DNA of 40,701 nucleotides. Origin: Leptolyngbya sp. DLM2.Bin15. GTDB lineage: Bacteria; Cyanobacteriota; Cyanobacteriia; RECH01. Location of the stretch: assembly GCA_007694125.1 (NCBI GenBank), contig RECH01000315.1:1-40701 (forward strand), given 5' to 3'. Numbering within the stretch: position 1 is the first letter of the stretch; each line of letters opens with the position of its first letter. Below, in pieces: positions 1-40,701 of the stretch. Below the pieces are notes generated by a model, which searched no databases, was not told where the DNA came from, and saw nothing but the letters and a program-made list of their open reading frames with translations. Made by a program: the position numbers and the translations under genes.

Positions 1-47
1 CGGAGAGCGATCGCCCTCTAGAACGATCGCCTCCCGTGAAATTTTCG

Positions 48-74
48 TTGGGAATAGCAAGGACTGTTTATAAT
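48..74 (+). promoter_or_regulatory. Possible sigma-70 type promoter upstream of the first gene
   Basis: A perfect -10 hexamer TATAAT lies at 69-74, with a TTGGGA -35-like hexamer at 48-53. The spacer is 15 bp, shorter than the usual 16-18, so the -35 assignment is weak. The -10 lies about 95 bases before the presumed TTG start at 168 and would drive the sigma-like gene. Confidence 0.35.
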
Positions 75-167
75 TCAGAGGACTTGACTCCATAGATAGG
101 GCGTCAGGCTAGGGAGCCTTCAAGTCGGCTAATCGCCCCCTTGTCTTCCAGGTTTTGATTTTGGTTA

Positions 168-878
168 TTGGCTATTGTGCAAGTCCCCAACTTTCCAGAA
201 TGTAGTCATCCGCTGATTCGATCGCTGTCTCACTATAGCGATCAAGAGCTGTTGACCCTATTCCAGCGCCATCCTGAAGCGGGGCAATACTTTACTGCAA
301 TTTTTTGCCGCTATAGCCCGCTGGTCTACACCCTCATTCGCCATTCAGCGCGATCGCCGGTTCAGGCTGACTATCTCTTTGCCATGACCTGGCGACATAT
401 CTATCACGAGCTGGGGGGGCTGGATTTATATGAGCCGGGACGGGAACGGCCGGCAGGAGCCGAAGGGGGAGCCGCCCAGATGACCCTGCAAAGCTGGCTG
501 ATTAACATCACGGCGGTGTGCATCAACCGAGCTGAGCTGCCCCCGGTGGAAGACATTCACTATTCCCTAGACCACACCTCACCGCCCCTCTGGTGCTACG
601 TTGACCAAGCTTTGGAACAACTCCCCCCCACAAGGCGCTTGATTGTCTTGCTCAGCCACACGTTTCACTGGAGCGATACCCGCATTTCCGCCTACCTGCA
701 GGCCGAGGGCGATATGCTCACCCCCACAACGGTGCGCGCCGAATTCCAAAAGGGCTGCCAGCAGCTTGAAGACCTGCTGCCGGCGGACATTCGCACCATT
801 TACCTCGACGGCGGCTCCGCCCGCCTCAAGGATGCCCTCGATGCTAGTTCCGCCGCCGCCAACTTACAGATTGACTAA
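168..878 (+). CDS. Sigma-70 family RNA polymerase sigma factor-like protein
   Basis: A 236-residue protein that resembles a short, divergent sigma-70 factor. The N-terminal half (about residues 25-85) looks like region 2, with an acidic and aromatic helix pattern ending in DYLFAMTWRHIYHEL. Residues 150-205 look like a region 4 helix-turn-helix (LPPTRRLIVLLSHTFHWSDT, then a second helix TPTTVRAEFQKGCQQLEDLL). Such a protein would direct RNA polymerase to a limited set of promoters. The reading frame closes upstream at a TGA at 156-158, so the start must be TTG at 168 or GTG at 177; neither has a strong ribosome binding site. No anti-sigma gene is visible beside it. Family assignment is reasonable, the regulon is unknown. 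An alternative is a sigma-like protein that no longer binds DNA. Confidence 0.7.
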   Translation: MAIVQVPNFPECSHPLIRSLSHYSDQELLTLFQRHPEAGQYFTAIFCRYSPLVYTLIRHSARSPVQADYLFAMTWRHIYHELGGLDLYEPGRERPAGAEGGAAQMTLQSWLINITAVCINRAELPPVEDIHYSLDHTSPPLWCYVDQALEQLPPTRRLIVLLSHTFHWSDTRISAYLQAEGDMLTPTTVRAEFQKGCQQLEDLLPADIRTIYLDGGSARLKDALDASSAAANLQID

Positions 879-1107
879 GGGCCCCAGCCGGTGGCAGGAG
901 GGTTGGACGGGGCGATCGCCCCCATCGGCCCATCCAAACATTACCCCCAATCCCTAAGCCAACCGGTGAAAGCGATACCGATTGCAGCAGGGATGATAAT
1001 CTAATTCAGTACATATCGGTTCCCACTCACCATTGCCACAGCCGTTGATGACGTCATGGCCATCAATCTGGGGCATGAGTTGAGGTTGTGTAGAACAGGA
1101 CACATCC

Positions 1108-1440
1108 GTGAAGTATTTCTTTTTGTCTGATGGCTGGGTGATTGGTCGAGTCTGGGGGATTGGCGGGCTGTGGGACGAGCTGGCCTGGCGGCGCAATCCT
1201 GAACTTCATCGCATGAACCTCTATCTGGTTGAGCAGGGCGAAACCCTATGGCTCTACCGGGTTGAGGATGCGGTGGTGATGGTGGAAGTGAAGCCGGGTG
1301 CAGTCAACTCGCCGGGGGCTATTGGGCAGGTCGTGCTCAAGCGCTTGATTACGGCAGAACAGGTGCTAGAGCGGCTCTGCTCCGCCGATGCCATAACCAG
1401 TCTATCGACGACGGCGGCCAACCAGCCCAAGCTTGGCTAG
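1108..1440 (+). CDS. Conserved cyanobacterial hypothetical protein, 110 aa
   Basis: A small soluble protein starting with GTG, preceded by AGGA at 1097-1100, a suitable ribosome binding site. The sequence (SDGWVIGRVWGIGGLWDELA, then LYRVEDAVVMVEVKPG and VVLKRLITAEQVLERL) resembles a family of roughly 100-residue proteins seen widely in cyanobacteria without a known function. There is no signal peptide or membrane segment. It converges with the thiL gene, only 39 bases separating the two stop codons. The last 15 residues are low-complexity and probably not conserved. No function is proposed. Confidence 0.75.
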   Translation: MKYFFLSDGWVIGRVWGIGGLWDELAWRRNPELHRMNLYLVEQGETLWLYRVEDAVVMVEVKPGAVNSPGAIGQVVLKRLITAEQVLERLCSADAITSLSTTAANQPKLG

Positions 1441-1479
1441 GTATTCCGCGATCGCTCCCCCAGCATTCATCGTCCCGAT

Positions 1480-2550
1480 CTAGGCTTCCTCAAAATGCTG
1501 AAACCCTTGCCGTAGGGAAAGGTAGGATGCATCACCGGGCTGAGCATCACCGGGCAGGGAGCGATCGCCCACCACCACATCGAGCGCTGACGTCGTATAG
1601 CCAATGATCGCCGCGCCGGGGCACTGGGCGACGAAGAACCGGGCGATCGCCTCCGGCAAACACAGCACCAGCTCAAAATCTTCCCCACCATAGAGCGTCC
1701 AGTCTAGGGCCTGCTCTGCCGATTGCCACTGGGCCACCTCCGGCGGTGTCGGGAGGCGCGATCGCTCCAAGATCGCCCCCACGCCGCTGGACTGACAGAG
1801 CTGCAGCACCGCATCGGCTAGACCATCACTGCTATCCATGGCAGCGATCGGTCGATCAAGCTGCCAGACTCCCGCCGCCGCCAGCCAGGGCAACACATCC
1901 AGCCGAGGCCGAGGACGCTGGTGGGCTTGGATCAACCGCTGTTGCTGGCTCACAGACAGCGGACAGGGATCGTCAGGAGACAGCAACCGCTCTAGCCCAG
2001 CCCGGGAAGCGCCATGCTCCCCGGTGACCACGATGGCATCCCCCACCTGAGCCGCCGATCGCCGCAATACCCGCTGGGGATGCACCTGGCCCAGGGCCGT
2101 AATCCCCAAGGTGACCACGGGCGATCGGCAAATATCACCGCCCACAATCGCCGTTCCATAGGCAGCAGCACAGGCCGCCATGCCCTGGTACAGCGCTTCC
2201 ACCCAAGCCACCGGCACCGTCCCCGGCAGGCTCAGCCCAATGGTTAACCCCACCGGAGTAGCGCCCATGGCGGCCAGGTCAGATAGATTGGCAGCGATCG
2301 CCCGCCAGCCCACATCCGTCGGCGACGTGGTTTGCTGGGGCAGGGCTAGCCCCAAACTGAAGTGAACGCCATCCACCAACACATCGGTGGTGACCACCAA
2401 GTCGTGATCCGGCGGCAGGGACAGCACCGCCGCATCATCCCCCACCATCTCCGGCGGACAGTAGCTCTGCAAACGGCGCAGGAGTCCCTGTTCGCCAATC
2501 TCTTGCACGACTAACTCAGACTCAGGCTTAGACTCAAACTCAGGCACCAT
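1480..2550 (-). CDS. thiL: Thiamine-monophosphate kinase
   Basis: ThiL phosphorylates thiamine monophosphate with ATP to give thiamine diphosphate, the active cofactor. The protein belongs to the PurM/AIR-synthase-like superfamily. Visible signatures are the early Asp-rich nucleotide/Mg motif MVGDDAAVL, the strand LVVTTDVLVDGVHF, the SDLAAMGA segment, the central DSSDGLAD motif and the C-terminal YGGEDFELVLCLP motif, in the expected order. ATG at 2550 is chosen as start; a GTG at 2565 would add five residues and neither has a clear ribosome binding site. About 356 residues is slightly longer than usual (about 330), the extra length lying at both ends. It is the last gene of a minus-strand run with the methyltransferase gene, 61 bases downstream of it. 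Confidence 0.93.
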   Translation of the reverse strand: MVPEFESKPESELVVQEIGEQGLLRRLQSYCPPEMVGDDAAVLSLPPDHDLVVTTDVLVDGVHFSLGLALPQQTTSPTDVGWRAIAANLSDLAAMGATPVGLTIGLSLPGTVPVAWVEALYQGMAACAAAYGTAIVGGDICRSPVVTLGITALGQVHPQRVLRRSAAQVGDAIVVTGEHGASRAGLERLLSPDDPCPLSVSQQQRLIQAHQRPRPRLDVLPWLAAAGVWQLDRPIAAMDSSDGLADAVLQLCQSSGVGAILERSRLPTPPEVAQWQSAEQALDWTLYGGEDFELVLCLPEAIARFFVAQCPGAAIIGYTTSALDVVVGDRSLPGDAQPGDASYLSLRQGFQHFEEA

Positions 2551-2611
2551 GGGGGTTGCACTCACACAACAACGAGCCAGGTTATTCCAGCGATCGCCCC
2601 AGCCCAGAGAA

Positions 2612-3556
2612 CTAATGTACCCTAACGGCGGGATGATCGGTCAACACTGGCAGGGGTGAGGGCTGTCCTGCCTCCGTGGAGCGTAGCAGCAGGGCAAAGG
2701 CTCCAGCACCTAGACCATCCTGGGGAAACATGCGATAGCAGGGGCGATCGCTAAGGGTGGATTGGTAGGCCGCCAGATGGGGCACGGTCACCGCGGCAAA
2801 CTGGGGAAACCGCTGGAGAAACCAGTCCCCCACCTGCTCATTTTCCTCCGGGGAATAGGCACAGGTCATATAGACCAGGTAGCCCCCTGGAGCCACCACC
2901 TGAGCGGCATTGGCCAAGATGCGTTTTTGGCGATTGGCATTTTTATTAATGGTCACCGGATGGAAGCAGCCCGGTGCTTTACTGCCCTTGGCCAGCAGCG
3001 ACTGTCCTGAGCAGGGCGCATCCACAATCACCACATCGGCGGTGTGGGGCATCAGGTCTGCCAAAACCTGGGGATCGACACTGAGGCTGAGGGCCGGCGA
3101 GATGCGGCAGCGCTTCAGGTTCGACCGCAGGGCCGGCACCCGTTTGCCGATGGTTTCATTGGCAATCAACAGCTTGGGCTGGAGCGATCGCCAAGCAAAC
3201 ACACTCTTGCCCCCCGGCGATGCACAAACATCCACCACCAGCGGATCCGGGCGGGCGATCGCTCCCAGCACCGAGGCGGCAAACACGGACGAAAAATCTA
3301 GACAGTAGCCATAGCCAGCTTCATGGAGCGGATGTTTACCCGGCTGTTCATGGAGAGCCAGGCGATCGACAAACTCGGGCTGCCAGGGCAGGGGAGGCAG
3401 AGTCGCAAAGGGTCGCTCCGGCGGCTCATGGCACCAGAGAAAACAAGGATGAAACGGCTGGGGCTGAGTTAACGCTGCCACAAAAGCCGCTTGCTCATCC
3501 GGATCGCGGCAGATCCGCCGACTGAGTTTCAACAATAAATTAGAAGGCGAAGACAT
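2612..3556 (-). CDS. RsmB/NOP family class I SAM-dependent RNA methyltransferase
   Basis: A 314-residue member of the NOL1/NOP2/Sun family, which makes 5-methylcytosine in rRNA or tRNA. The SAM-binding motif I is VVDVCASPGGKSVFAW. Both cysteines of the two-cysteine mechanism are present: DAPCSGQSLL (motif IV) and TCAYSPEENE (motif VI). The N-terminal NusB-like domain of RsmB is absent; only a short N-terminal helical segment precedes the catalytic core, as in many cyanobacterial members. The start ATG at 3556 follows a short TTAGG element. It lies seven bases after the stop of the upstream PH-like gene, so the two are probably cotranscribed. The exact target nucleotide cannot be deduced. Confidence 0.88.
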   Translation of the reverse strand: MSSPSNLLLKLSRRICRDPDEQAAFVAALTQPQPFHPCFLWCHEPPERPFATLPPLPWQPEFVDRLALHEQPGKHPLHEAGYGYCLDFSSVFAASVLGAIARPDPLVVDVCASPGGKSVFAWRSLQPKLLIANETIGKRVPALRSNLKRCRISPALSLSVDPQVLADLMPHTADVVIVDAPCSGQSLLAKGSKAPGCFHPVTINKNANRQKRILANAAQVVAPGGYLVYMTCAYSPEENEQVGDWFLQRFPQFAAVTVPHLAAYQSTLSDRPCYRMFPQDGLGAGAFALLLRSTEAGQPSPLPVLTDHPAVRVH

Positions 3557-3563
3557 GGAGAAC

Positions 3564-3911
3564 CTAAAGCAGCGGCTGCAGTTGAGCGATCCAGGCAGAC
3601 GGATCCTCCACGGTGAGAATCAGCCGCTTGTAGTAGTCCTGGGACGTCAGATCTAGGGTTAGAACGCGATCGCGTTGGGTGATGTACCAAAATTCGCGCC
3701 CCAGCTCAGTGTAGAACGTGCCCGCCACCAGCCAGGGCAAACCCGTTCCCGGCGCACGCAGCACCCGCCAACTTAAGGGCGGCATCGTGCTGCTTACCGA
3801 TTGAATGTGGGCACGAGGGATGTCAATCCGAGCCCCGAGGTGAAACGCCCAAAAGCGTTCCATGGGCTCCAGCTCAACCGAGAAAGTATCCGCCGTAAGG
3901 GTGAGGTTCAT
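3564..3911 (-). CDS. Hypothetical protein, possibly PH-like beta fold, 115 aa
   Basis: A small protein dominated by alternating hydrophobic strands and ending in a helix (DPSAWIAQLQPLL), a layout like bacterial PH-type domains. Features include the ARIDIPRAHIQSV segment, typical of the strand-loop-strand in such folds, and a Trp-rich centre. There is no signal peptide or membrane helix. It is the first gene of the run with the RNA methyltransferase and thiL, with only seven bases to the next start. The PH-like assignment is inferred from pattern alone; the biochemical role is unknown. Confidence 0.7.
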   Translation of the reverse strand: MNLTLTADTFSVELEPMERFWAFHLGARIDIPRAHIQSVSSTMPPLSWRVLRAPGTGLPWLVAGTFYTELGREFWYITQRDRVLTLDLTSQDYYKRLILTVEDPSAWIAQLQPLL

Positions 3912-4150
3912 GGTGGCACAGATCTAGCAGTTTGATGGGGAGCGCGTGAGTTCGACGGAGGTTATCAGCCCCTTCGTTCATCCTGAGCTAGTTGTGGGGT
4001 GCTGTTAGGCGAAACCGGCACCGTCTCGTGGAGCGCTGATACAGGATGCTGCCGCTCATGCATCAACCCATCCATCGGTTTTCTAGTCATAACGTCATCG
4101 AACTCACGGAGGGAGAACGGAGGTGGGGCGATCGCCCTGGAAGCCGTTGA

Positions 4151-4363
4151 TTACCCCATAGTCAGGAGTCGTTGGGCAACGCCGGCCGCGAGGCGACCCG
4201 TTTCCACAGCACCATTCATATAGCCATAATAAGCGTCACTGAGATGTTCGCCCGCAAAGATTAGGTTACCAAAAGCAACCTGCTGCCGTTCCTCAGGATC
4301 ATCCTCAGGTAGGCAACTCTTAGGTAGGCAGTCGTGCGGAACCAAACCATCGTCAGCCCACAT
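4151..4363 (-). pseudogene. C-terminal remnant of a flavin-containing amine oxidase
   Basis: The 70 codons end with FGNLIFAGEHLSDAYYGYMN followed by GAVETGRLAA. This is the C-terminal FAD-binding motif of the monoamine oxidase / L-amino-acid oxidase superfamily, where the AGE residues contact the FAD and the last helix closes the dinucleotide fold. Full-length enzymes have about 450-500 residues with an N-terminal GxGxxG fold, absent here. A TAA codon sits directly before the only ATG, so no upstream extension in this frame exists. The first 25 residues contain a short duplicated CLPKS/CLPED segment and look unrelated to the family. It is best read as a decayed 3' fragment of a lost gene. Confidence 0.7.
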
Positions 4364-5441
4364 TTATCTTATCTAGATGAGAGCGATCGCCCCTGACCAA
4401 CTCGATGCAATACTACTCTTACAGTATCGCTTATCGGTTCACTTCAGCTATTTTTATCTGTTTTTAGAGTCTATTATCTCCCGCCTGTCTTGGCACCCGA
4501 GATACACCGAGGCACCCATAAGCACAAACACTCACCGCCGACAGCGCAGATGTGCCCACGTCAGCCCTGATCATCCCAGCGCGCTACCCGATCACCCTTG
4601 CATTCGCTGTCCATCAGAAAACCATGACATCGCTATGTCTCACAAAAGTTCAAGATTGTATTGCGTAACTTTATACATTTCTAGGGGCGATCGCCTAGGG
4701 GTTGTGATTAAGATGGAGTGGCATTAAGCAATATGCAGGGTGTAAGGCCGTGGATGGGCTAGGGTCAAGGTTGCTCAAGGATGGCGATCGCATCGTTCTT
4801 CATCTCTGAGTCCAGATCTCTACCATCGTTCCACCGGTCTGCATGTTTGTCCCGCCTAGAAATTTATCGACACCTAGATAGATTTACGCCGCGCATTGAT
4901 CCGTCAAGATGGATGTCACACTCCTTCAATGGAGGTGACCCATAGGGAATTGCCTTGCCGTTGTCGTCCTCGTCATGGACTGGAGGCATCGTTTAGCCTG
5001 TCCACTAGCTAGCGCTGCTGCATGTCGTCATCACCAGTCTAAGGCTGTGTTGAACATTCTGTCCGCGCAGCCCGTCCCCCATCTTCAGGGACGACGTCAT
5101 CGGGACTTCAATACGAAACCGACCCATGGGTTGAGGAATCCTCTCCAGCTAGAGAGATCCTAGGGCGATCGCCCCACACCCATCCTGTCGATCCGTGCCT
5201 GATCATAACGTCAGTGCCTACTTTAATCCTCAACGACTCAGCTTGATGAGGAACGCCAAACGCCTGCCAGACTGTAGCCATGCAGGCTACGGTCGCACCT
5301 AAACGCAGTCCGGCTCTGACATGTCTATACCCACCCATCTTGGGACGTCTGACCGCATCTCTCCCCTAGATCTCAACGATCCACCGGGAGATCTTTCACC
5401 CCATGTACTCTAAATTCACAGCATTTTAAGGGGAATCGCCA
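4364..5441. other. 1.08-kb gap without a convincing gene, upstream of sucrose synthase
   Basis: No reading frame here has recognisable protein character, a good ribosome binding site and codon use like the neighbours. Two small inverted repeats are present: TGGAC-tgg-AGGC pairing with GCCT-GTCCA at 4976-5004, and AGATCTC/GAGATCT at 5368-5394. The stretch begins at the amine oxidase remnant, so part of it may be decayed coding DNA. Its 3' end must hold the promoter and leader of the sucrose synthase gene. Confidence 0.6.
5368..5394 (+). promoter_or_regulatory. Inverted repeat upstream of sucrose synthase
   Basis: AGATCTC at 5368-5374 and GAGATCT at 5388-5394 form a perfect 7-bp inverted repeat with a 13-base loop, about 48 bases before the start codon. 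It could be an operator or a hairpin in the 5' leader. No T-run follows, so it is not a typical terminator. The function is inferred only from position. Confidence 0.3.
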
Positions 5442-7862
5442 ATGTCCGAATTGATCCAAGCCGTCCTAGACAGCAACGAACGTACCGACCTACGCCAATT
5501 TGCCAGCGAACTGCGGAAACGAGACCAGCGCTACCTGCTGCGCAACGATATTCTCACCGCCTTCTCAGACTATTGCAGCACCTACCAACGATCAGACGAC
5601 TTTCGCCAGCAGTCTCACCTCAGCAAACTCATCTACTATGTCCAGGAAATCATCCTAGAGCGGGAGAGCCTTTGTCTAATCATTCGTCCCAAAATTGCCA
5701 ACGAGCAAGCCTACTGGGTCTTTGAAGACCTAACCGTTGAGCCGATGACGCCCCAAGACTTGCTGGATCTACGCGATCGCTTCGTCAATCGCCACCATCC
5801 CCAAGAGGGAGACGTCCTAGAAATTGACTTTGGCCCCTTCTACGACTATTCTCCCGCCATCCGCGACTCAAAAAATATCGGCAAGGGCGTTGACTACCTC
5901 AACCGCTTTATGTCGAGTAAGCTCTTCCAGGATCCAACCCAGTGGTTAGAGGCGCTATACCAATTCCTCAGCCTACATCGCTATAACGGCACCCAACTGC
6001 TGATTAATGGTCGCATCCAATCCCAGCAGAAGCTTTCGAGCCAGATTAAGCGCGCCATTAACTTCGTCAGCCGCTATGACACCAACGAACCCTACAACAA
6101 ATTCCGGTTTGAGCTGCAGGAACTAGGATTTGAACCCGGCTGGGGCAACACCGCTGGACGGGTGCGCGAAACCTTGGACATGCTCGACAGCTTGATCGAC
6201 TCCCCCGACCACCAAGCCCTAGAAACCTTCATCTCGCGGATTCCTATGATCTTCCGCGTGGTGCTGCTATCCCCCCATGGCTGGTTTGGGCAAGAGGGGG
6301 TGCTGGGCCGCCCCGATACCGGTGGACAGGTGGTCTATGTGCTGGATCAAGTCCGTAGCATTGAGCAGCAGCTTCAGGAAGAGATCAGCCTGGCGGGTCT
6401 GGATGTGCAATCGGCCTATCCCAAGGTAATTGTCCTAACTCGCCTGCTGCCCAACTGCGAAGATACGCTGTGTAACCAACGGCTAGAGAAAATCCACGCC
6501 ACCCACAATGCCTGGATTCTGCGGGTTCCGTTCCGCGAATTTAATCCCAAGTACACCCAAAATTGGATCTCGCGCTTTGAGATTTGGCCCTATTTAGAAA
6601 CCTTTGCCATTGATGCCGAACGGGAGCTGCTTGCAGAATTCCAGGGCAAGCCCGACTTAATTATTGGCAACTACTCGGATGGCAACCTCGTCAGCTTCCT
6701 GCTGGCCCGACGGCTGAAGGTGACCCAGTGCATCATTGCCCATGCTCTAGAAAAGTCGAAATATCTGTTCAGCAACCTCTATTGGCAGGATCTAGAAGAG
6801 CAGTATCACTTCTCCATCCAGTTCACGGCAGACTTGATCGCCATGAACTCCGCCAACTTTGTGGTCAGCAGTACCTACCAGGAAATTGTGGGCACGAAGG
6901 AAAGTGTGGGCCAATACGAGTCCTACCATCGCTTCACCATGCCAGAGCTGTACCATGTGGTGAATGGTGTCGATTTATTTAGCCCCAAATTTAACGTGGT
7001 GCCGCCGGGCGTCAATGAAACCGTCTATTTCCCCTACCACCGCAGTGAAGATCGGATACCGGGCGATCGCGATCGCCTCGACAAGCTCCTGTTTACCGAC
7101 GACGATCCAGCCGCCATCTTCGGCACCCTGGATGATCCTAGCAAGCGCCCTCTGTTCTCCATGGCCCGGCTGGATCGGATCAAAAATCTTACCGGCTTAG
7201 CAGAATGTTTTGGCAAAAGCGAAGCCCTCCAAGAGCAGTGCAATTTGATCCTGATTGCCGGTAAACTGCGCACCGAGGATTCCACTGATCGCGAAGAAAT
7301 CAGCGAAATTGAGAAGCTGTATCACATCATTGATCAGTACAACCTGCAGGGGAAGGTACGCTGGCTAGGGGTGCGGCTACCTAAAACCGATTCTGGAGAA
7401 GTCTATCGCGTGATTGCCGATCGCCAAGGTATCTTTGTGCAGCCCGCGCTGTTTGAAGCCTTTGGTCTGACCATTTTGGAAGCAATGATCTCAGGATTAC
7501 CCACCTTCGGCACCCGGTTTGGTGGGCCCCTGGAAATTATCCAAGACAAGCACAACGGGTTTTACATTAACCCCACCCACCATGAAGACATGGCGGAGGT
7601 GATCCTCGACTTCCTATCGAAGTGTGCCCATCAGCCCGACTACTGGAAAGAGATTTCCCAGCGGGGCATCGACCGGGTCTACAGCACCTATACCTGGAAG
7701 ATCCACGCCACCAAACTCCTCTCGCTCTCCAAGATCTACGGCTTCTGGAACTACACCTCTCAAGAAAACCGCGAAGATATGCTGCGGTACATTGAAATGC
7801 TGTTCCACCTGCTCTATAAACCCATGGCTAAGAGCCTGTTGGAAAAACATATGCAGGCGTAA
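5442..7862 (+). CDS. susA: Sucrose synthase
   Basis: SuSy reversibly converts sucrose and a nucleoside diphosphate into nucleotide-sugar and fructose, mainly cleaving sucrose in vivo. The 806-residue length is that of plant and cyanobacterial SuSy and much longer than sucrose-phosphate synthase. Residues 1-270 match the SuSy-specific N-terminal regulatory region. The GT-B catalytic part begins at about residue 273 with LLSPHGWFGQEGVLGRPDTG, including the GRPDTGGQVVYVLDQ donor-site loop. The retaining-glycosyltransferase EX7E motif is present at about residues 672-680 (LFEAFGLTILEAM), followed by GLPTFGTRFGGPLEII. AAGGGG at 5428-5433 is a good ribosome binding site eight bases before ATG. The gene stands alone, with a hairpin following it. 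Confidence 0.95.
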   Translation: MSELIQAVLDSNERTDLRQFASELRKRDQRYLLRNDILTAFSDYCSTYQRSDDFRQQSHLSKLIYYVQEIILERESLCLIIRPKIANEQAYWVFEDLTVEPMTPQDLLDLRDRFVNRHHPQEGDVLEIDFGPFYDYSPAIRDSKNIGKGVDYLNRFMSSKLFQDPTQWLEALYQFLSLHRYNGTQLLINGRIQSQQKLSSQIKRAINFVSRYDTNEPYNKFRFELQELGFEPGWGNTAGRVRETLDMLDSLIDSPDHQALETFISRIPMIFRVVLLSPHGWFGQEGVLGRPDTGGQVVYVLDQVRSIEQQLQEEISLAGLDVQSAYPKVIVLTRLLPNCEDTLCNQRLEKIHATHNAWILRVPFREFNPKYTQNWISRFEIWPYLETFAIDAERELLAEFQGKPDLIIGNYSDGNLVSFLLARRLKVTQCIIAHALEKSKYLFSNLYWQDLEEQYHFSIQFTADLIAMNSANFVVSSTYQEIVGTKESVGQYESYHRFTMPELYHVVNGVDLFSPKFNVVPPGVNETVYFPYHRSEDRIPGDRDRLDKLLFTDDDPAAIFGTLDDPSKRPLFSMARLDRIKNLTGLAECFGKSEALQEQCNLILIAGKLRTEDSTDREEISEIEKLYHIIDQYNLQGKVRWLGVRLPKTDSGEVYRVIADRQGIFVQPALFEAFGLTILEAMISGLPTFGTRFGGPLEIIQDKHNGFYINPTHHEDMAEVILDFLSKCAHQPDYWKEISQRGIDRVYSTYTWKIHATKLLSLSKIYGFWNYTSQENREDMLRYIEMLFHLLYKPMAKSLLEKHMQA

Positions 7863-7877
7863 TCCCAGATGAGAACT

Positions 7878-7910
7878 CATTCCGCAGGTTTTGGTCTAGC
7901 CTGCGGAATG
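7878..7910. terminator. Bidirectional terminator-like hairpin between convergent genes
   Basis: CATTCCGCAGG (7878-7888) and CCTGCGGAATG (7900-7910) form a perfect 11-bp stem with an 11-base loop, 16 bases after the sucrose synthase stop codon. The following T-rich stretch is weak. The hairpin lies between the convergent sucrose synthase and pentapeptide genes, so it could serve both. Confidence 0.65.
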
Positions 7911-7925
7911 CTGTCTCGCTTCTTG

Positions 7926-7959
7926 ATCAGTAACAGCTCAAAATCAGTAACAGCTCAAA
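7926..7959. repeat. Perfect 17-bp tandem duplication at a gene end
   Basis: ATCAGTAACAGCTCAAA occurs twice back to back (7926-7942 and 7943-7959). The second copy contains the last codons and stop of the minus-strand pentapeptide gene; the first copy is just beyond it. It looks like a recent slippage duplication that left a redundant stop region. Confidence 0.8.
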
Positions 7960-8510
7960 CTTTCGCGGGTATCGCGTCCGGTGGTGGGATTGGTGCCTGA
8001 CGCCAAGTCACAAAGCTGTTCTTGAACATCGCCCCGCAGCAGCACATCGGTGAAATCTGCCCCGCTAATGGTGGCACCATCAAACTTTGTGTTAAAGGCA
8101 AAGGCACCTTCCAGCACTGCGTTGGTCAAATTCGAGCGAACTAGGCGCGCCGTATCGAGGGTTGCGTAGCTCAGATCCGCACCCTCTAGATTTGTATTTT
8201 CTAAGTTGGCACCAAAAAAGCTAACCCCACGCAGGTCTGAATAGCTGAGATCACTGTTACGCAGATTGGCTTTGGTGAAACTAGAGTCCGTCAAGACCCG
8301 ATGGGAAAAATCTGAATCCACCAGATTTTGCTTGGTGTAGTCTTCAGCCCAAGCATTGCCAGGGTAGAGAGTGAGGGCGATCGCCCCCCCTAAAACTCCC
8401 ACCAGGGCGATCGCCCCTAGTCGGTGCCATTGCTGACGAAGAACCTGCCCCATCGCCTGAAAACGGACAACCACTTGTCGGAGATTTCGACCTACTGGAA
8501 AACGTTCCAT
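7944..8510 (-). CDS. Pentapeptide-repeat protein with signal peptide, probably lumenal or periplasmic
   Basis: The mature part is a run of A(N/D)LxN/F-type pentapeptides (for example ANLRNSDLSYSDLRG and ANLENTNLEGADLSYATL), which fold into a right-handed quadrilateral beta-helix. A signal peptide is clear: LGAIALVGVLGGAIALTL followed by the cleavage site GNAWA-EDY. Two cysteines near the C-terminus (QLCDLASG and SLSCY) could form a disulfide outside the cytoplasm. Start choice is uncertain: ATG at 8510 is given; ATG at 8453 would leave a more typical 36-residue signal peptide, and ATG at 8579 is also possible. Similar proteins in cyanobacteria and plants are thylakoid-lumen proteins of unknown function. 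It is divergent from the YraN gene. Confidence 0.85.
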   Translation of the reverse strand: MERFPVGRNLRQVVVRFQAMGQVLRQQWHRLGAIALVGVLGGAIALTLYPGNAWAEDYTKQNLVDSDFSHRVLTDSSFTKANLRNSDLSYSDLRGVSFFGANLENTNLEGADLSYATLDTARLVRSNLTNAVLEGAFAFNTKFDGATISGADFTDVLLRGDVQEQLCDLASGTNPTTGRDTRESLSCY

Positions 8511-8606
8511 ACCCTTGTTCAACACGACGCTGTATCCTGATACTACCGGAATCTGGGGCAGGATCGTTCGATCAGTCATTCGATCAATAAACAGAGGAGG
8601 GCCAGA

Positions 8607-9155
8607 ATGGGAGATAACAGCAAGCAGCAAGACCGGGCAGCATTGGGCGATCGCGGTGAACGCTTGGTAGCCCAGTGGCTAATCCAAGAAGGTTGGACAA
8701 TTTTACAGCGGCGCTGGCGCTGCCCGTGGGGCGAGCTAGACTTGGTGGCCTACCAATCCGACGGACGCAGCCGAGGCACCCTAGCCTTCGTGGAAGTAAA
8801 AACCCGCAGCACCGGCAACTGGGATGCGGATGGACGCTTGGCCATCACCCCTGGCAAGAAAATTAAGCTTGGTCGCGCTGCAGAAATCTTTCTATCCCGC
8901 TATCCTCACCTGAGCGATATGGACTGCCGCTTTGATGTTGCCCTAGTTCTGAGGCGATCGCCCCCTTTCAATGCAAAACAGCCAGATGCAAAACAGCCAG
9001 ATGCAAAACAGCCAGATGCAAAACAGCACCGTCCGATCTCTCCAGACAGTGCTGATGGTTTAACCAGTCAACCAGCTTCTATTCAGCTTGGTACACCCAT
9101 GATCTATGACAACGACTGGCTCACCCTCGATTACATCGTTAATGCTTTTGATTAG
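8607..9155 (+). CDS. YraN family protein (UPF0102), endonuclease-like fold
   Basis: The N-terminal 115 residues carry the family signature in order: [17 protein letters not shown], the segment [15 protein letters not shown] and [12 protein letters not shown]. These contain the E...GExD...ExK residues of the restriction-endonuclease-like fold. The biological role of YraN proteins is not settled; DNA repair or recombination is often suggested. The start ATG follows GAGGAGG at 8594-8600, the best ribosome binding site in this part of the window. At 182 residues it is longer than the usual 115-130, because a four-copy AKQPD-type repeat and a nonconserved stretch are inserted before the final [16 protein letters not shown] block. 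The stop overlaps the stop of the convergent next gene by four bases. Confidence 0.88.
8971..9027 (+). repeat. 15-bp coding minisatellite in the yraN-like gene
   Basis: ATGCAAAACAGCCAG is repeated three times exactly (8971-8985, 8986-9000, 9001-9015), followed by 12 bases of a fourth unit. The unit is a multiple of three, so it encodes a repeated five-residue AKQPD-type unit without breaking the frame. Confidence 0.92.
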
Positions 9156-9568
9156 GCAAGAGTTTCTGGGCAATAGCCAAGACCTTGCACAAACTGACGG
9201 CGAAATTCTTCAATTTCATTGCGGTCGGGCTGCCCATGGGACACCACAGCCACTTGGTAGCGACGCATCACATCTACTGGCGACTGCCCATTTTCCAGAC
9301 CCCACAGCGCCATACGCACGCGGATATCAGGTTCACTGGGAATGCCAAGCTCAGCAAGAAACGCCTGAAAGTCTCCGTGGCGCTGAGCATCGAGACATCC
9401 ATCGATCTTAACTTTCACCACCCATCCATCAATTTGATGAATCACGGTCATAAACTGTACTGGCAGCCAAGTGGTGTTGTGTAGACGTTCAATCACCCGA
9501 AGCACTAGGCTGGCGTTTGCTAGATAGTAAAGGTATTCCATATCTTTTTGCTCGAAGTTGAGCCTCAT
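9152..9568 (-). CDS. Conserved hypothetical protein, 138 aa
   Basis: A small soluble protein with no signal peptide or membrane helix. Sequence features are [20 protein letters not shown] near the N-terminus, a beta-rich centre ([18 protein letters not shown]) and a helical C-terminus ([20 protein letters not shown]). It reads like one of the uncharacterised proteins conserved among cyanobacteria, but I do not recognise a named domain. The ATG at 9568 has GGGAG just upstream; a second ATG at 9541 is an alternative start. It converges on, and overlaps by four bases, the yraN-like gene. Confidence 0.72.
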
Positions 9569-9829
9569 TTCTCCCTGTTCTCATTGTGGTTCCTTTAGAC
9601 AGGGGTGAGTAGGGGAGAAGCACCCGACTTCCTATGGGGAAGTCCACCCAAGTTCTGGATTTTCTGGGTATGGGCCGGGTTAACCGCCCTCGGATTTTGC
9701 CGGTTTGTGCTAATCCATCCTTAGGAACGTGCGATATGCTAATCAGCACCCCCTTGCTGCTTCAACCCAACGGATTGGGGCATCCTAGGCCAATTAACCT
9801 CAATGTTGTATTGAACCGTACCCTCTTCT

Positions 9830-10993
9830 ATGACCCACGACAGTTTGGCCACGCCCCCCTCTGTGCCATCAGACCTACCCAATGACCTGGATCGATCGCT
9901 CTCGGCCTATGATTACCATCTTCCAGAGGAGCGAATTGCCCAAAATCCAGTAGTTCCCCGCGATCGCTCTCGGCTGCTCGTAGTCAACTCGACCACCACC
10001 CATGAGCATCATCATTTCCACAACTTGCCGCAGTTGCTCAAACCTGGAGACTTACTGGTACTCAACAATACCCGTGTACTGCCCGCCCGCCTCTATGGCC
10101 GCAAACCCGGCGGGGCAGCGGCAGAAATTTTGCTCTTGGAGGAACGGGGGGTGAATCAATGGCTCGCCCTCGTGCGTCCTGGACGCCGCCTGCGCCCCGG
10201 TGCCCAGATCACCTTTGGCGATCCTGATCAAGATCCGTCCTTAACCCTCGTCGGCACGATCCAGGAGGTTGATCCTGAAACTAGCGGGCGGATTATTGAA
10301 TTTCAAACCCCACCAGGGCGATCGCTCCTCTCCCTCCTCGATGACCTAGGCAAGATTCCCCTACCGCCCTACATCACCGAAAGCACCGCCGAGCCCGAGC
10401 AATATCAAACCGTCTATGCCGAACGGCCGGGAGCTGTCGCTGCGCCCACGGCCGGTTTGCACTTTACCCCAGAACTCTTCGAAACCCTGCAATCCGCTGG
10501 CATTAACCATACCTACCTGACGCTGCATGTGGGCGTGGGCACCTTTCGCCCCGTGGAAGCAGAGGTGATTACCAACCACCAAATGCATGGCGAGTGGCTG
10601 GATATTTCCCCGGAAACCGTGGAGGCGATCGCCCGCACCAAGGCCCAAGGCAGCCGCGTGTTTGCGGTGGGGACAACGGTGGTACGGGCCCTCGAAGGGG
10701 CGGCCCAATCAGGGCAACTGCAGCCTTTCTCCGGCAAAACCAATTTATTTATCTATCCTGGCTACGCATGGCAGGTGGTTGACGGCATGATTACCAATTT
10801 CCACTTGCCCAAATCAAGCTTGATGATGTTAGTCAGCGCTTTAATTGGCCGCGAACGCCTGCTATCGCTCTACCAAGAGGCGATCGCCCAGGCCTACCGC
10901 TTTTATTCCTTTGGGGATGCCATGCTGATCATGCCTGAAGCCCGCATAGATTCCTCTCCTGCCCTAGCCCCACCCCCTGTGACGCCCCTCTAA
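9830..10993 (+). CDS. queA: S-adenosylmethionine:tRNA ribosyltransferase-isomerase
   Basis: QueA transfers and isomerises the ribosyl group of SAM onto preQ1-modified tRNA, making epoxyqueuosine at the wobble position of GUN anticodons. Family signatures are [20 protein letters not shown] with the following DRSRLLVV, then [16 protein letters not shown], the block [25 protein letters not shown] and [15 protein letters not shown]. Length (387) is slightly above the usual 340-360 because of extensions at both ends. The first of the likely starts, ATG at 9830, gives a 23-residue nonconserved leader. The SRPBCC gene follows four bases after its stop codon, suggesting cotranscription. queF, from the same pathway, lies about 1.4 kb downstream. 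Confidence 0.96.
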
Positions 10994-10997
10994 CCCC

Positions 10998-11444
10998 ATG
11001 ATGAACTTTTCCCGTTCCTGCCTGATCCAAGCCCCCGTCACCACCGTTTGGGAGTTCCACGAACGTCCTGATGTGCTCAACCTGCTCACCCCACCCTGGC
11101 AAGCCGTGTCTGTGGTGCGGCGTGAGGGAGGTCTGGGGGTGGGTGCGGAGAGTGAATTTCAGCTCTTCTTTGGGCCCATTCCCCTGCGCTGGCTGGCCCG
11201 CCATACCGCCTGCGATCTCTACGAAGAATTTATCGACGAACAGGTCACCGGCCCCTTCGCCTATTGGCAACATCGCCATCAGTTCAAGGCCGAGGGCGAT
11301 CATACTCGGCTCACGGATGCGATCGCCTTTTCCCTGCCCGGCGGTTGGCTCAGCGATCTGATGGGCGGTTGGTTGGTCCAAGCCCAGCTCGATCGATTAT
11401 TCGCCTACCGGCATCAGGTCACCCAGCGCTATTGCGAGCTCTAG
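10998..11444 (+). CDS. SRPBCC (START/cyclase-dehydrase-like) family protein
   Basis: A 148-residue protein with the helix-grip pattern of SRPBCC ligand-binding proteins. The opening FSRSCLIQAPVTTVWEFHER is typical of the first strand and helix. It is followed by a series of strands and a final long helix, LDRLFAYRHQVTQRY. The pattern LFFGPIPLRWLARH and GPFAYWQHRHQF resembles the COG4276-like group sometimes annotated as SulA-like inhibitors, a label without direct support. It starts four bases after the queA stop and probably shares its transcript. It converges with the tail-anchored protein gene, two bases separating the stops. Ligand unknown. Confidence 0.8.
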   Translation: MMNFSRSCLIQAPVTTVWEFHERPDVLNLLTPPWQAVSVVRREGGLGVGAESEFQLFFGPIPLRWLARHTACDLYEEFIDEQVTGPFAYWQHRHQFKAEGDHTRLTDAIAFSLPGGWLSDLMGGWLVQAQLDRLFAYRHQVTQRYCEL

Positions 11445-11446
11445 AC

Positions 11447-12031
11447 CTAGCGGCTGTTGCCGTTGTTTTGCAGCAGCGGTCGTACCACTAGGAAGCCAGC
11501 TCCAAAGGCGGTGAGCATCACCACCACGATCACCAGCGTCAGCCAGAGCCCATTCATCCTGCGGGACGGACTAGCTTCGGCGGGCTGAGGTGCTTCGGGC
11601 TGCTCCGTGAAAAAGGTATCAAAGTTCGGCAAGTCTGGGGCTGCCGACGCTTGCCCACTAGAAGGCGGCGTAGTCACCGTCGAGTTGACCGGAGCCGCTG
11701 GGGACTGAGCCACTGGGGATGGAGCCGCTGGGGAGGCTGGGGCAGGAGCTGCTGGAGCAGAGGGGGACGCCGTGCCCACCGTGCCCACCAAGGGCTGCAC
11801 CATCAACGCTGACTGCACCAGGCTGGTGAGGGCCTGCTGAAGCTGCTGATTGTGCTGGGTCAGTTGCTGGTTTTTATGGCTGACGGAAAGAAGTTGACCT
11901 TTGGTGGTTTCTAGCTCCGCCGCAAGCTGCCGATAAACCGAAATGGGGACAGAGGGCGCGTAGCCATTGCCCCCGCTTGCAGCAGGCGGAGTCACAGACG
12001 GAGTGGTTTGAGAGTGAAGTTTGGGTGCCAT
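11447..12031 (-). CDS. Coiled-coil, Pro/Ala-rich protein with a C-terminal membrane anchor
   Basis: A 194-residue protein with four parts: a short Ser/Pro-rich head; a predicted coiled coil at about residues 33-75 rich in Gln and Leu (HKNQQLTQHNQQLQQAL); a Pro/Ala/Ser-rich linker at about 85-130; and a single hydrophobic helix at about 161-183 (LWLTLVIVVVMLTAFGAGF), followed by 11 residues. There is no N-terminal signal peptide, so the topology is that of a tail-anchored protein with the coiled coil in the cytoplasm. The N-terminal APKLHSQTT and ISVYRQLAAEL segments recall a conserved cyanobacterial hypothetical. The function is unknown; a scaffold or tether is plausible from the architecture only. 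Confidence 0.78.
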   Translation of the reverse strand: MAPKLHSQTTPSVTPPAASGGNGYAPSVPISVYRQLAAELETTKGQLLSVSHKNQQLTQHNQQLQQALTSLVQSALMVQPLVGTVGTASPSAPAAPAPASPAAPSPVAQSPAAPVNSTVTTPPSSGQASAAPDLPNFDTFFTEQPEAPQPAEASPSRRMNGLWLTLVIVVVMLTAFGAGFLVVRPLLQNNGNSR

Positions 12032-12349
12032 CAGTTACAAACGCTGTCTTAGAATACTGAGCTGAGATACTGGGTGGTGCAAGGTGGGTGAGTCCAACGA
12101 CCTTGGCAGGTGGCGAGTCCTCATCTGCTGCCCCAACCTGGGGACTGAATCAAGGCAGCCGTAAATGTGTGGACAGGCTGGGGAACAGGGATCTGTGGAA
12201 AAGACTGACCTTAGGGTAGCTGAAATTTGCGCGATCGATCCCGTTTTTGCGAAATTGGTTACGGCTTGCCCCACACCTGCCCCTCAAGGGATGATGGTAA
12301 ACGTAAACCATGCACCAATATCTAGACCCAACCCAACCCAACGCAAGCC
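12032..12349. other. Divergent intergenic region containing one DnaA-box-like site
   Basis: This 318-base gap separates the tail-anchored protein gene and queF, and must carry both promoters. A single TGTGGAAAA lies at 12194-12202, the same 9-mer that is clustered near 32.7 kb. A preQ1-type riboswitch would be plausible before queF, but no aptamer consensus was found. Nothing else is recognisable. Confidence 0.5.
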
Positions 12350-12796
12350 ATGACGAACTCTGCATCTAGCTCCACCGTAGACAGCCAAGCTAACGCCCAA
12401 GCTCCTGACCAAAACGATGAACCCAAATATGGCGAACGGGAAATTGCCGAAGGCAACCTGATTACCTTCCCCAATCCCCGCCCCGGCCGCCGCTATACCA
12501 TTGCCATCAGCCTGCCGGAATTTACCTGCAAATGCCCGTTTTCCGGCTATCCCGACTTTGCCACCATCTATGTCACCTATGTACCCAACCAGCGGGTGGT
12601 GGAACTGAAGGCCATCAAGCTCTACATCAACAGCTATCGCGATCGCTACATCTCCCACGAAGAATCGGTGAACCAGATTTTGGACGATTTAGTCGCCGCC
12701 TGCGATCCCCTAGAGATGACCATCAAGGGTGACTTCACCCCTCGCGGTAACGTGCATACCGTGGTGGAAGTTCATCACCAAAAGCCGGCCCAATGA
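12350..12796 (+). CDS. queF: NADPH-dependent 7-cyano-7-deazaguanine (preQ0) reductase
   Basis: QueF reduces the nitrile of preQ0 to the aminomethyl group of preQ1, the step before tRNA insertion in queuosine synthesis. The catalytic cysteine is in EFTCKCPFSGYPDFATIYV, and the diagnostic QueF motif is ELKAIKLYINSYRDRYISHE, which binds NADPH and substrate. At 148 residues it is the short single-domain form. The N-terminal 30 residues are Ser/Ala/Gln-rich and not part of the fold. The stop codon overlaps the first ATG of the M42 peptidase gene (ATGA at 12793-12796), so the pair is translationally coupled or at least cotranscribed. Confidence 0.96.
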   Translation: MTNSASSSTVDSQANAQAPDQNDEPKYGEREIAEGNLITFPNPRPGRRYTIAISLPEFTCKCPFSGYPDFATIYVTYVPNQRVVELKAIKLYINSYRDRYISHEESVNQILDDLVAACDPLEMTIKGDFTPRGNVHTVVEVHHQKPAQ

Positions 12797-13962
12797 CCCC
12801 AGCCATGACCGATCGCGATCGCCTCTTCCAAACCATCGAAACCCTGGTGATGCACCATTCCCCCAGCGGCGCTGAGGGTGAGATCGATGGCTATTTGCGA
12901 GAGCAGTTCACCGCCCTGGGGCTCGACTGTTGGCAGGATCCAGCCGGAAATGTGATCGCCCGCGTGGCCGGGCAGGATTCTAGCCGGGCGATCGCCATCA
13001 CTGCCCATAAGGACGAAATCGGCGGCTTGGTGAAAACCATTGATGCCGAAGGACGGGTGCGGGTGGGCAAGCTCGGCGGTGCCTTTCCCTGGGTCTACGG
13101 AGAGGGCGTGGTGGATCTCTTGGGCGATCGCCACACCGTCAGCGGCATTCTCAGCTTTGGATCCCGCCATGTGTCCCACGAATCACCCCAAAAGGTGCTC
13201 CAGGAGGATCAGGCTGTCCGCTGGCAAGATGCCTGGGTGGAAACCAAGCGCACCCCCGAGGAGCTAGCGGTGGCGGGCATCCATCCCGGCACCCGCATGG
13301 TGATCGGCAAGCATCGCAAGCGCCCCTTTCGGCTACAGGATCACATCGCCAGCTACACCCTAGACAACAAGGCATCGTTAGCCATTTTGCTGGGCTTGGG
13401 CAAAGGCCTGCGATCGCCCGCTGTGGATGTCTACCTGGTTGCCTCTGCTAAAGAAGAAGTGGGCGCGATCGGGGCGCTGTACTTCACCCAGCATTTTGCC
13501 CAAAGCTTCAGCCAGCGGCTGCTCCAGACTCTGGATCAAGACGACACCGTCCCCCGCAATACCCTAGAAGCGATCGCCCGGCAGATTGCCCAATCCCAAA
13601 CCCTCGACGCCCTGATTGCCCTAGAAATTTGCCCCCTGTCCTTGGAATATCCGGTGCAGGATGGGCCAGCCCCGGTGCTGCTGGTGCAGGACGGCTACGG
13701 CATCTATGACGATGGGCTAAACCAAGAGCTGCAACAGGCCGCGATCGCCGCCCAGATTCCCCTGCAGCTTGCGGCCCTCAGCGGCTTTGGCAGTGATGCC
13801 TCCATCGCCATGAAAAACGGTCACGTGGGGCGGGCCGCCTGCCTGAGCTTTCCCACCGAAAACACCCACGGCTACGAAATCGCCCACCTGGATGCGATCG
13901 CCCATTGCATCACCATCCTGCAGCATTATGGCCAGTCGTTAGGGCCAGCCAGGGATGCCTAG
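12793..13962 (+). CDS. M42 family metallopeptidase (glutamyl/deblocking aminopeptidase type)
   Basis: M42 enzymes are two-metal aminopeptidases that form tetrahedral dodecamers in the cytoplasm. Visible elements are the SPSGAEGE start of the fold, the first metal ligand in ITAHKDEIGGL, the bridging aspartate in TLDNKASLAIL, the catalytic glutamate pair in ASAKEEVGAIGA and the C-terminal ligand region SFPTENTHGYEIAHLDAI. The usual VAVDVGHA-type third ligand segment reads ALEICPLSLEYPVQDGP, so the corresponding acidic ligand differs in context; this may be a feature of the cyanobacterial branch. About 40 extra residues lie between the EE motif and that segment. The start could be ATG at 12793 (overlapping queF) or ATG at 12805. 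Confidence 0.88.
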   Translation: MTPAMTDRDRLFQTIETLVMHHSPSGAEGEIDGYLREQFTALGLDCWQDPAGNVIARVAGQDSSRAIAITAHKDEIGGLVKTIDAEGRVRVGKLGGAFPWVYGEGVVDLLGDRHTVSGILSFGSRHVSHESPQKVLQEDQAVRWQDAWVETKRTPEELAVAGIHPGTRMVIGKHRKRPFRLQDHIASYTLDNKASLAILLGLGKGLRSPAVDVYLVASAKEEVGAIGALYFTQHFAQSFSQRLLQTLDQDDTVPRNTLEAIARQIAQSQTLDALIALEICPLSLEYPVQDGPAPVLLVQDGYGIYDDGLNQELQQAAIAAQIPLQLAALSGFGSDASIAMKNGHVGRAACLSFPTENTHGYEIAHLDAIAHCITILQHYGQSLGPARDA

Positions 13963-14138
13963 GCTTAGGCCACTGATCCCATCCCCAGCCAATCCCTACC
14001 AGTGCCCCATCAAGGGCGATCGCCCCTCCTGACCGCCCAAACCGTGTCGGATGTAACAACCTGTGAATCCCTCAGGGCTGATCCCCAAGCGTCCTTAATA
14101 ATGGAACATAGATAATCCATCGCCCATTAGGTTCAACT

Positions 14139-14600
14139 ATGCCTGTAACCGTTGCCGAGGTCATGAGTCAGGAGCCGATCACGGTCAATCCCAACTCTCC
14201 CCTCAAAGAAGCAATTCAAATTTTGGCGGAGCGCCACATTAGTGGATTGCCCGTGGTTGACGATCAGGGCAAACTGGTCGGCGTCATTTCCGAAAGCGAC
14301 CTGATGTGGCAACAAACGGGGGTGACCCCGCCCGCCTATATCATGCTGCTGGATAGCGTCATCTATCTCGAAAATCCTGCCCGCTACGACCGCGAACTCC
14401 ACAAAGCCCTGGGGCAAACCGTGGGCGAAGTGATGACCAAAGAAAGCGTCACCGTGCCGCCCAGCAAGCCGCTGAATGCCGCCGCCCAGCTCATGCACGA
14501 GCGCCATGTGCGTCGCCTACCCGTGGTAGACAGTGACGGCACCTTGGTCGGCATTTTGACCCGAGGCGACATCATTCGCTACATGGCTAGCCAAGACTAG
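14139..14600 (+). CDS. Tandem CBS-domain protein
   Basis: A 153-residue protein made of two CBS domains and little else. CBS1 spans roughly residues 1-62, with VAEVMSQEPITV and the block GLPVVDDQGKLVGVISESDL. CBS2 spans about 92-150, with VGEVMTKESVTVPPSKPL and RLPVVDSDGTLVGILTRGDI. Paired CBS domains form a Bateman module that binds AMP, ATP or SAM and signals energy or ligand state. In cyanobacteria, stand-alone CBS proteins can regulate thioredoxin systems or metabolism, but the partner here is unknown. It is separated by about 180 bases from the peptidase gene and probably has its own promoter. Confidence 0.9.
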   Translation: MPVTVAEVMSQEPITVNPNSPLKEAIQILAERHISGLPVVDDQGKLVGVISESDLMWQQTGVTPPAYIMLLDSVIYLENPARYDRELHKALGQTVGEVMTKESVTVPPSKPLNAAAQLMHERHVRRLPVVDSDGTLVGILTRGDIIRYMASQD

Positions 14601-14659
14601 CGCCCGCGGATGCTCCTCGATCCGATAAGCAAGCCCCTTTTAGATGAGTGTATTTGCCC

Positions 14660-15325
14660 ATGCCCCATCCAGAGTCGATCCAGGCCTTACTCACTGCCGA
14701 CGATGCTGGCGATCGCATCAGCGGCATCAATCAACTGCGACAGATTGATCCAGCCGTTGCCTTTCAGATGATCCAGCCCGCCATTAACGACGCCAATGTA
14801 CGGGTGCGGTATGCCGCCGTCAGCCAACTGGCGTCCTTGGGCATGCAAGATCGGCACCATGCCCTGCATCTCCTGCGCGATCGCCTCCTGAATGATCCTG
14901 AGCTCGACGTGCAGGCAGCCGCAGCCGATTCCCTGGGGGCGCTGAAGCTCACCGAGGCCTACGACGATCTGGAAAAGCTGTACCACAGCACCTCCGAGTG
15001 GCTGATCCACGTCAGCATTGTGGCCGCCTTAAGCGAAATGGGCGAACCGCGAGCCTTTGAGCTGCTCTGTATGGCCTTGAGTTCTGATAATGAACTGGTG
15101 CGCACGGTGGCGATCGGGGCCTTGGGCGAATTTGGTGATCTTCGGGCCATTCCCTTGCTGATCCCCTACGCCAACAGCGATGATTGGCAAGTGCGCTACC
15201 GCGTCGTACAGGCCCTGAGCCGCCTCGATAGTCCCGATGTTCGTACCACCCTAGAGCACCTCGCCCACGATCAGGTGGAGTCGGTGGCCCAGGAAGCTAA
15301 AGCCTACCTTAACCCGACGTCATGA
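14660..15325 (+). CDS. nblB: HEAT-repeat protein, NblB-like phycobilisome degradation/lyase-family protein
   Basis: About 221 residues made almost entirely of HEAT/PBS-lyase repeats: paired helices such as VRYAAVSQLASLG, DVQAAAADSLGALK, VRTVAIGALGEFGDLRAIPL and VRYRVVQALSRLD. The overall length and the sequence of the repeats match my memory of cyanobacterial NblB, which is needed for phycobilisome breakdown during nutrient starvation, probably by binding or removing bilins. Related CpcE/F lyase subunits are usually longer or paired with a partner gene, not seen here. ATG at 14660 is preferred over GTG at 14648, which would add four residues; neither has a strong ribosome binding site. Confidence 0.75.
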   Translation: MPHPESIQALLTADDAGDRISGINQLRQIDPAVAFQMIQPAINDANVRVRYAAVSQLASLGMQDRHHALHLLRDRLLNDPELDVQAAAADSLGALKLTEAYDDLEKLYHSTSEWLIHVSIVAALSEMGEPRAFELLCMALSSDNELVRTVAIGALGEFGDLRAIPLLIPYANSDDWQVRYRVVQALSRLDSPDVRTTLEHLAHDQVESVAQEAKAYLNPTS

Positions 15326-15341
15326 CATCCTGAGCCATGGG

Positions 15342-15370
15342 CTGACGCTGCGCTGACCCTTGATTACAAT
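15342..15370 (+). promoter_or_regulatory. Possible promoter placing the start site at the J-domain gene's ATG
   Basis: CTGACG (15342-15347) and TACAAT (15365-15370) are separated by 17 bp, a standard sigma-70 layout. The -10 ends only seven bases before the ATG at 15378, so the predicted transcript would have no leader. No experimental start site is available. Confidence 0.35.
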
Positions 15371-15377
15371 AGCTTTT

Positions 15378-16073
15378 ATGGTCAACGCAACCCATTACCA
15401 CACCCTTGCTGTTAGCCCCTCTGCAACCCAGGCGGACATTAAGCGTTCCTACCGGCAGTTGGTGAAACGGTTCCATCCCGACAGCAATCGGCATATCGGC
15501 AGTCATGAAGCGATCGCCCAGATTAATGCTGCCTACGAAATTCTCAGCGATCCCCAAACCCGGCGTTCCTACGATCGCCAGCTTGGCTATGGTCATCAAA
15601 AATCCGACCGCCGACCAGACCATGCGCCATCTCCCCGCCAGCGTCGCCGAGGACGAGATGCGGATGAACATCTGCGCCAATGGCTGCAGCGGGTCTATCA
15701 ACCGGTCAACCGTGAACTGTGCGAGGTGCTGTACTCTCTAGACGAACAAATTGACGACCTCGCCGCCGATCCCTTTGACGATGAGTTGATGGACGATTTT
15801 CAAGCTTATTTGGAACAATGCCGAGAAGCTCTAGCCCTAGCCCATCAGCTTTTTCAATCCATGCCCAACCCCGCCAGCGTCGCTGGGGCCGCGGCCAATC
15901 TTTACTACTGCCTCAGCCAGCTTAGCGATGGCGTGGATGAACTCGATCGCTTCACCGCCAGCTATGCCGAACATTACATCCATACAGGGCAAGAGCTATT
16001 CCGCATTGCCCACCGGCTGCGGCAAGAGGCGGAAGCTGGCATCTGCGAGTTGGGCATGGCGATCGCCCCCTGA
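15378..16073 (+). CDS. J-domain (DnaJ-like) protein
   Basis: The N-terminal 65 residues form a J domain with the essential HPD tripeptide (VKRFHPDSNRH), the YHTLAV start and the ending AAYEILSDPQTRRSYDRQLG. This domain recruits and stimulates Hsp70. The zinc finger and C-terminal substrate domains of DnaJ are absent. After a basic linker, residues 105-231 form an acidic, helical domain (LDEQIDDLAADPFDDELMDD) not recognised in other families, which presumably binds the client or targets the protein. ATG at 15378 is preferred over a TTG six codons upstream. The gene follows the nblB-like gene by 52 bases. Confidence 0.85.
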   Translation: MVNATHYHTLAVSPSATQADIKRSYRQLVKRFHPDSNRHIGSHEAIAQINAAYEILSDPQTRRSYDRQLGYGHQKSDRRPDHAPSPRQRRRGRDADEHLRQWLQRVYQPVNRELCEVLYSLDEQIDDLAADPFDDELMDDFQAYLEQCREALALAHQLFQSMPNPASVAGAAANLYYCLSQLSDGVDELDRFTASYAEHYIHTGQELFRIAHRLRQEAEAGICELGMAIAP

Positions 16074-16130
16074 CTTCTAAGATTGCGAGTACAATAGAAA
16101 TTTGGGTATTTGAGCAGCGGAGTTCTAAGC

Positions 16131-16151
16131 AGTCTAGCAATGCTCTAGACT
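16131..16151. repeat. Short perfect hairpin upstream of der
   Basis: AGTCTAG (16131-16137) and CTAGACT (16145-16151) pair perfectly across a seven-base loop, between the J-domain gene and der. A TACAAT -10-like hexamer lies upstream at 16090-16095. It may be an operator or a leader hairpin of der; no T-run follows. Confidence 0.35.
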
Positions 16152-16262
16152 AGGCGATCGCATCATTACGGCGAGGGTGATGGGGGTTCGTGAATGGCTC
16201 AGATTTTTACTCGTCTATTCTGAATCACTCTCTATCGCGGCTGACGTCTCACGCATAAGTCT

Positions 16263-17621
16263 ATGGTACTGCCGGTTGTTGCAATTATTGGTCGCCCCAA
16301 TGTGGGCAAGTCTACGCTGGTCAATCGTCTCGCTGGGGTGAACGAAGCGATCGTTCATGATGAACCTGGGGTGACGCGCGATCGCACCTACAAGCCAGCT
16401 TTCTGGCAAGATCGAGAATTTTTAGTCGTCGATACCGGCGGTCTCGTCTTTGACGACGATACAGAATTTCTGCCGCTGATTCGCGAACAGGCCATGGCGG
16501 CCCTCGCCGAAGCCAGCGCGGCCATTATGGTGGTGGATGGCCAAGACGGCGTCACCAACAGTGATGAAGAAATTGCCACCTGGCTGCGTCAGCATTCCGT
16601 GCCGGTGTTGATTGCGGTGAACAAGTGCGAATCGCCCGACAAGGGGCTGATGCAGGCGGCAGAATTTTGGAGCCTAGGCTTGGGTGAACCCTTTCCCGTA
16701 TCGGGTATCCACGGTAACGGCACCGGCGATATGCTGGATCAGCTAATCACCCATCTACCGCCGATTAGCGAACTAGAAGAGCTAGACGAAATCCGTGTAG
16801 CCATCGTCGGACGACCCAACGTGGGTAAATCTAGCTTGCTCAATGCCTTTGTGGGCGAAGCCAGGGCGATCGTTAGCCCCATTTCCGGCACCACCCGCGA
16901 TGCCATTGACATGGTGGTGGAGCGAGACGGCAAGCGCTACCGGCTCATTGACACGGCCGGGATTCGCAAAAAGAAACAGGTGGAATACGGCCCAGAGTTT
17001 TTTGGCATCAACCGGGCCTTTAAGGCGATTCGCCGGGCCAATGTGGTGCTGTTGGTGATTGATGCCGTCGATGGCGTCACCGAGCAAGACCAGAAACTAG
17101 CCGGACGCATCGCCGAAGAAGGCCGGTCCTGTGTGGTGGTGGTGAATAAATGGGACGGCGTCGAAAAAGACTCCTACACCATCTACGACCATGAGCAGAA
17201 AACCCGCGATCGCCTCTACTTTGTGGAATGGGCGGAGATGATTTACGTCAGCGCCCTCACCGGACAGCGGGTGCCCAAGATTTTGGAACTGGTCGATCGT
17301 GCCGCCGAACAGCACCAGCGCCGCGTCTCCACCTCGGTGATCAACGAAGTCTTGGAAGACGCCGCCCGTTGGCACTCGCCGCCCACCACCCGCCAAGGCC
17401 GCCAGGGTCGGATTTACTACGGCACCCAAGTCACCAGCCAGCCGCCCTCCATCGCCCTCTTTGTCAACGATCCCAAGCTCTTTGGCAACAACTACCAGCG
17501 CTATATTGAACGCAAATTCCGCGAAAGCCTGGGCTTTGCAGGCACCCCGGTTCGCCTCCTGTGGCGGGGCAAGAAGATGCGCGAAATGGAACGGGGATCC
17601 AACCGCGCCACCCGCGTGTAG
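16263..17621 (+). CDS. der: Ribosome biogenesis GTPase Der
   Basis: Der (EngA) is an essential GTPase with two tandem G domains that assists 50S subunit assembly. G domain 1 has the P-loop [14 protein letters not shown] at residue 10 onwards, DTGG as G3 and NKCE as G4. G domain 2 has [18 protein letters not shown] as G3 and NKWD as G4, followed by the C-terminal KH-like domain (residues about 355-452) ending with [14 protein letters not shown]. Length of 452 residues is standard. The ATG at 16263 immediately precedes the P-loop strand, as in homologues. A hairpin lies about 110 bases upstream. Confidence 0.97.
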
Positions 17622-17682
17622 CGCCATACGCTAGGCGGAATCAGGGTAGGATGGAAAGTCGATTGGGCACCTCTGGTCTTCT

Positions 17683-18657
17683 ATGGATTTATTGCGATCG
17701 CTCCCGATTGGGCTCTATCTTGAAACGCCCGTCACCTGGCTGCATAAAACCGATCCACGGGTCAAACTCGGGTGGTTGGTCAGCATTTTGCTCAGCCCGA
17801 TTGCCGCCAACTCTGCTTGGCGGCTCTCCATCGTTGGCTTTCTGGTCGTCCTCACCTTTATGCTGCGCATTCCAGGACGGGTGTGGCGTCGGCAACTGGG
17901 CCTCCTAGCCGCCTTCAGCCTGCTGCTGTTTGCCATCACCACCATTGCCCCCGACGGGCTGAATGTGTCCTACACGCCTCGCTTACCGGCCCAAGATCTC
18001 AGCTTCAACATGGTGCGATCGCCCGATGCGGTGGACATAGCTGAGACACCCGCCGACGAAGCCCTTGCTAACCTCCCCCAACCCACCCGCTACCGCTACA
18101 TTTTGGTGCAGCAGCCGCTGTTTCGCATGGGCAACCGGCAGGTAATCGTCAAAGTTACCCAGCGCTCCCTCGACCTCGCCATTCGCATCGGCACGCTGAC
18201 CTTTATCCTGCTCTACAGCAGCACGCTGTATCTCCTAACCACCGCGCCCGAAGAAATTGCCGCCGCCTTTGAATACCTCGCCCAGCCCCTGAAACGGTTG
18301 GGGGTTCCGGTCACCGAAATTGTACTCACCCTCACCCTCTCCCTGCGGTTTATTCCCCTGGTCTTAGAGGAAGTGCAAAACCTGGTTCGCGCCGTGCGCA
18401 CCCGAGGCATCAGTTGGAAAAAGCTGGGCTTTCGCGGCTCGGCCCAAGTTTGGCTGACGGTGGCAGAACGATTCTTGGAAAACTTACTGCTGCGGGCCGA
18501 GCAAATTGCCAGCGCCATGCTGGTGCGCGGCTTTGTAGGTGCCAATCAGCACCAAGTACGCTGGTATGAATTTCGCCTCAGGCTGAGGGATGGCATCATC
18601 ATGACCGGCATCCTAGCCTTTTGGGGACTGCGGATTTATTGGGGCGGGCAGGGATGA
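17683..18657 (+). CDS. Energy-coupling factor (ECF) transporter transmembrane component EcfT/CbiQ family
   Basis: EcfT is the membrane scaffold of ECF vitamin or metal importers, joining substrate-binding S components to two ATPases. The protein has several hydrophobic segments (for example residues about 28-70, 84-100 and 165-195) and the two cytoplasmic coupling-helix motifs, AVRTRGI at about residue 238 and MLVRGFVG at about residue 282, which contact the ATPases. A hydrophilic insertion of roughly 60 residues (about 100-160) separates the third and fourth hydrophobic segments. No S component or EcfA ATPase gene is adjacent, so the partners must be elsewhere. The stop overlaps the next gene's ATG. 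Confidence 0.88.
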   Translation: MDLLRSLPIGLYLETPVTWLHKTDPRVKLGWLVSILLSPIAANSAWRLSIVGFLVVLTFMLRIPGRVWRRQLGLLAAFSLLLFAITTIAPDGLNVSYTPRLPAQDLSFNMVRSPDAVDIAETPADEALANLPQPTRYRYILVQQPLFRMGNRQVIVKVTQRSLDLAIRIGTLTFILLYSSTLYLLTTAPEEIAAAFEYLAQPLKRLGVPVTEIVLTLTLSLRFIPLVLEEVQNLVRAVRTRGISWKKLGFRGSAQVWLTVAERFLENLLLRAEQIASAMLVRGFVGANQHQVRWYEFRLRLRDGIIMTGILAFWGLRIYWGGQG

Positions 18658-20075
18658 GCCGAGAGTCCAACAGCCGACCCTGGCACTGGCGATCGCTGCC
18701 CCTACAACAGCGCACCGGATCAGACGTTTTTGAGCAATTATTTCGATCGCCCTTCTTCAGCGGCATCGGAGCGATCGCCACCCTGCTAGAAAGCCCTGCC
18801 ACCTATTCTCCCTACGAGTCTGGCCAACCCTACCCTCAGTCACGCTACTCCATCTGTGCCGGAGCACCCCGCCGCGATGGCGATCAATGGCGCATTTGGA
18901 CACCCAGCCTCGGTCACATTCTGCCCACCTTGCAGCATCTCCGCCATGCTGACAGCGACATTCCCGATGCCAACCTACCCTTCACCGGCGGCTGGCTCGG
19001 CTGGCTCGGCTATGACCTCGCCTGGGAAATTGAACGGCTGCCCTGGCGGCGGGAGGATCAACTCCCCTTCCCCGTTGCCTACTGGTACGAACCCGAGAAT
19101 TTTGCCGTGCTCGACCATTGGCAACAGCAGATCTGGATTGCCACCACCGACCCCCAAGCGGGCGATCGCCTCCAGCACCAACTAGAAACCTCCCTACCCA
19201 ACCCCATCCTCAGCCTGCCTCAGATGGGTCGCGCCTCCTATGCCACCCAAGCTAACGACTACCAAGCCGCCGTGCGTCGCGCCCAGCAGTATATCCAAGC
19301 GGGCGATATTTTCCAGACCAACCTCTCCCTACGATTTGCCACCGCTGGGTTTGCCGACCCCTGGCAACTTTACCGTACCCTGCATCAGATCAACCCCTCC
19401 CCCTTCGCTAGCTATTGGCAAACCCCCTGGGGTGCCGTCATCAGTTGTTCTCCCGAACGCCTAGTGCATCGCGTCGGTCGCCAAGCCCAGACCCGTCCCA
19501 TTGCCGGCACCCGTCCCCGAGGAACCACGCCAGAGAGCGATCGCCGCTACGAACAAGAATTGCTCAGCAATGCTAAGGAAAATGCCGAACACATCATGCT
19601 GGTAGATCTGGAGCGCAATGACCTCGGGCGAGTTTGCGACTGGGGCACGGTGGAGGTCGATGAACTGCTGACCATTGAGCGCTACAGCCACGTGATGCAT
19701 CTGGTGAGCAACGTCCGAGGGATGGTGAGTCCCGACATTGATGCGATCGCCCTGATTCGCGCCCTCTTCCCCGGCGGCACCATCACCGGCTGCCCGAAGG
19801 TGCGCTGCATGGACATTATCGAAGAACTAGAGCCCGTACGCCGCAGTCTCTTCTACGGTTCTTGCGGCTATCTCGACTGGCGCGGACATCTAGATCTAAA
19901 TATTTTGATTCGTACCCTCCTAGCCGTCCCCGATGAACCATTCATCACCGGCGCACAACCGTTTCATATCTATGGGCAGGTGGGTGCAGGCATCGTCGCC
20001 GATAGTGATCCTGGTCTGGAGTGGGAAGAGTCCTTGCAAAAAGCTAAGGCTCAACTGGCGGTTTTGTCCGGCTAG
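18654..20075 (+). CDS. Chorismate-utilising enzyme, anthranilate/aminodeoxychorismate synthase component I
   Basis: This 473-residue protein belongs to the TrpE/PabB family, which aminates chorismate for tryptophan or folate synthesis. The catalytic chorismate-binding domain occupies the C-terminal 270 residues: AGDIFQTNLSLRF, then SPERLVHR, ENAEHIMLVDLERNDLGRVC, FPGGTITGCPKVRCMDIIEE and the final GAGIVADSDP. The signature PIAGTRPRG has Ala where PabB enzymes carry a catalytic Lys, a TrpE-like trait; yet the N-terminal SRYSICAGAP region looks more like PabB. I cannot decide which product is made. The ATG at 18654 overlaps the EcfT stop codon by ATGA and has GGGCAGGG just upstream, so it is chosen over an upstream TTG. 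Confidence 0.9.
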   Translation: MSRESNSRPWHWRSLPLQQRTGSDVFEQLFRSPFFSGIGAIATLLESPATYSPYESGQPYPQSRYSICAGAPRRDGDQWRIWTPSLGHILPTLQHLRHADSDIPDANLPFTGGWLGWLGYDLAWEIERLPWRREDQLPFPVAYWYEPENFAVLDHWQQQIWIATTDPQAGDRLQHQLETSLPNPILSLPQMGRASYATQANDYQAAVRRAQQYIQAGDIFQTNLSLRFATAGFADPWQLYRTLHQINPSPFASYWQTPWGAVISCSPERLVHRVGRQAQTRPIAGTRPRGTTPESDRRYEQELLSNAKENAEHIMLVDLERNDLGRVCDWGTVEVDELLTIERYSHVMHLVSNVRGMVSPDIDAIALIRALFPGGTITGCPKVRCMDIIEELEPVRRSLFYGSCGYLDWRGHLDLNILIRTLLAVPDEPFITGAQPFHIYGQVGAGIVADSDPGLEWEESLQKAKAQLAVLSG

Positions 20076-20168
20076 CAGCCACAGCCCATGGTCCATTCGT
20101 TGCCCATCAACCTGAGTTCGTTAACGTTAGGCCTACAACAATCTAGCGTATCCACCGCGATCGCCCCG

Positions 20169-21062
20169 TCACCCTTGATGTCCCGAGTCTGCCTTAGCCT
20201 CAGGAGTATTGAGCTTAGCCAGCATCTGAGGCGGGCCCAGATCGGTCAACGCATACCCTTGAGGATAACTACGCTGCGGTTCGTCCATGTAGAAGCTGGG
20301 CGTTTGGCGAGGGGGAAAGTACCGGAGAATATTGCCCCGCGATCGCAGCGCTTGCTCTACAACCCGACGCTGCCAGGGCTGGGGCATGGGAAAGCCAAAG
20401 GCGTTGATCATGCGATCGTCCATGATCGCATACACAAAGGGGCGCACCAGCGGCCGCAGGGGCTGGGGAAACCAACTGAGAAACAGGTTTAAGGTAGATT
20501 CTCCCACCCGTTGATTCGCTTCGCTGTAGTGAAAATGTTGGCGCTCGTAGTCTAGATTATAGGCTTCAAAGGCTTCATAGCTGCTGGGAATATCTTGAAT
20601 AGTCATGAGCTGCCCTATAGATAACCAAAAATAAAATAAAGCCTGCTTTTCCAAGGAACTTAAAGGACGCCAGCCAAAGCGTTCAATCCATCGCACCGGC
20701 TCATAAATAAAGGTTGAGAGGACGTAGAGAAAATCAGCATTTTGAATAGGATAGTGCCCATGGATCTGATTCATCCGCTGAATCACAGCCTGCCCCTTAG
20801 GAGAGTCATAGCCCCATTTGAGAATCATGGAGACCATCAGACCCGTGTCATCGTATCGTTTTTGAGGGTGACGATGAAATTCCGCCGTCCGATCGAGGAG
20901 CGTCGCAACACTCGGAACACAGAAGGTACGGAATAAGGCAATTTCTAAGGCACGAGTGATATCCCAGGGAAACTCATAGCCAGCAAGCTGCCGACAGATG
21001 TCGCAGGTATCCTGCACTGGATCGAGCTGTTGAATGGCATGGAATCGATCAAGTCTTGGCAT
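20169..21062 (-). CDS. MpaB-type (DUF2236) oxygenase family protein
   Basis: A 297-residue protein related to the ER-bound oxygenase MpaB / latex-clearing protein superfamily, b-type heme-associated oxygenases. The characteristic order is seen: YDDTGLMVSMILKWGY, RMNQIHGHYPIQNADFLYVL, a TFIYEPVRWIERFGWRPLS segment and QRVGESTLNLFLSWFPQP. The conserved His residues in QIHGHY fit the metal or heme ligand region. No signal peptide was found; no long membrane helix is evident. The substrate is unknown; lipid or isoprenoid cleavage is only an analogy. A perfect CRP-type palindrome lies 60 bases upstream of its start codon. The gene converges with the chorismate enzyme gene. Confidence 0.75.
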   Translation of the reverse strand: MPRLDRFHAIQQLDPVQDTCDICRQLAGYEFPWDITRALEIALFRTFCVPSVATLLDRTAEFHRHPQKRYDDTGLMVSMILKWGYDSPKGQAVIQRMNQIHGHYPIQNADFLYVLSTFIYEPVRWIERFGWRPLSSLEKQALFYFWLSIGQLMTIQDIPSSYEAFEAYNLDYERQHFHYSEANQRVGESTLNLFLSWFPQPLRPLVRPFVYAIMDDRMINAFGFPMPQPWQRRVVEQALRSRGNILRYFPPRQTPSFYMDEPQRSYPQGYALTDLGPPQMLAKLNTPEAKADSGHQG

Positions 21063-21121
21063 ACAGGTTCTCCCATGGGCATCAAAGAGACTACATCCAT
21101 CACGTGACTCTCATTCCAGCC

Positions 21122-21137
21122 TGTGATTGACATCACA
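21122..21137 (-). promoter_or_regulatory. CRP-type palindrome TGTGA-N6-TCACA upstream of the MpaB-like gene
   Basis: TGTGATTGACATCACA matches the symmetric CRP/SyCRP1 consensus exactly; with flanks the arms extend to CTGTGAT and ATCACAG. It is centred 67 bases upstream of the MpaB-like start codon and about 140 bases upstream of the small plus-strand gene at 21269. Its N6 centre also reads TTGACA on the plus strand. A CACGTG palindrome lies at 21101-21106. A role as a cAMP-receptor target is inferred from the motif. Confidence 0.5.
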
Positions 21138-21268
21138 GAATAGGCATTCATCGATCACCTTAAAGACTGACCAATTTCACACAGCAAAGGCGATCGCCTC
21201 ACGTCGCCCCAGCGCCACTTCGGCCACAATACGGTCACATCTACAAATCAGGGTTTAGGAGTTGAGCT

Positions 21269-21454
21269 ATGGATCCCGTTAACAGCGATCGCTCACCGTC
21301 TCACTCAGCATCTGCCATCCCGGACAAGAGCAAAACGACCATTCGTCAGCGCAAGCGCCAGCACATTCAACGTTGCCAGCAAGAATTCGAGCGATCGCTC
21401 CATGTGTTAGGTCATCTCTTTCGCGAGGCTTCTAGCAACCAACAACCTCAGTAG
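21269..21454 (+). CDS. Small basic hypothetical protein, 61 aa
   Basis: A short ORF with a Ser/Pro-rich start and a basic helical centre (KTTIRQRKRQHIQRCQQEFE), then SLHVLGHLFREA. GGAG at 21258-21261 gives a good ribosome binding site. The basic helix could bind nucleic acid, but this is only a compositional remark. It contains two HIP1-like sites, as expected for resident DNA. It converges with the TIGR04376-type gene. Confidence 0.5.
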   Translation: MDPVNSDRSPSHSASAIPDKSKTTIRQRKRQHIQRCQQEFERSLHVLGHLFREASSNQQPQ

Positions 21455-21501
21455 ACCGTAGTCCCTAGGCCTGATCTACCCAGCCAACAATGGTGAGCAG
21501 A

Positions 21502-22074
21502 TCACCGTTGCTTACGCTTGAGATGGTCAAGTTCCTCATCCATCTCCCACTGCTGAAACCTGGCTTCCAAGGGATCGGGAGAAGATTGAAACGTATAGTC
21601 CTTCTGGCTCCAGCCCGTCGCCTGCCAAGTTTGCTCGGCCTTAGCGCTAGTGCGCACAGCCTCAGTCTCAGCTCGCTTAGACTGCACTTCTTTTCGACGC
21701 TGCTGAATCTGGTTTTGGAGAGCGATCGCCTGCTGGATGCGCTCCTTCGTCAACTGCATCTGCCCCCAAAGCTGATTGCCCTGGCGCAATAGAGCTGCTT
21801 CCCGTTCCTCCGCAGGCTTCACCAAATCAAACCGTTGAGCCGCTTTCGCCTTTTCCACCCGTCCATGCCAGCGCTGCACGTCCTGAGCGGTTTCTAGGAT
21901 TTGATCCTTGAGGTGCTGCTCACGGGTCTGTAGTTCTGCAAGTAAATTGATAGCATCCTCCTCTTGTTGGTAAAGCTGCTCTTCTAGCGCCATCAACTCA
22001 AGATGGGGATTATCACGAAGAAACTCCTCTAATCGCGTTTCCAGAAAGCGGCTAAAGTCTTCAAATACGCCCAT
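21502..22074 (-). CDS. Cyanobacterial coiled-coil protein, TIGR04376-like
   Basis: A 190-residue, highly charged protein dominated by a long coiled coil from about residue 30 to 150 (LMALEEQLYQQEEDAINLLA, AELQTREQHLKDQILETAQD). The opening VFEDFSRFLETRLEEFLRDN and NPHLELMALEEQL match what I recall of the cyanobacterial TIGR04376 family, whose function is unknown. There is no signal peptide or membrane segment. It lies 57 bases downstream of dcd on the same strand and may be the last gene of a three-gene unit with dcd and the CobO-like gene. Confidence 0.75.
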   Translation of the reverse strand: MGVFEDFSRFLETRLEEFLRDNPHLELMALEEQLYQQEEDAINLLAELQTREQHLKDQILETAQDVQRWHGRVEKAKAAQRFDLVKPAEEREAALLRQGNQLWGQMQLTKERIQQAIALQNQIQQRRKEVQSKRAETEAVRTSAKAEQTWQATGWSQKDYTFQSSPDPLEARFQQWEMDEELDHLKRKQR

Positions 22075-22131
22075 AGTCAGACCCAGGTTGACGCTGCTCC
22101 TCTATCCTGCCATAATCCCACGCGGACTGCC

Positions 22132-22725
22132 CTAAACCCGTGCAATGGTCACCGTCTCAGATTGATCTTGATACTTGCCCTGCCGCGCTTCGTAGCTCAC
22201 CTGACAAGGCTCTCCTTCCAAGAACAGCAGTTGCACAATGCCCTCGTTGGCATAAATGCGGCAGTCGGCACTCGACGAGTTGGAAAATTCCAGGGTCAAA
22301 TGGCCGCGCCAGGCCGCTTCGGCGGGCGTTAGGTTGGCAATGATACCACAGCGCGCGTACGTGGATTTACCTATACAAATCACGGTGATGTTATCAGGAA
22401 TACTCAGCCTTTCCAGGGCAACACCTAGACCATAGGAATGGGCTGGCAGGATGAAAAATTCGCCGCTTTCGTCTTGATGGAGCTGGGTTTGCACCAAGTT
22501 GTCGGGATTAAAGCATTTGGGATCGACCACCGTGCCGGGTATGTGTCGAAAGATACGAAACTCGGCGGGCGATAGGCGAATGTCATAGCCATAGGAAGAG
22601 AGGCCATAGCTAATCACCAAGCGATCGCCCCCTGCCGACTCCAAGCGCCGCACAAGGGATGGCTCGAAGGGCGCAATCATGCCCTGGTTGGCCATTTGAT
22701 GAATCCACGTATCGTTTTTAATCAT
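22132..22725 (-). CDS. dcd: dCTP deaminase
   Basis: Dcd deaminates dCTP to dUTP, which dUTPase then hydrolyses on the route to dTMP. It is a homotrimer. The family markers are SYGLSSYGYDIRLSPAEF, the SYGLGVALERL strand, CIGKSTYARCGIIANLTPAE and the catalytic-glutamate motif HLTLEFSNSSSADCRIYANE. The 197-residue length is typical. The gene is 38 bases downstream of the CobO-like gene on the same strand and upstream of the TIGR04376-type gene. Function is secure. Whether it is mono- or bifunctional with dUTPase cannot be told from sequence alone; the motif spacing resembles the monofunctional proteobacterial type. Confidence 0.95.
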   Translation of the reverse strand: MIKNDTWIHQMANQGMIAPFEPSLVRRLESAGGDRLVISYGLSSYGYDIRLSPAEFRIFRHIPGTVVDPKCFNPDNLVQTQLHQDESGEFFILPAHSYGLGVALERLSIPDNITVICIGKSTYARCGIIANLTPAEAAWRGHLTLEFSNSSSADCRIYANEGIVQLLFLEGEPCQVSYEARQGKYQDQSETVTIARV

Positions 22726-22763
22726 GATGGGCTTACGGCTTGCAAAGCAGGCAAAGAATAGGT

Positions 22764-23300
22764 TTAGGAACGGTAACTGCGGCGCAGTTCGGTGATTTGA
22801 TCGGCAATATTGAGGATGGATTCGGGCATGTCGGGGCCGGTCAAAATCACATCTACTTGGCTGGGGCGCTGGTGCAGAAACTCTAGAACCTCGGCTTCAG
22901 GAATGAGCCCAAACTTGGTCGCTAGGCTCAGTTCATCCAGCACAATCAGCGCATAGTCACCGCTGTAGACGGCCGTCTTGGTATAGTCCCAAAGCGCCTG
23001 CAGGGCGATCGCCTCCGCTTCTTCGATATGGGGCGTATCAATACAGCGAGGTAGGTCACAGCGCAGCCAGGTGAGATGTTGGCCAAGCTGAACGGGGTGG
23101 TCGGGCCCTTGCTGAATCCCACCTTTGAGAAACTGAACCACCAGCACCGGTGTACCTTGACCTGCCAAGCGGAGAGACTGAGCCATCACGCTCGTGAAAA
23201 AGCTTCGGTGCGGCCCCGTAAACACCTGAATCAACCCTTCAATGGTATGGCAGAAGGGCCGGTGATCATTCAGGGCATGGGTTTCAATTTGGGAAACCAT
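22764..23300 (-). CDS. CobO/CobA-like protein lacking the Walker A motif
   Basis: A 178-residue protein clearly related to cob(I)alamin adenosyltransferases of the CobA/CobO/BtuR family: GLIQVFTGP, then LRLAGQGTPVLVVQFLKGG, and the Walker-B-like strand YALIVLDELSLATKFGLIPE, ending with DVILTGPDMPESILNIADQI. In true enzymes the first segment continues as GxGKGKTTAA, the P-loop that binds ATP. Here it reads GPHRSFFTSVMAQ, with the P-loop Lys and the Thr pair gone. Adenosyltransfer to cobalamin is therefore doubtful. Similar degenerate proteins seem to occur across cyanobacteria (from memory). It sits directly upstream of dcd, and a link with deoxynucleotide metabolism is a guess. Confidence 0.82.
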   Translation of the reverse strand: MVSQIETHALNDHRPFCHTIEGLIQVFTGPHRSFFTSVMAQSLRLAGQGTPVLVVQFLKGGIQQGPDHPVQLGQHLTWLRCDLPRCIDTPHIEEAEAIALQALWDYTKTAVYSGDYALIVLDELSLATKFGLIPEAEVLEFLHQRPSQVDVILTGPDMPESILNIADQITELRRSYRS

Positions 23301-23585
23301 AAAACTACTCTACTGAAAGAATCTGGGAGAACCAGCAAGCAAACGGGCCACAAAATGGCCGCAGGCAGCCAGGGCGATCGCGGCAGACGACGCCGTTGGG
23401 TTGAAGATTGCATCACCCTGTTCGAAGAAATGCCTCTCTCACAAACCGCTGATAATAGGGCAGTATAGCCTAGATTTTGGTATCGGTTGGTAGCTCAGCA
23501 GCCGGGAAAATACTTTCCAAATATAGCGCAGATTTTAGGCGGAAACTGGATTTATGACGCTATATGTAGCATTAGCATTCCCAGT

Positions 23586-24374
23586 TCAGGATCCCGAACG
23601 GGCTTGAATTAGGGCGATCGCCAGTTGGCAAAATCCATCAATTTCCTCCCCCAGAGTGAGGTAGGCAGGGCGATAGGTGAGGCGATCGAGGTAGGGCTGC
23701 AGATTGGCCACCCCCACGCCATTGGGGAAGTCCTGAAACAATTCTTGATCATTGGGGCTATCGCCCACGGTCACCACTAAATGTGGAGGGTACTGGGGAA
23801 AATAGTGCTGTAGCACGGCTAGCAATCCTTGCCCTTTGTTTTGCGCTAGCGGTCGAATGTGGCACTGCACGGTGCTGTAGGTGAAGCCCCAGCCCTCCTG
23901 CTGGCAGCGATCGCCCAAGCGCTGTAGATCCACCGCCGATAGCCCCCCTAGGTCAAACGTCCAGTCCGTCAGCCGAAAGCGGTTATCGGTGGATTCCTGC
24001 AGGTGGGGATACTCGGCCTGGAGGCGGGCAAACATCTGGCCCAGGGCTGGGCGATGGTTGTGCCGATCGGGGATCTCGCTCAGCCATTCTGGCGCGGCAT
24101 TGCCATGGGCGTAAAAAAGTCCGCCATTTTCAGCGATCGCCCCCTGCACCGGCAGGTAGTTGACCAAGCCCTGCACCCATCCCGCCGATCGCCCCGTGGT
24201 GATCACCACGGGAATATTCGCTGTTTTCAGCGCCTCCAAGGTCTGGAGCAACTGGGGGGTAAATCGCCCATGGCGGGTGATTGTGCCGTCCATATCGGTG
24301 GCAATTAGGCCCACTTTTTTGAGAAAATCGGGAGCAAAGTTAGGCAAGCGCTCGGTCAGTGGGTAATCCTGCAT
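23586..24374 (-). CDS. HAD-superfamily (IIB type) hydrolase
   Basis: A 262-residue phosphatase of the HAD superfamily. Motif I is IATDMDGTITRHG with the nucleophile Asp; motif II is VVITTGRSAGW; motif III Lys is in LAQNKGQGLLAVL; motif IV is VTVGDSPNDQELF. The cap region between motifs II and III has the IIB alpha/beta layout, shared with sucrose-phosphate, mannosyl-phosphoglycerate and Cof-type sugar phosphatases. The substrate cannot be told. The start chosen is ATG at 24374 (MQDYPLTERL), because an upstream TTG would overlap the divergent gene's leader. The gene is divergent from the M15 peptidase gene. Confidence 0.85.
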   Translation of the reverse strand: MQDYPLTERLPNFAPDFLKKVGLIATDMDGTITRHGRFTPQLLQTLEALKTANIPVVITTGRSAGWVQGLVNYLPVQGAIAENGGLFYAHGNAAPEWLSEIPDRHNHRPALGQMFARLQAEYPHLQESTDNRFRLTDWTFDLGGLSAVDLQRLGDRCQQEGWGFTYSTVQCHIRPLAQNKGQGLLAVLQHYFPQYPPHLVVTVGDSPNDQELFQDFPNGVGVANLQPYLDRLTYRPAYLTLGEEIDGFCQLAIALIQARSGS

Positions 24375-24470
24375 ATACACTTGGGGATGAACAACCGGTA
24401 TGCGATCGCCTGGCAATCTGTCGCGATCGCGCAGGGATCATCTCGATACTACGGAATCATGGGGTTGGCT

Positions 24471-26126
24471 ATGGCAAAACTGTCTCCCGATCAGCGCAAC
24501 TACTACTACCTAATAGAGGCTGAACGTAACGGTATCCATAAACCCATTTTGGCGGCGCTCTATAGTGCCCACGGCGCGCCCCAGTTGGACAGTGGCGAAA
24601 CGGGGCTGGGCGTCTATCCTATTCATCGCATTCCCGCCGCCGATCTCGCCACCTTTGCCGGACAGGTTCAGTATGCTGCCAACACGGTGCGCAGTATTAC
24701 CGATCGCCTGACGGCCCAAGGATGGCGGGGCACCGATCTGTGGAATGCCGATCGCGGCCGCTATGCCGATCGATTCATTCAAGCGATCGCCGAAGGCTAT
24801 TCACCGCCATCCAACGACACCGAAGCGGCCTTGCTCGAAGCCACCGATGGTCTGCGGCTCATAGAAGCCTACCTTGAAGACCTAACGATTGACTATCAAG
24901 GGGCAGAACTACCGCAGAACTTGGTCTATCTCGACGGTGCCCTGCTCACCTTTGCCGAACGAGTGCCCCGCTACTACCAAGGGCTGCAGTTCCAGCGAGA
25001 TGCCTTGCTGGAAGCCTTTCGCATGTGGCGCAAGCTGGGCAGCCGTCAGGCGGTCTTCGCGGCCCTGCAAAATACCACCAACGGCGCTCCCCCTGCAGAC
25101 CTGAGCAGCCTCGATCAACCGCTGCTGCAGTTTATCTTCAACGTACCGCGCTACTACAGCGGCTATCCCCACCAGCGAGAAGCGATGATTCGCATGGTGC
25201 AGCTCTGGCGACAGCTAGACTCTCGGGAAGACGCGATCGCCTCCCTTCGCCAAAATAACTCCGCCCTGTCCAGCCCCAGCATTGTCGATCCTGCCTTGGT
25301 GGCCTTCATGCAGCGCATTCCCCAGTTCTATGCTGGGCGGGCCGAGCAGCGCAATGCCCTCACCGAAGGCGTACGGCTCTGGCGTGAACTCGATTCTCGC
25401 ACCAGTGCCCTGATTTCTCTAGGCGTCAGCCCCCAAGTGTTTTCCGGGGATGTCGATCGCGATCGCCTGGCCAGCATTGCCGCCCAGCTCGATCGCGAAC
25501 TCGTCAATTTTGTCCAGCGGGTGCCCGGTTCCTACCAAGAAAAGGAAAGCCAGCGCAATGCCTTGATTCGCATGGTACAGCTCTGGCGCAATGTAGACTC
25601 ACGGGATGCAGCCATCCAGACCCTGCTCGAAGACGTGCGTCGGATGCAAACCGCCCAGCGCGGCTCCCCCGATGCCGCCCCATCCCCCCAACCGCCGCCA
25701 ACGCCGCCCCGTCCAGCTCGATGGACACCATCCAATATTCAAATCCACGCCTCGATTATTCCCAACGGCAACTTTACCTGGGCAGAAGCCACCCACGGCG
25801 GCACGAGGATGCCCCCCGATCAAGCCACGGTGAATGCCATTATCCGCATCGCCACCCTGGCTCAACAGGCCCGCGATCGCATCGGTCGCCCCTTCCGGGT
25901 CACCAGTTGGTATCGTCCACCTGCTATTAACCGCCGGGTGGGGGGTGCATCGGAAAGTCGGCATATTGTGGGCGATGCCATCGACTTTTACTGCGATGGG
26001 CTCACCGGCGATCAGATCTATTGGTCGCTCGATCCATGGTGGCCCGGCGGGCTAGGTCGCTACACCAGCTTCCCCAGCCTCAGCCACCTCGATGCCCGAG
26101 GCTACCGAGCCCGCTGGCGACATTAA
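24471..26126 (+). CDS. M15-family D-Ala-D-Ala carboxypeptidase-like protein with four internal repeats
   Basis: A 551-residue protein with three parts. The N-terminal 150 residues (DQRNYYYLIEAERNGIHKPI) are of unknown type. Residues about 170-415 hold four copies of a 42-residue unit, with the shared core LLxFxxRVPxYYxG, then QRxALxxxxxLWRxLDSRxxA. After a Pro-rich linker, residues about 440-551 form a peptidase M15A domain: SWYRPPAINRRVGGASESRH, then GDAIDFYCDG, and SLSHLDARGYRARW. The zinc ligands are the His of SRH, the Asp of GDAID and the His of LSHLD. This domain cuts peptidoglycan cross-bridges or stem peptides. No signal peptide is seen. ATG at 24471 has GGGG six bases upstream; ATG at 24387 or 24459 would add up to 28 residues. 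Confidence 0.82.
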   Translation: MAKLSPDQRNYYYLIEAERNGIHKPILAALYSAHGAPQLDSGETGLGVYPIHRIPAADLATFAGQVQYAANTVRSITDRLTAQGWRGTDLWNADRGRYADRFIQAIAEGYSPPSNDTEAALLEATDGLRLIEAYLEDLTIDYQGAELPQNLVYLDGALLTFAERVPRYYQGLQFQRDALLEAFRMWRKLGSRQAVFAALQNTTNGAPPADLSSLDQPLLQFIFNVPRYYSGYPHQREAMIRMVQLWRQLDSREDAIASLRQNNSALSSPSIVDPALVAFMQRIPQFYAGRAEQRNALTEGVRLWRELDSRTSALISLGVSPQVFSGDVDRDRLASIAAQLDRELVNFVQRVPGSYQEKESQRNALIRMVQLWRNVDSRDAAIQTLLEDVRRMQTAQRGSPDAAPSPQPPPTPPRPARWTPSNIQIHASIIPNGNFTWAEATHGGTRMPPDQATVNAIIRIATLAQQARDRIGRPFRVTSWYRPPAINRRVGGASESRHIVGDAIDFYCDGLTGDQIYWSLDPWWPGGLGRYTSFPSLSHLDARGYRARWRH

Positions 26127-26130
26127 CTAT

Positions 26131-26145
26131 CCCAGCCAATCTGGG
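26131..26145 (+). terminator. Weak terminator-like hairpin after the M15 peptidase gene
   Basis: CCCAG (26131-26135) and CTGGG (26141-26145) pair across a five-base loop four bases after the stop codon, followed by GTGTTTGGG, a poor T-tract. The short stem makes it only a candidate. Confidence 0.3.
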
Positions 26146-26303
26146 GTGTTTGGGTGGATACCTAGGCTGAACCTAACCTTGGTGCAACTCACCAGGGTCA
26201 TCATTGATTGACAACCATCGGTAAAGTAGGACGAAAGAACGGAGGATCTATCGGTAGGATTAAAGCAGTCCTCTGTTGTTTTTACCCTCTCCTTAAATCG
26301 TCC

Positions 26304-29300
26304 ATGCCCGACTTCCAGGATGCTTTTATCTCCTACGGCCGTGCCGACAGCCTCGTCTTTGCGCGCAAACTCCATGCTCATTTGGTAGACCATGGCCTTG
26401 ATATTTGGTTTGACCAAAATAATATTCCCCTAGGGGTCGATTTCCAAAATCAAATTGATGTTGGCATTGAGCAATCTCATAATTTCTTATTTATCATCGC
26501 ACCCCATGCGGTTAATTCTCCCTACTGCGGCAAGGAGATTGAGCTAGCCCTGCGCTGCCAAAAACGAATTATTCCGCTCTTACACGTTGAGCAAATTTCC
26601 TACGAAACGTGGCAGCAGCGGTACCCTAGTCAGACGATCGCTCAATGGCAAGACTATCAAGCCCAGGGATTGCACTCCAGCTTTCCCAATATGCATCCCG
26701 TGATTGGCAAAATCAACTGGGTTTATTTCCGCGAGGGGATTGATGATTTCGAGACCTCGTTTGCGGGTCTATTGGACGTCATGCATCGCCATCGCGACTA
26801 TGTCCATCGCCATACGGTTTTTCTGAACCAAGCCCTCACCTGGTCTCGCAATCAACAGCAATCGCGTTACTTACTCACCGGTCGCGATCGCTTCCTAGGA
26901 GAAGACTGGCTACGCGTTCAGTTCACCACCGAGCAAGCCCCCTGCGAACCCACCGATCTCCACTGTGAATTTATCTGCGAGAGCATCAAAAACGCTAATA
27001 ATTTGATGGCGCAGGTATTTTTATGCTGTGCCGACAGCGATCGCCCCCGCATGGAACAAATTCGGCGCAGCCTCATGCGCAAGGGCTTTACGGTTTGGAC
27101 AGACACCACCGACATTCGCACCGGAGAAGATACGCAGGCGGTGAGCGATCGCGGCATTGAAGGAGCCGACGCCGTTGTATACCTGCTCTCCCAAGCATCC
27201 CTCAGCAGCGACGATTGCCAGCACAAGTTAGCCCATGCCTTCAGCCACAACAAGCGGATTATTCCCCTACAGCTTGAAGCGATCGACGCATTAACGTCAT
27301 CCTCTCGGCGCAACCGACGCGGTCTAGATGCGATTTATACCAAGCTAGAAGAAGATGAGCCGGTGCATGCCCTGCCGCTACAGTTGCGATCGCTGCAGTT
27401 TATTGACTTCACCCAGGGGAATGATCCAGTTCATTACCACGCTAGCCTAGATAAATTAATCGCTACCCTTCAGGATAATGCCCAGTATTATGAACTTCAC
27501 AAAATCTTGCTCACCCGAGCCCTCAAATGGCGCGATCAAAATCGAAATACCAGCATCCTATTACGAGGCTATCGTCTAGAACAAGCCGAGGCATGGCTCA
27601 AGAGCACCCAGCAAAATCCCGACCATCCACCCACCTCCCTGCAGCAGGACTATATCAAGGCCAGTCTCAGTCATCCGCCTGAAGAATCGCTAGATGTCTT
27701 CATTTCCTATCCCATGGAGGAAGCAGATTTTGCGCGGCGGCTGAACGAGGCCCTGCAGCTTCAAGGAAAAACAACCTGGTTTGATCAAGATAATATAGAA
27801 TCTCGTCTTGGTGCTGAGGCTGAGGTACTGCATGGGTTAGAAACCTGTGACAACGTTCTGGTCGTCATTGCTCCCTATACCCTCGACCTGCCTAACCATG
27901 AATCAGAAGTACACCACGCTCTACAGCTTAATAAACGCATTATTCCCGTCTTACCCTACGGACTCAGCAACGAGCTACCGGACATCCTGAAGGGAATCCC
28001 CACCATTGACTTTAGTGACGATGGTGGTAGCTTCACGATCAACTTTAGTGAGCTGGTGCGGATGCTAGAGGTCGATCGCGACCATGTCCATAGCCATACC
28101 CACTGGCTCCAGAGGGCGATCGCTTGGGGAGATAAACAAAAGAGCCCTGATCTCCTGTTGCGGGGCAGCGAGTTGGCGATCGCTAATACCTGGCTCAGAG
28201 AGGCGGACGATACCCAGAAAAATCCCCCCGTCACCAAGCTGCAGCGACAGTTTATTCATGCCAGCCAGCAGCTTGCCGATACCATCACCGCCGAGGAAAG
28301 CCGCAAGCAGGCTATTCTGCTAAAGCTCCAAGAAGAGCGAGCCCAGGAAGCTGAAGGGCGGCTAGCGGCTGAACAACAATCCTTCAAACGTCAGCGCCTG
28401 CTGCTGCAGGTGGTCACCCTTGGTCTGTTTGCGCTGCTGGGAGCGGTGGGCGTGGCTCTGTCAGAATATCGTCGCTCATCCATCCAAACGGTGAAGATCA
28501 CGAGTCTCTATAGCCGTATCTTATCCAATGACAACAATCATCTAGATGCGCTGGTCGAGGTTCTGCAAGCGAGGCAACGCAGCGATTACTGGCTGACTCA
28601 GCAAGCCGACACCGTGGCAGCACGCAACCAAGTCGATCTGGCCCTGCGGCAAGTTGTCTACAGTATTCAGGAATTGAACCGTCTAAGAACGGAAGACATC
28701 CCGACCAGCGTTGCCTTCAGCCCCGATGGGCAATGGATGGCCGTATCGTACGAAAATGGCACCGGAACGATCTGGACAGTTCAGGGGACTCCTAGGGCAA
28801 CGTTTGGCCATAGGAGCGATCGCCCAATCACCCAAGTTCTGTTTCATCCCACCAGTCAGTCTGTACTAACCGCCAGTGAGGATGGCACCCTCAAACAGTG
28901 GTCGCTGGACGGAACCCTCACCTCCACCATCCCAAATGCCCACATTGGAGGCGTGGTCAGCATGGTCTACAGTCCTGATGGGACACAGCTTCTCTCCGTA
29001 GGCCAGGATCAAACCCTAAAGCGCTGGACGCTCGATGGCCAAGTCCAGCAAACCACGCCCCTCCCCAACAGATCCGTGACCCAAGTCGCCATGATGCCCG
29101 ATGGTCAAACCATCCTCACCAGCCATGACCGTGGGATAGACCAATGGTCGCTGACGGGAGACCTACTACGACAAATGACCACGGAGACAGGATCGATTTC
29201 AGCGATCGCCCTCCATCCTGACGGCAACTTAATTGCAGCGGGCACTCAAGATGGCACGATCACCATCTGGGATGCAGCAGGTGTCCCGATCAGAACCATC

Positions 29301-30596
29301 TCCGCCCATGTCAGCAGGATCGAAGCCCTGGCCTTTGCCGATCGCGATACCCTGGTCTCCGCCGGGCGCAACCGACGCATTCATCTCTGGTCTACAGAGG
29401 GCATCCTCAAGGAAACGTTTTTAGGTCATGAGCATCAAGTCTTAGATCTGGCGGTGCATCCCACCGGGGCGATCGCATCGGTCAGTGCCGATCGCACCCT
29501 ACGACTCTGGCAACGGAATACCCGCCGCCGCATCATTGACGCCCACCCAAATTGGGAAATTAATGATCATGCCATTCATACCGCCAGCGGCATCATCGCC
29601 ACCGCCAGCGGCGATCAACGGGTACGCCTGTGGCGGCAGACAGGTCAACAGCTTCAAGAACTAACCGAGCACAGGGATACCGTGGAAGCTGTTACCTTTA
29701 GCCCCAATGGCAGCTATCTGGCCTCAGGAGACCATGAGGGGCGCATTCTTCTATGGGCGATCGCCGATGACATGAACCAAATCACCGCTGCCGGGGCTGT
29801 GGATACGCTCAACATGACCTTGGCACACAGTTTAGAGGGCCACGAGGGAGCCATTCAAGATCTCACCTTCAACCCTCGGGGCGATCGCCTCCTATCCAGT
29901 GGAGCAGATGGCACCGTGCGGATTTGGGATCTCAACGGACAGATGCTGCAGGTGCTGTCTACCGAGGAAGGCGATCGCTTGCAGGGTCTAGATGCCCATC
30001 CCACCGAAGACTGGGTGATGGCTGGCAGCGGATCAATGATCTACCTTTGGGATTTAGAAGGCCGACTGCTGCAGACCACGCCAGTTCATAACCAAGCGAT
30101 CGCCGATGCCGCCTTCAATCCCCAAGGGCAATCCCTGGCAACCGCCAGCATCGACGGATCGGTGAACCTTTGGCAGATCGACTCGAACGGCAAGCTCACC
30201 CCAACCAGTTCGATCACCACCTATTCCAGCCCCATCCATCGCATTAGCTTTAGCCCCAGCGGCAACCGTCTAACCGCTAGCCGGGAAGACGGCATGATTC
30301 AGGTCTGGGACTTAGACGACAATGCCCGCAGGGCCGCCCACAGTGCCACTCTCAGCGGTCATCGCGGCAGCATCTTCGCCCTAGGGTTTGGCGAGGACGA
30401 TCGCCTCATCTCCGGCGGCCATGACGGCAGGCTGATGATTTGGGATCTGGCCGAAATCCTTGAAATCTCCGAACTCGACTATGCCTGTGCCTGGGTGCAG
30501 GACTATCTCCGCCAGCTCGATGGCGATCGCGCCCTCTGTCGCAACCTAGATCAAAGCGATCGCCCCTCATTATTTGATGTCCAGACCGAACCCTAG
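26304..30596 (+). CDS. Giant triple-TIR, transmembrane, 14-blade WD40 protein
   Basis: A 1430-residue protein. TIR1 (about 5-160), TIR2 (236-390) and TIR3 (464-590) each precede a helical linker of about 65 residues with the shared pattern W...LLRG..L..AE.WL, then P.T.LQ..FI.AS. In nSTAND-WD40 proteins that linker occurs once, before the membrane span. A charged coiled coil (about 660-695) leads to one membrane helix (698-718, LLLQVVTLGLFALLGAVGVA). From about residue 796 there are 14 WD40 units, enough for two seven-bladed propellers. The TIR catalytic glutamate is present in TIR1 (E78, CGKEIELAL) and TIR3 (E535), but replaced by Lys in TIR2 (K308, CQHKLAHAF). TIR domains of this kind cleave or modify NAD+ or bind partners in immunity. 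ATG at 26304 is preferred to a TTG 32 codons upstream. Confidence 0.9.
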   Translation: MPDFQDAFISYGRADSLVFARKLHAHLVDHGLDIWFDQNNIPLGVDFQNQIDVGIEQSHNFLFIIAPHAVNSPYCGKEIELALRCQKRIIPLLHVEQISYETWQQRYPSQTIAQWQDYQAQGLHSSFPNMHPVIGKINWVYFREGIDDFETSFAGLLDVMHRHRDYVHRHTVFLNQALTWSRNQQQSRYLLTGRDRFLGEDWLRVQFTTEQAPCEPTDLHCEFICESIKNANNLMAQVFLCCADSDRPRMEQIRRSLMRKGFTVWTDTTDIRTGEDTQAVSDRGIEGADAVVYLLSQASLSSDDCQHKLAHAFSHNKRIIPLQLEAIDALTSSSRRNRRGLDAIYTKLEEDEPVHALPLQLRSLQFIDFTQGNDPVHYHASLDKLIATLQDNAQYYELHKILLTRALKWRDQNRNTSILLRGYRLEQAEAWLKSTQQNPDHPPTSLQQDYIKASLSHPPEESLDVFISYPMEEADFARRLNEALQLQGKTTWFDQDNIESRLGAEAEVLHGLETCDNVLVVIAPYTLDLPNHESEVHHALQLNKRIIPVLPYGLSNELPDILKGIPTIDFSDDGGSFTINFSELVRMLEVDRDHVHSHTHWLQRAIAWGDKQKSPDLLLRGSELAIANTWLREADDTQKNPPVTKLQRQFIHASQQLADTITAEESRKQAILLKLQEERAQEAEGRLAAEQQSFKRQRLLLQVVTLGLFALLGAVGVALSEYRRSSIQTVKITSLYSRILSNDNNHLDALVEVLQARQRSDYWLTQQADTVAARNQVDLALRQVVYSIQELNRLRTEDIPTSVAFSPDGQWMAVSYENGTGTIWTVQGTPRATFGHRSDRPITQVLFHPTSQSVLTASEDGTLKQWSLDGTLTSTIPNAHIGGVVSMVYSPDGTQLLSVGQDQTLKRWTLDGQVQQTTPLPNRSVTQVAMMPDGQTILTSHDRGIDQWSLTGDLLRQMTTETGSISAIALHPDGNLIAAGTQDGTITIWDAAGVPIRTISAHVSRIEALAFADRDTLVSAGRNRRIHLWSTEGILKETFLGHEHQVLDLAVHPTGAIASVSADRTLRLWQRNTRRRIIDAHPNWEINDHAIHTASGIIATASGDQRVRLWRQTGQQLQELTEHRDTVEAVTFSPNGSYLASGDHEGRILLWAIADDMNQITAAGAVDTLNMTLAHSLEGHEGAIQDLTFNPRGDRLLSSGADGTVRIWDLNGQMLQVLSTEEGDRLQGLDAHPTEDWVMAGSGSMIYLWDLEGRLLQTTPVHNQAIADAAFNPQGQSLATASIDGSVNLWQIDSNGKLTPTSSITTYSSPIHRISFSPSGNRLTASREDGMIQVWDLDDNARRAAHSATLSGHRGSIFALGFGEDDRLISGGHDGRLMIWDLAEILEISELDYACAWVQDYLRQLDGDRALCRNLDQSDRPSLFDVQTEP

Positions 30597-30882
30597 CCTA
30601 CGCCAGCGCCTTTCTTCTGAACAATGACATGATCATCTCAGCGATCGCCTCCTTGCCCTCTGTAGGAAAATCAGTCACAATACGGGGACATTAATTACCG
30701 TTATATAGATACGTGCACGATGGAGATCGGGCTCCGGTCACATAGGTCGCGATTGAGGATCATCAACCCCTTATCCTAGAAGGATTGGATGATTTTCTCG
30801 CGAAGGCTACTTGTTCAGCCCACGATCTCAAGCCGACATAATTATTGTTTTTCACCCTTCATGACTGACCAGGACTCAATCG

Positions 30883-32490
30883 GTGACTCTCCAAACCCAA
30901 CTTCCGCCAGACACCCAAGCCACTGAGCACATCACCCGCCAGATGATTGTGATCCTTGACTTTGGCTCACAGTATTCTGAACTTATCGCTCGACGAATTC
31001 GCGAAACCCAAGTCTATTCTGAAGTGCTTTCCTACCGCACCACGGTTGAGCAGCTCCAGCAACTCAATCCTAAGGGCATTATTCTGTCGGGTGGCCCCAG
31101 CTCCGTCTATGACGACAACGCTCCCCACTGCGATCCCAAGATCTGGGATCTGGGCATCCCTGTTCTAGGGGTGTGCTACGGTATGCAGCTAATGGTGCAG
31201 CAGTTGGGTGGCAGCGTTGAGCGGGCCCTGCGCGGTGAGTATGGCAAGGCATCACTCTACATCGATGATCCCACCGATCTACTCACCAACGTAGACGACG
31301 GCACCACCATGTGGATGAGCCATGGCGACTCCGTCAAGGCGTTGCCAGATGGCTTTGAGCTGCTCGCCCACACCGACAATACTCCCTGCGCGGCGATCGC
31401 CCACCATGAACGCAAGCTCTACGGCGTCCAGTTCCACCCCGAAGTGGTGCATTCCATTGGTGGTTTGGCGCTAATTCGCAACTTTGTCTATCACGTCTGC
31501 TGCTGCGAACCAACGTGGACCACCGAAGCGTTCGTAGAAGACGCCATTCGCGAAATCCGGGCCCGCATCGGCGACAAGCGGGTGCTGCTGGCGCTATCCG
31601 GCGGCGTTGATTCGTCTACCCTAGCGTTTTTGCTGCACCAGGCCATCGGGGATCAGCTCACCTGCATGTTCATCGACCAGGGCTTCATGCGCAAGTATGA
31701 GCCAGAGCGTCTCGTGAAATTGTTCCATGAACAGTTCCATATTCCGGTCGTCCATGTGCAGGCCCGCGATCGCTTCTTGGCGGTCATTGAAGGCATCACC
31801 GATCCTGAAGAAAAGCGCAAGCGCATTGGCCACGAGTTCATTCAGGTTTTTGAGGAAGAATCCAAGCGTCTTGGCCCCTTCGACTATCTTGCCCAAGGCA
31901 CCCTCTATCCTGATGTGATCGAATCAGCCGATACCAACGTCGATCCCAAGACTGGGGAACGGGTGGCGGTGAAGATCAAGAGCCACCACAACGTAGGCGG
32001 GCTGCCCAAAGATCTACGCTTTAAGCTCGTCGAGCCCCTGCGCAAACTGTTTAAAGACGAAGTGCGCAAAGTCGGGCTATCCATTGGCCTACCCGAAGAG
32101 ATTGTCAAACGCCATCCCTTCCCGGGCCCGGGTCTAGCCATTCGCATTCTGGGCGAAGTGACGGCAGAAAAACTGAGCATCCTGCGCGATGCTGATTTCA
32201 TCGTGCGGCAAGAGATCAACCAACGCGGTTTGTATAACGATTTCTGGCAAGCCTTCGCCGTGCTGCTGCCCATTCGCAGCGTTGGGGTGATGGGTGATCA
32301 ACGCACCTACGCCTACCCAATTGTGCTGCGCTGCGTTTCTAGCGAAGATGGCATGACGGCTGATTGGTCGCGCGCCCCCTACGATTTGCTGGAAGCAATT
32401 TCCACCAGGATTGTCAACGAAGTGAAGGGCGTCAATCGCGTTGTCTACGATATTACCTCCAAGCCCCCAGGCACCATCGAGTGGGAATAG
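30883..32490 (+). CDS. guaA: GMP synthase (glutamine-hydrolysing)
   Basis: GuaA amidates XMP to GMP using glutamine and ATP. The N-terminal class I glutamine amidotransferase domain has the nucleophile Cys in [18 protein letters not shown] and the His/Glu pair in [11 protein letters not shown]. The ATP pyrophosphatase domain has the P-loop [20 protein letters not shown] and the C-terminal dimerisation domain ends [17 protein letters not shown]. Length of 535 residues is usual for the family plus a short leader. The start is GTG at 30883 with AGGA at 30871-30874; a stop precedes it in frame and the ATG at 30861 is in another frame. It follows the TIR-WD40 gene by 286 bases, with no evidence of cotranscription. 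Confidence 0.97.
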
Positions 32491-32704
32491 GCAGGGCAGC
32501 GATCGCCCCTAGATAGAGTCCACCAACGACCCACAAAACTTGAACGAAACTTGAGGGAAACTGGATCAATCCAGCCCCTCAGATCGTCTACAATGGATCG
32601 CCGGGGTGCGATCGCTGGGTCTCCAGGTAAGACGACACTTCATCAGTGAGCAGGGCATGGGCTCAAGCAGCACTGCCACCCTCTAACTTCAATCATCATG
32701 TTGG

Positions 32705-32824
32705 TTTTCCACAAGTTTTCCACAGGTTTTTCCCAAGCGCCTGTGGAAAACTATGCCATTTCCTGTGGAAAACTCGCTTTTCCTGTGGAAAACCTGTGGA
32801 AAACCTCCGCGAAAATGTGGAGAA
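32705..32824. other. Cluster of six perfect DnaA boxes: probable replication origin (oriC)
   Basis: The 9-mer TTTTCCACA, the cyanobacterial form of the DnaA box, occurs on the plus strand at 32705-32713 and 32716-32724, and on the minus strand (TGTGGAAAA) at 32742-32750, 32764-32772, 32784-32792 and 32795-32803. A one-mismatch copy is at 32816-32824. Starts are 11, 26, 22, 20, 11 and 21 bases apart, mostly near multiples of a helical turn. The two groups point toward each other. A titration site such as datA is the main alternative. dnaA and dnaN are not in the window. Confidence 0.8.
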
Positions 32825-32958
32825 CTGTAATCATTGTTCAGGGACTCCTGAAGTCAGGATCACCTCAATCACGCCGGCGATCGCCTCAGACTGAACAGAA
32901 CTGCTGCCGTCGCAGTCAGCCCCATATCCTTCGAGCTGATCTACCGCGACCTCTTCTC

Positions 32959-32983
32959 CATCCTTCGACAGGCTCAGGATGAG
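32959..32983. repeat. Dispersed-repeat-like element with inverted ends
   Basis: The stretch 32961-32983 begins TCCTTCGACAGG and ends CTCAGGATGAG, with CATCCT (32959-32964) and AGGATG (32976-32981) as inverted ends. From memory, this sequence family recurs as a scattered repeat in many bacterial genomes. Only this full copy is seen in the window; CATCCTGAGC at 3979-3988 shares ten bases with its other strand. Confidence 0.4.
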
Positions 32984-33174
32984 ATGAGCGGAGATGCTTT
33001 TCCTCCTCATCAGCAACCAAGGACGGATCATTCAACACTGCGTCCTTCGATCCAGTGGGCTTGGGTTAACGATGAATTGCGCTTCATACTTCATCCCCCA
33101 TTCATCCCCCAACTCAATCATTTCTTCACAATCGCTCCCAACCATGGATCCGCAGAATTACCTTTGGCACGTTT

Positions 33175-33202
33175 TCTTACAACACGTAAGATGACAGTAA
33201 GA
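33175..33202 (+). promoter_or_regulatory. Hairpin and direct half-sites upstream of the hybrid kinase
   Basis: TCTTAC (33175-33180) and GTAAGA (33186-33191) form a perfect six-bp inverted repeat with a five-base loop. GTAAGA recurs at 33197-33202, exactly 11 bases after the first. Direct repeats at one helical turn are typical of OmpR-family binding sites. The site is about 70 bases before the kinase start codon, so autoregulation is possible but unproven. Confidence 0.35.
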
Positions 33203-33271
33203 ACCATTGTCATCCTCACCATTCTTTCTACGGTTATGGCTGAGCGCTGAAGCCCATTACTTTTTTCTCCC

Positions 33272-36200
33272 ATGTGCGGTTTAAGCTCCTCCAGCGGGCA
33301 GATCACCCTTGCGATTGCCCGCGATTTACCCTTGCTTTCTACAACAACAACCCTGGCTAAGGCGATCGCTGACATCGAACGGTTCCGGACATCTCACCAT
33401 GCCACGGTTACATCGTCAGCTTGCTGTGCCTTCGTGATGGAGCAAGACACCTTGGTAGGACTGGTGAGCGATCGCGATATTGTAGCCGCCTTAGCTGCAG
33501 GACGGATACCCGCCCAAACCCTCGTCGGCGAGATCATGGCACCTCCCCCGAGCCCCATCCCCTTGGCAGAGGTGACCCATCTTCCCAGCATCCTGTCCCA
33601 CCTACAGCAAGCAAACCGATGCTGTCTCCCAGTCATCGATCAGGGTCAGATCATCGGTTGTCTCAATACGACCCATATACTGCAAGTGCTTGGGCCCCAG
33701 CTCCTCTCCTCCCCACTCCCCTCTCAACCAATTCTTCTGGGTATTCCAGCCCCCTGCTCTCGCCTCCAAAACATGATCGCCACGAGTCCTGCGGTCATGT
33801 TTACCTGCCGCCCAGAGGAAGACTACAAAACCACCTTTGTCAGTGCCAACATCCAGGAACTGCTGGGATACTCGCCCCATACATTTGTCCAAGAGCCTAA
33901 CTTCTGGAGCGATCGCCTCCATCCTGACGATCGCGATCGCTTCCTCAGTGCCCTAGCGCTCTTGCCTACCCAGGGTGTTCAGCACCATGAATATCGTTTT
34001 TTGCATCACGACGGTCACTATGTCTGGCTCGGTAGCAGTTTGCGGATGGTGTTTGACAACCAAGGCAAGCCCGTCGAACTTGTGGGATATGTCATTGATA
34101 TCACGGAGCAAAAACACATTGAGCAGCGCCTGAGGCAGCAAGCGGCCCATCTCAGCGCCGCCCAACGCATCGCCAATCTAGGCAGTTGGGAATTTGATAT
34201 CCATACCGGAGCGATTACCTGGTCACCCCAAAGCTTTGTGGTCTTCGGCTTTGATGAAGCAGATGGCGAACCGACCCTAGAGCAGCTTGAGGCCCGCTTT
34301 AAACCAGAGGCCTGCCTGCAACACCGCCACGTGTTGGAACAGGCGATCGCCCAAGCAAGCTGCTATGAGCTAGAAATTGAATTTAACCGTCCCAATGGTT
34401 CCCTCGGCTGGGTGGCAGCTCGGGGAGAACCTATCTTTGATGCTAGCGGGCACCTCAGCCACTTCGTCGGCACAGTCCTGGATATCACCGATCGCAAACT
34501 TGCCGACCTGAAACGCAAGTGTAGCGAAGCTCGCTACCGCGCCGTCGTGGAAGACCAAATGGACTTAATTTGTCGTTTCTTGCCAGACGGTCGGCTCACC
34601 TTCGCCAACTATGCCTACTGTCAATACATCCAGGTTGATCCAGAGGCTGCCATCGGCCACTCTCTTGAGCAACTCGTGCCCTCCGAAGAATATGCCCGCC
34701 TCCAGCAACTCCTATCCCACCTGACCCCCGCAACACCGACCACCACCAACGAGCAAAAAACCTTCACAGCTAGCGGTGAAGAACGCTGGCAACTATGGAC
34801 GGATCGGGCCATGTTTGACGATCAAGGGCAGGTGATCGAGTATCAATCGGTGGGGCATGACATCACCGATCGCAAACGAATTGAACTAGCGCTGCAGCAA
34901 AGCGAAACCCGCTATCGAGCGATCGTGGAAGACCAAACGGAGATGATTTGCCGCTTTCGCCCCGATGGTTCCCTCAGTTTTGCCAACACCGCCTACCGTC
35001 GCTATTTCAACATAGACACCACCTTGCCAGATAAAAATGCCATCTGGCAATATATCCCTGATGACGAACTCGATTTTGTGCGCACGAAGGTGCTAGGTCT
35101 GACCCCAGAGGCCCCCACCGTGACCTATGAACACCGTGTCGAGCTTCCCGATGGCACAACGGCTTGGCAACTGTGGACAGATCGCGCCATTTTTGACGAC
35201 CAAGGTCAGCTCTTGGAATATCAATCCGCCGGACGCGATATTACCGATCGCAAGCACGATGAGCAGCAGTTGCGGCAGTTGTCAGAACGGTTAGCCCTAG
35301 CGCTCAAGTCCGGCGCGATCGGCATCTGGGAATGGGACTTGGTGCAGGATCATTTAGTCTGGGACGAGCAAATGTATCGCCTGCACGGGCGATCGCCTGA
35401 TGATCCTGTCCAAAGCGGAGCAGATTGGCAGCAAAGCCTTCACCCCGAGGATCGTCAAGCTACCGAAACCGTTCTAACGCAAGCGCTCCAGGGAGAGCAA
35501 GAGTTTGACGCTACCTTTCGAATTGTCTGGCCCGATGGCAGCCCACGCTTCATTAAAGCCTACGGGCAGGTGCAGCGCAGTCCCCAGGGGCAGCCCGTGC
35601 GCATGGTCGGCATTAACTTTGACATCACCAAACGGCAAGAAGCCCAGCAGCGCATCCAAGTTCAGAACGACCAGCTCAGCCGCGCCAATCTTGAATTAGA
35701 GCGGGCCACCCGCCTCAAGGATGAGTTCTTAGCCAGCATGAGCCATGAACTGCGCACCCCCCTCAACGCTATTTTGGGCATGTCGGAGGGGCTGCAGGAG
35801 GATGTATTTGGAGCGCTGAATCCTCGGCAGCAGAAGGCGATCGCCACCATTGAGCGCAGTGGGCAGCATTTACTGGAGCTGATTAACGATATTCTCGACC
35901 TATCCAAAATTGCAGCAGACAAGCTAGAACTTCAGCCTAGTCTTGTTTCTGTGAACACCCTTTGCCAGGCCAGCCTAGCCTTTGTGCAAGAATCGGCGCT
36001 GCGGAAGCACATTCACCTGGAGCATGACATCCGGGGGGTAGCATCCCTCTATGCCGATGAGCGGCGGCTGCGGCAGATTTTAATTAATTTACTCGTGAAT
36101 GCCGTCAAATTTACGCCGGAAGGTGGCCATGTCTCCCTCACGGTGAGCACAATCTTATCTAAGCAAGATCAGGAATCCTCCACCTCATTACAACCTGAGG

Positions 36201-37330
36201 TTGTTTTCTCCATTCGAGATACAGGCATCGGCATTGCGGAAAGCGATCGCAACAAACTCTTTCAACCCTTTGTACAAATTGACAGTGCTTTAAACCGGCA
36301 ACATGCTGGTACGGGGCTAGGGCTATCGCTGGTGAAACGGCTGGCAGAACTGCATGGGGGGCATATCTCGGTAGAAAGCAGCCTCGGTCAGGGGAGCTGC
36401 TTCTCCGTGCACATTCCTAGTATCATTGGCTGCCCCATACCTACTGTCACGGCCAAGGAAAACCTATCATCGGCTGCCGTTTGCCCCACCGCAGCCGTCC
36501 CCATCCCAAATGTACCATCGGTGCTGATTGTGGAAGATGCCGACGACGTGGCGGATCAAATCAAACGGTATTTGACAGAGCTAGGCATCCCATCAACGGT
36601 GTGCAGCCATGGCGAAAATGCGATCGCTCAAGCCACCCAGCTCATGCCATCGTTGATTATTCTAGACCTACTGCTGCCGGAGATCTCAGGGTGGGAGATT
36701 CTAACGCAGCTGAAGCATAATCCAGTGACAGCTCCCATTCCAGTCATCATCGCTTCAGTGGTAGATGAGCAAGGCCAAGGGTTAACATTAGGAGCAGAAG
36801 ACTACCTTGTGAAGCCGATTACCCGAGTCCATCTCCATGCGGCCATTCGCCGTCTGCAGCCATCACTGTTATCAGATCAAGGCTTGAGCGATCGCCTAAG
36901 TCCTACCATCATTACTCCCAACCATCATCCTGACGCTGTCATTCTCGTCGCCGAAGACAACCCAGCCAACATTGAGACGATCGCCGACTATCTCACCCTC
37001 AAGGGCTACCATCTCATTTATGCCCATAATGGGTATGAGGCCGTCAACCTGGCCCAAGTCCAAACACCAGACTTGATCCTCATGGATATTCAAATGCCTG
37101 GCTTGAGCGGGCTAGATGCCATTCATCGAATTCGGGCAACCGTTTCCCCAACCCTGCCCATTATTGCGATGACGGCTTTAGCCATGCCTGGCGATCGCGA
37201 TCGATGTCTCCTTGCAGGAGCCAACGATTACTTAACCAAGCCGATTCGGTTAAAGCTGATGTTAGAAGCGATTCAACAGCTTTTGCCACATCCTGAATGG
37301 GCGGCCCTCAGCACCCATCCAGAGCTCTAG
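33272..37330 (+). CDS. Hybrid sensor histidine kinase with CBS pair, five PAS domains and two receivers
   Basis: A 1352-residue protein, cytoplasmic by sequence (no membrane helix). Domains in order: two CBS motifs (about 20-145); PAS/PAC 1-5 (about 165-290, 295-412, 415-540, 542-665, 668-792), most ending in the DITxRK-type PAC signature; HisKA with the phosphorylatable His825 (ASMSHELRTPLNAILG); an HATPase domain with the N box around N943 and G boxes DTGIGI and GTGLGLSLV; receiver 1 with Asp1132 and Lys1181; receiver 2 with Asp1272 and Lys1323. The third and fourth PAS domains are near-duplicates (RYRAVVEDQ/RYRAIVEDQ and WQLWTDRA). The ligand is unknown; CBS domains suggest nucleotide sensing. 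A second kinase gene follows 72 bases downstream. Confidence 0.95.
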   Translation: MCGLSSSSGQITLAIARDLPLLSTTTTLAKAIADIERFRTSHHATVTSSACCAFVMEQDTLVGLVSDRDIVAALAAGRIPAQTLVGEIMAPPPSPIPLAEVTHLPSILSHLQQANRCCLPVIDQGQIIGCLNTTHILQVLGPQLLSSPLPSQPILLGIPAPCSRLQNMIATSPAVMFTCRPEEDYKTTFVSANIQELLGYSPHTFVQEPNFWSDRLHPDDRDRFLSALALLPTQGVQHHEYRFLHHDGHYVWLGSSLRMVFDNQGKPVELVGYVIDITEQKHIEQRLRQQAAHLSAAQRIANLGSWEFDIHTGAITWSPQSFVVFGFDEADGEPTLEQLEARFKPEACLQHRHVLEQAIAQASCYELEIEFNRPNGSLGWVAARGEPIFDASGHLSHFVGTVLDITDRKLADLKRKCSEARYRAVVEDQMDLICRFLPDGRLTFANYAYCQYIQVDPEAAIGHSLEQLVPSEEYARLQQLLSHLTPATPTTTNEQKTFTASGEERWQLWTDRAMFDDQGQVIEYQSVGHDITDRKRIELALQQSETRYRAIVEDQTEMICRFRPDGSLSFANTAYRRYFNIDTTLPDKNAIWQYIPDDELDFVRTKVLGLTPEAPTVTYEHRVELPDGTTAWQLWTDRAIFDDQGQLLEYQSAGRDITDRKHDEQQLRQLSERLALALKSGAIGIWEWDLVQDHLVWDEQMYRLHGRSPDDPVQSGADWQQSLHPEDRQATETVLTQALQGEQEFDATFRIVWPDGSPRFIKAYGQVQRSPQGQPVRMVGINFDITKRQEAQQRIQVQNDQLSRANLELERATRLKDEFLASMSHELRTPLNAILGMSEGLQEDVFGALNPRQQKAIATIERSGQHLLELINDILDLSKIAADKLELQPSLVSVNTLCQASLAFVQESALRKHIHLEHDIRGVASLYADERRLRQILINLLVNAVKFTPEGGHVSLTVSTILSKQDQESSTSLQPEVVFSIRDTGIGIAESDRNKLFQPFVQIDSALNRQHAGTGLGLSLVKRLAELHGGHISVESSLGQGSCFSVHIPSIIGCPIPTVTAKENLSSAAVCPTAAVPIPNVPSVLIVEDADDVADQIKRYLTELGIPSTVCSHGENAIAQATQLMPSLIILDLLLPEISGWEILTQLKHNPVTAPIPVIIASVVDEQGQGLTLGAEDYLVKPITRVHLHAAIRRLQPSLLSDQGLSDRLSPTIITPNHHPDAVILVAEDNPANIETIADYLTLKGYHLIYAHNGYEAVNLAQVQTPDLILMDIQMPGLSGLDAIHRIRATVSPTLPIIAMTALAMPGDRDRCLLAGANDYLTKPIRLKLMLEAIQQLLPHPEWAALSTHPEL

Positions 37331-37402
37331 GCTCACCCCATTCACCTGTAACACTGTTTTGAAAACACTGTCGCACATCATCTATGACAACGGTATTTTG
37401 GT

Positions 37403-38476
37403 ATGACAACCTCAGCGTCCATTCTCGTCATCGATGACGAACCGGATAATTTCGATGTCATCGACACCTTTTTGCACGATGAAAACGTACAACTATACTA
37501 TGCGTCCAGTGGCGCACGGGCGATCGCTCGCTTACAAGATATCCAGCCTGATGTCATTTTGATGGATGTGATGATGCCCAACATGAGCGGCATCGAGGCC
37601 TGTCAGATCATCAAGGCTGATCCCCAGTGGCAAGGGGTGCCGATCATTATGGTGACGGCATTAACCGCCAAGGATGACCTATCGCGTTGCTTGAACGCTG
37701 GAGCCGATGACTTTATCAGCAAGCCGGTCAATGGCACAGAACTGCGAGCAAGAGTCAGCTCCATGTTGCGCATCCGCAAGCAATACGCAAGCGTGCAAAA
37801 CCTGTTAAGGCTGCGCGAAGACATGGTCAATATGATTGTGCATGATCTGCGCACGCCCCTATCAAGTATCGTGCTATCGGCAGATATGCTGCAAAGCGGT
37901 CAGCTCCCTGGAGACAAGCAGCACCGTAAAGCCGAGCAGATTATGACGGCTGCTCGCCAATTACAAGCCCTGATTGATGACCTGCTGATCATGGCACGAC
38001 TGGAAGATGGTCAGATGTTGGTCGATCGCACCCCAGTGGATCTGGGGCATCTATGTAAGACAGCCCTGTCAGAATTTGAAGCGATCGCCCAGCAGAAACA
38101 TCTAGACCTTGTGGGAGAATTGTCTGCTCAGTTGAATCCAATTCATGTCGATGCCACCATGTTGCGCCGGGTGATTGATAACTTACTGTCCAATGCCGTC
38201 AAGTTTTCTCCCAAGGGCAGCCAAGTTGTCCTTAGAGCCGATTCGTTGGATCAATCCACCATTATTCAGGTGGCGGATCAAGGTATGGGCGTACGCATTG
38301 ACCTCAGACAAATTATCTTCGAGAAGTATGAGACTGGCCTCAATGCTGAGGGCGTTACCCAACTGGGGCTAGGGCTAGCCTTCTGTAAGTTAGCGGTGGA
38401 GGCCCACGGTGGCGATATTCGGGTTGATGATAATCATCCTCGGGGGTCGGTGTTTACCATTTCCCTGCCGAGTTAG
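37403..38476 (+). CDS. Response regulator-histidine kinase hybrid (REC-HisKA-HATPase)
   Basis: A 357-residue protein with an N-terminal receiver (phospho-acceptor Asp55 in VILMDVMMPNMSG, Lys107 in SKPVNG), a HisKA domain with His147 (MIVHDLRTPLSSIVL) and an HATPase domain (LLSNAVKFSPKG, then VADQGMGV and LGLGLAFCKLAVEAHGGDI). This inverted order, receiver before kinase, is common in cyanobacteria for kinases that are themselves switched by an upstream kinase. Its position 72 bases after the multi-PAS hybrid kinase suggests a phosphorelay between the two, an inference from gene order. No output DNA-binding gene is adjacent. No membrane segment is present. The convergent hairpin follows its stop. 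Confidence 0.93.
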   Translation: MTTSASILVIDDEPDNFDVIDTFLHDENVQLYYASSGARAIARLQDIQPDVILMDVMMPNMSGIEACQIIKADPQWQGVPIIMVTALTAKDDLSRCLNAGADDFISKPVNGTELRARVSSMLRIRKQYASVQNLLRLREDMVNMIVHDLRTPLSSIVLSADMLQSGQLPGDKQHRKAEQIMTAARQLQALIDDLLIMARLEDGQMLVDRTPVDLGHLCKTALSEFEAIAQQKHLDLVGELSAQLNPIHVDATMLRRVIDNLLSNAVKFSPKGSQVVLRADSLDQSTIIQVADQGMGVRIDLRQIIFEKYETGLNAEGVTQLGLGLAFCKLAVEAHGGDIRVDDNHPRGSVFTISLPS

Positions 38477-38479
38477 ATC

Positions 38480-38522
38480 CAATCCGGTTGCATGTCCATA
38501 GCTAGGGCCTTCAACCGGATTG
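38480..38522. terminator. Terminator-like inverted repeat between convergent genes
   Basis: CAATCCGGTTG (38480-38490) and CAACCGGATTG (38512-38522) form a perfect 11-bp stem with a 21-base loop, four bases after the kinase stop codon. It lies between the convergent kinase and TspO-like genes. No clear T-run follows in either direction. Confidence 0.5.
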
Positions 38523-38601
38523 AATCCCCTGCTGCGCCGCCCTTCGCCAAGGGGCTACAAGCATCCGGGTACTATCCCTCCAAGCAAGGCTAAGGCTCTG
38601 A

Positions 38602-39381
38602 CTAGACCGAGCGCGGGGCAGCCTGTTTCCATCGAGCCAAGAGGGCCAGGATCAAGACCACAGAGGCAGCGATCGCCACCGGTGCCACCAGCCCTTGATC
38701 GGCATGACGAACTGCGATCGCGACAAAGGCCCAGATTAAAACACCGGAAAACACCGCATCGCCATAGAGAAAAGTCATCACACTACCGAGTACTGTGGCT
38801 ACTACCAGCATAATCACCGTCCACAAGGGTCTTCCTAATCCCAACTCCGTCCAGCCTGTACTGTAGAGGGCGATCGCGCCATTGACGATCGTAGCCACAC
38901 TAATCCAACCTAGGTACAAGCTCAGCGGTCGGTTGACAAGCCAGCGATCGCGGCGGCTGGGCGTCATGGTCTGTCGCTGATGGTAATAACCATAGGCTAG
39001 GGCAATGAGAATAGCCGCCATGGCAATCATGGAGCCCCAAAAGAAGCGGTACAGAAATAAAAACACCCAAACGCCCTGAGCCACAGAACTGAGGATCAAG
39101 GCGTGGCGCACGGGGTTTAGATCGGAGCGCGATCGCTGGCTGGGCAACAGTTGATAGACACCAAAGGCAATCAACCCTAGATAAATTAGCCCCCAGATAA
39201 TGAAGGCATAGTTGGCGGGAATGATCATCACATCCCCAAAGACCCGGTTGGAGATTGAGCCAATGGACTCACCCTTGATGGGGTCAATGTTCGACCAAGC
39301 ATTCACTAGGAAGGTGCCCACAATGGCGATCAGGGTCGCGTAGGGGCGAGCTTTGGCGATGAAAGTCGGCTGGACTGGCAT
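38602..39381 (-). CDS. Multi-spanning membrane protein, TspO/tryptophan-rich sensory protein-like
   Basis: A 259-residue membrane protein with about seven hydrophobic segments (for example ATLIAIVGTFLVNAW, YAFIIWGLIYLGLIAFGVY and VAPVAIAASVVLILALLARW). The segment IIPANYAFIIWGLIYLGLIA, with P.NYAF.IWG..Y, is the mark of a group annotated as tryptophan-rich sensory protein, remotely like TspO/MBR (P.W.F...W..LY). It is about 100 residues longer than true TspO (about 160), with extra helices at the C-terminus, so tetrapyrrole or cholesterol binding cannot be assumed. ATG at 39381 is preferred over TTG at 39393. leuS lies upstream on the same strand, with 114 bases between. Confidence 0.8.
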   Translation of the reverse strand: MPVQPTFIAKARPYATLIAIVGTFLVNAWSNIDPIKGESIGSISNRVFGDVMIIPANYAFIIWGLIYLGLIAFGVYQLLPSQRSRSDLNPVRHALILSSVAQGVWVFLFLYRFFWGSMIAMAAILIALAYGYYHQRQTMTPSRRDRWLVNRPLSLYLGWISVATIVNGAIALYSTGWTELGLGRPLWTVIMLVVATVLGSVMTFLYGDAVFSGVLIWAFVAIAVRHADQGLVAPVAIAASVVLILALLARWKQAAPRSV

Positions 39382-39495
39382 GGGCGATCGCAATTCATAA
39401 CGGTACTTCTAGTATGGGAGACATTCCCAAACCTTGCCCTGTACCCACCAGCCGAAATTCCCGAACCGCGGCCTATGCCCTGCGCTAGACCCACC

Positions 39496-40701
39496 CTAGG
39501 CCACCACAAAGTTCACCAGCTTGCCCGGCACCACAATCACCTTCTTGATCGTCTTGCCTTCGAGGTAGCGTTGAGCCACCTCCGACTCTGTGGCAAACTG
39601 CTCCAGTTCCGCCTTGCTGGCCGCGGCGGGAACCTGGATGGTGCCTCGGGTTTTGCCCATAATCTGAATCACCAGGGTGATTTCGTCCACCACCAAGGCG
39701 TCAGGATCATGGCTGGGCCAGGGGTGCTGATGCACCGACTCGCTGTATCCCAAGCCCTGCCACAGTTCTTCAGCAATGTGGGGGGCGAAGGGAGCCATGA
39801 GAATCACCAGGGTTTCGATGCCCTCGTGGTACACCGCCGAGGTCTTACAGTCGGCATCACTCAGGGCATTGCTCAGCTTCATGAGTTCCGACACCGCCGT
39901 GTTGAACTGGTAGTCGCCGTCGATGTCCTCGGTGATGTCCCTAATCGCCAGATGCACCGCCCGCCGCAGATCTTTTTCCACCTTCGTCAGAGTCTCAGGC
40001 AAGGTCGGCGCTGGCGATGGCGCACGGTAGTCGGTCACCAGCCGCCACACGCGGTTCAAAAAGCGGGACTGCCCTTCCACGTCGGCATCATCCCACTCCA
40101 GATCCTTCTCCGGCGGCGCTTTGAACAGGATAAACATGCGGGCAGTATCCACCCCATACTTGGCAATCACATCCTCCGGAGCTACGCCATTGCCCTTAGA
40201 TTTGGACATGGTGGCATAGAGACGCTCTAGGGGTTCGCCGGTGTCTGGATCGCGGGGATCGCTTGGATCAGCAACGCGATCGGAGGGAATCCACTGGTCT
40301 TTGCCACCCCGGTTGGGGTTGCGATAGGTGAGCCCCTGCACCATACCCTGGGTGAGCAGCCGCTGGAAGGGTTCGTCAAAGTTCAACAGGCCGCGATCGC
40401 GTAGGAACTTGGTGAAAAACCGCGAGTAGAGCAGATGCAGAATGGCATGTTCAATCCCACCCACATATTGATCCACCGGCAGCCAGTCGTTGGCCTTGGC
40501 TGGCTCAAACACCTGGCTTTCATTGCGAGCATCGGCGTAGCGCAGGTAATACCAGGAGGAATCAATAAAGGTGTCCATGGTATCGGTTTCCCGCTTGGCC
40601 GGCGTACCGCAGGTAGGACAGGGCACATTCACCCAGTCGTCCAGCTTGGCCAAGGGCGAGCCACCCCGCCCCGACAGCTCCACATTATCCGGCAACACCA
40701 C
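39496..40701 (-). CDS. leuS: Leucyl-tRNA synthetase, C-terminal part (cut by window edge)
   Basis: The last 401 codons of LeuS, a class I synthetase that charges tRNA-Leu. Visible parts are the Cys-containing segment [20 protein letters not shown], the catalytic [13 protein letters not shown] and [18 protein letters not shown] blocks, the KMSKS loop (here [10 protein letters not shown]), and the anticodon-binding helical domain with PHIAEELWQ and the final [18 protein letters not shown]. The N-terminal half, with the HIGH motif and the editing domain, lies beyond position 40701. No frameshift is seen. The gene continues past the right end, so the apparent first Met is internal. Confidence 0.96.

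Follow-up and report, generated by a model that had tools for sequence, protein, structure and literature searches.

We found that Leptolyngbya sp. DLM2.Bin15 carries, just downstream of guaA (encoding GMP synthase), a conserved array of DnaA boxes that is not the chromosomal origin. The array belongs to the general kind of DnaA-box cluster outside oriC, with several clustered boxes beyond chance. Its most probable role, favoured by us somewhat more than all other readings together, is that of a non-oriC chromosomal DnaA-binding array that limits DnaA availability, either by titration of the initiator or by datA-like inactivation. The window, i.e. the whole stretch of DNA analysed, comprises positions 1-40,701 (forward strand) of contig RECH01000315.1 (GCA_007694125.1), part of a 5.0-Mb draft genome in 384 contigs.

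Motif matching located six exact copies of TTTTCCACA and one copy with a single mismatch at 32705-32824 (Table 1), as the initial annotation had reported, and the strands it gave (boxes 1-2 forward, boxes 3-6 reverse) were found to be correct. It had described spacings of about 11, 20-22 and 26 bp; the measured start-to-start steps are 11, 26, 22, 20, 11 and 21 bp. The clustering is indeed beyond chance: the exact 9-mer occurs 7 times in the whole window (0.27 expected; no shuffle out of 100 gave as many) and the Poisson probability of at least six boxes in 120 bp is ~7e-23. Genome-wide there are 54 exact boxes (38 for a reversed-motif control), which form two clusters, the guaA-side array and a second one at C348:34303-34856 beside dnaN. 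The flanking genes named before, guaA and a hybrid kinase, were recovered by their Pfam domains; in the window's genus the array is followed by the kinase where other genomes have the cation-efflux gene.

Table 1. Features of the guaA-side DnaA-box array and its neighbours (positions in the window)
Feature	Position	Strand	Remarks
DnaA box 1 TTTTCCACA	32705..32713	+	exact match; 2-bp gap to box 2
DnaA box 2 TTTTCCACA	32716..32724	+	exact match
DnaA box 3 TTTTCCACA	32742..32750	-	exact; opens the conserved direct array found in other families
DnaA box 4 TTTTCCACA	32764..32772	-	exact; 22 bp after box 3
DnaA box 5 TTTTCCACA	32784..32792	-	exact; 20 bp after box 4; 2-bp gap to box 6
DnaA box 6 TTTTCCACA	32795..32803	-	exact match
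Degenerate box TTCTCCACA	32816..32824	-	one mismatch; mostly conserved in both congeners
Whole six-box array with spacers	32705..32803	.	97/99 columns identical in three congeneric genomes
guaA (GMP synthase)	30883..32490	+	Pfam PF00117, PF00958 (GATase and GMP_synt_C); upstream neighbour in at least 8 families
Hybrid histidine kinase	33272..37330	+	CBS, PAS, HisKA, HATPase and two receivers (Pfam)

The dense exact boxes had led the initial annotation to regard the array as the chromosomal origin, located away from dnaA and dnaN. This is not supported, and we give it almost no credence. A cluster beside dnaN that extends further, which the annotation itself had named as evidence against its proposal, is present in the same genome: the second cluster lies directly upstream of dnaN (identified by Pfam) and has 6 exact and at least five single-mismatch boxes over ~640 bp. 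Its layout, in which 53-54 bp and then 9 bp separate the end boxes, is common to this genome (G000) and the complete genomes G020 and G027, and similar layouts were found in G026, G021 and G007. The GC skew, which the annotation had proposed as a check and whose turning elsewhere it had also named as a refutation, was sampled by stretches in the window's genome; it is -0.072 on one side of the dnaN cluster and +0.040 on the other, and it keeps its sign across the guaA-side array (-0.070 left, -0.079 right). On the 325-kb contig of the congener G001 it is positive to the left and to the right of the corresponding array. In G020 and G027, analysed in 20-kb pieces, the cumulative skew reaches its minimum and turns upward at the dnaN/dnaA cluster, at position 0 in G020 and between 2.46 and 2.73 Mb in G027, whose cluster lies at 2.633 Mb; the guaA arrays of these genomes lie mid-arm, at 1.49 and 3.21 Mb. 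The origin of S. elongatus likewise maps near dnaN (PMC7198777). The stretch L051:10001-10643 (contig C348), upstream of dnaN and with the change of skew sign, is the probable true oriC of the window's genome. The dnaA gene is on another contig, and no box cluster was found at dnaA in this genome, which rules out autoregulation of the dnaA promoter as an explanation of the array.

A secondary or conditional origin at guaA is very unlikely as well. Some cyanobacteria fire from several origins (PMC7198777), the boxes do form a cluster, and we retain the idea on account of the very AT-rich 27-bp stretches (0.85-1.0) that directly follow the array in four other genomes (G020, L257; G027, L258; G021, L073; G026, L256) and resemble an unwinding element. 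However, the skew is unchanged at guaA in the window, in the G001 contig, in G020 and in G027, and an AT-rich flank is not general: the mean AT content of the flanks of 50 arrays is only 0.61 and 0.57. For single 27-mers the AT content peaks at 0.70 in the window and at 0.78 beside dnaN, and it reaches 1.0 next to certain guaA arrays in other genomes. The distance of the array from oriC varies: in G026 and G027 it is 0.10-0.11 of the genome length, in G020 0.32.

Relatives do have the same cluster beside guaA, for which the initial annotation had proposed to search; what is conserved is a non-origin array and not oriC. Two congeners (G001 and G002) share the six-box array; identity is 98% over its 99 bp and falls to 46-64% to the left of it and 41% to the right. 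Beyond the genus, arrays of at least three same-strand boxes about two helical turns apart follow guaA in no fewer than eight cyanobacterial families (verified beside guaA in f1, f6, f7, f18, f19, f24, f25 and f38; f15 was assigned to this class via an identical array sequence). The simpler form, found for instance in G020, G026, G027, G008, G009 and G021, has three boxes on one strand, 20-21 bp apart and 86-545 bp downstream of guaA, to which the window's genus adds two opposite boxes. In 50 unique arrays of this class the spacing is 20-22 bp in a search that allowed only 19-22 bp, and the unbiased set of 28 guaA loci agrees. The array is present in 9 of these 28 loci (3 to 6 exact boxes) and absent from 19. 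A genome of the same family as the window's (G003) has a guaA locus without the array; it carries a four-box array beside an NADH-dehydrogenase-like gene (L251, C128:12227-12294), perhaps a relocated copy.

We scanned 84,980 species genomes and 390 Cyanobacteriia genomes and found many further arrays among the matches listed; the reversed control pattern gave 0 matches in all 390 Cyanobacteriia genomes. According to tblastn, three-box arrays recur in three places: (a) at guaA and/or a cation-efflux gene (PF01545), (b) upstream of a gene encoding a DUF2811 protein (PF10929) and (c) at the dnaN-side origin. Two other cyanobacterial loci (L266 and L102) have a three-box array ahead of a sigma-factor gene.

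The association with the neighbouring genes is strict in orientation and loose in composition. Without exception in class (a), guaA lies upstream and runs in the direction of TGTGGAAAA, and the efflux gene lies downstream and is convergent. The array usually sits between the two convergent genes, always in the same orientation. It was kept where guaA is gone (Microcoleus-type and other loci; beside the efflux gene in f34, f43 and others), where the efflux gene is missing (among others in the window's genus), where hemJ is inserted between guaA and the array (L107 and L118) and where only the next gene remains (L090, L238 and L259). Since the site outlives either of its convergent neighbours, the array more likely acts on DnaA than on a gene, and we therefore chose the reading in which it is a sink for DnaA. 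The convergent neighbours disfavour a role as promoter, and a promoter of guaA or of the efflux gene was rejected on the position of the array, 3' of both in most genomes.

The array could instead be a local transcription device, in which DnaA on the oriented boxes forms a roadblock and so terminates transcripts of guaA or of its convergent neighbour; such a device may also link the purine supply to replication. We consider this unlikely, yet not negligible, and have retained it because the orientation relative to guaA is fixed (as it is relative to the efflux gene, in a convergent arrangement in most genomes) and because no intrinsic terminator was found in 32400-33400. Roadblock termination by DnaA and repression of the gua operon have been described in E. 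coli (PMC11317965, PMC8203912), although the E. coli guaB site was unbound in ChIP-seq (PMC11317965). Other observations fit this device poorly: the array persists after loss of guaA or of the efflux gene, the downstream gene in the window is not convergent, and most guaA genes lack the array.

That the boxes are DnaA boxes, as proposed in the initial annotation, is well supported by the use of the same 9-mer in the dnaN-side origin, by the pairs with a 2-bp gap and by the disappearance of paired boxes with dnaA. We regard it as highly improbable that another protein uses the motif, or that the motif belongs to a repeat element with a mere likeness to DnaA boxes. DnaA binding is deduced from sequence, and in the window's genus the opposed boxes (32703-32820) are calculated to fold into a strong hairpin as single-stranded DNA (-31 kcal/mol, z -6.4). 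Against these alternatives stand the shared 9-mer and the loss of paired boxes together with dnaA; most other families have only same-strand boxes, in which such a hairpin is impossible, and in an Rfam search at the array no family reached its gathering score. A riboswitch or RNA gene was rejected, the only matches being weak chance ones to animal and plant microRNA families, far below threshold.

A link to dnaA was examined in the 13 near-complete genomes without dnaA among the 390. Clusters of paired boxes occur in 0 of these 13 and in 13 of 13 dnaA-carrying relatives (P ~2e-7, kinship ignored), the relatives being drawn from three of the same families, with families f36 and f42 having no comparison genome; same-genus contrasts are available in g84, g88 and g147. 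One dnaA-less genome has an unrelated 21-bp tandem repeat and no genuine paired-box cluster. Because the guaA-side array is already absent from the tested dnaA-carrying relatives in these families, the comparison bears on paired-box clusters generally and not on the guaA copy. It supports DnaA as the keeper of paired-box clusters in general.

The preferred reading, a sink for DnaA, would work as follows. DnaA would bind the boxes cooperatively and head-to-tail, same-strand boxes two turns apart presenting one face of the helix. Paired boxes with 2-3 bp between them are bound by E. coli DnaA, which prefers a gap of 2 bp (PMC11317965), the gap of boxes 1-2 and 5-6 in the window. The array would thus be maintained for DnaA binding and not as an origin, and would lower the supply of DnaA to oriC through titration, which may or may not be accompanied by stimulated ATP hydrolysis of the kind known from E. 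coli datA; titration of DnaA on the chromosome is known from E. coli (PMC12371093). Withdrawal of DnaA would, on this hypothesis, restrain and time initiation at the dnaN-side origin. The patchiness of the array, absent from most guaA loci, and its variable distance from oriC argue against such a role, and a DnaA sink would be idle in those cyanobacteria that replicate without needing DnaA (PMC7198777).

Another observation concerns DUF2811, a small cyanobacterial protein that tracks the presence of dnaA across the 390 Cyanobacteriia genomes. Its gene is absent from 10 of the 13 near-complete dnaA-less genomes and decayed in an eleventh, versus only 2 absences in 323 dnaA-carrying genomes (Fisher P ~4e-15, kinship ignored). 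One of these two, in the window's genome, is explained by a gap in the assembly, as contigs C342 and C183 both stop at this spot; a true loss of the DUF2811 array there was therefore rejected. A direct array of DnaA boxes precedes the gene in ~30 loci (e.g. L128, L201 and L253). The structure model of the protein is of low confidence (pLDDT 69), neither a significant fold match in the PDB nor a significant sequence match was found, and no mention of DUF2811 was found in open-licence papers. The protein may be a partner or target of DnaA. A cyanobacterial DnaA-control circuit, in which the guaA-locus and DUF2811 arrays set the amount of free or active DnaA and the DUF2811 protein is a partner or regulator lost once dnaA is lost, is conceivable and rather doubtful.

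In the full text of open-licence papers we found no description of non-oriC DnaA-box arrays in cyanobacteria. The array bears on how DnaA is kept in check in polyploid cyanobacteria and on why some do without it, and with a conserved, precisely placed site of ~100 bp the question of DnaA restraint becomes experimentally accessible. For the prediction of origins it implies that, in draft cyanobacterial genomes, oriC is not necessarily where the boxes are most tightly clustered.

With the cyanobacterial oriC beside dnaN (S. elongatus type) the guaA-side array shares the 9-mer and, in the window, dense boxes on both strands, whereas it lacks dnaN, a change in skew and a consistent AT-rich region and has another layout. 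The core of three boxes outside oriC is reminiscent of DARS1 and DARS2 of E. coli; in DARS, however, box I points the other way from boxes II and III (PMC5742627), and the conserved guaA-side three all share one direction, so the DARS core layout is not seen. Bacillus subtilis has DnaA-box clusters (DBCs), and Streptomyces an analogous cluster, that are thought to lower free DnaA (PMC5295017, PMC5742627) and that are, like the guaA-side array, extra clusters outside oriC, but they differ in phylum, box sequence and neighbours, and the cyanobacterial array is not always near oriC. Finally, datA of E. coli is also a non-coding DnaA-box cluster away from oriC, and its essential boxes share one direction (PMC5742627), as do the conserved three here; the datA boxes are set around an IHF site, whereas those of the guaA-side array lie 20-22 bp apart.
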